64,000 nt of DNA from Gambelia wislizenii (taxonomy: Eukaryota > Chordata > Lepidosauria > Squamata > Crotaphytidae), in the NCBI GenBank assembly GCA_030847615.1, contig JAUMIR010000001.1, forward strand, positions 257,179,187 through 257,243,186. The letters are read 5' to 3'. Below, piece by piece: positions 1 to 64,000 of this stretch (positions within the stretch are counted from its first letter, which is position 1; each line of letters begins with the position of its first letter). The position numbers and the translations under genes are program-made. The notes beneath the pieces are model-generated. The model saw only the letters and a list, made by a program, of their open reading frames with translations. It ran no database searches and was not told the DNA's origin.

Positions 1-295
1 CACTCTGAATAAATTATGCAGATTAAATCTTCCTATTTTTGCATAACTGATTCTGGGCTGTAGATACTGAAGACAGGGGTTCAGCACAGAATGTGCCTCA
101 CCTTTGCTCTGTCCCTGGAGAAGCTTTCTGGGGTGTAGTGGTCTCATACAGACTTACTTGGGGACAGGTTCCACTGAATTTAATAGAAATCACTTCCAGG
201 CAAGTAGGCATGAGACTGTTATTGTTAGAAACCGAGCTATAATCTAGAAAATCCTAAATTCGAATTTTGCCTTGCTTGCTTAATTAAACTTAGGG
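1..295. other. No feature recognised
   Basis: AT-rich sequence at the window edge. I see no reading frame, tRNA-like promoter box or terminal repeat here. Confidence 0.5.
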
Positions 296-720
296 TATTT
301 ATTTATTGCATTTATACATTGCCTTTCTCCCAGTGTAGGACCCAAGCTCATGAACAATAAATCAAAATTAGCTAAAGTCTGACTATAAAATTAAAACAAA
401 ATTAAAAGATTTCTGTATTAAAATCATAAATTAAACAATATAAAATAATTTAAAAACACACAAAAGTTAAAAGTATCTCTCCCCAGAAGAAGCATTTACT
501 CATTAAATGTCTGCTTAAACAAAAAGGTCAGGCCTGCCAGAGAAAGGAAAGCAGGGAGGGGGCCAGCCTAACTTCCCATGGGAGGGAGTTCCACAGGGTA
601 GGAACAGCCACTGAGAAGGCCTTCTCCAGTGTCCTCTCCAAAAGGCCTTGTGATTTTGGCCTAGGACATGGCCTTAGGCAAGTGATTGTCTCTTGGCCTC
701 AGTCACCTCATCTGCAATAC
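296..720. repeat. Probable old L2-like LINE 3' fragment
   Basis: The stretch holds a TATTTATTTATTGCATTTATAC-like motif near 298, an A-rich middle, and a segment near 575-640 (gggagttccacagggtagg ... gagaaggcc). This last segment recurs in related form near 17,465 and 38,490. The combination is typical of 3' regions of squamate L2-like LINEs. Strongly diverged, so the family name is tentative. Confidence 0.4.
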
Positions 721-1095
721 AGGAATAGTGTCAGGTGACTGACCTTACAAGATTTTGGGAGAGGATAAATGCAGGTGTTGGCAAAGCATGGCCCCAAGGC
801 TGCCTGCTCCACCAAGCCTATTTTGGGGGTCCACAACTCTCCTGGATCATACTTTTACAGCCCCCCACAGGGTGAATTGCCTCTCCTATAAGCCTCCTGG
901 GGTGACAGCTAGCCTTTTAAATAGCAGGGGTCCTCTTCACTCTTTAAGATTAATATAGAAGTGGACTTCTACTTGCTTCTGGATTTTTATTTTTATTTTT
1001 GTAGTCCAGTTGGTTCCCAGAAAGTCCCAGGGTCAGCAAATTAGACCTTGGACCTGCCAAAGATACTCACTCCTGAATTACTAACAGCTTGTTTT

Positions 1096-1183
1096 CAAGC
1101 TGCTCCAGAGACTAGAATATAGACAAATGGATTTAAATGACAAGAAAAGAGATTCTACCTAAACTTCAAGAAGAACTTCAGGA
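1096..1183 (+). repeat. CR1 LINE fragment, left part of an interrupted copy
   Basis: Matches the part of CR1 also seen at 24,025-24,100 and 38,100-38,170 (ctgctccagagactag, gagattctacct, aagaagaactt). The copy stops abruptly near 1183. CR1 sequence expected next reappears at about 3285, so roughly 2.1 kb of other DNA, including an L1, lies inside this CR1. Confidence 0.7.
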
Positions 1184-1189
1184 TTATTG

Positions 1190-2240
1190 ATTCAGTGTTC
1201 ACTACTACAATAGAAGACCACTATTGAAGACATGGTTAAAATATAAAAGGAGATTTTGTTCAAAAATACCTTCATGGATATCTCTGCATGAGGCTGTCAT
1301 GATGGAGTTCCCATCATGTTGCCTCGAGGTTGATTGCAACTCCCATCGTTCTGTCAGAGAACTACATTTCCCTTTATTTGCAAACAGTATTGTCTTGCCA
1401 ACATGGCATCAGGTAAGGAAATGGTTAACTGGAAGGGAGGGTCTAAAACACCACCTCCACAGAAGCTCATGAGCTGACATCATCAATGGCATCACATCAC
1501 CAGACCTGAAATGGACAATCACAGCCTGGGAACTCCAACTAAAGTATAACTGTTTTTGTGTGAGGTCATTGCAGAGTCAGACCATGCGGCTGTGAACAAA
1601 GACAAAAGGAGGCTCATTATATTCCAGTATGTGAGAGCCAAAGGCTGGACGATGGGTGTTAGAACAGGCCGCCTGGCTTACCTCACAGCTTTCTCTGATA
1701 CCATCTGAAAGCCAACAGAGATTGCTTGTAGGGCCTGTTTAGGATCACGTTAGGGAATTATGTTAATTTCTTCCACTTTGGTTGAGATGTGTAACTGAAC
1801 CTAGTAACTGAATGTAACTTAGAATAACTGAATGCTTTGATTTTAATACCTTGTTATTTCTGTAACTTTAAAGCACGCCTGGGGCATGGAAGAGCCTGCC
1901 TCATGGGGGATTGATATAACTGAACTTGCTTGAATAAATAGTCTTCTTAATTTTTCTATACACTGATACTGCACATGTTTATACATCTTGGTTTCACTAC
2001 AATTCTCTGTCTCTGGGGGTAGGAGGGAAAAGTTGGTTGGGTCACAGTGACGGGTAGTTCCCTCTGGGTATCCAGTATACCAATGGGCTGGCTATAAAGA
2101 GTGCATTGGGTGGTGGCAGTGATTTTGGCCTCTAGGGGGCACACTTAAGTGAGGCTATTCTGGGTTACCCTTTGAGGATGCTAAATCTGGGGGTTCCAAG
2201 GCGAGAGCCTCAGGTTAGCCCTTAACAGAGGCATTCCACA
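1190..2240. other. Unclassified block inside CR1, possibly an LTR remnant
   Basis: About 1 kb lying between CR1 and L1 sequence. It contains an AATAAA at about 1934 followed by a T-rich run, and a C/T-rich stretch beyond 1990. These could be the R-U5 part of an old LTR, but I cannot place TG...CA ends or a target duplication. The short reading frames here (1224-1472, reverse 1956-2144) show no recognisable domain. Confidence 0.25.
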
Positions 2241-2249
2241 AAAGAGAAA

Positions 2250-3275
2250 AAACTTCAGGGAGAAAATTGGCTTATATACAAAGAACTATTGAAATTGCAA
2301 GAAGATGGTTATTGATTCAAAATGAGAGAAGGATTAGACTCTGAAGGTATCACGTGTCATTGGTTTTTACATAGACAATTAATGGAAAGATTTAAAAAGG
2401 ATTAGAAGGGATAGAAGTTAGTAAGACAGAATTTGAGACATTGAAACAAGGCGAAGTAAGAACATAATATCTAAATTATACAAAATGGTAATTAAAGGGG
2501 AAACGGAACAAGATATAATCAAAGAAGATACAGTATGAATAAATGGGCACAAAATTTTGGATACCTTGTCCACCTCAAACATTGGGGAAAGGCATGGAAC
2601 AAAAATTTGAAATACACAAGGAATTACGATTTAAAAGAAAACTATTATAAAATGTTTTACAGATGGTACCTGACACTAGAAAGAATAGTTAAGATACATT
2701 AAAATACTAAAGATCTCTGTTGGAAATGTGAAGAGGTAAAAGGTATATTCTTTCATATCTGGTGGCAGTGCAATAAAGTGAAGACATTTTGGAGTCAGAT
2801 ACATCTGGCAATAACAAAAATTCTAAAAGTTAACTTCCCACTGAAACCAGAGATGTATTTATTAAGCATGTTAAATGTACTAGACAATCAAACGGAAAGA
2901 AAATATTGGAGACTTTTACTATATATGACAACAGCAATCAGATTGGCTTATGCCCCAAAGTGGAAAAATTTAGATATACACTCAGAAGAAGAATGGCTTT
3001 TGAAATTATATGTTATATCTGAAATGGACAAACTAACTACTTTATTGAACGGCAAGGCATTGAAACAATTTAAAGAAGTTTGGAAGTACATTATACCCCT
3101 ATGGAAAAGTAAATGGGGTAATTTAGCAACAGGCTTGGAAGACTGAGAACAAAAAGTAATAAGAATAAGAAAATAATAATAGGAAAGCAACAATTTTTAA
3201 TGTTTATTATTTGTTAGTGTGGTTCTATTTTATTTTAATGAAACTATGTTAATAAAAATATTATTTAAAAAAAAG
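2250..3275 (+). pseudogene. L1 LINE 3' end with ORF2 C-terminal remnant
   Basis: Reading the plus strand across frameshifts and stops gives the L1 ORF2 C-terminal region. First comes YKMFYRWYLTLERIVKIH, then a CWKCEEVKG segment. Next is FFHIWWQCNKVKTFW, then the open stretch 2778-3146 ending at IIPLWKSKWG. The spaced Cys/His residues with the WW motif are characteristic of the L1 C-terminal region. ORF2 normally encodes endonuclease and reverse transcriptase; neither domain is present, so this is a 5'-truncated dead copy. It ends in an A-rich tail near 3275. A similar agaaaaacttca-like string at each end (about 2241 and 3276) fits a target duplication. The element sits inside a CR1. Confidence 0.85.
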
Positions 3276-3281
3276 AAAAAC

Positions 3282-3473
3282 TTCAAGATGGTAAGATTTA
3301 TTTGACAGTGGAACAGATTGCCTTGGAGGATGGTGGACTCTCCTTCTTTGGCGGTCTTCAAACAGAGATTGGAAGGGCATCTTTCATGAATGCTTTAGTT
3401 GAACATTCCTGCATGGTGGAAGGTTGGACTAGATGACCCTTGTAGTCCCTTCCAACTCTATTATTCTATGATT
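3282..3473 (+). repeat. CR1 LINE 3' end
   Basis: Continues the CR1 broken at 1183. It carries the conserved run (cagtggaacag ... ttcaaacagag ... ggttggactagatgaccc) and ends in the CR1-style terminal repeat attctatgatt near 3470. Noncoding tail of a dead copy. Confidence 0.85.
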
Positions 3474-3509
3474 ACAATATGTGTAAAGTGTGCTGAACAA
3501 TATTAAATG

Positions 3510-3740
3510 CTTGTTGTTGTTATGTGCCTTTGAGTTGTTTCTAACTTATGGTGATTATCATAGGGTTTTCTTGGCAAGATTTGTTCACAAGGTGTTTGCC
3601 TTTGCCTTCCTTTGATGCTGAGAGAGAGTGAATTGCCCAAGTTCACCCAGTGGGTTTCCATGGCTGAATGGGGATTTGGACCCTGGTCTCCAGAGTTGTA
3701 GTCTAATGCTCAAACCGCTGCACCTCTCTGGCCCTCTCAT
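3510..3740 (-). repeat. tRNA-derived SINE with Bov-B-like tail
   Basis: On the minus strand the tRNA-like head (A box and B box, near 3700-3735) precedes a body with the ctcaaaggaaggcaaaggca-like segment, a middle (gaacaaatcttgccaagaa) and a tail (accataagt...). It ends in a short ACA repeat at 3510-3516. The same family occurs at 9862, 13003, 14699 and 54846. Its 3' tail resembles the 3' end of Bov-B, the LINE expected to supply its reverse transcriptase. Confidence 0.85.
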
Positions 3741-4007
3741 AAATGCTATATGGATTATATACACAGTATCATTGTTAAAACCATCCAGTTAGGGCTAAAG
3801 ATCTATGGGAGCTGGAGTGGGACAAAAGAGAATTCTTTATTTCTTTTTTAGGCTTTCAAACCATCAGGCTAGTGCTATGCAAGTTAGCGAATGTATTGAT
3901 GCTAGCTTTTTTTTTTTTTTTTGCATGATTGGACAGGAGTGAATGACTAAATGGGCTATACCATTTATGAATGTAGTGGTGTAAGTGGTGCCTCAGTATG
4001 TGTCTTA

Positions 4008-4637
4008 GGGGTTGTCTAGACAGTGAAAATAATCCTAATAGAATTTGCAGGGAATACCTTTTGTCCCAAAAAGATCCCACAGTGATTCACCATATTCAGA
4101 AGGAGGGAGAGCAAAAACTCCAAAAACTATGGTGGGGAGCTTTGTAGCTTTTCTCAACATTTTTAAAATAATGTGATGGAAATGTGCATTCCTGCTTGTT
4201 GGGATAACCGAATCCCAGCGCAGCACATTGTCGGTGAGGGCGGAAGTGGAAGGCTGATTTGTTGGACATACACGGGGGAGGGGGGGGCTGGAAGTGGCTG
4301 GAAGTGCTGTTTTGGAGTTTCGTGTTGCTGATTGTGTGCTTTTTCACTGCGCTGAGGTGACCAAACAGCTTTTTTAAGCAGGTCACACTTGCACACCTTT
4401 GACTTTCAGTTTAAAAAAATACCATGCCGTGGCAACAACTTGTGGAGAAGAATAATGTGAGTAATTCACTCTCAGCTGCAATGTTGATTTGCAGGCATGG
4501 CTGCATATGAACTTCAAACACAGATAGCTTTACATACCGATGATTTTGCCAAAGGACCACGGAGACAAAAGGACGCTGCTGTGATTTTGCATTAATGCAC
4601 AGCAATCAGCATTATATCTTCTCATCTGCTCGTCTGG
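4008..4637. mobile_element. MITE, GGGGTTGTCTA family, copy 1
   Basis: Starts GGGGTTGTCTAGAC after TTA and ends near 4637 in a diverged inverted copy of the same terminus (clearest when reversed against 10,745). Interior blocks are shared with the elements at 10,745, 30,193 and 51,945: a segment around 4180-4290 with ttgttggacatacac, and one around 4450-4520 with gtaattcactc and gcaggcatg. No transposase is encoded. Related copies show 3-bp duplications, which fits a PIF/Harbinger-like mobiliser, but that assignment is inference. Short reading frames inside are not genes. Confidence 0.75.
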
Positions 4638-4934
4638 TGAAGAGCATCTTTAACTCTCTTGGTGTTTTGGATGACAACTCCACTGTCCTTTAACCATTGG
4701 CTGTGCTGAGTGAGACTAAAGGAAATTGCAGGTGAAAACATCTGGAGGGCCAAAGCTTTCTCACTCCTGTCTCTGTAATGAAAAGCACACAAATCTGGGA
4801 GTTGTTTAGGATACACACACGATGTCCCCTGTGTTTGGGTGCTGAAAAGGAGCAAAAATGTGAAATGAAGAATTAAGATGGCAAAGACTGCAGCATAGGA
4901 TTGTAGCAAGAGGCGTTCAAGTAGATTGTTAATA

Positions 4935-5156
4935 CAGATTGGCCCCTGTATCCACAGATTCAGTATCCACACTTTCACTTATCCACATCCAAAAATATAT
5001 GTTATCTCTAGGCATTTCTAGGCTCTCTAATGTGATTCTGTGGTTAACCTATCATGTTCTTCTCATGCAAAATAATAGGGTTCCCTATTATCCATGATTT
5101 CATGTATCCTCAGGGGGTCTTGGAACGTATCTCCCGTGGATACGGGGGTCACCCTG
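4935..5156. mobile_element. Tigger-like MITE
   Basis: 222 bp flanked by TA on both sides. It opens CAGATTGGCCCCTGTATCCA and closes with the reverse complement of a related string (ggatacgggggtcaccctg). TA duplication, CAG...CTG ends and the repeated tatccac motif match pogo/Tigger-type non-autonomous elements of the Tc1/mariner superfamily. No coding capacity. Confidence 0.85.
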
Positions 5157-5232
5157 TATTGGAAGGGCCAGGATTAGTGAAGAAAGGATGTGCTCAATTA
5201 CAAACTATAGCTCCATACATGTGATAAGAATA

Positions 5233-5458
5233 CAGTTGTCCCTCCATATCCATGGATTTCATATCCACAGATTTAAGTATTCATGGCTTGAAAATATTCT
5301 TTAAAAAATAATAAAAAAGCAAACCTTGATTTTGCCATCTTATATAAGGGACACCATTTTGCTATGCCATTGCATATAATGGGACTTGAGTAGTCACAGA
5401 TTTTGGTATCCACCGGGGTTCCTGGAACCAAACCCCAGAGAATATGAAGGGACAACTG
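5233..5458. mobile_element. Tigger-like MITE
   Basis: 226 bp with exact TA flanks. Termini are CAGTTGTCCCTCCATATCC and the near-perfect inverse ending gaagggacaactg. The interior (ttgccatcttatataaggga, ggttcctggaacc) resembles the MER2/Tigger class known from mammals. Confidence 0.9.
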
Positions 5459-5809
5459 TATACTGTCGTGTCAGTTGTCCACCTCCTACTGTAGCTCAAT
5501 TGTTGTAGAACATCTCAAAAATAGGAGATAATACCTGGGGAATTAAAAAGCTTTCTCTGAATTTCTGAAAAATAAAGGAATCAGTTTTGGAAGGTAACCT
5601 CCATAATGATGTAATTGTCTTTTCTTAGAGCTTGCAAAGAGGGATCATGTCCACCAGAGGGCAGCAATTATGCCATAGCCATGTAGATACTGTACTTTCT
5701 TCTAATTATGTTTTTTTAAGCTTTTGCTTTACTCTCGTTTTGCCATCCAGTGGCTTATGTGGGAATTGCACAATCAGGAATATACAGTACTGTGATTTAT
5801 ATGATGAAG

Positions 5810-6222
5810 ATCATAGAATCATACTGTTGGAAGAGACCTCAAAGGCCATCGAGTTCAACCCCTTGCCATGCAGGAATACACAATCAAATAATTCCCAACA
5901 AATGGCCACCCAGCCTGTTTAAAAACCTCCAAAGAAAGAGACTCCACCGCACTGCAAGGCAGTGTATTCCACTGCCAAAGAGCTCTTACTGTCAGGAAAT
6001 TCATCCTAATGTTTAGGTGGAATCTCTTTTTCTGTAGTTTGAACCCATTGCTCTGTGTCCTAGTCTCTGGAGCCTCAGAAAACAAGCTTGCTCCATCCTC
6101 AGTATGACATCCCTTCAAATATTTAAACATGGCTGTCCTTAGCCCCTCTTAACCTTCTCTTCTTCAGGATAAAAATACACAGCTCTCTAAGCCGCTCCTC
6201 ATAGGCCATAATGGCTTCCACC
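5810..6222 (-). repeat. CR1 LINE 3' portion
   Basis: Begins with the inverted CR1 terminal repeat (atcatagaatcata) and reads on the minus strand through the conserved CR1 C-terminal coding region and 3' UTR. The reverse frame 5855-6130 preserves MFKYLKGCHTEDGASLFS and RTQSNGFKLQKKRFHLNIR. These match the CR1 protein end also seen at 37,754-38,293. 5'-truncated, no catalytic domain. Confidence 0.9.
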
Positions 6223-6227
6223 AGACT

Positions 6228-6352
6228 TCATAGAATCATACATTTGGAAGGGACCCCAAAGGCCATCCAGTCCTACCCTGTCCCGCCATGCAGGAAAGAC
6301 CCAACCAAAGCCCTCCCATCCAGCCTCTGTTTCAAAAGCTCTTACCACTGTG
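6228..6352 (-). repeat. CR1 LINE 3' tail, second short copy
   Basis: A separate insertion beginning tcatagaatcatacat and running through the CR1 3' UTR (ggaccccaaaggccatccag). It abuts the preceding CR1 head to tail in the same orientation. Confidence 0.8.
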
Positions 6353-6914
6353 GTCTATGTTATTGGTGTACAATGGTTGCTGTTTACGTTTCAGACGTTT
6401 TGTGGGGTGTTGTTCTCTATTTATTAAAAAGGAAGCTCTGTGTTGGGAGAGAGAGGAAGAGAAATTGGTAACTGGTGCTCTTTGCTTTTTATCTAAGACC
6501 TGAGAGTAATCTCTTAAAATATATGTGAGACTTTGGGGTGTGTTGTGGCTAACAGTGTGACCAGGACCATAAACATCTAGTTCACATCTCACCTTTGCCA
6601 CAGACTCAGTGGTGGGCCTAACCCAAACCACTCGGCCTCTGGCCTCACCCAGCTGCAACACTCCCCTCCATACATTCTCTGTCTTTTTGTTATTGTAACT
6701 GACTGCTGTGTGAGCCGCCCTACATATATTCTGATATAAATATATAAACGTGAACCATACCGTTGTTGCTTCTGTCCAATTTCACCCTCATTCCCCTCCC
6801 CAGGAAGCCGTTCCAGGAGTCCTCTGTGGAAGGGACATAGAGGGCAGGAAGTGGTAGGGAATTCCCTTCTTGCATGAGCATCCTTATATTCATGTTGTGT
6901 CAGACACAACATTT
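6353..6914. other. No gene recognised
   Basis: Contains a short L2-like tail signature near 6700-6720 (gtgtgagccgcccta) but otherwise nothing I can name. Reading frames here are short and featureless. Confidence 0.4.
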
Positions 6915-7187
6915 TTTAAAATTAGGTATTTGTACCCCACACTTCAGCCACAAAGGCTATCAGAGCAGCTTACAAATGGTTAAGCAATAGCAATTTTACG
7001 CATCTACACCGCATTAAGCAATTTCCAATGTGTATTAGTTAATTGCCCTCACAAGCCAGGTACTCACATTACTGACCAACGAAAGGGTGGAAGGCTGAGT
7101 GAACCTTGGAGCCCTCTGGAATTGAACTTGCAACGTGGTGACTTGCAGTACTGGCCTTTAACCACTGTGCCACTGGGGCTCCCTGTT
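6915..7187 (-). repeat. tRNA-derived SINE (GGAGCCC-head family), copy 1
   Basis: On the minus strand it begins with a tRNA-like head: an A-box region (gtggcacagtggttaaag) and a B-box-like gttcaattcc. The 3' part (agcttacaaatg..., ctgatagcctttgtgg, ggggtacaaata) resembles an L2-type tail. Sister copies lie at 33,310 and 42,620. Not a tRNA gene: the cloverleaf is incomplete. Confidence 0.8.
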
Positions 7188-7200
7188 TGCTTGTTATTTG

Positions 7201-7201
7201 T

Positions 7202-7232
<31 letters not shown>
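7201..7232. repeat. (AAAT)n microsatellite
   Basis: About eight uninterrupted AAAT units adjoining the preceding SINE. Confidence 0.95.
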
Positions 7233-7490
7233 TTTGTATCCTACCCTTTATTGTGGGATCTCAATAAATGTAGTACAATATAAACACTTTAAAATGTTCT
7301 CAGCTTAAAACCATAACTATTTTTAAAAAGGTAAAATATATTAAATGGGACAACGCTTAAAGATAATTTTGAAGAACTACACGAATGTAAAACTATGTAG
7401 ATGCACATTTTGAAATAAATTAGTCCTCTCTTACTCTTCATCGCATCAAAATGATGTGGATTGGGCCCATTAAATAAGTAGATTAGGCAA

Positions 7491-8028
7491 AGATTTTTCT
7501 TGGTTTTTATCTGGGCTGTGAGGCCATGTTCTGGAAGAGTTTACTTCTAACGTTTCGCTTGCATCTGTGGCTGGCATCTTCAGAGAATGGTTGGGTAGGA
7601 GTGTATGGTGGAGTTTATATGCTGTGAACCCCTGTTGGGGAGTATATGTAAATTTGTGTAATTGAATGGTTAGTTTCTGGGTATAGAAATGCAAGGCTCA
7701 TTAGTGTCTGTTTGGCTAATGGTTGGTTGATGGGCCATTAACTGCTGGAAATCACCCTGTCCCTGGGTAGTATTCCTTTGTAAGTGTTGAGTTTTGATTC
7801 TATTGTTCTTCAAAACTGGGAGCCAGATTTTGTTTACTTTTAAGGTTTCTTTTCTGTTGAAGTTGTCCAGGTGTTTGTGGATTTCAATAGCTTCTCTGTG
7901 CATTCTTAGCCACAGATGCAGGCAAAACGTCAGAAAGAAACTATTCCAGAACATGGCCTCACAGCCTGGAAAAAAACCCAAGGAAAATCTATGGATGCCG
8001 GCCGTGAAAGCCTTTGACTTCACATAGT
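7491..8028 (-). mobile_element. Penelope-like element, copy 1 (truncated)
   Basis: 538 bp bounded by the direct repeat ttaggcaa (7483-7490 and 8029-8036). It shares long stretches with the larger element at 13,152-14,230. Its ends are inverted copies of each other (ggctgtgaggccatgttctg against cagaacatggcctcacagcc). The minus strand keeps the last part of the element protein (HREAIEIHKHLDNFNRKE, then KVNKIWLPVLKNN) but not the endonuclease. Inverted terminal repeats and variable-length target duplications are known for Penelope-like retroelements. Confidence 0.85.
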
Positions 8029-8474
8029 TTAGGCAACATTGCACATGTGCACTGCCATTTACACAATGGGGCTTCCTCTTTTTTCCTCTCTCCCCCCCCC
8101 CCAGTCTGTTCCAGGGGTCCCCCAACCACCCTGACTCCTGGGGGGTATAGGAGGGGAAGGAGTTACTGGTTACAAGCTTTCAATTGAAAAGAGCTAATTT
8201 CTTTTTTTAAAAAAAACTCCAAAGCATATTTGCCTTTATTTTTGTAACATTGGTGACTGTAAAGGGGAGAATCCAATCTTATTTGATTGCTTTTTTTAAA
8301 AAAAAACAACAACACCTGAATTCTGTTATATTTCTGACAAATTCTGAACAGCTATGTGAGTGGCATTGATACCAGCTTAATTGTAAAAAATAAATTAAAA
8401 ATTAAAAATCCACCCAAAACAAAAATGAAGGGTTTCAAATGATTTTGTTTTTTTAAAAAATATTAATATTAGTG

Positions 8475-8555
8475 TAGTGACTATTCCTTGCCTATGAAAA
8501 CCCTATGAAATTCATGAATCAACAGGCAACTAGAAGACACATGCTTTACTTTATA
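8475..8555 (+). repeat. 5S-Sauria SINE 3' fragment
   Basis: Matches the 3' half of the SINE at 40,325-40,545 (ttccttgcctatgaaaaccctatgaaattcatg, given here only by its position 8484-8515, then caggcaact). The 5S-derived head is missing. Confidence 0.65.
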
Positions 8556-8559
8556 GTAT

Positions 8560-9560
8560 CCTCCATTAGCTATTATTATTTCACTTCACCTGTTAGACTA
8601 CTGCGTCTACCTGCATGTCTTGGTGTTGTTGCACTTGTCATGATTATTGTTTAATGAACACTACCTTTATTTCACACTCTAGATCTCATAAATTGTTCAG
8701 GGACAACACAAGGTTCACCCTGGCCACGACACTGCTCAGACATGAATTCCGGTGACCAGTTTGGGTTGGAGGGTAGAGGGTCCCTTTAAAACAATAACAT
8801 ACAAAAAGCTCAAAGGTGCTGTAAACCTTTTAGATCAGTCTTTCTGATGAAATGTTACTACAGTAGTATCAGTATAAACCAAACCAAGAAAGATTTCTTG
8901 TGGGTTATAGGATTCGCCATTGATCTCATCTTGGCATAGGGAGATATGGGACGTGTGCCAATTAATTAGGTTAAGAGTGCGGCCGAAAATTGTCAATTGA
9001 GCATTATGACTGGGCCATTGGCCCAAGATGACGGGTGTGTCAGTATGTGGGCTGTAGCCAGAATTGGAGGTCATTCCGCAGTGTAGGCTATAAGTTACCA
9101 ACTGAACAGAAAAGGTGATAAGCTGGAGGTAAGGTCAATTCAGGGTTGCTGTGTGCTGAGGAATGGTACATTTCTGGAAAGATTTTGTGTGTAGCACAAC
9201 TGTAAGTAGGCTGCTATTGATAGTTCAGTTGTTGTTGTTGCACTGTCAAAGGCCAGAATCCTACTCTTAGTCCCAACATGTGTAGACCTATTGCATCAGT
9301 GGGATTTGCATTAGCGTTGACATACTATTCAGCAATTTATTCAATGGGACTACTCTAGTTAGCCAATATGTATGCCAAGAGATGAGTACAATCCCCTGTG
9401 GAGGGGTTTATGATCTAAAATTTCACCCAGGCGAAATAACAGAAGAAGGAGGAGGGAAGGGGAAAGAAAGGGAGACAGGGTAAGAATGTGCACCACTTTC
9501 ATTTAAACATATTTAACATTAGGGCAGCCTTCCCGGGTCTAGGCCTAAATGCAAAGACTT
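8560..9560. other. No gene recognised
   Basis: Apparently single-copy DNA. Near 9285-9365 is a half copy of the small foldback repeat that is complete at 9567-9642. Confidence 0.4.
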
Positions 9561-9566
9561 GTTCCA

Positions 9567-9642
9567 ACTAGAGTAGAACCACTGAATCAGTGCAGTTTAT
9601 ACTAGTATTATCATTTAGCAGTTGATTCAGTAGGGCTACTCT
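9567..9642. mobile_element. Short foldback repeat
   Basis: Arms of about 24 bp: aactagagtagaaccactga on the left pairs with tcagtagggctactctagtt on the right, with a few mismatches. A related right arm lies at 9340-9365, so this is a dispersed family and not a chance palindrome. No coding content. Confidence 0.6.
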
Positions 9643-9861
9643 AGTTAGAAGTAGCCATTGGATTTAGGCCAGCATGGCCTCCAGATGTGTTAGACTACAA
9701 CTTCTGCCTTCCTTGGCTAGCTTGGAAAAGGCATGGGTTTTGCCAAAAGTTGTTCAACATTTTTGTTCAATGCTTGTCTTTCATTTTCACTAGTTTTGGA
9801 GGACACTGTTCTCATGGAGTTGTGTTATTTGGGGTGTAGAGATAACCATAGGGCGCCATGA

Positions 9862-10080
9862 CATTGTAGTGGTTTGAGTTTGGGCTAGGACTCTGGGAGA
9901 CCAGAGTTCAAAACCCTGTGCAGCCACAGAAACTGACAGGGTGACCTTAGGAAAGTCACACACACTCAGCCTCTTAGAGAATGGTCATGGCAAACCTCCT
10001 CTGAACAAATCTTGCCAAGAAAGCACTGTGATAGGGTCGCCTTATGTTAGAGAGAACTTGAGGGCACACAACAACAAAAA
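9862..10080 (+). repeat. tRNA-derived SINE with (CAA)n tail
   Basis: The head near 9870 (tagtggtttgagtttgggct) carries the A-box region and the gagttcaaaacc segment stands in for the B box. The body and Bov-B-like tail end in acacaacaacaaaaa near 10,078. Full-length or nearly so. Confidence 0.85.
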
Positions 10081-10500
10081 TATTTATACCCTGCTCTTGA
10101 GTCAATAAGGATCACAAATCAATGAAAGCAAGTTAGTTCTTGCCCAAAGGCTTAGAGGGTAAAAAGATACAACACAAAAAAGAAAAGGGGCTGAAAGTGC
10201 AGGGTATGAGGAATGAGGCAGCATAAATAACAGGCAGTCTTTCATAAGCAGGCAACTTAAACAGCAGATAAAACCAAATCATAAACAGCAAGTTAAAAAA
10301 GCAGGCACAGCATAATGTAAAATGTTGAACCCAAACCTTGTTGAATCAAAACCATTTTGAGTAGACATCTTGTAATGAAATATTATGCACACTCCCTCAG
10401 AAGTAAACCTCACAGATAAGCTTAGAGGTCAAAAAGGACCAATGTTGACTTTTCAAGGAAAGGAAATTATGTTTCAGGGCCGCCATTGAAAAGGCCCTAT
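10081..10500. repeat. Old L2-like LINE 3' fragment
   Basis: Starts with tatttataccctgctctt next to the SINE tail, followed by an A-rich part with repeated aacagcagat-like strings, then a stretch reminiscent of 296-720. Diverged and tentative. Confidence 0.4.
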
Positions 10501-10744
10501 CATGAGTACCTGTCCATCTGATCTAAGGGTCAGGGCCAGAAATAGAGCCCCAAACGACAACATTGCATGGCCAGATTGATAGCGGAACAAGCTGTCCCTC
10601 AGGTAATCTGTCTCTATGGCCAATTTTACAATTCCCACCCATGTTCTAGACTGTGTGTGGTAGTATAACTTCTTAAAGGCTTGAAGATTTCTTGAATTAT
10701 TTCCAGGAAATCTGAGAAGAGCATTGTGACCTCAGAAAAACTGG

Positions 10745-11625
10745 GAGCTTGTCTAGATAAGAAGATATAATGCAGGTTGATGCTCATTCTTGCAAATTTG
10801 CAGCAGCATTCATTTGTCTCCATAGTCCTTTGGCAAAAACTATTGTATGCAAAGCTATCCACGTTTGAAGTGCACACGTAGCTTTAAGCCTCATTCTCAA
10901 GACCTTTCCTGGCTGAAATACTTTACCACCCATTCCTTCAGTTTCCTCCTTCTCCCAAATATCTCCTGTCCTGCCAAAACCTCCACTCATTCACTCCAGT
11001 TTCCAGTTTGCCACCAGGATCCCTCAGCCTCATTCTCAGGACCTTTCCCAGCTAAGTACCTTACAACCCCATTCCTTTAGTTTCAGGATCTTTCCTGGTT
11101 GAAATAACTTCCCACCCTACTCCTTCTGTTGCAAGCTGCTGGCAAGCTGCAAACTGAAGTGAGTAACTGGAGGTTTTGGCAGGACAGGAGATATTTGGGA
11201 GAAGGAGGGAATGAAGGAGTGAGGTGGGAAGGTATTTCAGCCGGAAAAGGTCCTGAGAATGAGGCTGAGGGATCCTGGTGGCAAGTTGGAAACTGTAGTG
11301 AGTGGCTGAAGGCAAAAATGGTGCTTTGGGCCACTTCCTTACAAGCCCCACCCACCCACATGTCCAACCAATCTGCTGTCCACTTCCACCCTAGCCGAGA
11401 ATGCGCAGCATTCCGAACTGAATGTCCAAATGAACGATAATGTGCGTATCCACACATTATTTTAAAAACTTCACGAAAATCTGTGAAGGCTTGCCCTATG
11501 CAGTATATGGAATTGCGGGGGGGGGGGCTACTTCTGAATATTGCAAATCTCATTCAGATCTTGTTGGGACAAAAGGTATTCTCTACAAATTGTATGAGGA
11601 GTATTTTCATCATCTCGACAACCCC
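10745..11625. mobile_element. MITE, GGGGTTGTCTA family, copy 2 (enlarged)
   Basis: 881 bp flanked by TGG on both sides. Left terminus GAGCTTGTCTAGATAAG, right terminus ctcgacaacccc. Compared with its sisters it carries extra internal sequence: C/T-rich blocks near 10,888-11,100 with the same phrases inverted near 11,150-11,300 (gacctttcctggctgaaata against tatttcagccggaaaaggtc). The interior is therefore itself a foldback. Frames in this block arise from the inverted repeat and show no domain. Confidence 0.75.
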
Positions 11626-12516
11626 TGGGAATCTCCTGATAGAAAGCAACTGGATCCATGGCCACCTCTGACCAGAAAGGTGTGCCCAGTTCAGCTTATT
11701 GTAAAAGAATCCATCTTGGTGGTTTTCAACTAAATTTCAAGTTCTGGTCCTTAAAAAAGAACTTGAGTTCTGTTTGGGTAATAAATAAATACAAATAATT
11801 CCAATTCTTGATTACATATGTGTATGAAATATGATCCCCAAACCAATTAGCAATACTGTGGTGATGGTTTTACTAAGAATGTTAAAATAATATTTGAAGC
11901 AAGGGTTTGTATTATGACCATATTTATCTGTAACGTTTTTTGTATGGCCAATCTGTTTTCCCAGGCCTTGTTTTCTGGGAGGGGGTCAGCAAGTGGTGGG
12001 ATTCTGGAGCTGATAGTATAGAGGAATCTTTTCCTGGAACGGAATCAGTTGTAAGTGTTTTCGTTTGATCATTTTGCAAAATTTAAAACATGTTCAAAGA
12101 GATTAGGGATTAATGCTGCTTAAAATATATTTCATTGTACATGCTCATGTAGAAATCTGGCATCAATTATCTGACTAATGAAAAAGCAGCACAAGTCAGA
12201 CTAACTGGCCAGTTTCTTGGGTTAAAAACAAGGCTGTGCAGATTCTAGAGCATGGCATTCAAAATCATGGCTGTGAGGCTTCCATGCCCAAAGTATGCAA
12301 AGCTTATTGCTGTGATCTCTCCCAACAGCCAAAGGATTGGAGACTTTCCCAAAGCATATCAAAGGGGTGTTCAAGTGATCTCCCCCATGCATTTACTTTA
12401 TATACAGAAGGAGGAGGTCAGGGCACATACCTCCCACCCTTTGCCCCTGGTGCCTGTACACTTGGCTTGAACTGATGGACCCCTATGTACCAAACACGTA
12501 GACTTTGCCATTCAAA
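11626..12516. other. No gene recognised
   Basis: Single-copy-looking DNA. The frames at 12,236-12,475 have no recognisable domain. Confidence 0.4.
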
Positions 12517-12526
12517 GAGAACCTTA

Positions 12527-12719
12527 CATGAAGTCGAAGGCTTTCACGGCCGGCATCCATAGATTTTCCTTGGTTTTTTCCGGGCTGTGAGGCCATGTTC
12601 TGGAATAGTTTCTTTCTGACGTTTCGCTTGTGTCTGTGGCTGGTATCTTCAGAGATGCAGGCGAAACATCAGAAAGAAACTATTCCAGAACATGACCTCA
12701 CACTTGGAAAAAACCCAAG
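12527..12719. mobile_element. Miniature Penelope-like derivative
   Basis: 193 bp flanked by gagaacctta (12,517-12,526 and 12,720-12,729; similarity extends to about 15 bp with one mismatch). It consists almost only of the two inverted Penelope ends joined back to back: gaatagtttctttctgacgt on the left is answered by the inverse near 12,675-12,690. All coding sequence is gone. Confidence 0.8.
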
Positions 12720-13151
12720 GAGAACCTTATATGATTATCAGTGTTCCTTCTCCCCTGGAAGAACTTCTATGGATATCTATCATGACCATGTGGCTGCACT
12801 AGTATTGCGGGCATGGCTCGTGGGTTTTATCCCATCCCCATGTGTTCAGTGAATGTATGACCGCTTATTTTGCTGCAGAAGGACCCCCATATATCCTCCA
12901 TGGAACCCCTGTGCACTGGAGACTATTCTGTGGGTGCAGGGGGGTATTCTTCCCTGCATACTTAGCACTCAACCTGCAGTGCTGGTGAGTTCTAGCCACA
13001 CTGTGAGAGCCAGCATGGTGTAGTGGTTTAAGTGCTGGACTAGGACTCTGGGAGATCAGGATTAGAATCCACACTCAGCCACAGAAGCCTATTTTGGGCA
13101 AGTCACACTCTTTCAGCCTCAGAGGAAGGCAAGGGCAAACTCCCTCTGAAC

Positions 13152-14230
13152 TATGTGAAGTTGAAGGCTTTCACAGCTGATATCCATAGATTTTCCTTGG
13201 TTTTTTTCCAGGCTGTGAGGCTGTGTTCTGGAATAGTTTCTTTCTGATGTTTCACCTGCATCTGTGGCTGGCATCCTCAGAGAATGGTTGGGTAGGTGTG
13301 TGTGTGTGTAGTTTATATGCTGTGAACCCCTATTGAGGAGTATATGTAAATTTGTGTAATTGAATAGTTATTTTCTGGGTATAGAAATGCAAGGAGGATT
13401 GCTATCTGTTTGGCTAATGGTTGGTTGATGGGCCATTATCTGCTGGGAATCCCCCTGTCCCTGGGTGGAATTCTTTTGTAAGTGTTGAGTTTTGATTCTA
13501 TTGTATTTCAAAACTGGGAGCCAAATTTTGTTTACTTTTAAGGTTTCCTCTTTCCTGTTGAAATTGTTCAGGTGTTTGTGGATTTCAATAGCTTCTCTGT
13601 GCATTCTGACATGATAGTTGCTGGCCTGGTCTAGAATTTCCGTGTTTTCAAATAGCATTTTGTGTCCAGGTTGGTTTATCACATGTTCTGCTACTGCTGA
13701 TTTTTCTGGCTGGTCCAGTTTGCAGTGTCTCTCATGTTCCTTGATTTGTGTTTACACACTGCGTTTAGTGGTCCCTATGTAAACTTGTCCACAGCTGCAT
13801 GGTATGTGGTTAACTCCTGCAGCTGTGAGAGGGTCTCTTTTGTCCTTCACTGAGCATAGCACTTCTTGGATTTTTTTGGTTGGTCTATAGATTGTTTGAA
13901 GGTTGTGTTTCCTCATCAGTTTCCCTATTCTGTCTGTGACTCCTTTGATGTATGGTAAAAATACAGGGGGATTTCCAGCAGATAATGGCCCATCAACCAA
14001 CCATTAGCCAAAAAGACACTAACCCTCCTTGCATCTCTATACCCAGAAACTAGCCATTCAATTACACAAATTTACATATACTCCCCAACAGGGGTTCACA
14101 GCATATAAACTCCACACACACATACCTACCCAACCATTCTCTGAGGATGCCAGCCACAGATGCAGGCAGAACATCAGAAAGAAACTATTCCAGAACATGG
14201 CCTCACAGCCAGGAAAAAACCCAAGGAAAA
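13152..14230 (-). mobile_element. Penelope-like element, copy 2
   Basis: 1,079 bp flanked by the perfect 11-bp duplication tccctctgaac (13,141-13,151 and 14,231-14,241). The ends are long inverted repeats of about 270 bp (13,190-13,465 against 13,965-14,230), with only small differences. Between them lies an antisense fragment of the Penelope polyprotein ending in its GIY-YIG endonuclease. Inverted terminal repeats plus a GIY-YIG nuclease are diagnostic of Penelope-like retroelements. The reverse-transcriptase part is absent, so the copy is 5'-truncated and inactive. Confidence 0.9.
13368..14000 (-). pseudogene. Penelope-like GIY-YIG endonuclease fragment
   Basis: The minus strand from 14,000 to 13,755 reads a linker (FLPYIKGVTDRIGKLMRKHN), then a VKDKRDPLTAAGVNHIPCSC segment and CGQVYIGTTKRSV. 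GVN...VYIG stands in the place of the GIY...YIG core, with the Cys pair CSC just before it. An in-frame TAA at 13,752-13,754 interrupts the frame. The same frame then continues through IKEHERHCKLDQPEKSAV to INQPGHKMLFENTEILDQAS and on to 13,368. This nuclease nicks target DNA for Penelope retrotransposition. The stop and the missing reverse transcriptase make it a pseudogene. I recognise the family from the motif order and the inverted terminal repeats around it. Confidence 0.85.
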
Positions 14231-14332
14231 TCCCTCTGAACAAATTGAACAAATTCTGCCAAGACCCATGATAGGTTCACCTTAGGGTTGCCATAAGTCA
14301 GATATGACTTGAAGGCACACAAAACTTTGCAG

Positions 14333-14455
14333 TAGAATCATAGAGTTGGATGAGACCACAAGGGCCATCTGGTCCAACCCTCTGCCATGCAGGAACACAC
14401 AAAGCAATGCTGACAGATGGTCATCCAGCCTATGTTTAAAAATCTCCAAAACGAA
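14333..14455 (-). repeat. CR1 LINE 3' tail
   Basis: Starts agaatcatagagttgga and continues through ccatctggtccaaccctctg into the conserved CR1 3' region. Truncated near 14,455. Confidence 0.85.
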
Positions 14456-14461
14456 GACCCC

Positions 14462-14515
14462 AATAGGGTTGTCAGAAGTCAGAATCTACTTTGAAGGTAC
14501 ATAACAACCACAGCA
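14462..14515 (+). repeat. SINE 3' tail fragment
   Basis: Only the Bov-B-like tail is present (gggttgtcagaagtcagaat, acataacaaccacag). Confidence 0.65.
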
Positions 14516-14698
14516 ATCTATATGGCATGGTGACAGTGGCTTCATACCAATTTATTTTACAGTATTTATATCCCACCTTTCTCCTGACATGGGACACAAG
14601 ATGGCTCAAAACAAGGTTAAAACAAAATAGAGATAAAAACATGATGAAATTTAAAACAAAACAAGCTGTCATATAAAAACACCACTAATTTTAAAAGT

Positions 14699-14930
14699 GA
14701 GAGCCAGCATGGTGTAGTGGTTTGAGCTTTGGACTACAACTATGGAGACCAGGGTTTGGATCCCTGCTCAGCATGGAAACCATTAGCTAAGCAAGTCGCA
14801 CTCTTCTCTCAGCTTCAGCGGGAGACAAAGGCAACCCCCCCTCTGAACAAATCTTACCAAGATAACCCCATGATAAGGTTGTCCTGGGGTCATCATTAAT
14901 CAGAAATAACTAGAAGGCACACAAGAACAG
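14699..14930 (+). repeat. tRNA-derived SINE, near full length
   Basis: Head gagagccagcatggtgtagt, B-box region gggtttggatccc, body, and tail ending ggcacacaagaacag near 14,925. Same family as 9862 and 54,846. Confidence 0.9.
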
Positions 14931-14954
14931 TGAAACGGTAGAAGTATAAAGTCC

Positions 14955-15155
14955 TTTTACTTTTTACCCCATGGTTCCATCCTGTGGAATCTTGGGATCT
15001 GTAGTTTGATGAACAGGTAATTAGAATTCCCCAAAGCATTACAGCCCTCTGGCAGATAATAGCAAATACCTTGCCCAACTACAAATCCCAGAATTCCACA
15101 GGATGGAGCCTGTGGCAGTTAAAGTGGTGTTAAAGTGCTATAGCGGCCTAGTATA
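14955..15155. mobile_element. Foldback MITE, CCTGTGGAAT family, copy 1
   Basis: The left arm includes ccatcctgtggaatcttggg (near 14,980). The right arm has the inverse cagaattccacaggatgg (near 15,090), followed by cagttaaagtggtgttaaag. Related copies at 21,947 and 56,595 have the same arms and spacing. Noncoding. Confidence 0.75.
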
Positions 15156-16776
15156 GATACACGCCTAGGAGAAGGTGAGTATTGGTTTGGCTAGGTGTCT
15201 GTTATGAAAGCCTAGCTAATTGTCTCTAAGCACCCTCAATACACTTCTGAGGAGCCTCAGTCTGTCATATTGTGTCATAATTATTCCCTCTCAGTTCAGG
15301 CCAGCTCAAACAGGGTGAAATCTCTTATTGGATCATAGCATCTCACCAGTAGAAACATATGAGACTGAACTTTTATGATCCAGGTTTTAGGTACTGGTTA
15401 TAAAACTGAGTTTTTGTTATTTAGCAGTTGGTTATACTGTACATGAGAAAAAACTAAGGGAGGAAGCCTGGACTGTGTAGCTGGCTATACCTCGCCGCTC
15501 TCTGCCCCACAGGTGCCAGCGATCCCTTCCCACCACTTTTTAGCCCCCACAGTGGAGAACATATTTAAGTAAGCAGGAAGATTAAACTTCCCCTACCTGT
15601 GTGTGGTGGGTCTGGTTTGGATCAGGACCCAGGTGCTTATTTGCAAGTTTTAAAAGGCAGTAACATTTTAATATAGCATGTAGTTTGATCCTCTTTTCTT
15701 CTTGCCCTACATCTTCTAGAGTGAGGAGGCATGCTAACAATTCAGCTTTTGCCATCTCTCTCTAGCACTCGTTCAAATCCTTGGCTGGTGTTATGCTTCT
15801 GGGGTAATTAACATATCTTTTACTGTTTGTGTTCAATCATATCAGCAATATGTCCCTCAGCATCTGTGGGAGGGGACATGTCTTTTGTCAGTTTGCATAT
15901 TATTTGTGCAAGTTTGTATTTTTTCGTTTCCTTGTTTGGACATGATTTCTGTGTTCTGAAGGAAGCTCTGTTTTCTTTACTAGGTTTTTTTGGACTGCAT
16001 GTTAACTATGCTGGTGACCCCTGGACCTGGGTGGTACTTTTCTGATCTGAGGTATATATTTAGCTGAACTTCTGTAATTTGGTTTTTGAATACCCTCCAG
16101 TGATCTGCAACTTTCCCTTTCAACTTTCTTTTTTCCAGTCCCTTCATTTTTGAGAAGCTTTTTTGAAGTCAAGAGTGACTATGCTGGACTTCCTTGACTG
16201 TACACTAATGTCATCACATACATTTTATGATCCAAATCACCTGTATCTTGAACCATGTGTGGTTTGTACTTTGGTAGTTTTTAGAACTAGAATTCCTTGG
16301 GGCTGAAACACATTGGAAAGAGGAATCCCGCAACAGTTTCAAGGAACTTGCCTTCATATGTGACTTAGGACTTTCGTGATCATGGTGTCTCCCCTGCCAG
16401 GTAAGTATTTTATCATACGAGACTTCCACAGAGCTGCAATCCTGTCTTTGAAGCAAATGGAAACATAACTGTATTGAAGCAATCTTTATTGTACCTCTGC
16501 TTCAATACCGGTATGGTGTTGCATGTTCCCTCTGCACTGCCCCACTTCTGTTCTGTTATTGCCCTATGTAGGGCATGCACATCAGTCTGGTGGAGTGGGT
16601 GGGAAGAGAGATTGGGCTGGTGGAGTGTGGGGGAGAGATATCGGGGCAATGGATCACAGGAAAAAAAAGGCACAGCTTGGGCTGCTTGAAGAATGGCGGG
16701 GGGAGGGGGGAGGGGGAGAGGAGAATCTTGCCCCCTCATGCCATGTGGCTGCTGTCTCCTCCATTTCTGAAGCAGA
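15156..16776. other. No gene recognised
   Basis: The longest repeat-poor stretch in the first quarter. The frame at 15,827-16,045 is short and hydrophobic by chance of T-rich sequence. A G-rich run at 16,695-16,725 is simple sequence. I cannot name any feature. Confidence 0.4.
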
Positions 16777-16985
16777 AGAGATTATCGCACGAGGGGGACC
16801 ACCAGGATAGCAGCAGTATTGGGAGTAATTGACGGGCTTTCTCTGTAAATGGCAAGGTAAGTTTCAGAAACAACTGAAGCACAAACCAGCAACAGGAAGA
16901 TGACGTCGTGTGGTAAATTCCACCCAATAATGCTACTGCTCTACTTGCTCTAATCCTGCAATAGAAGCCTCATGAGATAAAGTCC
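16777..16985. mobile_element. Possible MITE with GGA..TTATC-type ends
   Basis: Left end gagattatcgcacgag and right end ctcatgagataaagtcc form a loose inverted pair of the same terminal type seen at 48,096 and 54,419. No clear target duplication. Lower confidence than its relatives. Confidence 0.4.
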
Positions 16986-17144
16986 TTAAAGTTAAATGAT
17001 AACTCTGCATCAGTGTTGCTATCAAAACGTGTGCATGTGCCCTTTCTCATTGCAAGCTGAATGCCTCGGAAGGCACATCCTTGGCATCTAAATTGTGCAG
17101 TAGCAATAGGGACTGCACTGGCTGATTTGCAAACACACTGACAA

Positions 17145-17660
17145 TTACATTTATTAATTCATTAAACTATTTATGTTGTTGTTGTTGTTGTTGTTGTTGT
17201 GTGCCTTCAAACCCTGCATCATACAATTTCAGAGAAGCATTCAATAATATCAGTTTAACCAATGTAAATAATATGAAACAGTAGGAAATGATTTAAACAG
17301 ACTAAAAACATATTAAACAATTTCATAAAAGCAGAAAATTAGAATCACTTAGAATTTAAAATTATAACACATCTGCAGATTTGAATAAAATAATGTAGGC
17401 CCGCACGGTTTAATGTTTTTATCTGATGCCGAAATGAAGGTAGCTTTGGTGCCAATTGGCCTCCAATGGGAGGGCGTTCCACAATTGGGGTGCCACAGCA
17501 GACAAGGCCCTCTCTCGTGTCCACACACAGTGTATTGACCTCACTGGTGAGACACAGTCTCCCGCACCTGCAGATTTCAATCTTCAGGCAGGCATATATA
17601 GCAAGAGGAAGTCCCTCAAATATTGAAGTCCCAAGCTGTTCAGTGTTGTCAATGTTATTA
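17145..17660. repeat. Old L2-like LINE fragment with (GTT)n
   Basis: Contains a (TTG)n run at 17,173-17,200, an A-rich middle, and ggagggcgttccacaattgg near 17,469 that parallels 575-640 and 38,490. Diverged. Confidence 0.4.
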
Positions 17661-17685
17661 CTAGCACCCTGAATTCAGACTGAAA

Positions 17686-18009
17686 GGACTTTTTCGGATG
17701 CATGAAATATACCGCAAGCAGCCTCGTCGCGTTGCAAGGCTGCTGCGCTGCAGAGCATCCGTTTCGTATGACGCTCGCTCCTGGCGGTACTGTTGCGGTA
17801 CCGCGGGGAGAGTTGAGCGTCATATTTCCTCGATTTTTAAGAACGATTTCGTTCTTAAAAATCGAGGAAATATGACGCTCAACTCTCCCCGCGGTACCGC
17901 AACAGTACCGCCAGGGGCGAGCGTCATACGAAACGGATGCTCTGCAGCGCAGCAGCCTTGCAACGCGACGAGGCTGCTTGCGGTATATTTTATGCATCCG
18001 AAAAAGTCC
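17686..18009. mobile_element. Near-perfect 324-bp foldback MITE
   Basis: Terminus GGACTTTTTCGGATGCAT is mirrored exactly at the right end. The arms are about 160 bp and meet around 17,848 (agaacgatttcgttct at the centre). I count only about three mismatches between arms. The arms keep many CpG sites, which suggests a recent insertion or recent homogenisation. Flanks are AAA and GAA, so a 3-bp duplication is only approximate. Frames of 114 and 137 residues on the two strands are near-identical because they read the two arms of a palindrome; they are not genes. Confidence 0.9.
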
Positions 18010-19090
18010 GAAGTGTATTGGCAGCCAGTGCAGCTCCTTTAGGACCAGTATGACATGGGGAACTGTCCCTTCTAAGAACTTAGAACTGTCTGCTAGATCA
18101 GTGTACTTAGAACAGTGTACTTAGAACTGTCTGCTAGATCAGATCCATTAAGGACAATGGTAGGATGGCTTGCTATTCTTCAGCAGTGTTTGATAGAACA
18201 GATTTTTACACTTATTAAAATTGATACGTGCAATTTTATACCTGTTCTGTGGCTGCAAGTTCGTACATCTCATTGACATATGAGTATATTGATTTTGTGG
18301 AGCTCTTAAATGATCCCCTTGCCTTGCTGTAACCATATCTGAGGCTGAAGTTTTTGACATTCACCTCCTATTTATAGCATAATCTTTCCAGCTGGAAATC
18401 GCACCAGCCCCCAGTATTGTTTTCTTCTTTCACACATAATAACTACAGATATTAAATACTTAATACTTCCTTGTTATGTTGCTTGCTACACATTTCAGTA
18501 AATCATTGTCAGCCTGGCCTCCAAAGGAAAGATGGAAATTATTGCTGGAAGCAGAAGTTCTTCTGGGATTTTTTATTTAATATCAGAGCAATTAAGAGGA
18601 ACACATTATTGAGCAGCAGAAAGTAGCAAACGACATACGTGCTGCCTGGTAATATAAATCTATTTCAGAAATACAAACCGCTTCTTTTTCTGAACATTCG
18701 GGATTGTTCCAAATTGTGAAAAACACAAGCAGGAAAGAGGAGGATTCATAATACTTTCAGTGTCTGCACATTGTGGGGCAAGTCTCTGAAGCCAACTCTA
18801 GCCTGTTTCCACAAGATTTTAACTGAGGTTGGTCACCTACCTTTCTCTGTGTGGGCAAAAAGCCCAACTATATTTTAAAATAGTAAGTTATGAAGTAAAG
18901 CTAGGTCCCAGGAGACAGAACCTCTTTTTCAAAGTGGGAATAGTAGCACAGAAGGAGGGACTGAAATAACAGATCTAGATTAAGACTCAAGAGTGTGTCA
19001 CAGTGATATACTTTATGCCAAGCTGTGGAACTCCATTTTGAGGAAGGCTAAGTTGGCTCCCTCCCTGTTATCCTGCCACCAGCAGACTGA
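18010..19090. other. No gene recognised
   Basis: 18,060-18,140 repeats the phrase agaactgtctgctagatcag twice, a small local duplication. The remainder (18,360-18,760 in particular) looks single-copy and AT-rich. Confidence 0.4.
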
Positions 19091-19406
19091 GGAGATTTTC
19101 ACATGGGGGAAATAACCCCCACAGAGATCGGGAGAGAAAAGGGTCAGTTCCACTGCCAGTGCTCCGTTTCGCACACCCCCTTCCTTCTCCGGATCTCCCG
19201 TCATCCTCCCTCTGTCCTGCTTTTATTTCCCTCCCACTATGTTCTGCTATTTTTTACTATCGGAAGGGAAATGGAAGCAGGATGAAGGGAGGATGACAGG
19301 AGATCAGGAGAAGGAAGGGAGCGTGCGAAACGGAGCACCGGCAGCGGAACTGCCCAGTTTCTCTCCCGATCTCTGCGGGGGTTATTTCCCCTGTGTGAAA
19401 ATCTCC
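19091..19406. mobile_element. Foldback MITE, GGAGATTTTCACA ends
   Basis: 316 bp. The left arm starts GGAGATTTTCACATGGGGG, and the right end closes with the inverse of a one-or-two-base variant. Arms of about 145 bp pair throughout (cagagatcgggagagaaa near 19,122 against its inverse near 19,358). Arm identity looks close to 90 percent by eye, lower than in the 17,686 element. No target duplication is obvious. Confidence 0.85.
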
Positions 19407-19455
19407 ATAGACTATTTTATGTTAAGGAAGGAGCTTTTTACTGTGTTGCTGGTTT

Positions 19456-19600
19456 ATTATTCAATCAATCAATTTATTCATACAGTCCATAGACCCATCA
19501 AATAACAGACATGATGTACATTAATAGATAAAAACATTATACAAACCAATATTATTATTATTATCATCATCATCATCATCATTATTATTATTAGTATTCC
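19456..19600. repeat. Simple repeats (TCAA)n and (ATT/ATC)n
   Basis: tcaatcaatcaatttattc at 19,461, then mixed ATT and ATC triplets at 19,550-19,592. Probably the tail of an old LINE. Confidence 0.7.
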
Positions 19601-20624
19601 TTCTTGATGTGTCCTGAATTATGTTTTAAGTTGTTTTGAACTATATTTTTTTATCTATTTGTGTTGGTTTATTTGTGATTAGAACTTCTTTTTGTTCATT
19701 CCTGTATTGTGTTTGGGATATATATACAGCATGGGTATATCTAGTTTATTCAGTTTAAAAAGACATGTCACAAAAGGAACCAGGGAGAGGGAGGGAAAAG
19801 GAAAATAAGAAGATGCCTGCACCATTAATGTGATGAGGTTTTTCAACCTGGTGGAATGGCTGCTGGATGAAGGTAGTGGAGCAGCAAAGCCTGGCTTCTC
19901 AGGAGGGCTAAGGATAGTCTTGTTTTCCTTCTGTGCCATAGCCAGTCACATGCATCATCTCCCTGTCCAGCTGTGGCACCCAAATCTCTGCTACTGGTGT
20001 TACAGATTGGCATAGTACTCTTGCCTTAGGCCGGATGAGGTTGCTTTATCCATCGCCCTCAGTTTACTGCCACACAATGTGCTCACTTTTAGCCTTGATA
20101 ATACAAAGCATATGTAACTGTCTAACCTCCAGTATCCCTTCGTACTCGTGGCTTTTGGCAGCCCCATCCGCATCAAACATGTAGGCTGGATCGAAGTGGC
20201 TGCTGTTTCTGGCAGTGGGGATACAGTAGTAACTTGAGGTTACAGCTTAGTGCAAGCGGCATTTTACTCTTGAGGCCACCGGCCACACCAGTAAAATGGC
20301 AGGCATCCTTCTTCTCCCATGGCTATTAAAATCTTTGAATGTCATTATATGTGGTGTGCCCAGATGCTCAGTGGGTGTGGGCAGATGTTAGTTCGTTTAG
20401 GCAGTTACAGTGGAGCTCTGCTAATTAACACCAGCAGTATCATGTAATGTAGTGTGAAGGTGAGGAATGGTACAGTTTAACTCACAGCTCTCTTTTCTAT
20501 ATTTGTAACTGAGGATTTCTAAGATAGCTGCCTACAACCAAAGCATAAGTATTGCAGGGCCTTTCCCTGTATTTAGGATTTTTTTTTTTAATGAAAAGGG
20601 ACTTGCTTTTGATAACAAGTTTTA
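19601..20624. other. No gene recognised
   Basis: Single-copy-looking sequence. The small frames (19,679-19,939 reverse, 19,830-20,015 forward) show no domain. Confidence 0.4.
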
Positions 20625-21205
20625 AAAATGTGTTATCACAGACAATATAAGAAACATGGGGGAGGGGAGGGCAATAGGGAAGGATATAGGGCTCCTCTGG
20701 GGAGAAGGGAGGGCTTGACCATGTCTTCCACTATTTTACAGATGAACAGCAGGATGTATGTGGCCAGGCAACTTCAAAGTTTGATCAAGAGGGCAAACAT
20801 TGTTAATGTTAATGGGGAAAAACAGCCAAGCAAGGAGAGGCTGCAGCAGTTTGCTTTTGCTGGAGCCTACTGGGAAGGGCAAGACTCCATCACCACCACC
20901 ATCCTGTGTTTTCCTCCTACTGAGTTGAGTGCAAACTGTGGCATCACTAAGGATGGACTCACCCCTCCTCCGAAGGTGTCACCTGCTGCAGTTTGGCCTC
21001 TCTGCACCCCGCCAAGTGCCGCCACTGACTGCAAACTACTTTTGCACTTGGAACTCAGTTTGCAGCAACTGAAGTAAGCTGAAGACAAATGAGGAAAGTG
21101 GGAAGAGGAAAGAGAAACTGGAATATTTAAAAGCAGCTGAAAAAGTGGAATGACATAGTATTAATCGGAACTGTTCCTGCCAAATCGGGACAGTTGGCAT
21201 GTATG
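20625..21205. repeat. Unclassified dispersed repeat, copy 1
   Basis: Shares an ordered series of blocks with 52,660-52,940: gcagtttgctttt, gggcaagactcc, ggaactcagtttgca, agcagctgaaaaagtgg, and a tail with cctgccaaatcgggacagttgg. The 149-residue frame 20,628-21,077 reads through these blocks but is not kept in the second copy, so I do not call it a gene. Confidence 0.6.
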
Positions 21206-21304
21206 CTTGACATTTATTCATCAGTTATGGCCAAATCTCATGAAAGATGCATTTGCTTCTCGGTTAGCATCAGCAAAGGTAGTATTTGTAACCTTGGTAC
21301 AATA

Positions 21305-21535
21305 GAGATTATCAGACACGGCAAAAGCCATGTCAGAAGATTGCTAGAAGAACAGGAAGGGACGACCTTACCTGATGATGACATCCTCCAGCATTCCGGG
21401 GGCACAGCATGGGTATCAGTAAGATGTCCCTTTGTATTGGCGACTTCTCCATGTCAATGGAAAAGGGAAGCTTTCTCTGTGGCAGCGCTAGGCCCCCAGA
21501 ATGGCTGAAGGATGACGTCTGGTAAGGTCTGCCTT
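21305..21535. mobile_element. Probable foldback MITE
   Basis: gagattatcagacacgg at 21,306 resembles the common terminal sequence of this window. Internally, gaccttacctgatgatgaca (near 21,363) pairs with the inverse ending gtctggtaaggtc near 21,528. The outer left end and the inner arms do not align neatly, so this may be two overlapping elements. Confidence 0.5.
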
Positions 21536-21605
21536 TCTGTTCTTTTAGTGATCTTATGATACAGTTGGGAATGTGATTTTTTGGTGTGTTCCCCCACATC
21601 TGATA

Positions 21606-21936
21606 CAGTAGCACCTCCTTATCCACTGATTTCCTATCTGCTAATTCAGTTATCCATGGATGGCAATGGCGGGGGTGGATGGGTGGGTGGAAGAGGGAGG
21701 GGAGGAGGAGAACTCTCCTCCCTTCTCCACAGGGCTTCCGGTGGCGTGGCAAAGCTGGCATGGGGTGGACAGGGAAGGGAGGGAGGAGGAGAGCTCGCCT
21801 CCTTCCTCCCTTCTCTGTGAGGAGAGGTATTCCAGTGGCGGCAGTGAGGGAAGTCCGGTGTTTGGTATTATCCTAGGATTTTTTAAATCTGCGGTTGGCC
21901 TAGAACCAATCCCCTGGGGATACGGGGGTCCTACTG
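21606..21936. mobile_element. Tigger-like MITE with G-rich tandem hairpin cargo
   Basis: 331 bp with exact TA flanks (21,604-21,605 and 21,937-21,938). Left end CAGTAGCACCTCCTTATCC, right end ggggatacgggggtcctactg. The interior is purine-rich and holds two related units (about 21,684-21,746 and 21,763-21,840). Each has a hairpin-forming core: gaggagaactctcctc, and gaggagagctcgcctc. This resembles, on a tiny scale, the swollen element at 45,330. Confidence 0.8.
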
Positions 21937-21946
21937 TAATCTCCAA

Positions 21947-22159
21947 TATCGCACCTCACTGTTATAGCACTATTATTTCACTTTAATGGCTCTGGTTGCC
22001 TCCTGTGGAATCTTGGGATTTGCTGTTTATGGAGGGGCATTTACAACTCTCAGCCAGAGAGTTCTTAGGCCTCACTAAACTACAAACCCCAGAATTCCAC
22101 AGGAGGCAGCCATGGCACTTAGAGTGGAATAGTAGCACTATAACAGGGTAGTGTGATAA
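21947..22159. mobile_element. Foldback MITE, CCTGTGGAAT family, copy 2
   Basis: Left arm cactgttatagcactattat and tgcctcctgtggaatcttgg. The right arm carries their inverses (cagaattccacaggaggca near 22,090 and gtagcactataacagggtag near 22,130). It follows the Tigger-like MITE by about 10 bp. Confidence 0.85.
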
Positions 22160-22534
22160 AGCCTTAGGAGACTATCACATGAAGCAAAAAAAAAAAAGTG
22201 GAATAAAAGCGGGATAGTAGCTCTATGGTAGAACCTAATCAGATGATGTTGTTGCTGTCTTGTTTTTGGTGTGTAATCACCCCGTTAGTGTGGCATGCCT
22301 TTTCACTGATGGGGAAACCCATCAATAAACTCCCAATATCGATGCTGTTCCAGGAGTTGGCTCGTGCGATATGTCTCTTCACTTGAATGCTGGCATTAGA
22401 AAAGTCATGGGTTTTCCTGATTTTCCCCCCTCCCCCTTGTGATTTCAGGGCAGGCTAACTCCATGCCTGTCTGTTTTTAATTTTTTTTTATTTTGTTGTG
22501 TTTGCATAATTACAGCAGAATTTACTCACGGAAG
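22160..22534. other. Unresolved MITE-like sequence
   Basis: ggagactatcacatgaagc at 22,168 looks like the common GGA..TTATC terminus, and cccatcaataaact near 22,318 is a phrase found inside the 48,096-type elements. I could not find the other end. Confidence 0.3.
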
Positions 22535-22701
22535 TTGTCCGCGAGTAAAAAATGGCGCGGCTGCCTTCAATCATACCCGAAACAGTCATGGACAACACCG
22601 AGAGAGGGACGGGTGGCATCCGAAACAGACCCCCTGCCGCGCAACAGCGTCATAACTGTTCTGGAGTCTTCTTGCACAGTTAGTCCTGTCTGAAAAAGTC
22701 C
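22535..22701. mobile_element. Right half of a foldback MITE
   Basis: Ends ctgtctgaaaaagtcc. Along its length it parallels the right arm of the 34,074 element (gagagggacgg, ggcatccgaaacag, accccctgccgcgc). The left arm is absent, so this is a truncated copy. Confidence 0.7.
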
Positions 22702-22794
22702 TTAGATACTGAGCCCTCTGCTCTTCCACTTTAAATGATAACATGTATTAAGTCACTTAATTCAAAATAGGGAAAGTCAGCTTGGCTGTGTATG

Positions 22795-22826
22795 TGTGCA
22801 TATGTGTGTGTGTGTGTGTGTGTGTA
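22795..22826. repeat. (GT)n microsatellite
   Basis: About 13 GT units at 22,800-22,825 preceded by interrupted repeats. Confidence 0.9.
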
Positions 22827-23094
22827 TGGTGGTGCGGGTGGGTCTTCTGCTTCTTCTGATGTGTGGGGCACCAACTTCTGCCCCAAAATCTGGCATTGAT
22901 GGCATCACTAGGCAGATATATCTGTGAAGGCAGACCAAGTGCCAAACAGCCACACATAGATAACAGTAAGCTACCAGTTTATTTACAGCAGGGATGGGCA
23001 AATAGGGAAAGGCCATTTGCCCTCACTGTCCACCATCAGTTGGTTGACCAAATGAATGAACGCAAAGGGTAGTCACCATTGGCGCCTCTTCATC

Positions 23095-24295
23095 CTGGAG
23101 AAAAGTGGCTAGTGGGGTTCCACAGGGTTCTGTCCTGGGCCCAGTGCTATTCAACATCTTTATCAATGGCTTGGATGAGGGAATAGAGGGCATACTTATC
23201 AAGTTTGCAGATGACACCAAATTGGGTGGGGTAGCTAATACCCCAGAAGACAGGATCAGAATCCAATATGACCTCAACAGATTAGAAAGCTGGGCCAAAA
23301 CAAAATTAATTTCAACAGGGAGAAATGTAGGATACTACACTTGGGCAGTAAAAATGAAATGCACAGATATAGGGTGGGTGACACCTGGCATGATGGCACT
23401 ACCTGCGAAAGGGATCTAGGAGTCTTAGTGGATCACAAACTGAACATGAGTCAGCACTGTGACATGCCGGCTAAAAAAGCCAATATGATTCTAGGCTGCA
23501 TCAATAGGAGTATACTGTCTAGATCAGCCTGATTTCCTATCTCAACCTTTTTACCCTGGTGGAACCCTTGAAACAATTTTCAGATGTCAGGGAACCCTTG
23601 CCTAAAAAATATTGTATCTATAGCTCAAAAAATGTTTATTTTTTTCCCAATCTCAATATCTCACAGAACCCCCTAGCAACCTCTTATGAAACCCTAAGGT
23701 TCCAGGGAACCCTGGTTGAGAAGCACTGGTCTAGATCAAGGGAAGTAACAGTGCCACTCTATTCTGCTTTGGTCAGACTTCACCTGGAATACTGTGCCTA
23801 GTCATGGGTACCACAATTCAGGAAGGATACTGAGAAGCTGGAACGTGTCCAGAGGAGAGTGGCCAAAATGGTGAGAGGTCTGAAAGCCATGCCCTATGAG
23901 GAGTGGCTTAGGGAGCTGGGCATGTTTAGCCTGGAGAAGAGAAGGTTAAGAGGGGACATGATAGCTATGTTTAATTTAAATATCTGAAGGGATGTGATAC
24001 TGAGGATGGAGCAAGCTTGTTTTCTGCTGCTCCAGAGACTAGGACACGGAGCAATGGGTTCAAACTACAGGAAAAGAGATTCCACCTATAAACCAGGAAG
24101 AACATCCTGATAGTAAAAGCTGTTCGGAAGTGAAATACACTGCCTCATCGTGTGGCGCAGTCTCCTTCTTTGGAGGTTTTTAAACAGAGGCTGGATAGCC
24201 ATCTATCGGGAATGATTTGATTGAGTACTCCTGCATGGCAGGGGGTTGGACTGGATGGCCCTTGTGGCCTCTTCCAACTCTGTGATTCTATACTC
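23095..24295 (+). pseudogene. CR1 LINE: reverse transcriptase and C-terminal remnant
   Basis: The frame 23,105-23,419 carries the CR1 reverse transcriptase core: [20 protein letters not shown] then [14 protein letters not shown], where FADD holds the catalytic Asp pair. A frameshift near 23,330 moves the frame, and [18 protein letters not shown] follows. A hAT insertion at 23,525-23,728 breaks the next part. The C-terminal region resumes (RLHLEYCA, then sequence matching GDMIALFKYLKG elsewhere) to about 24,150. The 3' UTR ends in the CR1 terminal motif gtgattcta near 24,288. CR1 is a non-LTR retrotransposon. The copy is 5'-truncated, frameshifted and dead. Confidence 0.95.
23525..23728. mobile_element. 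hAT-type MITE inserted in CR1
   Basis: 204 bp flanked by the perfect 8-bp duplication gtctagat (23,517-23,524 and 23,729-23,736). Ends CAG...CTG; the right end gttgagaagcactg is the inverse of a common hAT-type terminus, and the left terminus has drifted. The uninterrupted CR1 copy at 37,800-37,820 reads gtgtctagatcaaggg, so the empty site is seen directly. Confidence 0.9.
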
Positions 24296-24299
24296 ATGT

Positions 24300-24950
24300 T
24301 CTGATGTGCTAGAAGTAATGTATCCCCATTCCTCGCTGCCATTTTGACCAGATTGGGGGCTTCCCCCCCCCTTTTTTTTTTTTTGCTTTTAGGGGATGGG
24401 GGATATTCAGTGCCACATTTGGGGGTGCTTTGGTTTGCGTTTGTGGTAAAAAACAAACAAACAAAAACCCCTCAAAAATCTGGACCATACAAATTCAGCC
24501 ATGATTCCTTCCCAACAGCAGGTGTGAATGAATGGCACCTTTTGCTTGTTTCCTTTTATATGTATTAGATTTATATCCATAGCATCTGGAGGGCCATACA
24601 ATCCCCAGCACTCCTCTTCATAAAATAGAAATAATATATAAAATGAAGCAAATTTTAAAAAGAAAAGTAAAATAGCCACTGCTAGCAGAAAAAAACATTC
24701 AGTTTAATTGTTTTTAATTGTATTTTGTATTTTGTTTTTGTGAGCTGGGAAGAAAAGTGGCATATAAATTAAATAAATAAGGGGGGCTCATAAATAAAAT
24801 GTCCCTTGCCTTGCCTGTTAGAATAGCCACATAGACCACAGTGCAAAAAGAGGAAATTGCCCCCGCCAAGAAATGAGGAAAGAGATTTGCATACACTTTG
24901 CATATGCTAAATTATGGAGCAATCATTGCAATTTAAACAGATAGGCAGCA
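24300..24950. other. No gene; L2-like tail fragment and simple sequence
   Basis: A T-run at 24,368-24,385. At 24,705-24,780 a LINE-like tail (gtgagctgggaagaaaagtggcatata, described by its position 24,739-24,766) ends in aaataaataa. Otherwise nothing recognised. Confidence 0.4.
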
Positions 24951-25519
24951 TCTCTATCAGATGAGCCCCTTAAAGCGTTCTTTTGCTGGCATTAAAAAAA
25001 CCAATTTTTATGCCAGCAAAATAACGCCCCCCAAACACACTTACCTTGCTTTCCCAGCAAAGGCTTCCTGGCAATGAAAGAGGAACTGAATAGAGCTCTG
25101 TTCACTTCCTCCTTTGAAATCCCGTGGATTCTCACGAGACTTCATCATACAGGAAATTAAAAATAAAAAACAAAAATAACACTAAAAAAAATTAAACAAA
25201 GTACAGGAACACACTTTAAAAGTCCCAAGTAACCCAGGGAGGGTCATTAAAAGTGTATCACTTACCTGGATATTGTGATCTCACCTGGAAGTGTTTGCAC
25301 CGGACTGGCCATTGACAGGGTAAGTACAATGGGGAAAATATGTGAGGTTTCAAATGCCAGCAGTGTCAGCACAAAAGTTTGACGGCTTCAGCTGTCAGTT
25401 AAAAAGTACGGGTTTGGCGGGGACATAAATGCGAAAGGGCAACGTCGTGTGGTATGCGCACCCTTTTGTGTTTAAGTGACATCATTATGACACCATATTT
25501 TGTGTGTCTGATAAAGTCC
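24951..25519. mobile_element. 570-bp MITE, TTATCAGA family, reverse orientation
   Basis: Right end gtgtctgataaagtcc is intact; the left end (tctctatcagatgagccc) is partly eroded. Interior landmarks shared with 28,694, 32,140, 48,096, 49,386 and 63,163 are: a Met-less A/T segment with tttatgccagcaaaa, the block ctctgttcacttcctcc, and agtaacccagggagggtca. Further shared landmarks are cacctggaagtgttt and ggcggggacataaatgc. No transposase. The 3-bp duplications on its relatives suggest a PIF/Harbinger-like mobiliser (inference). Confidence 0.8.
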
Positions 25520-26387
25520 TATGTGGCCACGGGGCCTGTGTGCCCACTGCTGCCCAGTTGGTTGTCTAGGTGCTCATGGTGGATGGGTGACTTCAAAGGA
25601 TCCTGCAACTTCAAGGGCTACTGTCTCTGAAAGGGATTTGCACTGGGTAGCCCTTCAAATAGAGGACTCCTTCCAAGAAAGAGCTGTCCCATGACAGCCC
25701 TTTAAAGAGACTTTAATACTTCTCTGTGATGAAGGGCACATGGTCACCCTATCAACTACTATTGGACGACCACTTCAGGGGAGTGAAGCAACCATCAGAA
25801 GGGCCTTCTCATGCAAACCCACCCAATGGAGAGAAGGGCTTTTTACAAGGAGAATTCTCAAAGCACATGCCACATCTCCATGTTTATCTTTCTTTCTCAC
25901 TGAAATGTTGTGGGTTTTTTCAAAAAAATAAGAGTGGCAAGCTACAAAATGGTGGGGGGTCACTGTAGATCCCACTACCTGTTCAACTAGATGAACACCA
26001 TTTATCTCTAAGACTTATTTTCAGTGTTAGCACTCAGCACTGTAATATATAAGTATATTCATGTGAGGACTTGTAACTCTGAGCACCTGTGCGATTAAAC
26101 ACAGAAGCCTTGCTACTCTGTTTCTCTTCCCCCAGCATGACTTGAGCGAGGGGGATCAGTAGGCAACCAGATATTAGTTTTGGCAAGAGGCAGGTGCCAC
26201 CCCCCGGGTATACCATGGCTGTGCTGGCTCTCCTGTCATTTGTAAAGGAATTGTGTGTAAGGTTTGCCTGGCTCTTACCAGCAATTTTCCAGAGGTGCTT
26301 GTTGGAAAATGCTTCCCAACCAAGGTCATCATTTGGTGGCAGCACATCCTCTTTAACTCCCTATTAGAGCAATGGGCTTGGACAGCA
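25520..26387. other. No gene; possible L2-like segment
   Basis: 25,735-25,990 resembles an L2-like 3' UTR block (atcagaagggccttctcatg) related to 38,480-38,520. The rest is unrecognised. Frames 25,726-25,968 and 26,034-26,345 show no domain. Confidence 0.35.
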
Positions 26388-26691
26388 GGGGGCTTACTGC
26401 ACTCTGAACAAAAGCAGGAGTGCAGCGGGAAGGTTCTGTCTTCCATGTTGCCATACTGCATGATGTCATTGTTCTTCTGGTGTTCTTTCATTCCAGTCCT
26501 GTGGGAGACTGAGGTAAAACCTGTGTCTTTTTGCTAACATTTTTTTTTCTGGTTAGCAAGAAGACGCGGTTTTACCTCGGTCTCCCACAGAACTGGAATG
26601 AAAGAACACCAACGTCATGGAGTAAGGCAGCACGGAAGATGGAACCTTCCTACTGCACTGCTGTTTTTCTTCAGAGTGCAGTAAGCCCCTA
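26388..26691. mobile_element. Foldback MITE, GGGGCTTACTGC ends
   Basis: About 304 bp. The left end ggggcttactgcactctga is mirrored at the right (tcagagtgcagtaagcccc). The inner arms pair around the T-run at 26,541-26,550 (ggagactgaggtaaaacc against ggttttacctcggtctcc). Arms are about 145 bp with scattered mismatches. Confidence 0.85.
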
Positions 26692-26719
26692 AGGGTTTCC
26701 TTCATGTTTCTACCTTATA

Positions 26720-26910
26720 CAGTAGGTCCTGGGGATCCCAACATCCGTGGATGCTTAAGTCCCATTAGATACAATGGCATATTAAAATGGCATCCCTGAT
26801 ATAAAATGGCAAAATCAAAGTTTGCATTTTTGGATTTTTAAAAAAATATTTTCAAGCTGTGGATGATGGAATCCATGGATGCAGAATCCGTGGATACGGC
26901 AGGTCGACTG
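26720..26910. mobile_element. Tigger-like MITE
   Basis: 191 bp with exact TA flanks. Left end CAGTAGGTCCTGGGGATCC, right end ggatacggcaggtcgactg. Interior ctgatataaaatggcaaaat is typical of the class. Confidence 0.85.
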
Positions 26911-27253
26911 TAGTGTACTTTCCCCATTTGTTCAGTCACCCATTGTGGGGATGTATCTAAGCAACCACACCATGTGACCAGGGAACCTTCCATGTTTGTT
27001 TGCAAGCACACTGAAGACTCCTCCCTCCCTTCCTCTTCAAGAACCTTTCATGTAATTAGCCAGGGCTTAGGTACCCCATGTATATATGTTTGAATTTACC
27101 TTTCAATGTAATTAGTAAAGTTTTTAGCTATGAAATTTGCATACTGCCTGTTTCTTACTTTGCTAAAACTAGCCTCAGAGAAACCCAAGGGTTTCAGTGC
27201 TTCCACTTGTGAACTCTGCTAAAGGGGGATGAGCCTTAATTGAACCAGTCTTT

Positions 27254-27562
27254 GGAGATTATCAGACGCAGCAAAAAACACAACAGGAGCACATGAGGAT
27301 GATATTACTGTCCTGCGAACAGGTCCTGGTTTCAGGCCACATCATCATCCTCGCATGCTGACTCTGTGCTGCAGCCGCAAGTAAGGGATCACTTTTCATT
27401 GATGGGACCTCCCCATCAATTGAAAGCAACACCTTATTCGTGGCTGCAGCACAGACTCAGCACACAAAGATGATGACGACGTCTGAAACCGGGACCCATT
27501 TGCAGGATAGTAACGTCCTTGCATGCTCTTGTTGGTCTTTTTGGCCGGGTCTGATAATCTCC
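27254..27562. mobile_element. Foldback MITE with inverted flanks
   Basis: 309 bp, ends GGAGATTATCAGAC in perfect inverted pair. Arms of about 150 bp pair with roughly 80 percent identity by eye (gtgctgcagccgcaag against its inverse near 27,440). Same family as 54,419. Unusually, the flanks are inverted, not duplicated: at least 20 bp on each side (27,238-27,253 and 27,563-27,580) continue the palindrome. Confidence 0.85.
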
Positions 27563-28693
27563 AAAGACTGGTTCAATTAAGACTCTCCTTTATCTTTCCC
27601 AGAAAAGGGGCTAACACCCTGGGAATCTACTTCTAATCCAGCAGTGCCAATATAGTTTCAAATTCTGGGAGGCTTTCCTAGGGAGCTGTTTACCCTGCTT
27701 TGCCACCACTCCACTCCTACCTTCTCTTCACCATCCATGCAAACCCACTATGCTGATAGATTAAGCAGGAATAATGAGAGAGTAAGAGGAATGGGGGAGT
27801 AGCAGGTAGAGTGATACTTAAATGTATTACGTTACATTTATCACATTATATGTATGACTACTAACTGTGAACGCACAGGTCAAGCCAGCAGAAAGTAAAG
27901 CTTTACCAGGGCATTTATGTGGATGATGGAAGCAGCCAGCTTGGTGTAAGTTTTCCCTTTTTTAACCTTACAAGAGTATCCTGAGTATTTCTCTCCTGTT
28001 TCCTACCACAAGCTCATACTGCAGCAGCTACACTGCACTCTGCTTCATATACGCTGCACTCTGCTTCATATGGATACCAGGTATTTTCACACTTGGGGGA
28101 GGGGGGCAGTTTAAGTGCTGGTAACTTCCCAGTGTGCCCCAGTGACCAATTAGTGGTTGTTTCTGGCTGGAAGGACAGTTGTGCCTGGGTGCTAACTGGT
28201 CTGTAAGCAGGCCCACTTGTGATATGGGCAAACAGGGAACTGCTTGCGTACGGGAGTAATAGATGCCTCCTAAAGCAAGCTTGTAAAAAGCACAGCCACT
28301 GGCATAACAGAAGTTACTTTAACATACTACTCTGCCAAGGTTTTGGCACAATTCTCTGACAATGGATCCATATAGTAACCAGAGGGCACCATCTATGAAG
28401 CACGGTATCAGCAGTTTACCTTCAGAGGACCAAACAAAGCTTGGACGGGGTGGGGTGGGGGCAAAAGAACCCCAGTAAGGACTGAGCATGTTCACTGTGG
28501 AGATGGAATGCAAATGAGCTGAATTTGGGAGGGGGAAGGAATGGAAATGGAATGAAGTATGCTGGAAAGGGGTAAGGCTGACTGGCTGGAGTTCTGAACA
28601 GGAGTGCTCCAAATGATGGCATTTGGTTACAGGATCTACCTGATTGTATATAGCTGTGAAAGCAGGGACATTCTACCTCCCGGTGATGGCCTA
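27563..28693. other. No gene recognised
   Basis: Single-copy-looking. Contains a local duplication tacgctgcactctgcttcata-like at 28,035-28,070 and a G-rich run at 28,445-28,465. Confidence 0.4.
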
Positions 28694-29247
28694 ATAGATT
28701 ATCAAACGCGGCTAATGTGGTGCCAGAATAACCACAGCGGAACACAAAAGGATGCCAATATCACATGATGTTGTCATTTTGCCTCCTGCTGTTTTATTCT
28801 GGCGTTTCTTTTTACTGATGGGCTGAAGCTATAAATGGATCACCTGTCCCATTTTTGTGCCCGCATTGCTGGTGTCTGAAACCTCACACCATTTTTGACT
28901 CGTGATTCCAGTGTCAATGGGCGGTCCTGCCAGAAGACTTCCAAGTGGGACCGCGAGAACCAGTTAGGCTACCCTCTTTTTTGTACCCTCCCCGGGTTAC
29001 TTGTTATTTTCTTAGTGTGTTTATGTGCTTGTGTAAACTTTTTTTGGTGTGTTTTTCTTTTTCTTTTTGAATTTCCCACACTCACGTCTTCTCACGAGAA
29101 CAGGCAGGATTTTGATCCAGGAAGTGAACAGAGGTCCGTTAGAGCTCCATTCATGCCTGGGCTGGCTTTGGATGGAAGAGAAGGTAAGTGTGATGGGACA
29201 GGATTGTGGGACAGGAATGTTTTTTGCTTTCCTGTCTGATAATCTCC
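28694..29247. mobile_element. 570-bp MITE, TTATCAGA family
   Basis: 554 bp flanked by CTA on both sides (28,691-28,693 and 29,248-29,250). Left end atagattatcaaacgc, right end gtctgataatctcc. It carries the family landmarks in forward orientation: ccctccccgggttacttgtt near 28,987, cttctcacgagaacaggcag near 29,087 and gatccaggaagtgaaca near 29,113. The 114-residue frame at 28,895-29,239 reads across these noncoding blocks and is not conserved in the sisters. Confidence 0.9.
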
Positions 29248-29250
29248 CTA

Positions 29251-30189
29251 GTACTGGCTGTTCTACTTGAGTGGCTGCTCACCATTGCAGTGCAGTGTGC
29301 TGTGTGCCACGAGGCATGGTGAAACTGCTAGGCAGCCAGAATTCAGGCCAGGCAACTGAATGTGACTTGGCTATTAATTCAATTGGAATTTCTGGCTGCT
29401 TCTGAGCTGTCAAAAACAAGTATCTGTAAACAGATAGATAAATGTGCTCCTAAGCCATTTTGACATAGGATTATTCACTTTTGACATGTTATGAACATTA
29501 AAGGAAATTTAGTGTCCATCTGGACAGTTGGCTTTTGCCAAATGCCACTGCTACCAGCTGCAAAATGTACACGCACAGAGCCACCCAGCTGCCACCTGCT
29601 CAGCCTGTGCCAAGCAAAGAGCAGTCTGCCAACATTCTCTCTCAGTTAGTACTCAAGTCAGCACGAGGAGAGCTGTTAGGCAAAAAAGGATTTGGCAAGA
29701 GTGCGGATTCTCAAATGGTATTCTTCTTATTGCAGATACACACACATATACACACACAAACACACACTTGCATTCTGATCTGTTCCACTTAGTGGAGGAT
29801 GGAGGTGGCCAGAGGTGGGAGGAGAGCTTGGAGATTGGTATGTTTCCATGGCTTGCAGCAGTAATTGATGGGATACTAGAGGACAGTGGACAGGGAGGGA
29901 ACACTTTGGATTGTGAGCATTTCCAGGAGCATCGTAGGATCTTATTTAGAATGGTTTCCATTAGCCGCTTAACTATATTGAGATCACTATGGGGGACGGT
30001 AGAAAATTGACTGTGGGTTTATGTACCAGATAGCATGCGGGTTTATTTTTGATTATCTTCTTTTTAAAAGGTGTACTGTTCTTGATCTTCTCTCTGCTGG
30101 TACCATCCAACTAGAATTGCTCTCTCAGGCTTAAGTAGTATTCTTATTGGCGAAGCAAGGGAACAATTTTTTCTTCTCAATGACAAATT
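29251..30189. other. No gene; (CA)n microsatellite
   Basis: A CA-rich microsatellite occupies 29,738-29,768. The 160-residue frame at 29,528-30,010 spans that repeat and has no recognisable domain or splice context, so I do not call it. Confidence 0.4.
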
Positions 30190-30192
30190 TTA

Positions 30193-30838
30193 GGGGTTGT
30201 CTAAATGGCAAAAATACTCCTCACAGAATGTGAGGAGAATACGATCTGTCTCAATGGGATTCTGCATCATTTTGACATATTGGGAAGGAGGGGGGTCAAA
30301 TCCACCATATACCGCGTGCAAAAAGCCTTCACAGCTTTTCCCAAAGTTTAAAAAAAAAAACAGTGGGGTTTTTTTTGCAATTTCCTGCTCATTGGGACAA
30401 GCAATTCAATTTGATTAGCTTTTGCTGTATGAGCAGACCTTGAAAGCTGATTGGTCAGACATGCGTGGGGGGCAGAGCTCGCTAACAGAGCAAGTGCCCG
30501 GAGTCGCCATTTTGGATTTTCACCTTAGTGAGTGAGCACTAATGTTATAAAACAAGTTTTTTTTTAGTTTGCTTTTCTGTTAAAGCAAAAGGCTGCTCTT
30601 TTGCACCTTGGATATGTGTATTTTTTTTAAAAAAAAAAGACTGTCCAATGGCGGCAAATTGAGGTAAGTAAAAATGTGAATAATTCACTCGAGTACGCCA
30701 TCTTGATTCACAGGCATGCCTGCTTGTGCAGCAAATGCCTGAGATCTGCCAAAAAACCTGTTAAGACAAATAGCAGTTGCTGTGAATTGCCATTACTGCA
30801 GAGCAATCTACATATTTTTGCCTCATACAGATAAGCCC
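30193..30838. mobile_element. MITE, GGGGTTGTCTA family, copy 3
   Basis: 646 bp flanked by TTA on both sides (30,190-30,192 and 30,839-30,841). Left end GGGGTTGTCTAAATGGC, right end catacagataagccc. Shares with the other copies aaaatactcctcacaga, the gtcagacatgcg segment near 30,456, and gtgaataattcactcga near 30,676. Confidence 0.9.
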
Positions 30839-30841
30839 TTA

Positions 30842-31783
30842 GATTTCAAACTCCCCCAGACTAAAACTGTTTCCTTTATTCCCCTTTTTGTTTTGTTATT
30901 ACCATGTGAAACATGCTAGCAGCAACCATGGCCATGTGAGTTGCTCTTGAGGATGGAATTAAGGATCTGTGGCTTCTCTTTCATATGTAGACGGGGGGGG
31001 GGAGATCTGGTACAAATTACAGGGGCCCAGGGTCTGGAGGAAAGCCTGGGACCTGGCTATGTTGCTCACCCCCCCACACTTTCTTAGTACTGTAGTATCA
31101 TTATCTGTCAATTGCTTTTGACATCTATTGCAAAATCAGTGAATTTCCAAGAAACAAATGATATACAAATTCTGTATTACAGAATACTAAAGATTTTTAG
31201 TTGCTTCAAGAGTCAGCAGGGCTGGTGCCCAATGTTGGAAAGAAAGACATGGCTGAGCAAAATCAGTAATGCCAGTGAGTGGGAAGAAGGGAAGGAGAGG
31301 GGCAGGTGGGTGGGTGGGTGGCATTGGAAGAAGCCATAGATAAAACACAAGACCTTCAATGACAATAACCCAAGGGAAATCCACCCACAGTGGCCTCAGT
31401 TGCCCAGAGGGTGGTGGTGGTCATGGCGGCCTCCACCTCCATGACCTAGGTCTAGTTCTCCCCCCCCCTTTTTTTTTGCCTCCTCCTCTGCCTCTGAGAG
31501 CAGTTTCAAAACATCTCCTGCCTTGCCCGAATTGGCCACTGAGGGACACATGATATGAGAGGGATGGGCGCAGGGTGTAGGTCAAAGAGTGAAGTCAAGT
31601 AGGTAGTGGTGGTGATGGGGTGCTGGTTGTGGACAGGAGCAACAGTGTGCTCTCCACTCCCCACAAGGATCTTGAGGGAACAAATGAACTTCTTTGGCCT
31701 GGAAAAAAATCACGAGGGCCTAAATCTGCTTTTGGCAGCCCTGAGCATTTTATCGTACATTCTATCTCCCCCTTCTCCGTCAT
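30842..31783. other. No gene recognised
   Basis: Short homopolymer runs (C8 and T9 near 31,460) and a GGGT run near 31,305. Frames here are featureless. Confidence 0.4.
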
Positions 31784-31992
31784 TATTTCTACCCCACCCC
31801 TTGCCCCAAGGAGCTCAAGGCAGTATACATAGTCTTCCTCTCTGTTTGTATCCTTAGAGTTGTTCTGTAAGGTGGTGGGTGACCCAAGGGCATCAGGTCT
31901 GTTTGATGGGCGAATAGGCTTTTGAAGTGACTCAGATTCTTTGCCCTCCCCGGTCCTGGTCCAGTACTCTGACCACTGCACCCCACTAGCTC
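31784..31992 (-). repeat. Old tRNA-type SINE with L2/MIR-like tail
   Basis: On the minus strand, the head region (near 31,960-31,990, with cagtggtcagagtactgg) leads to a tail containing gtatactgccttgagctcct. This is the common arrangement of core-SINE or L2-tailed SINEs. Diverged. Confidence 0.5.
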
Positions 31993-32231
31993 TCCTCTGT
32001 TCCTGATGTCTCATCTGAGTCTTCCTTATCCCCTGATGCAGATGACCAAACTACTGTGCTGTGCCAAAGCTAAATTTTGGGAAGGTTTGTTTGAGGATAT
32101 AAATTCTGCTAAGACTCCTAAGTATTGGAGTAGGACTACGGACATTATCAGATGAGCCCCTTAAAAGTGCTCTTTTGCGGGTATAAAAAAAATAATTTTT
32201 ATGCCAGCAAAAGAACGCCCCCTCACTGCAC

Positions 32232-33175
32232 TGTTACCCAAAGAGCTCTTGGAAATTCCAAGAATATATCAAGTTTCTAATACGTTGGGGAAATTAGCAG
32301 CAACTCGACCTTAGCAATGCGAAAGGGGGCAACAGAGAGGGGATCTTTGCACCAACTATACCCCTACTAACTCTGAACAGACACACACGAACACAAAATG
32401 AAAAAATTAACAATGATATTTATTAAAGACTTAAAAATAATAACACCAAGCACACATACATTCATACAAAAAGCATTCACACAAGACCACTAGGAATGGA
32501 AGAAGAGAGGTTGCCAGAGGGATAGATAGGGAGATTGCTGGGGTGATACGACAGCTGTCTTGTACTCTGGAGTCGTCAAACAGACTGGCAGTGGTGATGG
32601 ATGAATCTGGAGTGGCTAACACAGAGAGAGACGTAGTGTCCCCAAACAAAGGTTCTGTGTGCAATGAGGCATGATTTGTGGCTGGTATTTATACCAAAAA
32701 AATGCCCTGAGGTGAGAAAGTTTCATGGGTTGAAGCAATAGATTCCAAAGATTGCACAATGAGTTTCAGGAAAACTCCTGGTCTTGACAGTAGGTGTCCG
32801 AAGATGCTAATGTGTCTGTAACTGCTTTAAATGTCTGATGATTGGATTCACAAAGCTTGAGCTGCCTGTTTTGATGGTTAGGTGATCTGGGAAGGGAAGC
32901 TTGAAATCTTCAAACAAAGGAATCTACTTAATGGAATCAATTGTCTGTCACTTGGGTATGTGATGGAGGCAATGTCCTTTTGACCTTATATTTCCTCATA
33001 CTTTAGAATTTGTCAGTAGTTCCTCCTTTGGGTGATGCATGACTTTCAGCACGCCTATTGGGATCCATACAGTGAGTCTCTGACTTCCCAGTGGAAGACC
33101 ACATTAATAAACCAAATTATTAATAATCCAATTTTGGGGGTTTCTGGAGGTGGGGGATCATTAGGGGCGCTAATA
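32232..33175 (-). mobile_element. Solo LTR, antisense
   Basis: 944 bp flanked by GCAC (32,228-32,231 and 33,176-33,179), inside a MITE. Read on the minus strand it has a TATA box (ggtataaatacc, about 32,685-32,696). An AATAAA lies about 270 bp downstream (near 32,420), and the end is ...gggtaaca. The start reads tattagcgcc; a single G-to-A change from TGTTAG would explain the lost TG. The internal region is absent, so this is a recombined solo LTR. Whether it is an endogenous retrovirus or a Gypsy-type LTR cannot be told. The 77-residue reverse frame inside is not a gene. Confidence 0.8.
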
Positions 33176-33309
33176 GCACTTACCTCTAATCCCAGCAAAG
33201 GCTTCCCCAGAAATGAGGAAGAGGAAGTGAACCGAGCTCCATTCACTTCCTCGTGCAAAATCCCGCCTATTCTCATGAGAATACATAGTGCAGGAATTTT
33301 TAAAATTAT

Positions 33310-33590
33310 TTTTATTTATTTATGTAGTTATTTATACCCCGCTCTTCAGCCACAAGGCTATCAGAGCGGCTTGCAAATTGTTTTAAGCAATAGCTATTTA
33401 CACATCTATACTGCATTAAACAGTTTCCAATGTGTGTTAGCTAATTGCCCCCACAAGCCAGGTATTCAATTTACCGACCTACGAAAGGATGGAAGGCTGA
33501 GTGAACCTTGGAGCCCTTGGGTTCGAACTTGCAACGTGGTGGCTTGCAGTACTGGCATTTAACCACTGCGCCACCAGGGCTCCAATTATT
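33310..33590 (-). repeat. tRNA-derived SINE (GGAGCCC-head family), copy 2
   Basis: Minus-strand head ggagccctggtggcgcagtg at 33,565-33,584 and B-box-like gttcgaaccc. The tail runs to ttatttatacccc near 33,330. The A-rich tract in front (33,600-33,616) belongs to the host MITE. Confidence 0.85.
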
Positions 33591-34073
33591 TTTTAATTCA
33601 AAAAAAAAAAAAAAACCACTTAAAAAAGTTATACCAAGCACCTATACACACTTTAAAACTTCCAAGTAACCCAGGGAGGGTCATAAAAACTGCATCGCTT
33701 TCCTGGCAGTTGCAATCTCACCTGGAAGTGTTCGCCATTGACGCTGCATTGACATGAGTATATTGGTGTGAGGTTTCACACGCCGGCAATGCCAGCACAG
33801 AAGTGCCACAGGGGATCTATTGATGTCTTCAGCCATCAATAAAAAACTACAGGTTTTGGCGGGGACGTAATCACAAAAGGGCAACATCTGATATGCGTGC
33901 TTTTTCATGGTTATGTGGCATTGTTATGATGCCGTATTTAGTGTGTCTGATAAAGTCCTGAAAAGAAGCATGCCCAAATTCTCACTCAGTTATGGAATTC
34001 ATGGTGTGTGTGTTGGTGGGTGGGGGGAGACCTTCAGAATGCTGAAAGTTAATTTTTACAGTAATTAGTTATA

Positions 34074-34422
34074 GGACATTTTCAGACGGCCCTTACTGCG
34101 CAAGCAGCCTCCGGAGCAGTAACAAGGCTGCTGTGCGACAGGGGGTCCTTTTCAGATGCCGCCGTCCCTCTTCCATGACCATTTGTGGCACATACGTGAA
34201 GCTTTGGAAGCAGCCACGTCATATTTCAATCACGGGCAACTTCCGTGATTGAAATATCATAGAATCATAGAATAGTAGAGTTCCGCTTCCAAACCTTCAT
34301 GTACGTGCCACGAATGGTCACGGAAGAGGGACGGCGGCATCGGAAAAGGACCCCCTGCCGCACAGCAGCCTCGTTACTGCTCCGGAGGCTGCTTGCGCAG
34401 TAAGGGCCGTCTGAAAATGTCC
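34074..34422. mobile_element. Foldback MITE, GGACATTTTCAGACGG ends
   Basis: 349 bp flanked by ATA on both sides. The ends are perfect over at least 35 bp, starting GGACATTTTCAGACGGCCC. The arms (ctgcgcaagcagcctccgga) pair nearly throughout. The central hairpin pairs tatttcaatcacgg with ccgtgattgaaata. A 22-bp segment tcatagaatcatagaatag... at 34,258-34,280 interrupts the right arm and looks like a CR1 3' terminal repeat. CpG-rich and young-looking. Confidence 0.9.
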
Positions 34423-34479
34423 ATAGTCGAAGCTCTAAGTCCCCCAAAGTAGGTAGTTACCACTGTGAATGTTATCGTG

Positions 34480-34827
34480 CTTGCTATGTGTTTCCAAGTT
34501 GGCTTCTACTTAGGATGACCCTATGGGAGACCTCCATCAGCCTCAGTCATCAACAGCCCTCCTCAGGACTTGCAGACTAAGGGCTGTGGCTTCCTTGATT
34601 GAGACAATCCATCTCTAATGTGGTCTTCATCTTGTCCTACTTCCCTCTACTTTACCAAGCATTATTGCCCTTTTCAGTGAGTCATGTCATTTCATGATAT
34701 GGCCAAAGTATGATTGCCTCCATTCAAGTCATTTCTGGCTTCTAGGGAATGTTCAGGCTTGATTTGGTCTAGGGCTTGTTTATTTGTTTTCTTGGCAGTC
34801 CACAGTATCTGTAGAACTCCCCTCCAA
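34480..34827 (-). pseudogene. Bov-B (RTE) LINE C-terminal remnant
   Basis: On the minus strand the translation includes RGVLQILWTAKKTNKQALDQ then IKPEHSLEARND, followed, after frameshifts, by sequence matching the Bov-B C-terminus (compare RWIDSVKKAMAALSLQDLRK at 55,813-55,998). Bov-B is an RTE-clade LINE abundant in squamates. Here only the last part of the polyprotein remains. The sequence is cut at 34,827 by the composite hAT and resumes at 37,024 (caccacatttcaaaag). Confidence 0.85.
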
Positions 34828-35212
34828 CAGGGCCGGTTTAACCAGTCTGCCAAATCAGCATTGGCAGGGGGCCCCAAGGTCAAGCCCCCACTGCTGACCT
34901 CCTTATCTGACAAAGGAGACAGCCAGGAAACAGCCGGGAGGAGCCGCTGCTTTCTAGCCCACTCCTACCCTCCTCCTCCAAAAACTTCCTGCTGGCTTTT
35001 TTTTAAAAAAACAAACAAACAAACAAAAAACCAGCATCTCCCAAACTAGGAAGAGAAAGAGAAAGAAGAAGCAGCCCCCCGTGGCAGAAGCTGGAGGGAG
35101 TTTGCTGCTGCAAAAGGAAGCCAGTCAGGCATGTCGGAGAGGGGTGAGTGTGGGTGTATGAGAGAGGAGGAGGAATTTGAGGGTTGTCTATTTCCCTCAG
35201 AAAGGGTTTGTT

Positions 35213-35282
35213 TGTTTGTTTCTTTCTTTCTTCCTTTCCTTTCCTTTCCTTTCCTTTCCTTTCCTTTCCTTTCCTTTCCTTC
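35213..35282. repeat. (TTTCC)n microsatellite in composite hAT
   Basis: About ten TTTCC/CCTTT units after a few TTTC units. The homologous place in the second composite (58,228-58,380) holds CCTT and TTTC units. Frames across it, including the 226-residue reverse frame at 35,046-35,726, are low-complexity artefacts. Confidence 0.9.
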
Positions 35283-35414
35283 CTCCCACATAGATCTCCT
35301 CCAGCCCATCTTTCCAGCTGCTTTTAACCTATCTTGGTTCCTCTCCCCTCCTTTCCCCCTCTTGGTCTTCTTCAGTTTCCTCCCCTTGCTACCAACTGAG
35401 TTCAGCCTGCAAAA

Positions 35415-35640
35415 GAAATTTGTGTGTGTTTGCCTATGTGCCTTCAAGTCATTTCTGACTAAGGCAAACCTACCATGGGGTTTTCTAGGCAAGGTTTGTT
35501 CAAAGGGGGTGTGCCTTTGCCTTCCTTTGAGGCTGAGAGAGTGTGACTTGCCCAAGGTCACCCAGTGGGTATTCATGGCTGAGTAAGGATTCAAACCCTG
35601 GTCTCCACAGTCATAGTGCAATGCTAAACTTCTACAACAC
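35415..35640 (-). repeat. tRNA-derived SINE nested in composite hAT
   Basis: Inverse of the SINE family: tgtgccttcaagtcatttct at the 3' side, and the head near 35,600-35,630 with a B-box-like ggtttgaatcc on the minus strand. Present at the same point in copy 2 (58,520-58,740). Confidence 0.85.
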
Positions 35641-35775
35641 TCTAGCTCTTTTAACAGAAGAATATAAAGAAAATACATTGAAATTTGGGGTAGTATTACT
35701 GGGAACATTGGTTTTATTGTTGTCACTAAAACACCAGTATCCCATTAGTGTTATGTGAGAGACATTGGCCTAGAG

Positions 35776-36148
35776 CAGTGGTTCTTAACATTTTCTTTAC
35801 CAGGGACCCCCTTTAAATATCTTTTGTTGCCCCAAGATTTAACTCAAGATTCAAAACCCAAATAATAATAGCTAATAATATTTTTTTAAAAATAATAATA
35901 GCTAACAACAACAACAACAATTCAATTACACCATCCATTAAACTTTCCCTCAGAGGCAGTCTTGCTGCTTCCTGCAAGTTTGTGGCTGGAGTGGATTGAA
36001 TGGCAATGTGCAGGCCAAGCCAGCCAGCCTTTGCCTTGGTTCCTGTCATGTGGCTGCTCCACTACCGGGAGGAGGTTGGGCCAAGTAGCCTTCAAGCCTT
36101 TGTGGACCCCCTGTGAGGACATTGCAGACCCCAAGTTAAGAACCACTG
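35776..36148. mobile_element. hAT-type MITE nested in composite hAT
   Basis: 373 bp, CAGTGGTTCTTAAC at the left and its exact inverse gttaagaaccactg at the right. Flanked by gcctagag and ggctagag, an 8-bp duplication with one change. The second composite keeps the left part but has lost the right end. Confidence 0.9.
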
Positions 36149-36259
36149 GGCTAGAGAATGCTGGAAAAGGAACAATGCAACCAGACCTTGAGAAGGGTGC
36201 TGGCAGGGGGATTCTGGAAGGTGTAATCCAAAAGTAATTTTCCCAGGCTCTGAATGCAG

Positions 36260-36658
36260 CCTAGAATCATAGGGCTGGAAGGGATCTCAACAACGATCCC
36301 ATCTGATCAGCTTCTGCCCTGCAGGAACACACAATCCAAGCATTCCTGGCAGATGGCCATCCAACCTATGTTTAAAAAAAGCCAAAAAAGGAGACTCCAT
36401 CACACTACAAGGCAGCATATTCCACTTCCGAACAGCTCATACTGTCAGGAGGTTCTTCCTTATGTTTAGGTGGAATCTCTTTTCCTGTAGTTTGAACCCA
36501 TAGCTCCGTGTCCTAGTCTCTGGAGCAGGAGAAAACAAGCTTGCTCCGTCCTCAGTATGACATCCCTTCAAATATTTAAACATGGCTATCACGTCACCTC
36601 TCAACCTTCTCTTCTCCAGGCTAAGCATGCCCAGCTCCCTAAGTCGTTCCTCATATGT
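36260..36658 (-). repeat. CR1 LINE piece nested in composite hAT
   Basis: Antisense CR1 from its 3' end (tagaatcatagggctgga) to the region encoding FKYLKGCHTEDGASLFS. It is cut at about 36,655, where the second composite continues for roughly 260 bp more CR1 (to about 60,079). This copy has therefore lost sequence after the two diverged. Confidence 0.85.
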
Positions 36659-36671
36659 AAATTATTTAATA

Positions 36672-36911
36672 CATTAGGCCCCTCTTATCCACTGGGGATT
36701 GGTTTGGGGGGGGGGGGCGTGGATTCTGAAAACCATGAATAATAGTGAACACCATTGAAAATAATGGGACTTCTGGTTTAAAATACCATAGAGTTGCCTT
36801 GGAGGGCCTAGAAAATGGCTAGGGAGGACACATTTTCTAGGAAGACTCTATGGTAGCTGTGCTGTTTTGTGTCCCCTGGATAATTAATCCGTGGATACGG
36901 GGGTCCTACTG
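36672..36911. mobile_element. Tigger-like MITE nested in composite hAT
   Basis: 240 bp with exact TA flanks. Left end cattaggcccctcttatcc, right end ggatacgggggtcctactg. Equivalent element in copy 2 at 60,203-60,443. Confidence 0.85.
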
Positions 36912-37410
36912 TAATCTGAACCTGTACTGTGAATAGGTTAGGTTACATTGACCTGAGATAAACATATGGGGGCCCCAAAATAAAGCATTGCAGGGCCCCC
37001 CAAAATTCCTTAATCCGGCCCTACCCTCCAACACCACATTTCAAAAGTTACTCTCTGCCTCTTTCTTTCTTAAAAGTAATAAAAATGTTACTTTTGTTAC
37101 TGTGGTGTGTGTGTGAAATTGGCCTGCAGCACAAAATACACTCTCCTCCTGTTTACCTTGTTGTCATCCCTCTGCAGCTGCAATAGAATGCAAGGCAGCA
37201 GCAAAAGACTCCGCTTGAACCGCATGGTATTACTTCTCCACAATTTAGTGAAACTACACTGGCATAACTATAAAATAATGCTAAATGTTGTACAGTAGTT
37301 ATTCCACAGAAATAGTGAAGTTCTCTCTCAGTAAGTACTGAGTTATACATTTATTGTTGGTGAAGAAATTAGTACTGTTTTTGACCTTTAAAGCCCTATA
37401 CTGCTCAGGA

Positions 37411-38375
37411 CAAGGACAAGGTTCGGTCCTGGGCCCAGTGCTATTCAACATCTTTATCAATGATTTGGATGAGGGAATTAGGGGCATACTTATCAAATTT
37501 GCAGATGACACCAAATTAGGAGGAGTAGCCAATACCCTAGAGGACAGGATCAAAATTCAAAATGACCTGGAGAGCTGGGCCAAAGCTAACAAAATGAAAT
37601 TCAATACAGAGAAGTGTAAGGTACTGCACTTAGGGCGAAAAAATGGAATGCATCGATACAGGGGGAGACCTGGCTGAATGAGACTACAGTACATGCGAAA
37701 GAGATCTAGGAGTCCTAGTAGACCACAAGTTGAACATGAGTCAATAGTGTGATGTGGCAGCTAAAAAGGCCAATGCGATTTTGGGCTGCATCAATAGGAG
37801 TATAGTGTCTAGATCAAGGGAAGTAATAGTGCCGCTCTATTCTGCCTTGGTCAGACCTCACCTAGAATACTGTGTCCAGTTCTGGGCACCACAATTCAAA
37901 AAGGATATGGACAAATTGGAGCGTGTGCAAAGAAGAGCGACTAAAATGGTGAAAGTTCTGGAAACGATGCCTTATGAGGAGAGACTTAGGGAGCTGGGTA
38001 TGTTTAACCTGGAAAAAAGACGGTTAAGAGGCGATATGATAGCCCTGTTTAAGTATTTGAAGGGGTGTCACATTGAGGATGGAGCAGGCTTGTTTTCTGC
38101 TGCTCCAGAGACTGGAACACGGAACAATGGATGCAAGCTCCAGGAACAGAGATTCCACCTCAACATTAGGAGGAACTTTTTGACAGTAAGAGCTGTTCGG
38201 CAGTGGAACACACTCCATCAGAGCGTGGTGGGGTCTCCTTCCTTGGAGGTCTTTAAACAGAGGCTGGATGGCCATCTGTCGGGGATGCTTTGATCGTGAT
38301 TTCCTGTGTGGCAGGGGGTTGGGCTGGATGGCCCTCGTGGTCTCTTCCAACTCTGCAATTCTATGATTCTATGAT
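37411..38375 (+). pseudogene. CR1 LINE: best preserved copy, RT to C-terminus
   Basis: Frame 37,354-37,677 enters CR1 at [20 protein letters not shown] and includes [18 protein letters not shown], the reverse-transcriptase catalytic region (Asp pair in FADD). It then reads KANKMKFNTEKCKVLHLGRK. A frameshift near 37,670 leads to a second frame. After a TAG at 37,746, an intact 179-residue stretch (37,754-38,293) covers [20 protein letters not shown] through GDMIALFKYLKGCHIEDGAG to the natural stop. The 3' UTR ends in tctatgattctatgattt. CR1 protein retrotranscribes its own RNA at the target. The upstream endonuclease and N-terminal reverse transcriptase are missing, so it is dead on arrival but comparatively young. 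Confidence 0.95.
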
Positions 38376-38860
38376 TTAAAGGATTGTACTCTCCCTTACA
38401 AACCAGTCCGTGCTTTGAGATCTTCTGGGGAGGCTCTTCTCTCTGTCCCACCATCCTCACAGGTACATCTGGTGGGAACACAGGAGAGGGCCTTCTCAGT
38501 GGCTGCCCCCAGGCTCTGGAATTTCCTTCACAAAGATAATAGACTGGCACCTCCCTACTTTCTTTTCGCAGACAAGTAAAGACTTTTCTATTTCGACAGG
38601 CATGTGATGGTTAACTATATAAGGCTTGTCCCACCAAAATAATGTACTGGATCATGCTAATTGGTGTGTGTGTGTGTGTGTGTGTTTAATGATACGTGTT
38701 TTAATCTGGTTTTAATTTTTTGATTGTTTAATCTCATTTTAACTTTTGTATCTTGTGGATTTTTAACAATGTTTTTTTTAATTTGTTGTAAGCTGCTTTG
38801 AGTCCCGAATTTGGGGGTGGGGTAGGCAGGATTGAAACAAATAAATATAACAACAAGAAC
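38376..38860 (+). repeat. L2-like LINE 3' UTR
   Basis: Contains gagagggccttctcagtggc near 38,485, gtaaagacttttctatttcg, a (GT)n run at 38,664-38,686, and a tail with gtaagctgctttgagtcccg near 38,788. The tail ends in aaataaatat. This order is typical of squamate L2-like 3' ends. Confidence 0.65.
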
Positions 38861-38865
38861 AACAA

Positions 38866-39048
38866 GAGCTGTTCGGAAGTGGAATACACTGCCTTGGAGT
38901 GTGATGGAGTCTCCTTCTTTGAAGGTTTTTAAACAGAGGCGGGATGGCTGTCTGTCAAGGTCAGGGGTGCTTTGATTGTATATCCCTGCAAGGCAGGGGG
39001 TTGGACTGGATGGCCCTCATGGTGTCTTCCAACTCTATGATTCTATGA
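38866..39048 (+). repeat. CR1 LINE 3' end, short copy
   Basis: Starts agagctgttcggaagtggaa and runs to the CR1 terminal repeat (tctatgattctatgaac). 5'-truncated. Confidence 0.9.
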
Positions 39049-40020
39049 ACAAGCCTCTTAGAATTTGTAACGATTACTACCAAGCTCTGGTGACCTTGAG
39101 CCAGGTGGCATCTCACAGTCTAATCACAGAGTGCCCTGTATGTGCTGGAAAGGTGGCATATAAAACTAATAAATGTACAAATAAATACAGTAATACAGAT
39201 TTTAGAGTGGCACTTTAATATAACTCTTAGCAAAGTTAATGGACATAGAATAGCCTTATCAGAAGGCTTCCAGTCTGGTGCTCCTACTTGCCTCTCCTTA
39301 AATTAAATGGACTTGATTGATGGCTGTGGGGTGCAGCATCGCAGCCTGAGTGACTGCACACTGCCGTGACTATAATCCAACGCCCTGGTTTCTGCTGCTA
39401 TTCACTTCTTCCTGAAAGCATTTTTCTCTATAATCCCTGCTAGAGAGAATAACATCCCTCCCTGCTGGTGCATAAATGAACATTACTGTAACACCCTTCC
39501 CTACAGATGGAAGGCTGTCATAAATGCCTGCATTTAGAAGCACTGGAATGGCCTTAGTGTCCTCGAGGGTAATCAGCCTGAGGAAAAATTGTCCTGATTC
39601 AGGCTCTTTGCTCTGCTTGGTGATAAGAACCAGTCAAAATGTTTCCATTAAGGTCACTTGCATTTCACACCAGTGTTTATTTTTTAACCTTCCACGTAAT
39701 GGAGGAACTCTATATCTCATACCCCTTTCCCCACTGGGACATTTCTAAGGATTACAACAAGTATGGCTTCAAAGCCCCAGAGATGCAATTCAGGAAATGA
39801 ATAGTATTTAAATGAGTTTATTTCAGTACAAGGCCTGAAAGCCTTTTGTTCGATTACCTCAAAATAAAGGGGATATTCACACAGTGGGAGTGACTTGGAT
39901 TAAAGTAAATGTAGTTGCTACACACACTCAGTGCTCAGAACAAATCTGGGCAGTTCCCAATAGCACTGAGGAGCTAGCTTTTCTACTGTACAAAAAGAGA
40001 CGTTGGGGCTTGTCTGTCAT
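39049..40020. other. No gene recognised
   Basis: Repeat-poor sequence. The section 39,240-39,760 contains no element I can name and may be single-copy. Confidence 0.4.
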
Positions 40021-40039
40021 GAACATCATCCTTTTACTG

Positions 40040-40165
40040 GGCAGTACTTCAGAAAGGCAAAGGCCAATCCCCTGTGAACAAATCTTGCCAAGAAACTCCC
40101 ATGATAGCCTTAGGGTTGCCATAAGTCGGAAATGACCTGAAGGCACACAACAACCACCAAGACCT
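40040..40165 (+). repeat. tRNA SINE 3' half
   Basis: gaacaaatcttgccaagaaa, ccataagtcggaaatgacc and the tail gcacacaacaaccacc. Head missing. Confidence 0.8.
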
Positions 40166-40324
40166 TGGGAAATAAGGAAGCTCATATCACAAGAGTCACT
40201 CCGTCCTGCATGGAGAAAGCAAAGGCTAGGCTTCACTTCATGTGTAATGGCAATTCCATATGAAAGGAGGAACACTCTGGCCTCCAAGTAGTTCTGTGGT
40301 AGTGCTTAAGTTAAGCTTTAAATA

Positions 40325-40545
40325 CCCTAAAGGCATCAGATCCTGTCTGATCTTAGAAGCTAAACAGGGTCAGCTCTGGTTAGTACTTGGATGGGAGACC
40401 GCCAATATTTACCAGGTGCTGTAGGCTACATTTCAGAGGGAGAATCTGGCAGAACCACCTCTGAGTATTCCTTGCCTAATAAAACCCTATGAAATTCATG
40501 GGGTTGTCATAAGTCAGCAGGCAACTTGAAGGTGCTCACATACAG
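40325..40545 (+). repeat. 5S-Sauria SINE (5S rRNA-derived)
   Basis: The head reproduces the 5S rRNA internal promoter region: gtctgatcttagaagctaaa, cagggtcagctctggttag, tacttggatgggagaccgcc, then gtgctgtaggct. The 3' part (gaaattcatggggttgtcat, aagtcagcaggcaacttgaa) is Bov-B-like. A 5S-promoter head joined to a Bov-B tail is the known structure of 5S-Sauria SINEs of lizards. It is not a functional 5S gene: the 5' and 3' ends of 5S rRNA are missing. Confidence 0.95.
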
Positions 40546-40700
40546 GAATTATTTGATTTATTTAATTAATTTAATTTAATTACATGCCCTCCATCTGTTA
40601 CTGGAGTACATCTCCCAACATTTCTCACCAATGTTTTCAAGGGCTGATGGAAGTCGCAGCCCAGAAACATCAGAAACGCTGAGCAAAATACAAACTTCAG

Positions 40701-42012
40701 GGGGTCATTTACATGGCAAAAAAAAAAAAAAAATCCTCAAAGAATTTGCCCAGATTCCTAATGGTCCTCAGGTGTTTCAGGTCAAAGTCGCTCTGTTCAG
40801 AAGGAGGGGGGCAAAAATACCCTGGAAAAGTGCAATAACTGCTTTTGCTAGTTTTCCCGACTTTTTTGATAAAGTGCACAAAAATGTGCACAATAGGTGA
40901 TCTGTACAAAAGAAGGCAAAAGGCGATCTGTACAACCAATTTGCAAAAGGGGGCAGGCCTGCAAGGCAGGGCTTTTGAGCAGCGCTACCACACTTGGGCA
41001 AGAGAAATCCCCCAGTCAGGGTGTGCTCTGGGGCCAGCCTTTCCCTTTCCCTCCCATCCGTCCCCTTCAAAGGGCAGCCTGCCCCCTCCATCCAGACTCC
41101 ATGGCCTGAAGCCAAACGAAGCCAAAGGCGCTGCCCAATGAACCAGTGCTGCGGACTGAAGAACAGCTGTGGAGGTTTCTCCCAAAGTGACCCGAGCAGT
41201 GGCTGGCAGGGAAGCGCCCTTGCGCCTTGCCTTCAGGCCAAGCAAGCTGGCTTCCGCCGCCGGTGCCTGGCTGGGCAGAGCCCAGAGGCACCGATGGTGG
41301 TTTGTGCTCCTCCCTCATGGGGGGTTGGGGTAAGATGGAGGTCACCTTCCCCCCTCCCCAGCTGGGCCCATGCAGGCTCTGCCTGGACCTGGCTTGACCG
41401 ATGGAAGGTGCAAGGGCGCTTCCCTGCCAGGTGCTACCCAGGCCACTTTGGGAGAAACCTCTGCAGCTATTCTTCAGGCCATAGCATTGGTTCATTGGGC
41501 AGCACCTTTGGCTTTGGGCCACAGAGTCTGGGTGGAGGGGGCAGGATGCCCTCTGAAGGGGATGGACGGGAGGGAAAGGGATAGGCCGGCCCCGGAGCCA
41601 GGCTTCAAACTCCTTTGGGTGGAGGGGTAATTAGGGCCCACTTTGGCTCGGAGGCCTCTGGCCATGGAGGGCGTCCTGCCCTGCCTCTCCCTCCATCAAG
41701 GATGGGTGCAAGGGGCACTTCCAGTCCTCAGGCCTCTTTTGGGGGGGTCACCCAGGAGGTCCCAGATGTTGCCAAGACCCCCCTTTTGAGCGGTGCTGCT
41801 GCATCCTTGCCATGAACTGATTCCTCCCCCCCCCCGGCTGTGTGAACTGCAAAACCACTAATTTATCGCATCACCTTTTCCACTGGGACTGATCACTGAG
41901 CCAAGATAGTTGGATCAAATTTTGGACAAAATCGTGTAAACAAATGGGCACTGGAGCGAAAGGGAGGTAAGCCGGCATTTTCCGCACTTAATTCTCCCAT
42001 GTAACTGACCTC
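40701..42012. mobile_element. GC-rich TIR element with long internal foldback
   Basis: 1,312 bp flanked by CAG on both sides (40,698-40,700 and 42,013-42,015). Left end GGGGTCATTTACATGG, right end the inverse of GAGGTCAGTTACATGG. Inside, about 41,030-41,265 and 41,365-41,598 are inverted copies: aaagggcagcctgccccctc against gagggggcaggatgccctct, and ggaggtttctcccaaagtg against cactttgggagaaacctct. Overlapping frames of 110-200 residues on both strands read the two arms and are not genes. The family is unknown to me; the 3-bp duplication is shared with the other MITEs here. Confidence 0.8.
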
Positions 42013-42230
42013 CAGGATTCCATAGGACTGCCATGGAAATTAAAATGGAATCTAACGCTCTAACTGCAGTGTGAAAGGGCCCCTTGTAGTGACAGCAACA
42101 ACTGGGAACCCTACAGCACGTAGTAACTGGAGACCAAGGCACTAGTTACTTACTGACTTTGCGTGTTGTTTCAACAAGTGAAGATATGAGTGTCCTAGCC
42201 CACCCTACTCTATCCCAGGCTTCATAACTC
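42013..42230. other. Fragment of the CCTGTGGAAT-type repeat
   Basis: aggattccataggactgcca and gaaattaaaatggaatctaa at 42,013-42,060 resemble one arm of the foldback at 56,595. The remainder is unrecognised. Confidence 0.35.
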
Positions 42231-42231
42231 T

Positions 42232-42475
42232 CCTACATGGGGAAGTGATGGGGCAGACGCAGAGATCTTCCACTATCTGTGGGTTCTCTCCCTGTGGGTT
42301 CTCTTGGGTTGGAGCCCTCCAGAGATAGCTCCTCACAGATAGCAGAAGATAGATAGTTCCCTTCAGACTCATCACCTTCCGCATGTAGGAGGGTGATGGA
42401 AGTGATGTCAGAGGGATCATTAGCTCTGCCCCCGAGCAGATCATTAGCTCTGCCCCCGAGCTAATGATCTCACCT
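42232..42475. repeat. Inverted repeat followed by a short direct duplication
   Basis: ctcctacatggggaagtgat at 42,232 pairs with atcaccttccgcatgtagga near 42,372-42,392. Just after, gatcattagctctgcccccg occurs twice (about 42,416 and 42,440), and gagctaatgatc makes the second copy fold back. Confidence 0.6.
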
Positions 42476-42619
42476 TCTCACATGTTGATCTGCGAAAATT
42501 ATGAGTGAACAGGGCTTGAGTTCTGTGGAGAAAGCAGAGATCAAGGACTGTCAAGCAAGGGGGAAAGCTTGTTCTGAGATGGTGGTGGACACAGATCAGC
42601 TAAGCAGGAGTGTGGGAGT

Positions 42620-42884
42620 TTATTTATTTTTATTTACTTATTTATTTATTTATACCCCGCTCTTCAGCCTCAAGGCTATCAGAGCGGCTTACAAATTGTT
42701 TTAAGCAATAGCTATTTACACATCTACACCGCATTAAGCAGTCTCCAATGTGTGTTAGCTAATTGCCCCCCACAAGCCGGGTACTCATTTTACCGACCTA
42801 TGAAAGGATGGAAGGCTGAGTGAACCTTGGAGCCCACTGGAATCGAACTTGCAACATGGTGACTTGTCTTCCACTGCGCGAAGA
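42620..42884 (-). repeat. tRNA-derived SINE (GGAGCCC-head family), copy 3
   Basis: tttataccccgctcttcagc at the 3' side, with ccttggagcccactggaatc near 42,825 on the head side. The extreme head is replaced near 42,870. Confidence 0.8.
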
Positions 42885-45052
42885 CCACTGTAGCTCAGTC
42901 GGATCTGATCCAACTATCTTGGCTCAGTGATCAGCCCCAGTGGAAAAGGTGATTCGCAAACACAGTTTGAATTTGGTACTCCTGTTAGGGTATGCCAGTT
43001 TGCATACTAAGTTGTGACTGGATGAAGGTATAGCAAAGTGGCAGGTGGAGTCCATGATAATAAGCCAGCTCCAGTAATTAATGATGCAGTCAGCCAATTA
43101 GGCCAGGTGGACTTGATAGCCACTTAGTAGTGTATAACTGCATTGGGAGTCTGCTTGGGGTATAGAGAGTGTATTACTCTCTGTGCTGGTTAGAAGCCTG
43201 TTGCTGGGAAGTAAGTTTTTCTCCTTGCTATGAAGATATAGTACTGCAGGTATGCGGGAAGTTATGCTGTACTGTTTTTTGTGCCTAGCCATGATGCTAT
43301 ATTCTTTGTTTTTGCATGTTTTTTTTTTGTCTTACACTCAGCTGAGTAAAGCTCTATTTTTTTTAACTCCACAACTCTGCTGTACTATTTTGTAACATGC
43401 CCAACTTCTTTGTAGGGGAAGACGTCCTGGCCAAGTTCAAGACTCTGCTTTGATTACCTTGACACTAGAAATGTGCTACCATTATTCCTCAGGTGATCCT
43501 GTGTCTGGTTTGTTTCTCCAGCTTCTGGCTGACACTCTCTGTTTCTTGACCTTAGATTGTCAGTGACCAACCCTAGCAGCAGATTATCACTCAACAAAGT
43601 AGTTCATGACTTGGCAGCAGCAGCCTGTAAGAAAGATCCCCAAAGGAAGGTACTAACCCCAGGTTTAATGGTTTTGATGCAGGCCTTAATTGGGGCCTGG
43701 ACCAACATTCACTTCTAAATCCCATAATTCACTGCCAACACTCAGTGACAGGGCATGTGAAGAAACGGTCAAGAGAAAAATGTCTTTTGAATATTTTCCC
43801 TTCATTTGAGGCATTGTAGGTGGTATTTGCCCCATTTTTTTCATCACAACAAACCTGTGAAGTAGATTAGGATGAGAGTGAGTGGCTCAAAGACATCAGT
43901 TAAGTGAGGGGAGGAGACTTGAGTTTCACAGGCGGGTGAGGACTTGAATGCAGGTATCCCTGATCTGCAATCAGTACCATACAAACTATTAAAATAGCAG
44001 TGGATGTTGTCCCTTCACTATAAAATAAGCACAACAAGGACTGGAGAATTAAGTGAGGGGAGGAGACCTGATTGCCTTTTGTTTGAAAGCTCTGCTTTGG
44101 ATCTTGAAGCAACTCTGTAAATGCATGTGAGTATATTGCCACTTTGCAGTGATGAAAGGCAGGATGGTTTGAGCATCAAATTCGCCTGAGCCCCTTTTAT
44201 GTTGCCTGCAGTATGCTTCAGCCTCTGAAACAGATTAATCTATGGTTATTGCTTTGTGGGTCTCCCATCTCCCAAGTGAGAAGAAGTTCCAGGGCAGCTT
44301 TACAAGGTCAGCTTCCTTTGTGAGAAGAAATTGCTACATCTTTTTATTTACCAATAAACAGATTAAACAGAAGGGAAGCCACTGGGCAGGGGCTGCTAGT
44401 TCCCAAACAGAACAGCACCTTTGCAGACTCCCAAAGTGACTTCTTGCCAAGCACTGCAACAAACAGGAGACAATTAGGAAGAAGAAACAACAATTCTTCT
44501 TTGCCAATCTGTGGCAAACCAATGGGAGATCAAAGCCAAATCTAGTTCATTTGGCTGAAAGCAAATCAGGGCTGTACAGCCTTGGAGAGCCCAGGGGCCA
44601 TTTCCAATCCACCCTCAGGCCCTTGTGGACCACACTACCCCCCCCCTTTCCAAGTTTTAAAAAATCCACTTCCATTTAGGAAGGAAAAAAACAGGTTTGG
44701 TGTTAAAACATGGTGTGGCAGTGTTTTAGAGGAAAGAATTTGGCTGCGCTGCCTAGGATTGCTGGGAATTTCTGTCTGACAACATCTTGAGGGGCCAATG
44801 ACTCCCAAACCTGACATAATGAGTAATGTTTCTAGTTACTTCTAACTGTCAGTGCTTTAAGGCATTTTTACAGGTATTTTGACATGAATTTTTCAAATTT
44901 TGGGCCATTTGTTTAGCAGTTCAAAGGTTTTGTTATAGTAGTCCTTCGAGCCTGTGCAATGGATTTTTCTGGTGGAGCGCAGCGTGCACAGAAGTGGCCT
45001 CACCCTTTAAACCAAAGGTTCATCTGCTGTGGCTTTGCCAGCATGGATGTAG
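42885..45052. other. No gene recognised; minor repeat traces
   Basis: 42,907-42,953 is an inverted copy of 41,870-41,916. 43,795-43,985 has weak MIR/L2-like character (cacaacaaacctgtgaagta). gtgaggggaggagac occurs at 43,905 and 44,055. The remaining sequence looks single-copy, without recognisable coding content. Confidence 0.4.
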
Positions 45053-45327
45053 CAGCAAGGTCCTCGGGTCGTAGGTTTGATGAGAGTTTCCTTCTCTTAG
45101 ATGGTTGACCTTACTGGGTTGGATGAGCACCATCTGCCCGGGTTTGGGATTAGAGTTTTCCTTCTCCTAGGATGGTTGCCATAAGGCTAGAAAGCCCATC
45201 CTGCCCTTTGACACTCTTTGTCAGGCCCTTCGGTGTTGACCTGTCTGGCATGCATAGCTCCAAACATCATTAGGGTACGCAAGCCTCTCTCCCACGACAA
45301 GGGGGTGTCAATGGAGAGGTGTTATAG
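45053..45327. repeat. Unclassified LINE-like segment with internal direct repeat
   Basis: gatgagagtttccttctctt at 45,078 and gattagagttttccttctcc at 45,148 form a direct repeat, each followed by gatggttg. I suspect the 5' part of a LINE but cannot confirm it. Confidence 0.35.
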
Positions 45328-45329
45328 TA

Positions 45330-48073
45330 CAGTCGTCCCTTCACATTCGCGGGGGTTCCGTTCCGCGGACCCCCGCGAATGTGAAAAAACTGCGAATAAC
45401 GACACCCCTCCCTCCCCAGGCCTTCGCGGGGCCTTCCTAGGCCCCGCGAAGATCTCCCCGGCCCTCCCTCCCTCCCTCCCCAAGCCTTCGCGGGGCCTTC
45501 CTAGGCCCCGCGGAGGCCTCCCCGGCCCTCCCTCCCTCCCTCCCTCCCCAGGCCTTTGCGGGGCCTTGCTAGGCCCCGCGGAGGTCTCCCCGGCCCTCCC
45601 TCCCGCCCTCCCCAGGCCTTCCTGGGGCCTCCGGAGCGTCTCCGGAGGCCCCAGGATCGCCTCCCCAGCCCTCCCCACCCCGTCCCCAGGCCTTTCTGGG
45701 GCCTCCGGATATGCTCCGGAGGCCCCAGGATCGCCTCCCCAGCCCTCCCCAGGCCTTCCTGGGGCCTCCGGAGCGTCTCCGGAGGCCCCAGGATCGCCTC
45801 CCCGGCCCTCCCCACCGCGTCCCCAGGCCTTCCTGGGGCCTCCGGAGCGTCTCCGGAGGCCCCAGGATCGCCTCCCCAGCCCTCCCCACCCCGTCCCCAG
45901 GCCTTTCTGGGGCCTCCGGAGATGCTCCGGAGGCCCCAGGATCGCCTCCCCAGGCCTTCCTGGGGCCTCCGGAGCGTCTCCGGAGGCCCCAGGATCGCCT
46001 CCCCAGCCCTCCCCACCGCGTCCCCAGGCCTTCCTGGGGCCTCCGGAGCGTCTCCGGAGGCCCCAGGATCGCCTCCCCAGCCCTCCCCACCCCGTCCCCA
46101 GGCCTTTCTGGGGCCTACGGAGATGCTCCGGAGGCCCCAGGATCGCCTCCCCAGGCCTTCCTGGGGCCTCCGGAGCGTCTCCGGAGGCCCCAGGATCGCC
46201 TCCCCAGCCCTCCCCACCCCGTCCCCAGGCCTTTCTGGGGCCTCCGGAGATGCTCCGGAGGCCCCAGGATCGCCTCCCCAGCCCTCCCCAGGCCTTCCTG
46301 GGGCCTCCGGAGCGTCTCCGGAGGCCCCAGGATCGCCTCCCCAGCCCTCCCCACCCCGTCCCCAGGCCTTTCTGGGGCCTCCGGAGATGCTCCGGAGGCC
46401 CCAGGATCGCCTCCCCAGCCCTCCCCACCCCGTCCCCAGGCCTTTCTGGGGCTTCCGGAGATGCTCCGGAGGCCCCAGGATCGCCTCCCCAGCCCTCCCC
46501 ACCGCGTCCCCAGGCCTTCCTGGGGCCTCCGGAGCATCTCCGGAGGCCCCAGGATCGCCTCCCCAGCCCTCCCCACCCCGTCCCCAGGCCTTCCTGGGGC
46601 CTCCGGAGCGTCTCCGGAGGCCCCAGGATCGCCTCCCCAGCCCTCCCCACCCCGTCCCCAGGCCTTTCTGGGGCCTCCGGAGATGCTCCGGAGGCCCCAG
46701 GATCGCCTCCCCAGCCCTCCCCACCCCGTCCCCAGGCCTTCCTGGGGCCTCCGGAGCGTCTCCGGAGGCCCCAGGATCGCCTCCCCAGCCCTCCCCACCG
46801 CGTCCCCAGGCCTTCCTGGGGCCTCCGGAGCATCTCCGGAGGCCCCAGGATCGCCTCCCCAGCCCTCCCCACCGCGTCCCCAGGCCTTTCTGGGGCCTCC
46901 GGAGATGCTCCGGAGGCCCCAGGATCGCCTCCCCAGCCCTCCCCACCCCGTCCCCAGGCCTTCCTGGGGCCTCCGGAGCGTCTCCGGAGGCCCCGGGATC
47001 GCCTCCCCAGCCCTCCCCACCCCGTCCCCAGGCCTTTCTGGGGCCTCCGGAGATGCTCCGGAGGCCCCAGGATCGCCTCCCCAGCCCTCCCCACCCTGTC
47101 CCCAGGCCTTCCTGGGGCCTCCGGAGCGTCTCCGGAGGCCCCAGGATCGCCTCCCCAGCCCTCCCCACCGCATCCCCAGGCTTTCCTGGGGCCTCCGGAG
47201 CATCTCCGGAGGCCCCAGGATCGCCTCCCCAGCCCTCCCCACCCCGTCCCCAGGCCTTCCTGGGGCCTCCGGAGCGTCTCCGGAGGCCCCAGGATCGCCT
47301 CCCCAGCCCTCCCCACCCCGTCCCCAGGATCGCCTCCCCAGCCCTCCCCACCCCGTCCCCAGGCCTTTCTGGGGCCTCCGGAGATGCTCCGGAGGCCCCA
47401 GGATCGCCTCCCCAGCCCTCCCCACCCCGTCCCCAGGCCTTCCTGGGGCCTCCGGAGCGTCTCCGGAGGCCCCAGGATCGCCTCCCCAGCCCTCCCCACC
47501 GCGTCCCCAGGCCTTCCTGGGGCCTCCAGAGCATCTCCGGAGGCCCCAGGATCGCCTCCCCAGCCCTCCCCACCCCGTCCCCAGGCCTTCCTGGGGCCTC
47601 CGGAGCGTCTCCGGAGGCCCCAGGATCGCCTCCCCAGCCCTCCCCACCGCGTCCCCAGGCCTTCCTGGGGCCTCCGGAGATGCTCCGGAGGCCCCAGGAT
47701 CGCCTCCCCAGCCCTCCCCAGCCCATCCCCAGGCCTTTCTGGGGCCTCCGGAGATGCTCCGGAGGCCCCAGGATCGCCTCCCCAGCCCTCCCCACCCCGT
47801 CCCCAGGCCTTCCTGGGGCCTCCGGAGCGTCTCCGGAGGCCCCAGGATCGCCTCCCCAGCCCTCCCCACCCCTCCCCAGGCCTTCATGGGGCCTCCGGAG
47901 CGCCTCTGGGGGCCCCGTGGACGCCTCCCTGGGCATCCCCGCTCCCTCTATGTCTTTCACGGGGCCTCTGGAGGCCCCGTGTCGCGGTTTTGGGGGGGCC
48001 CGGGGGGGCCCTCCCAAAACCGCGAATAAACGAAACCGCGAATGTCAAGTTCGCGAATGTGGAGGGACAACTG
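45330..48073. mobile_element. Giant Tigger-like MITE carrying a tandem array
   Basis: 2,744 bp with exact TA flanks (45,328-45,329 and 48,074-48,075). Left end CAGTCGTCCCTTCACATTCG; the right end is the inverse of CAGTTGTCCCTCCACATTCG. Subterminal hairpins are present at both ends (gcgggggttccg...cggacccccgc on the left, cgcggttttggg...cccaaaaccgcg on the right). The termini match the small Tigger-like MITE at 5233. More than 90 percent of the element is the tandem array described next. No transposase reading frame. Confidence 0.9.
45412..47890. repeat. 74-bp GC-rich minisatellite of hairpin/G4 units
   Basis: About 31 canonical units of 74 bp, or shorter by one spacer block, preceded by three variant units (45,412-45,600) and followed by degenerate ones to about 47,985. 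Each unit has a perfect hairpin, for example 46,592-46,628 with 17-bp arms (TCCTGGGGCCTCCGGAG) and a 3-base loop. Each also has a C-rich spacer whose complement GGGGTGGGGAGGGCTGGGG (46,561-46,579) fits the four-run G-quadruplex pattern. Seventy-four is not a multiple of three, and no stop occurs in any frame of either strand. Reading frames of 590-953 residues on both strands are therefore artefacts. Confidence 0.97.
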
Positions 48074-48095
48074 TATTAAAAATGTAACAAACAAT

Positions 48096-48661
48096 GGACT
48101 TTATCAGAGGCACTAAATACAGCATCGTAATGACACAGACCAGACAACGCCATCCTTTCATGTTTATGTCTTGTCCAAAAGCTGTTCTATTTTATTGATG
48201 GGCCAAGCCATCAATAAATTGGCTGTGGTGCTTTTTTGCTGGCATTGCCAGTGTTTGAAACCTTGTGCCTCCACCCCCCCCCCCAAATGAATACAGCTTC
48301 AATGGTAAGTCCAGCCAGAACACTTCTTGGTGAGATTGCAGCATCCAGGTGGGTGACGCTCTTTTTGTGAACCTCCCCGGTTTTCTTGGGTTTTTTAAAG
48401 TGCATTTCTGTGCTTTTAAAAACTTTTTTGCGTTATTTTTGTTTTGTTTTTTAATCTCCCGTGCTTGTGTCTTCTCGCAAGAATCCACGAAATTTTTATC
48501 AAGGAACTGAATGGAGCTCTGTTCACTCCCCCATCATTGCCGGGGCTGCCTTTTCACCGGATAGGAGGTAAGTGCTGTAAAGGGGGTTCTTTTGCCGGCA
48601 TAAAAATGTCACAGATTATGCAGGCAAAAGAACACCAAAGGAAGGTGGTCTGATAAGGTCC
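48096..48661. mobile_element. 570-bp MITE, TTATCAGA family
   Basis: 566 bp flanked by AAT on both sides (48,093-48,095 and 48,662-48,664). Left end GGACTTTATCAGAGGCAC, right end gtggtctgataaggtcc. Interior: gccaagccatcaataaa near 48,204, gtgcttgtgtcttctcgcaa near 48,461, gagctctgttcactccc near 48,514 and ggcataaaaatgtc near 48,597. It starts only 20 bp after the giant Tigger-like element. Confidence 0.9.
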
Positions 48662-48664
48662 AAT

Positions 48665-49385
48665 GCACTGAGAAGGAGTCCTTCTTCAAACATGGTGAGA
48701 AGTAACAGCAATGAGTTGCTTTTCAAATCCTACAATGAGTTATGACATCAAATTACTTATAAAAAGTGCCTTGCCAAGCTACAACATTCAATAGGGAAAG
48801 CAGAGGGAGAGATGTAGCACTCTTTTAGACAGCTCTGGTCCACTCCCCTGAACCACAGTTCCCAAGGTACCCCAAGAAGAGGATAAAATCTGTTTAACTC
48901 TGTAGTGTAGACAAGTACCTAGTGGGCTACTGAAGGAACAGGGCACTTAACTAGTCAGGTTTTTTGCTCTGGTCCAGCAGGGATCTTCTGATGTTCTTAA
49001 GAACTGCTGGTTGCTGCTCTTTTATTATAATCAGTTCTAAATAATTTAAGACCGGTGAGGTAGGGCAGATTACCATGGGTAGAAATAGACTTAAAAGAGG
49101 AAAGGGCAGACATGAGAAAGGGCATTAGCTGTATTATCAAAATCTTTGCCCTTGCTTCTTTTAAAAAGATATATTTTTATTAAACATAAATTTTTAAAAG
49201 TATAAAAAACACACAAGGAAAGAACTACAACTACAAAAAAAAAATAAATACACGCAATAAACAAAATCCCCCCACCTAATCTAACCACCCATACTATTCT
49301 ACCCCCTCCAAAAAAAAAACAAACAAAAAAACCCCACCCCACTTAACACATAACTAAGGAAAAAAGAAAAAGAGAAAGGGATTAT
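48665..49385. other. No gene; A-rich LINE-like tail
   Basis: 49,150-49,380 is A-rich with long A runs and could be an inverted LINE 3' end; aatctttgcccttgcttctt near 49,139 is echoed near 51,176. Nothing coding. Confidence 0.35.
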
Positions 49386-49991
49386 GGAGATTTTCAGACA
49401 GGAAAGAAAAAAGTGTTCCTGGCTCGCAGTCTCCTCTCCCTCCCCTCTCCAGTCCCTGTAATGACATAAAAAAACCTTTTCAAACCTACCTTGTTCTCTC
49501 TGCAGGGCAGCCCAGGAGTGAATGGCGCTCAAACAGAGCTCCTTTCACTTCTTGGACTGAAATCCAGGCTGCTCTCGCGAGAAGACAGGAGCATGGGAAA
49601 TTCAAAAATAAAAAGGAAAATACAACACTAAAAGTAACACCAAGCAGAAAAACCACACTTAAATCATTACAAGTAACCTGGGAAGGGTACAAAAAAGTGT
49701 GTCACTTACCTCGATGTCCCGATCTCACCCAGAAGTGTTCTGGCATGGACCTCCCATTGCCGCTGGCATCGCGCCAGCACAACGGGCACCTTTTCACTTG
49801 CACGACATTCCGTTACAGAAATGAAACAGAGGATTCATTGACGGCTTAGCCCATCAATAAAAAGAAGTGACGGCATAACGACAGCTGAATGGGAGCATGA
49901 TGACACGGGAACAACATTGTCTTAAATGCAAGCCCTTTAGTGATCTCCTGGCATTGTTATCACACCATATTTAGAGTGACTGATAATCTCC
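49386..49991. mobile_element. 570-bp MITE, TTATCAGA family, reverse orientation
   Basis: 606 bp flanked by TAT on both sides (49,383-49,385 and 49,992-49,994). Left end GGAGATTTTCAGACAGG, right end gtgactgataatctcc. It shares acagagctcctttcacttct near 49,533, agaagacaggagcatggg near 49,579 and agtaacctgggaagggtac. It also shares gatctcacccagaagtgtt and the ccatcaataaaaag block. Confidence 0.9.
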
Positions 49992-50313
49992 TATGTTGGT
50001 TCCAACTTATCAGCCAAAAGGTTATAACAAAGCCGGTTGCCCGGGACTTACCGGGCGGCCGCTTTTGCGGCCGGAGTCCCCCGCGCCCGGGCAGCCGATC
50101 CACGAGGCCGGCATGGGCGACGCCATGCCGGCCGTCTCTCTCCTTCCTCTCCCCGGTCTGAGCTTGCAGGCCGGGGAGAGGATCGTAAACCGGCCAATGG
50201 GAGGGAGGCAGCTCCCACCCGATTGGCTGGAATCGGCCAGTCAGAGTCCGCGCTCAGCGCAGCCACTGATTGGTCGAGGGGCGGGGCTAGTCCCGAATGC
50301 AGTCCGCCGGCCG

Positions 50314-50327
50314 GGTATAAATTCCCG
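50314..50327 (+). promoter_or_regulatory. TATA box with upstream CCAAT and GC boxes
   Basis: gggtataaattc at about 50,315, preceded within 125 bp by a GC box (ggggcggggc) and CCAAT boxes in both orientations. The spacing is that of a strong RNA polymerase II core promoter. Confidence 0.7.
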
Positions 50328-50584
50328 GCCGGCTCCCTGCATCAGCAGTTGGCTCCGGAGAGCCGAAGACCAACCCACCCACCCTTTAGTCAGTTGTTTT
50401 TTTTTTAGTTAGTTCTGCTTGGTTTGTTATGTATTCATCTTGTCACAACTTTCTGGCTGTCCGGTGGGCATGAGTTTTTTGTCCCGTTTGAGGGGGGGAG
50501 CTGGGAGCTACTGTTGGCTTCTGGGGTCCGGGGTCTGGACCCACCCCTGGGGCGGCTCCCCCTCCCCCTCCAAAATATTTTGGG

Positions 50585-50694
50585 CACGTGGTTGGTCAAG
50601 TGTTGCCACGTGAGCTCCAGTTTCCGGACACGTGACTGGTCACGTGGCTTGGCCCCACAGCCCGGCACGTGATCTGTCACGTGATCCTCACGTG
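50585..50694. promoter_or_regulatory. Array of seven CACGTG E-boxes
   Basis: The palindrome CACGTG occurs at 50,585, 50,607, 50,629, 50,641, 50,666, 50,678 and 50,689. Distances between starts are 22, 22, 12, 25, 12 and 11 bp. Flanks such as gtcacgtgat resemble sites for bHLH-zip factors (USF, MITF/TFE, MYC/MAX). It lies about 270 bp downstream of the TATA box. Confidence 0.85.
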
Positions 50695-50947
50695 CCTGAG
50701 CGGCTAGGTTCGCCTCCCCGGACGGCCTTCGGCTCTATGACAGGTTGAGGGCTCTCCTCCTGTCCCCCCAGGTAACTCATGCCCAGACCAACCTCCTATG
50801 TCTATCACCAGACAGAAAGTTGTGGCCTTTCCGCCAACCTTTTACTTCTGTAATAAAACATTTTGTGCATGTTACTTTGCGTCTAGTCTTGTGATTCGGC
50901 TGAGACGGGGCGAGGGGGGCCACCTTGACTCTCGGTCGCAATTACAG

Positions 50948-51944
50948 AATCCCTTTAAAGTCTAAACCTTGTCTAATTAAAAGAAATATATTGCCATTAA
51001 AATACTTTAAAAGTTCTCTGCTTTTCAATTTAGAAAAAAATAATAATTATAAAATTAGATTTGTTTCAAATCAACTGTAAAAAACTCTCCCCCATCACCT
51101 ACTGTTAAATTTTAAAAACATCACATATAATTATCTCTATGTTACCATTGGTTCTTCTTAGATACTCCATTGTAAAAATCTTTGCCCTTTCCATAGATTT
51201 CAGTATTGTTCAGTGGAAAGATAAAGCCTGAGGTTTCACATGGTAAATGCTAAGGCATATAACTTGTGAAGTACGGTACAACACGAGCAGATTGCCACTA
51301 GAATGGTGCTGATAGATTAACCCCAGTTATGAAGATATCTAAAAGGAGAGGTGGTTTTTGAATCCTAGGGTTAGTATTCTGTGGCCAGTGAGAGAGAGAC
51401 AGGAAAAAAGCTTTTGTTGTGGCACACAGAGACACTATTCCCACAGGTTTGGGTTTGTTTGTTTTTTTGGTTATGGGAATTAATTTCCTTGTGTACATTT
51501 GTGTTATTTCAGGGGCTTTCATCTTTAAAAACAGAACTAAACATGCTATAGTGACTAATGAATCATGGACCCAAATGGCCTGACCTCGTAGGGATGGAAG
51601 ACAAGACCCTGGGGGTGGGGGTGCACCATTGGGAGGTTTGCCATCAGAGACCGGCCCTTCTCCAAGGCCTGGATTAGCATGGCCAGCAGATGCTTCCCAT
51701 GCTCTGTGACCAGCTACTTGGAAGACGGATGCGTTAAGGTTGAAGCTTCAGCTAGAATAATAATCCTTGTTATGGCATTGTGTGGCCTGATGTTGATCTT
51801 GCCCCAGCAATATTTCTGGGCAAGGGCCTTCATTCAGTGGCGGAGCAGGTGGATTGTTCCCAAGAGTACATCACATCAGTGCTCACTGGCGTATCTAGTG
51901 AAAAGCACCTTGCATGGTAAGTCCAAAAGAAAAGCTTTGCCTGA
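50948..51944. other. No gene recognised
   Basis: AT-rich to 51,230, then unrecognised sequence. The 96-residue frame 51,679-51,969 has one hydrophobic stretch but no signature and overlaps the MITE that starts at 51,945. Confidence 0.4.
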
Positions 51945-52564
51945 GGGGCTCATCTATACGAGGCAATAAAATATGATGCACAGTAACACCAATTCACAGC
52001 AGCTTTCATTTATCTCCATGTTTTTTTTTCAAGATTGCAGGCATGCAAAGCCATACACGTTTGTTGTTCAAACGGGCATGTCTGTGACTCAAGATGGTGG
52101 GCGCAAGTTTGAATTACTTGCATTTTTATTGTCACCAGTTGCCTCCACCAAACAGTATTTTTTTAAAAGCAGTATCCAAGGTATGGAAGCGTGATCTTCC
52201 ACTTAAATAAACAGAAAAAAAGAAGAAGAAAGACTGTTTCATCACCTCAGCGCACGATCGCTATGGTGAAAATCCAACATGGCAGTTCTGGACACTTGCC
52301 TTGCCAGCAAGCTCCACCCCCTGTGCATGTCCAACTGATCAGTTTTCCACTTCCGCTCTTATTGGAAATGTTCAGCAAAGCGAATTGGTTGTCCCAACGA
52401 GTGGGAATGTGCATTTCCTTTGGAGTTTGAGGCTTTTCCCATAGAATATTTGGAATTTTTGCCCCCTCCTTCCGAATATGGTGAAATGGTATGCGGTCCC
52501 ATAGGGACAAACGGTAGTCTTCTGGAATTCTATGACGAGTATTTTCACTGTATAGACAAGCCCC
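51945..52564. mobile_element. MITE, GGGGTTGTCTA family, copy 4
   Basis: 620 bp. Left end GGGGCTCATCTATACGAGG, right end tgtatagacaagcccc. Shares aaaatatgatgcacagtaa, the aaagccatacacgtttgttg segment and cttccgaatatggtgaaatg with its sisters. The 3-bp flanks (TGA, AAC) do not match. Confidence 0.8.
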
Positions 52565-52659
52565 AACACTACCTGTCAAAGGAGACAATGATGAGGGATG
52601 TTGTGAGGAATTGGAAAGCACATACCTGGCCAAGCAACGTCACAGAATGGCTAAGATGG

Positions 52660-52940
52660 TAAAAGTTAAAAATGAGGAGGAACAGACAAGCAGCTGTTTG
52701 CTTTGGCCTGAGTCTAAAGGGAAGGACAAGACTCCCCCCTCCCCTCCCCTCCCCGGCGGGTTAATTGAGTGCAACTACTTTGAACTCAGTTTGCACTAGT
52801 TGAAGTAAGATGAGGAAAAAGAAGGAACGTGGGAGGTAGAGAGAAAAAAATGGAACATTTTAAAAGCAACTGAAAAAGTGGGAAGACAGAGGATTAATCA
52901 GGACTGTCCCTGCCAAACTGAGGACAGTTGGAAGGTATGC
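52660..52940. repeat. Unclassified dispersed repeat, copy 2
   Basis: Blocks in the same order as 20,800-21,205: cagctgtttgctttggcctg, ggacaagactccc, gaactcagtttgca, aagcaactgaaaaagtggga, and the tail with ggactgtccctgccaaactg. Confidence 0.65.
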
Positions 52941-52949
52941 ACACATTGA

Positions 52950-53400
52950 TTCTTCACAAGTAGGTTGGGCCAAGGATGGCCCTTAAATTACGTAGGAGTA
53001 ATAACAGAATATCAAAGCAATGTTGGAGAAGGTGTGGGGAAATAGGGGATTGGAGCCAGATGTGGCTAATGTGTCCAAAGATACAAAGATTTGGGGAAGA
53101 AGTTCTATCTTTGATAAGTCAAATATGTAGGAGGGCAGTATTAATGGTTTCTCTATCTGAAAAAGAGAATAAGGATTTGGAAAATGAAGACCTCGTATCA
53201 CAAATAAAGACGTACACACTTATGTTATGTGCAATGAGGTTAGAAATAGTCAAAACTTGGCGGGAGGCGGGAATTTATCAATTAAGGATTGGTTAAACAG
53301 GATATGAGGCTAGCCCTATCAGAGAAGTTGATTTAAGTTAAGAGAAGCAAAAGGAGAAATAGAAGAAGATTCATTTGATATTACAGGGAAATCATTTGTT
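52950..53400 (+). pseudogene. L1 LINE ORF2 C-terminal remnant
   Basis: Frame 52,976-53,296 reads CWRRCGEIGDWSQMWLMCPK then IQRFGEEVLSLISQI. This is the Cys-rich C-terminal region of L1 ORF2 (compare CWKCEEVKG...WWQC at 2700-2790, with the second W changed to L here). A later segment contains REAGIYQLR. No catalytic domains remain. Diverged from the copy at 2250. Confidence 0.8.
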
Positions 53401-53514
53401 AGCTTTATGTGTCAAAGTAATGGTGAATTTAAACCACCGAACAATCAAATGAAATTTTAGATTAATAACCAGATAACTAGATAAATGTTACCATAATAAC
53501 ACTTTTTTCATGTT

Positions 53515-53875
53515 GAGATCCTCATGCAAAATTTCCCATGCAGTGTCTTTGTCAATGTTCACAGCTTTAGCTATCATTCAGACACTGGGTTGGTGGTCTC
53601 CTCGAACAATCTGGCTGATTTTTTTCTACAATTTCTTTGGTTCTTGAAGTGGAAGGTTGTCCAGGGCGTTCATCATCTTCCACATTCTCACGTCCTTCTC
53701 TGAATCTTTTGTGCTACTCAAACACATGTGCGCGAGACATGCAGTCTTCCCCATAGGCCTCAGTAAGCATTTGAAAAGATTCTGTTGGTGTTTCATTCAA
53801 TTTTACTAAACATTTCAAATTGACACGTTGCTCGACTTTTAAACTTAACATTTTTCCAGCACACAACAGAAAGAC
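53515..53875 (-). pseudogene. Mariner transposase N-terminal fragment
   Basis: The minus strand starts near 53,850 with MLSLKVEQRVNLKCLVKLNE, then TPTESFQMLTEAYGEDCMSR, AHVFE, a stop, and HKRFREGRENVEDDERPGQP followed by STSRTKEIVEK. This is the helix-turn-helix DNA-binding half of a mariner-family transposase, with the usual ERPGRPST-like linker. It ends near 53,515 (LHEDLNM region) before the DD34D catalytic half. Contains at least two stops and a frameshift. I found no flanking inverted repeats. Confidence 0.85.
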
Positions 53876-53879
53876 AGCT

Positions 53880-54415
53880 GCTTTAAATGATGACTGACAA
53901 TTAACTTTAACAGGCCCAGAGTGTTGATATTTCTCATGCAGGTTCAGACACTTTCAAGGTCACCACTCAAGCATTCACAATCAGTTGTCCCTGATTTGTC
54001 TGAAAGGTAGAAACACAGTCTCATTATTGAATAGACAGACCTTGTATAAATAAAGATGGGTTATTGTATCAGACAGACCTAGGTAGCTAGGTGGCAGCTC
54101 AGTTACAAAATAACCTCCCCTTAAAGGCCCAATTGGTGCCAACATTGGTATAATTTCGCTACCAAATCAAAACTTGGCTTTTCATTGACATCTTTGGGCC
54201 TAATTGATTTTATCCAGGTTGCATATGTGCTGTGGTGGGTGCTATTTTAAATTGTTTTAACTAGTTTTAAATTGTCTGATAAATGATTTACTATATTGTA
54301 GCTCTTTAAAATTATTTCTATTTATTGTTTTAAACCAATTTGATTGCAAGCCACCCCGAGGGCGGAATATGACTATTTAAATAAATTTTAAAATATATAA
54401 ATGTATTTTTCCCAG
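53880..54415. other. No gene; L2-like tail near the end
   Basis: 54,235-54,400 reads like an L2-like 3' end (gcaagccaccccgagggcgg, then aaataaatttta). The rest is unrecognised and may include mariner flank. Confidence 0.4.
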
Positions 54416-54418
54416 TTA

Positions 54419-54679
54419 GGAGATTATCACACATGTCAAAAAGCAAGAGAGCAGCAGGCGAAGACGACATTACTGTCCCGCGAACAGGACCCAGTTTCAG
54501 ACGATGTCATAGTTGCGTGCTCCTCCTATGCTGCAGCCGTGAGTAAGGTGCCACTTTTCATTGATGGGACCTCCCTGTCAACTGAAAACTACACCTTACT
54601 CACAGCTACAGCACAGAAGCAGCACATGGTCATCCTCGTGTGCTGCTCTTGGACTTTTTCAATGCGTCTGATAATGTCC
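54419..54679. mobile_element. Foldback MITE, GGAGATTATCA ends
   Basis: 261 bp flanked by TTA on both sides (54,416-54,418 and 54,680-54,682). Left end GGAGATTATCACACATGTC, right end gcgtctgataatgtcc. The arms pair (atgctgcagccgtgagtaag against cttactcacagctacagcac, read inverted). Same family as 27,254, including the central ttttcattgatgggacctcc. Confidence 0.9.
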
Positions 54680-54845
54680 TTAGTCCCAAAGGTGCTACCA
54701 GATTCCTTTATGTCTTTTTGCGCTAAAGAGACTTAACATGGCTGTCTCTTTCACTATTGCTAAAACTGATGCTTGAATGTGCTTGGCTTCCTCTTCCTCT
54801 CCCCTTCCTTCTCCCCCGCTTTCTTTTATACTTTACATATTAGAT

Positions 54846-55095
54846 TATGGAGAGCCAGTATGGTGGAGTGGTTTGAGTGTTGGGCTAGGACTCTGTGAGA
54901 TCAGGGTTCAAATCCCGGCTCAGCCGCGGGAACCTCTGGGTGAGCTTGGAAATTTACACTTCCTCAGAGTTAGAGGAAAGCAATCGCAACCCTCCTCTGA
55001 ACAAATCTTGCCAAGAAATCCTCTTGACAGGGTCACCTTAAGGTCAACATAAATAAAAAATCACTTGAAGGCACACAACAACAACAACAGCAACA
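54846..55095 (+). repeat. tRNA-derived SINE, full length
   Basis: Head gagagccagtatggtggagt, clear B box gggttcaaatccc, body and a (CAA)n tail at 55,075-55,095. The best example of the family in the window. Confidence 0.95.
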
Positions 55096-55689
55096 GATAG
55101 ATTGTGAACCTACAGGCAGGGACTCTCTTATTGTAGGCATCCCTCTAATAATAATGCCAACACTAACCATTCATAATTGGTACCCAGGCCTATGGATGGG
55201 CTGACCTTGATTTCCACTAATCAGCTGATCCCACACTCAGAGTTTATGAGGCAGAATAGATGTGCAAATGCCACCTACTACTCTTCCTCCATGTGTAGCA
55301 AATTCCTGAAACTCCATTTTTGGCTTCTTTGCTTCAAGTTTGGGATTATCTAGCTTTAGTGTCAGCATTCCCTGTTTTCTCTGCAGGCAGAAATAGGCCT
55401 CCAAACCAAACCCCATGGCCACAGAAGAGCCAAAACCTTAATATAGCCATCGACCTGGTATTCCAGAACCTCTGCCTCACTGAGCAGCCTTAATACGTTA
55501 ATAACAGGGGCTGCTCAGATTGAGTGGCTTTTATTATCTCCTTGTGTGGTCCTGCAGTTGAGCCAAGCAAGTATGTCAGCAGTCAAACCACCATCCTTTC
55601 TTCCTCTGATGGAGCCCTAATCAGCAGACAAACGAGCAAGTTTTCTTATCTTTCAGATGTCAGTCCTCTTTTCTTTGGGGAGCGTTTAT
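55096..55689. other. No gene recognised
   Basis: Single-copy-looking. The frame 55,524-55,766 runs into a SINE tail and is not called. Confidence 0.4.
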
Positions 55690-55830
55690 TGTTGTTATTG
55701 TCGGGTTTTGACTTTTGGCAACCCTGCGTGCGCACAGACACACACAGCCCTCAGAAAACCCTGTGATAGGTTCAACCTAGGGTCACATAAGTCGAAAAGG
55801 ACTTGAAGGCCCTCAACCACAACAATGAAT
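55690..55830 (+). repeat. tRNA SINE 3' fragment
   Basis: ccctgtgataggttcaacct, cataagtcgaaaaggacttg and the tail ccctcaaccacaacaatg. Head missing. Confidence 0.7.
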
Positions 55831-55834
55831 ATGA

Positions 55835-56040
55835 GATCCCCAAGCATCGGGCTCATGAACAGCCTTCCTCAGGTCTTGCAAACTCAGGGCAGCCATGGCT
55901 TTCTTGACTGAGTCAATCCATCTGCAATGTGGTTTTTCTCTTTTCCTATGGTCATTATTAGACAATCCGAAAAGGGCTGGGGTGTGACTTCCTCCCACAA
56001 GGTTTCAACAAGTCATACACCAGCCAGCATTTCTGGACTT
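55835..56040 (-). pseudogene. Bov-B (RTE) LINE C-terminal fragment
   Basis: The minus-strand frame 55,813-55,998 gives HRKREKPHCRWIDSVKKAMA then ALSLQDLRKAVHEPDAWGSH. This matches the Bov-B polyprotein C-terminus, where a basic KR-rich stretch is followed by RW(L/I)D and a W-containing helix. Short dead copy. Confidence 0.85.
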
Positions 56041-56594
56041 CATCGTTAATAACACAGGGGCTGTCACTTCAAGAGTCCTTCCCTCTCCCACCCCCTCTGT
56101 TTTTCCCCTTTTGCCACTAACATCATAATCCCTCCTGAGCAATTGTGCCACTCTGTGATTAAGAGCCCATTAGTGCCATCGTGGGCTTCCAGGATTGTAT
56201 CAATTAGTACTATAGACACCATGATTAATTTACATCCTGGAGGAAGCAGATAAGGCTTAGTGTTCAAGCCAATTTTAATTAGAGAAAAATAAATAACAGA
56301 GAAAACCATGATGGTTTATTTTGAGACTATTGAGCAGTAACTCTGCTGGCTCTTAGATGTCTCTCTTGGAAGTCAGAGAGAAAGTTCACTGTGCATACAA
56401 GCAGAGGGCAGATGAATTTGACCCTGAAATGAACTGGGGGATTTCCAGCCAGCCCAAGAGTCCAGAGAGGTGAGATCTGTCTTCATTTGCTGGTGACTAG
56501 GAAGACACATGACTAAGATCACTTGATGTGGATTAGCTGACTACCCTGTGCTTTCATTGTACTGCAAAAGTAGTGCTTGGAAAAGATACAGAGC
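56041..56594. other. No gene; candidate conserved noncoding stretch
   Basis: 56,100-56,310 is free of repeats and contains several TAAT cores (atcaattagtac, atgattaattta, ttttaattagag). Conservation cannot be judged from one genome. Confidence 0.25.
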
Positions 56595-56821
56595 CTTATT
56601 GCACTACATTGTTATAGCACTATTATTCCACTATTAATCCACTTTAACTGCTCTGGCTGCCTCCTGTGGAATTCTGGGGTTTGTATGTTAATGAGGCTTA
56701 AGAGCTATCTGGCTGAGAATGCAAAATGCCACTCCCTAAACTGCAAATCCCAGGATTCCACAGGAGGCAGCCGGAGCAGTGAAAGTAGAACAATAGTGTC
56801 TTAACAGTGTAGTGCAATAAG
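56595..56821. mobile_element. Foldback MITE, CCTGTGGAAT family, copy 3
   Basis: 227 bp. Left end CTTATTGCACTACATTGTTA, right end aacagtgtagtgcaataag, a near-perfect inverted pair. The inner arms tgcctcctgtggaattctgg and ccaggattccacaggaggca pair as well. Defines the ends for the copies at 14,955 and 21,947. Confidence 0.9.
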
Positions 56822-57734
56822 TGCAACAGTTTTGGACCACAGCTCCCAGAATCCCTTAGCCAACTTGGCCACTAGCAATTAAAAGAAAATAATGGCCACT
56901 TGTCTTTTAAGATTTTGTGAGCTGCTGCTTTTAGAGTGTTGTGAACTAACTCTTGAAAAGCAGCAGCAGCAACAACAACAACAGGAAACAAAGTATAAAC
57001 AATGCAGCTGGGATAATTAGGATACAGGGAAAGGTTTGAATCCCTCCCACCCCATCATCACCCTCACTCTCTAAATAATCTTATCTGGGCTTGACATCTT
57101 TTTTTCTCTTTGTGTGTTTTGTAAAATTGTATCATGACTCCTATTACCCCCCTTATTTTAATGCTCTTTTCCTTTATGACCTAATCTGTACTTTTAGCCA
57201 GACATAATGGCCAGGATCCTATACGACCTTTTAATGTAACATAAGTTTGTGTATACCTAGATAAGTAGCAAAGATGCTAAGAAAGACAGCTACTGAACTG
57301 TGAAGATGTGTGTCATGACATAGGCAAGAGTGTCTGATGCCCATTGGTGCCTGATGCTAGTTGAGACCAACGTAATGTACCTTGGTCTGTCCCATTGCAC
57401 ATCGATCCTGTCGTGCAAATGCACAATTCTAATTCCTGCAGATGTCAGTCCACTTATGAAGATGCAACACCCTAATAGGATTCCAGCTAATATATATCTG
57501 TATACTAATTACCCTGGGATGGTAAATGCCTTTTGGACATCCTACCATGCCCTAGGAATACAATAACAGGTTCACTCATTTATTCATCTGTGTTCAGAGA
57601 TCCTACAAAACCTATTAATAGTGCAGAGTCTTCACTTTTTTTTAGCACTATTTAGGTATACTGTAAACATCTGAGGAGAGAGAGTGGAGATGCATGTGCT
57701 AGCCCTTCCCTTGTTGTTTTTGTCACCTTCTACA

Positions 57735-57767
<33 letters not shown>

Positions 57768-57912
57768 CTTTCTGAAAGGGAGCCTCCATTTGAGACTCTC
57801 TCTGTGATCTGGACCCTGTGAAATGAGGTTTTCCTCTTCAGACAATTGTCCCATGGACATGGACAGTGTCAAAAATTGAGACAAGGAGCAGTGGTGAGGA
57901 GAGCTCACACTC
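56822..57912. other. No gene; (TG)n(AG)n microsatellite
   Basis: Microsatellite at 57,735-57,766. Everything else is unrecognised. Confidence 0.4.
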
Positions 57913-58227
57913 CTCATGCACAGGGCCGGTTTAACCATACCGCCAAATCAGCATCTGTGGGGGGGCCCCACACAGGCAGGGGACCCCATCTGGACCTAAC
58001 CCTCCTCCTGAAAAAAATTCCTTCTGGCTTTAAAAACAACAACAACCGGTCTCTCCCAAATGCAAAAGAGAAAGACGGAGCTTTCTTTGGGTGGCTGATT
58101 CTGGAGGGAGTTTGTTGCTCCCTCCCCCCTCCTTCCAGGATCGTTGTCGGAGAGGGGTGAGTGTGTGTGTGAGAGAGAGGGGGGAGAGAGGGGGGGTCAT
58201 CTCTTGTTCTCCCCTGCTCTGTCTTCA

Positions 58228-58380
58228 GAAAAGGCTCCTTCCTTCCTTCCTTCCTTCCTTCCTTCCTTCCTTCCTTCCTTTCTTTCTTTCTTTCCCCCTC
58301 TCTCTCCCTTCCTTCCTTCTTTCTTTCTTTGCCTCCCTTCTTTCTGACTTTTTGTCTCTCTCTCTCTCTCTTTATTTCTT
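58228..58380. repeat. (CCTT)n/(TTTC)n pyrimidine tract in composite hAT
   Basis: CCTT units at 58,231-58,280, TTTC units to about 58,330, then CTCTCT. Homologous in position to the TTTCC repeat of copy 1. Serine/leucine-rich frames across it are artefacts. Confidence 0.9.
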
Positions 58381-58519
58381 AACCTCCACATAGACTCCCT
58401 CCAGCCCATCTTTCCAGCTGCTCTTAACCTGTCCTTCTCTCCCCTTCCTCCCTCCCTTCACCCCTTGGTCTTCTTCAGCTTCCTCCCCTTGCTGCCAACT
58501 GAGTTCAACCTGCAAAAGG

Positions 58520-58740
58520 AAATTGTGTGTAATTGCCCATGTGCCTTGAAGTCATTTCTGACTAAGGCAAGCTTATCATGGGGTTTTCTAGGCAAGGTTT
58601 GTTCAAAGGGGATCTGCCTTTGACTTCCTTTGAGGCTGAGAGAGTGTGACCTGCCCAAGGTCAGCCAGTGGGTATTCATGGCTGAGTAAGGATTCAAACC
58701 CTGATCTTCACAGTCATAGTGCAATGCTGAAACTTCTCCA
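58520..58740 (-). repeat. tRNA-derived SINE nested in composite hAT
   Basis: Same insertion as 35,415-35,640: both have tgccttnaagtcatttctga on the tail side and the same flanking DNA. Confidence 0.85.
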
Positions 58741-58879
58741 ACACTCTGGTTCTTTTAACAGAAGAATATAAAGAATATAAATAAAAATTTGGAGAAATAT
58801 TACTGGGAACAATGGTTTTATTGTTGTCACTAAAACACCAGTATCCCATTAGTGTTATGTGAGAGGCATTGGCCTAGAG

Positions 58880-59204
58880 CAATGCTTCTTCACCTTTTCT
58901 TTAGCAGGGACCCCCTTTAAATATCTTTTGTTGCCCTAAGACTTAACTCGAGATTTAAAACCCTAATAATAATAGCTAATAATAATAGTTAACAACAACA
59001 ACAATACAATTACACCATCCATTAACCTTTTCCTCAGAGGCATTCTTGCTTCTTCCTGCATGTTTGTGACTGGAGTGGATTGAATGGCAATGTGCAGGCC
59101 AAGCCAGCCAGCCTTTGCCTTGGTTCCTGTCACATGGCTGTTTCACTACAGGGACGAGGTGGGCCAAGTAGCCTTCAAGCCTTTGTGGACCCCCTGGGAG
59201 GATA
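58880..59204. mobile_element. Left part of nested hAT MITE
   Basis: Starts caatgcttcttcacctttt (a drifted CAGTGGTTCTTAAC) and follows the copy at 35,776 to ggaccccctgggaggatat. There a CR1 tail takes over; the right terminus is lost. Confidence 0.8.
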
Positions 59205-59331
59205 TCATAGAATCATAGAATTATAGAGTTGGAAGAGGCCACCAGGGCCATCCAGTCCAACCCCCTGCCATGCAGGAAATCACAATCAAAGCATCCCTGA
59301 CAGGTGGCCATCCAGCCTCTGTTTAAAGACT
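59205..59331 (-). repeat. CR1 3' tail specific to composite copy 2
   Basis: atcatagaatcatagaatta through tccagcctctgtttaaagac. Absent from copy 1 at the corresponding place, so it arrived after the two composites separated. Confidence 0.9.
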
Positions 59332-59412
59332 TAGAGAATGGTGGAAAAGGAAGGGTGCTGGCAGGGGGATTCTGGGAGGTGTAATTCAAAAGTAATTTTC
59401 CCAGGCTCTGAA

Positions 59413-60085
59413 TGCAGCCTAGAATCATAGAATCATAGGGCTGGAAGGGACCCCAACAGCCATCCCATTCGATCGGCTTCTGCCCTGCAGGAACACACAA
59501 TCAAAGCCCTGACGACAGATGGCCATCCAGCCTCTCTTAATAACCTCCGAAGAAGGAGACTCCACCACACTCCCAGGCAGTGCATTCCACTTCTGAACAG
59601 CTCTTACCATCAGGAACTTCTTCCTAATGTTTAGGTGGAATCTCTTTTCCTGGAGTTTGAACCCTTTGCTCCATGTCCTAGTCTCTGGAGCAGCAGAAAA
59701 CAAGCTTGCTCCATGCTCAATATGACATCCCTTCAAATATTGAAACCTGGCTCTCATGTCACCTCTCAACCTTCTCTTCTCCAGACTAAACATACCCAGT
59801 TCCCTAAGTTGCTCCTCATAGGGCATAATGGCTTCCAGACCTCCCACCATTTTGGTTGCCCTCCTCAGGACACATTCAGCATCTCAATATCCTTCCTGAA
59901 TTGTGGTGCCCAGAACTGGACACAGTCTTCCAGGTGAGGTCTGACCAAAGCAGAATACAGTGGCACTATTACTTCCCTTGATCTAGACACTATACTCCTA
60001 TTAATGCAGCCTAGAATCGCATTGGCATTTTTTGCTGCTGCATCACACTGCTAACTCATGTTTAGCTTGTAGTCTATTTTCTTTT
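59413..60085 (-). repeat. CR1 LINE piece nested in composite hAT
   Basis: Antisense CR1 from the 3' end (agaatcatagaatcataggg) up to the region encoding [15 protein letters not shown] and HKLN..S at about 60,070. The reverse frame 59,425-59,850 keeps GDMRARFQYLKGCHIEHGAS. Longer than its counterpart in copy 1. Confidence 0.9.
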
Positions 60086-60202
60086 TCTTTTTTTTTTGAG
60101 GAAATCTACACCATTACATTAATTGCTACTTAACAAAAAATATTTTGTTAGTGCCTATAATATAGTTTTTAAACTAAATTATTGGTGGCAAATTATGTAA
60201 TA

Positions 60203-60443
60203 CAGTAGCCCCCCCCCCCCTTATCCACTGGGGATTGGTTCTGTGCAGGCATGGATTCTGAAAACTGTGGATAATAGTGAACACCATTGGAAATAATGGG
60301 ACTTCTGGTTTAAAATATCATAGAGTTGCCTTGGAGGGCCTAGAAAACGGCTAGGAAGGACACATTTTCTAGGAAGACTCTATGGTAGGTGTGCTGTTTT
60401 GTGTCCCATGGATAATGAATCCGTGGATACGGGGGTCCTACTG
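60203..60443. mobile_element. Tigger-like MITE nested in composite hAT
   Basis: 241 bp with exact TA flanks. CAGTAGCCCCCCC... at the left, ggatacgggggtcctactg at the right. Same insertion as 36,672-36,911. Confidence 0.9.
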
Positions 60444-60566
60444 TAATCTGAACATCCTGTAATGTGAATAGGTAAGGTTACATTGACCTGAGATGAACAT
60501 ATGGGGGCGCCAAAATAAAGCATTGCAGGGCCCCCCAAAATTCCTTAAGCCGGCCCTGCTCATGCA

Positions 60567-61925
60567 TTTACAGTATATTGTTAGGAACCCTTGAATAGGG
60601 CTTTGGTCTCCACCCAAATCCACAATGATTAGACCTACAGCAATGAATCCAAGCATCAACATATAAGGTCTATGTTGGTTTAGCCAGTGTAAGGAGAAAC
60701 ACTGGCTAGCTAGGAGAATTAGTGCCTCAGACTGCAATCCTGTATTTACTTCCCTGGGAATATACCCAACTGAACTCAACATGATGTCTGAATACATAAA
60801 GGTAGGTTCACACTATAGGATATTGGAGCTGGAGGAAGAGCAGGACAGGGCAACCAAGTTGAACAAGGGACGACTTCTTGTGGGTTGTTTAGCTTAGGAA
60901 AAAGGCAAGTCAGAAGCCATGAAAGCAGTATATAAAATTGTGTAAGACATGGAGAAAAATTCACATGGAGGTATTTTTCCTCTAATTCATAACATCCAAT
61001 GAAGCTGAGTGGTAAGAGATTCAGGACAGAGGAAAGAAAATACTTCTTCACACAGCCCATAGTTAATTTGTCACTGCCAAACAACATCTGGATATTTTCT
61101 CACCCTGCCTTAAGTCCAGGGCAGAGGTTGGAAAAGTTCCTTTTGGGCTCCCTGTTAATTAACTATGGGTTTCTGGGAGTTTTAGCCTTGAAAAGTCATT
61201 TCTCCAAGCCAGCCTTATGGAGCTTTGCAGCTCTCTTTTCTCTCTCTGACACTCAACTGGTTGATGAAGTGTAGGCAAAATTTGATCTGAATCATTTTCC
61301 TTTGGGAGTGTTTATTGCACTTTTACACTGCAGATTATTTTAGACAAGAAACATGAAAGGAGCAGCACTCTTTCTAGATCTCTTCCTTGGTGGCTTCTCT
61401 TCTGCTAAAGATTCATCTGAAAAATCTTGAAAATGGCTACAATTTCCATTGTATTCAGAAGAGGGCAGCATTAAACCTTGAATTACGCATCAACGTCCCT
61501 CTACATTAGGCTGGCAAATGTAAGAAAAGAAAGGGTTCGATCTAGGTGGGAAAGACTCCAAAAAGCTTTGCTAAATAACATTTCCTGAACACAGATTCTA
61601 TGGTTTGGTTTGTTAAAACCAGAATCTCTCTTCAGTTCTGACAGAGTAAATCCGTAATCTGGAATTACAGACCTTTTCATGTTGTCATGTAATATTATCT
61701 TCATGAAGTGAAGTTGAACTGATTACTTTGGGAATCAGGTATGCTACAGTGGCAGTGCATGTGCTTTAAGCAGTTCAGTAACATATGTATTCCTGGGTTT
61801 GGTTTGGGGGACAGGCCCTTGGTTTCAAATGCAAATGAAAATCAGATTGAATGAAAACTGAGATAAATTTATTTGCTCCAAATCTGATTTTTCTTATCCA
61901 CATTCCAATTTCCTTTTTAAAGACC
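60567..61925. other. No gene; one short dispersed-repeat trace
   Basis: 60,728-60,785 resembles a common reptilian repeat phrase (actgcaatcctgtatttact). Frames here, such as 60,438-60,797 reverse, have no recognised domain. Confidence 0.4.
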
Positions 61926-62105
61926 CAATTATGGGGAAAGTTACTTTTTTGGATTACAACTCCCAGAGTCTCCCAGCCCAGCTGCAAAAGCCTTCTAAAA
62001 CCCAGAGATGGGGAAAGTTACTTTTTTGAACTACAACTCTCAGAATCCCGCCTCCTCACGTATGTTGATGGGCTTGGGATTTTGGGAGATATAATCCAAT
62101 GCTAA
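61926..62105. repeat. Two-copy tandem of a dispersed repeat
   Basis: atggggaaagttactttttt occurs at 61,931 and 62,008, each followed by tacaactcncaga. Period about 77 bp. Confidence 0.7.
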
Positions 62106-63162
62106 CTTTCCTAAACTATGTAACAATTTGTTTGAACATTGTCATTAGAGGAAAGCTTTATTACTAGCCGGCCAAATACAAGCTTAGTCACTGAACAGTT
62201 TATAGCAAGGGAACAGAATTAGCCAAACCCTTCCCATTCATCCTGGCTGGATTTCAACTGAGCCACATGCTTTCCTTCCTTCCTCTCTCCTTCCTCTGGG
62301 CCAGAGACAGCAAAGCATGAAATGAGCTGCCTGTTGATAAGAATAGGAGAACTATCTGATTCTGTGTAGCAATTGTTCCTCTTGTTTTTGGGGTTTCTGT
62401 GACCACCCACACTTGATTGAAGTTCGCTTGTGTTTTGGTGTTTATCAAGGACCTTCACATATCACAGAATTGGCCCAGACATGCCTCATATTGGTCTGAT
62501 TAGTAAAAGCAGACTGAGCCAGTAAGGCAGAGTTTGTTCAAAAGGCTGTGTAACTTTCCCCCTTTCCGTCTCCACTCAGGGATGCTAAGTTATACATAAT
62601 GGGCTAGAGGGTATTTTTGTAGTTGTGTCAGTATTGAACTCCGTCATCATAGGGTTTGATATATTAAGTGGAATTCAACATCTTGATTATCTCAACTTTT
62701 AAAAATATGAGTTTCTAGTCCTGATGAACAATAAAGGGGGCCAAGACACAGGTGGGGGGGGGGATTTCAGGGCATACATTTGTCAAAATGTATTCTATAA
62801 CATACTGCCCCCCCCAACTGGAAACCCCAACTGAGGGGACATTTCTGGGATATGTGAGATCTCATTCAAGAAGTCCTGATTTTCCTACAGTGTTTTTGAA
62901 AGGCCTCGAAATGAGGCATGCAGTGGTCTTTGAGTTTGTTATTTTAAATGATGGAGATTAAAATCACCACAAAGTAATTTTTCCTGTCAAGTCTTCTTAT
63001 CATTCCTATGCCTCTTGAATTGGTGCATTTCCCCTTCACTGGGTTTTTTTTTTTTTTTGGTACCTTTTATACCTGGCCGCATAGCAGGAAAGGCTCTCAG
63101 AGTAGCTTGCCCGTGGATAAAAGATGACAAGACAATCTTAGCCCTTAGGTTTAGAGTCTTAA
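62106..63162. other. No gene recognised
   Basis: Contains homopolymer runs (G10 at 62,753, T13 at 63,046). Otherwise single-copy-looking. Confidence 0.4.
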
Positions 63163-63619
63163 GGAGATTATCAGATGTGCTAAATATGGTGTTACACAAA
63201 CACCAGGAAATTGTTAAAGGGCTTCCCTTTCAGATGACATTGTTCCCATGTTGTCATGCTCCTATTCGACTGTTGTTACACCAGATTGGGACATCAAGGT
63301 TAAGTGACACACTTTTTATGACCCTCCCTGGGTTACTTGTAAAGTTTTACATGTGTTTAGGTGCTTAGTGTAACTTTTTGTCTTGTATTTTGCTTTCACA
63401 GTTTGAATTTCATGCACTCTTATCTTCTTGCAGCCAGGATTTCAATCCAGGAAGTGAAAGGAGCTCCATTTAAGCTCCTTTCATTCCTGGGCTGCCCTTC
63501 CGAGGGAACGAGGTGCAAAAAAGGTAGGTCTGAAAAGTTTTCCTTTTTTTGCATGACAGGGGCAGGAGAAGAGACTGCGAGATGGGAACACTTTTTTTCA
63601 TTCTTGTCTGAAAATCTCC
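63163..63619. mobile_element. 570-bp MITE, TTATCAGA family, shortened copy
   Basis: 457 bp flanked by TAA on both sides (63,160-63,162 and 63,620-63,622). Left end GGAGATTATCAGATGTGC, right end cttgtctgaaaatctcc. Landmarks: ccctccctgggttacttgta near 63,322, atccaggaagtgaaagg near 63,444, and gctccatttaagctcc, a local palindrome. The 153-residue frame 63,361-63,822 crosses the right end and is not a gene. Confidence 0.9.
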
Positions 63620-63622
63620 TAA

Positions 63623-64000
63623 AAAGACATAGCACAAAAGGAAAAGTGGAGGGGGAGGGAACAAGAAACTTTTTTTCTGGCTGCTGCAGAACAAGCAGAA
63701 ATCCATGTGGCACTTTTATCACTATCATCACTCTTGCACCTATTTTTACGGTTATTGAAGGCACTGCAACCCTTCCAGAAAGTAGACATCCCTACTCAGT
63801 TGATGCTTGCAAGTCAGTATGAGGTATGCAGATGTGTATTGTGAAAATGTTTGACATCCAGGGAGCCGAATGAAGAGAACACAGAAGGATGAATAAGAAT
63901 GAGATGGAAAAGACTGAGCAAGTTTCCTTAATTCAAAAGTCCAAAGGGAGAATGGGCAGCAGCAGGACAGTCGGGGACCTTGTGGGTGAAGTTCCAGTGC
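63623..64000. other. No feature recognised
   Basis: Single-copy-looking DNA up to the window edge. Confidence 0.4.

What the first reader, a model, noticed from the sequence alone, without database searches (positions are those of the whole stretch)
45330..48073. Tigger-like transposon bloated by a hairpin-plus-G-quadruplex tandem array
Between exact TA-flanked Tigger-like ends lies an array of about 34 GC-rich units of 74 bp. Each unit has a perfect hairpin (15-17-bp arms, 3-base loop). Each also has a C-rich spacer whose complement, GGGGTGGGGAGGGCTGGGG, fits a G-quadruplex with loops of 1, 1 and 2. Alternating two strong secondary structures at fixed spacing over 2.5 kb inside a mobile element is unusual. 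The array could affect replication, chromatin or element mobility.
Basis: partly seen in the sequence, partly recalled or inferred. Interest (0 to 1): 0.9.

Follow-up and report, generated by a model that had tools for sequence, protein, structure and literature searches.

The report
Jumping gene carrying reshuffled hairpin arrays
A family of jumping genes in this 2.5-billion-base genome carries, between nearly identical ends, a stack of DNA hairpins whose length differed in all 32 complete copies measured, likely because DNA copying switches strands at the hairpins and duplicates blocks of them, which would make the family a natural record of how repeats grow.

Summary
Window 45330-48073 is a TA-flanked, non-coding Tigger-like element whose left end occurs exactly 2,096 times in the host genome. 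The 32 copies with both ends in hand have 32 different lengths, 475-5,956 bp. Inside lie related hairpin-plus-C-rich units: A (64 bp), B (63 bp), C (74 bp); the window copy is A+C. Among 20 A+C copies unit order is hardly shared (2 of 190 pairs at p<=0.01, 1.9 expected) though ends differ by only 0.9-1.7%. Exact blocks up to 955 bp are duplicated inside copies; between copies the longest is 274 bp. The hairpins show two published footprints of template switching: inverted loops (4,194 of 14,299 C units; 71 A units against 9,128) and stems changed on both arms (B to C, 17 of 17 Watson-Crick pairs; 4 of 1,000,000 random trials). Best reading: a non-autonomous element likely moved by a Tigger transposase, its hairpin minisatellite likely remodelled by template switching and block duplication. 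New variant of a known kind; G-quadruplex roles untested.

The parts
45328..45329 (.). TA target-site duplication, left copy
   Evidence: sequence
45330..45351 (+). left terminal inverted repeat, 22 bp, 2 mismatches to the right one
45340..45385 (+). left-end hairpin with a 17-bp stem
45406..45613 (+). type-A units (64 bp, hairpin plus CCCT-rich spacer), about three
   Evidence: Tandem Repeats Finder rows; unit parse
45614..47877 (+). type-C array: 32 units (27 near-full of 74 bp, five shortened), each a hairpin with 3-base loop plus C-rich spacer (G-rich on the minus strand)
47878..47951 (+). diverged last unit with a hairpin of its own, shared by the other A+C copies printed
47958..47981 (+). 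right-side hairpin CACGGGGCC...GGCCCCGTG
47983..48024 (+). right-side hairpin CGCGGTTTTGGG...CCCAAAACCGCG
48052..48073 (+). right terminal inverted repeat, 22 bp
48074..48075 (.). TA target-site duplication, right copy
   Evidence: sequence

Best explanation
Window 45330-48073 is one copy of a TA-flanked, non-coding Tigger-like transposon family with 2,096 exact left ends in this genome; it is likely moved in trans by a Tigger transposase, and its interior, a minisatellite of hairpin units, is likely remodelled in each copy by template switching at the hairpins and by duplication and deletion of multi-unit blocks. Shown: the ends, the related unit kinds, a different length in each of 32 copies, the near-absence of shared unit order between copies, exact block duplications inside copies, inverted loops, and the paired change of both stem arms between unit kinds B and C. 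Inferred: that a polymerase meeting the hairpin switches to the other arm or the sister strand and back, which inverts the loop and copies one arm onto the other; that the same stalled or broken forks, or unequal exchange, add and remove blocks of units; and that this happens mostly after insertion. The ends, not the array, are likely what the transposase needs, since copies with only a few hairpin units (475 and 477 bp) and with about 75 carry the same ends.
For: Family and ends: 2,096 exact left ends, 0 in the reversed control; 32 complete copies, 32 lengths. Tigger link: two loci with broken frames matching PF03184 and PF03221 share the right end at about 84% over 52-56 bp. No shared order: 2 of 190 pairs at p<=0.01; the same test finds 17 of 17 simulated pairs without block events but 3 of 17 at 20 events per lineage. 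Block duplication: exact self blocks up to 955 bp against at most 274 bp between copies; mean self block 302 bp against 188 with unit order shuffled. Loop inversion: 4,194 of 14,299 C units, only 211 with other loops than the two reverse-complement classes; 71 A units at about 40 places, 31 of them single, and 23 within 6.8 kb at C22:344504361-344511153. Same two-sided haplotype with both orientations within L012 and within L017. Stem: B to C perfect over 17 pairs, 4 of 1,000,000 trials. Template switching as a cause of arm homogenisation and spacer inversion: passages of PMC8604942 and PMC8794818.
Against: Within unit kinds stem changes are mostly one-sided: C 277 one-sided, 3 two-sided (1.7 expected); A 105 and 2 (3.1 expected). 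So arm copying is rare at present or acted only in the past. A control for A loops without T gives 274 hits of which only 71 are the inverted words; other words (CCGG 60 and CGCA 12 of the first 100 listed) are as common. Units are about as different within as between copies (4.8 and 4.3%), so arrays did not each grow from one unit. 15 of 190 pairs reach p<=0.05 (9.5 expected) and mean z is 0.31, a hint of some shared order. That hairpins cause the block changes is not shown. No transposase copy with a matching left end was found.
Confidence: 0.55

Rival explanations
1. The arrays are ordinary minisatellites that turn over by unequal crossing-over and slippage; the hairpins and the inverted loops are side effects of palindromic sequence and do not drive the expansion.
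For: Multi-unit block duplications are what unequal exchange gives; one-sided stem changes dominate within unit kinds.
Against: Does not by itself explain why every unit kind is a hairpin and why B and C differ by mutually complementary changes; but these could be older than the present expansion.
Confidence: 0.27
2. Arrays are exchanged between copies (ectopic gene conversion) or rebuilt during transposition by gap repair from another copy, so each new insertion starts with a new mixture from a shared pool of units.
For: Unit variants form one pool: divergence within copies about equals that between copies, with no shared order.
Against: Exact duplicated blocks up to 955 bp inside L012, whose own ends carry at least two changes from the other A+C copies, suggest change after insertion; the 23 inverted-loop A units at one C22 place suggest local growth.
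Confidence: 0.12
3. The units are kept because they help mobility, for instance as extra transposase-binding sites, as proposed for Galileo.
For: Units A and B share TTCGCGGGG with the left-end hairpin (41 and 22 of 500 shuffles score as high); the idea is in print for Galileo (passage in PMC4079207).
Against: The shared word is only weakly unusual; unit C lacks it (483 of 500 shuffles score as high) yet is abundant; copies with only a few hairpin units exist.
Confidence: 0.06

Closest known systems
Non-autonomous DNA transposons with internal tandem repeats: Xstir repeats on a Xenopus MITE (seen only as table row and citation in PMC6947457); BrickBuilt minisatellite MITE of Porphyromonas gingivalis (PMC4596501, abstract and outline); DINE-TR1 helitron (named in a passage of PMC6947457)
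   Same: Short conserved ends enclosing a head-to-tail array; spread over many places.
   Different: Here three related unit kinds, each a strong hairpin; at least 2,096 left ends; arrays from a few to about 75 units without shared order; inverted loops. I did not see whether those elements have such features.
Tetris and Galileo, foldback-like elements with repeats in their terminal repeats (PMC4079207, passages)
   Same: Variable number of internal tandem repeats in a DNA transposon; no transposase gene in the copy.
   Different: There the repeats (about 220 bp in Tetris) lie inside long inverted repeats on both sides; here the array is single, in one orientation, between 22-bp inverted repeats.
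SVA retrotransposons with a GC-rich VNTR (listing and abstract starts only; VNTR details recalled)
   Same: Mobile element carrying a GC-rich array of variable number.
   Different: SVA is a retrotransposon; this is a TA-flanked cut-and-paste type element.
Template switching between inverted-repeat arms (PMC8604942 and PMC8794818, passages)
   Same: Arm homogenisation and inversion of short loops between arms longer than 9 bp.
   Different: Reported there case by case (ten spacer inversions in yeast genes; 69 loop clusters in RNA genes); here many thousands of near-identical hairpins in one genome.

Membership tests
Tigger/pogo group of the Tc1/mariner superfamily | TA target-site duplication | tested here: met
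   TA before the left end in all 20 elements printed and in the 10; TA after the right end in all 20 and 9 of 10 (L044 reads TG).
Tigger/pogo group of the Tc1/mariner superfamily | short terminal inverted repeats beginning CAG | tested here: met
   22-bp inverted repeats CAGTYGTCCCTYCACATTCGCG; that Tigger ends begin CAG is recalled.
Tigger/pogo group of the Tc1/mariner superfamily | related element with DDE_1 and Tc5-type DNA-binding domain carries the same ends | tested here: inconclusive
   Right end shared at about 84% by L035 and L036, whose broken frames match PF03184 and PF03221; no matching left end found there.
Tigger/pogo group of the Tc1/mariner superfamily | own transposase gene | tested here: not met
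   Open frames across the element read only the array on both strands; it is non-autonomous.
MITE | non-coding, inverted ends, high copy number | tested here: met
MITE | short length (recalled: mostly under about 600 bp) | tested here: not met
   2 of 32 copies are under 600 bp; the rest 846-5,956 bp.
Minisatellite / VNTR | GC-rich tandem units of 10-100 bp, number differing between copies | tested here: met
   units of 63-74 bp, about 0.70-0.77 GC, numbers differ between insertions
Minisatellite / VNTR | number differing between individuals at one locus | not testable with these tools
   one haploid assembly only
Foldback element | long inverted repeats built of tandem repeats on both sides | tested here: not met
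   inverted repeats are 22 bp; array in one orientation
Template-switch hairpin (mutational footprint) | loop inversion between intact arms | tested here: met
   control shows other loop words as well
Template-switch hairpin (mutational footprint) | several stem changes made complementary together | tested here: inconclusive
   B to C fits; no excess of two-sided changes within C or A units; in the 68-unit B set 26 two-sided against 10.7 expected, but 24 of them at one pair, probably the separate right-end unit kind.

The most novel reading that the evidence does not exclude
Hairpin formation itself is the engine: a transposon family has spread thousands of near-identical palindromes through a large genome, where each stalled fork flips loops, rewrites stems and duplicates blocks, so that the genome holds a replicated, readable record of fold-back replication events in its germline, with one copy already grown to at least 6.8 kb of tagged, inverted-loop units.
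Probability: 0.32. Interest if true: 0.82.

Novelty: new variant of a known kind. Interest (0 to 1): 0.62.

Why it matters
Whether palindromes form hairpins in a normal germline, and whether that drives repeat expansion, is hard to observe. Here about 14,300 near-identical hairpins of one kind and 9,200 of another sit at dispersed, marked places in one genome. Loop orientation is a ready tag for single events, and constant ends with unique flanks make each array addressable. Rates of loop inversion, arm copying and block duplication could be read from long reads of a few individuals. It would also show a DNA transposon that seeds a hypervariable minisatellite at about two thousand places.

Tried and rejected
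Single bloated element or assembly artefact: rejected, since arrays recur in the fetched copies, without N. Arrays independent of the ends: looked for in three clusters lacking an exact left end; ends were found. Protein-coding array: rejected (long frames on both strands; a 74-bp period is not a multiple of 3). A before/after pair in a segmental duplication: flanks of neighbouring copies were compared (20 pieces; one was 16 bases long by my mistake, two lay on the element side, leaving 17 flanks); none looked like a duplicate of one insertion, though L056 and L070 share a 302-bp flanking repeat and L063 and L069 a weaker one. CpG decay as a methylation signal: the spacer excess comes mainly from one column, so not used. 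Each array grown from a single unit: rejected by equal diversity within and between copies. Unit derived from the left-end hairpin: only weak support. Host: a recalled squamate SINE motif was not found in the window (up to 3 mismatches) or exactly in the 50 loci then held; contig sizes (502, 449, 380, 338, 270, 163 Mb and some of 21-31 Mb) only suggest a reptile with macro- and microchromosomes, an inference. Rfam and tRNA scans of the window found nothing. Literature: the listings showed me no report of this family; subscription papers and repeat libraries lie outside these searches.

Rows left out: L023 (left end, no right end within the 7 kb held) and L050 (right end only) are not among the 32 lengths. 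Lengths include the right-hand TA (2 bases). L001-L008 are short fetches of the window copy and of copies refetched as L009-L015. The 20 copies are 20 of the 39 other best matches to the window's own left end listed (40 of 1,580 first-look candidates were scored there) and so lean to the A+C kind; only the 10 follow listing order, and they need an exact 33-bp left end. Order tests use near-full C units from 20 copies (548 units). One search failed at its last step and was rerun. One search cut L041 short (77 bp) and L044 one base short; corrected. Places were grouped and counted by eye.

Full report
What was reported. The finding describes a TA-flanked Tigger-like element at 45330-48073 filled by about 34 hairpin-plus-G-quadruplex units of 74 bp. 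The sequence agrees: TA on both sides, 22-bp inverted ends with 2 mismatches, about three 64-bp units (type A), then 32 units of the 74-bp kind (type C; 27 near-full, five shortened), a diverged last unit, and a right end with further hairpins. One C unit folds at -26.4 kcal/mol as DNA (z -6.6); the left end and the last 136 bases fold strongly too (z -7.3 and -8.9). The G-quadruplex motif occurs 31 times on the minus strand, against 17.9 +/- 3.1 in shuffles.

It is a family. The genome holding the window has 2.47 Gb in 68 contigs. A 33-bp pattern, TA plus the first 31 bp of the left end, occurs exactly 1,033 + 1,063 times, the reversed control 0 times. I fetched 20 copies from the best-match list and 10 in listing order; 19 of 20 and 10 of 10 have both ends. 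With the window and two of the three copies fetched by their arrays there are 32 complete elements with 32 different lengths, 475 to 5,956 bp including one TA; the longest has about 75 C units. GC is 0.70-0.77 in 29 of the 30 elements; the value printed for L041 belongs to a mis-cut piece. The 10 copies in listing order average 1,439 bp, so 2,096 copies would be about 3 Mb.

Two sub-families. Of the 10 copies in listing order, 8 have type-A units followed by the 63-bp type B (in some only one to three B units), and 2 are A+C like the window. The sub-families differ at bases just inside the left end. The unit kinds are related: B against C scores 54.5 where 200 shuffles reach at most 19; A against B 50.5 and 20.5; A against C 26.5 with a shuffle maximum of 28, so that pair alone is weak. 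C units with exact 3' arms number 14,299 genome-wide, which at 23.8 per copy in the 20 A+C copies in hand suggests about 600 A+C copies, an estimate from a biased sample.

Arrays belong to the ends. The listings show 14 separate C-unit clusters in the first 43 Mb of contig C1. 11 lie beside an exact left end with matching orientation. The other three were fetched: two have both ends, one has the right end within the piece fetched.

Mobiliser. At two places a right-end match of about 84% lies 1.3-1.4 kb downstream of a DDE_1 match. These loci (L035, L036) carry broken frames with PF03184 and PF03221, and their last 52-56 bp align at about 84%. No matching left end was found on them. The window element has no transposase frame. 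Movement in trans by a Tigger transposase is likely but inferred.

Arrays are scrambled between copies. 548 near-full C units from 20 copies were put in one 74-bp frame. Units differ by 4.8% within and 4.3% between copies in a sample of pairs; over all pairs a label permutation finds a small excess of similarity within copies (14 of 1,000 permutations as low). So the variant pool is largely shared. A tolerant, ungapped test for shared unit order finds 2 of 190 pairs at p<=0.01 (1.9 expected), 15 at p<=0.05 (9.5 expected) and a mean z of 0.31. The same test finds 17 of 17 simulated pairs from one array without block events, 13 with 2 events per lineage, 10 with 5, 4 with 10, 3 with 20 and 1 with 40. 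By exact matches, between-copy blocks are no longer than after shuffling unit order (mean 170 and 178 bp). The ends of 23 A+C copies differ by 0.9% (left 78 bp, partly selected for identity) and 1.7% (right 150 bp, not selected). Unit order was thus largely lost while the ends hardly changed, or was never shared.

Blocks are duplicated inside copies. The longest exact block found twice in one copy is 955 bp in L012, 811 in L024 and 701 in L027; the median over 20 copies is 225.5 bp, against a median of 158 and a maximum of 274 bp between copies (323 bp between copies when only near-full units are strung together). With unit order shuffled the mean self block falls from 302 to 188 bp. In the tolerant test 4 of 20 copies (L012, L024, L027, L013) have a self block that at most 2 of 100 shuffles reach.

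Loops are inverted. In C units between exact arms the loop is CGT, CAT, TGT or TAT in 9,894, ACG or ATG in 4,194 and anything else in 211 of 14,299. CGT to ACG by substitution needs three changes; one inversion suffices. Many of the 4,194 may descend from few events, because ATG is linked to a neighbouring base (83 of 119 ATG units carry T at column 7). In 567 parsed units 16 of 52 haplotypes seen more than once occur with both orientations, including cases with markers on both sides of the loop inside one copy (L012, L017); short conversion tracts could also give this. In the different palindrome of A units 9,128 have TCCT or TGCT and 71 their reverse complements, at about 40 places on seven contigs, 31 of them single units. 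TGCT to AGCA needs only two changes, TCCT to AGGA four. One place, C22:344504361-344511153, has 23 of the 71, and a series of four spacings (64, 372, 188, 128) recurs 3.5 kb further on (64, 369, 188, 128), as block duplication of tagged units would give. A control for A loops without T returns 274 hits: 203 are other words, in the first 100 listed chiefly CCGG (60; its own reverse complement) and CGCA (12). The two inverted words, 2 of 81 possible, make up 26%, so they are enriched but not alone.

Stems are rewritten together. The B and C stems differ at 2 positions of the 5' arm and 4 of the 3' arm; C is perfect over 17 pairs where B has two wobble pairs, and 4 of 1,000,000 random placements of as many changes give a perfect stem. 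The right-end hairpins use yet other pairs at the same positions, some of them wobble. Against this, within C units 277 stem changes are one-sided and 3 two-sided (1.7 expected), within A units 105 and 2 (3.1 expected). Arm copying is therefore rare now, or the contrast reflects past selection for hairpins.

Mechanism. Template switching between inverted-repeat arms is published as a cause of both arm homogenisation and spacer inversion, the latter seen only at arms longer than 9 bp (PMC8604942, passages), and of stem repair and loop inversion in RNA hairpins, where loop inversion was rare (PMC8794818, passages). Arms of 10-20 bp with 3-4-base loops, many to a locus, fit. I take fold-back or sister-strand template switching as the source of loop and stem changes, and fork stalling, breakage or unequal exchange as the source of block gains and losses. 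That hairpins cause the block changes is inferred; there the main rival, ordinary unequal exchange, differs.

What is known. Internal tandem repeats in DNA transposons are known, as are VNTR-bearing retrotransposons (listing). I saw no report of this family in nine listings. It is a new variant of a known kind.

Noticed in passing
G000 C22:344504361-344511153 (outside the window): 23 type-A units with inverted loop within 6.8 kb, spacing series repeated 3.5 kb apart: an unusually long, tagged array.
   Followed up: partly
G000 C1:1854667-1858520 (outside the window): 34 type-A units over 3.9 kb without an exact left end in the listing.
   Followed up: no
window 37754-38293: 179-aa open frame that looks like the end of a CR1/LINE-type reverse transcriptase (resemblance recalled).
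   Followed up: no
window 45218-48079: Open frames of up to 953 aa run through the array on both strands because stops are rare in it; not read as a gene.
   Followed up: yes
window 5415-5458: 79.5% match to the element's left end on the minus strand, perhaps an older relative.
   Followed up: no
L042, right end: The right end of this copy carries an extra 17-base direct repeat in the alignment.
   Followed up: no
genome, listing: Many DDE_1 matches lie in open frames of 456 aa without stops, a possible younger Tigger-type family; L037 did not carry the ends described here.
   Followed up: partly
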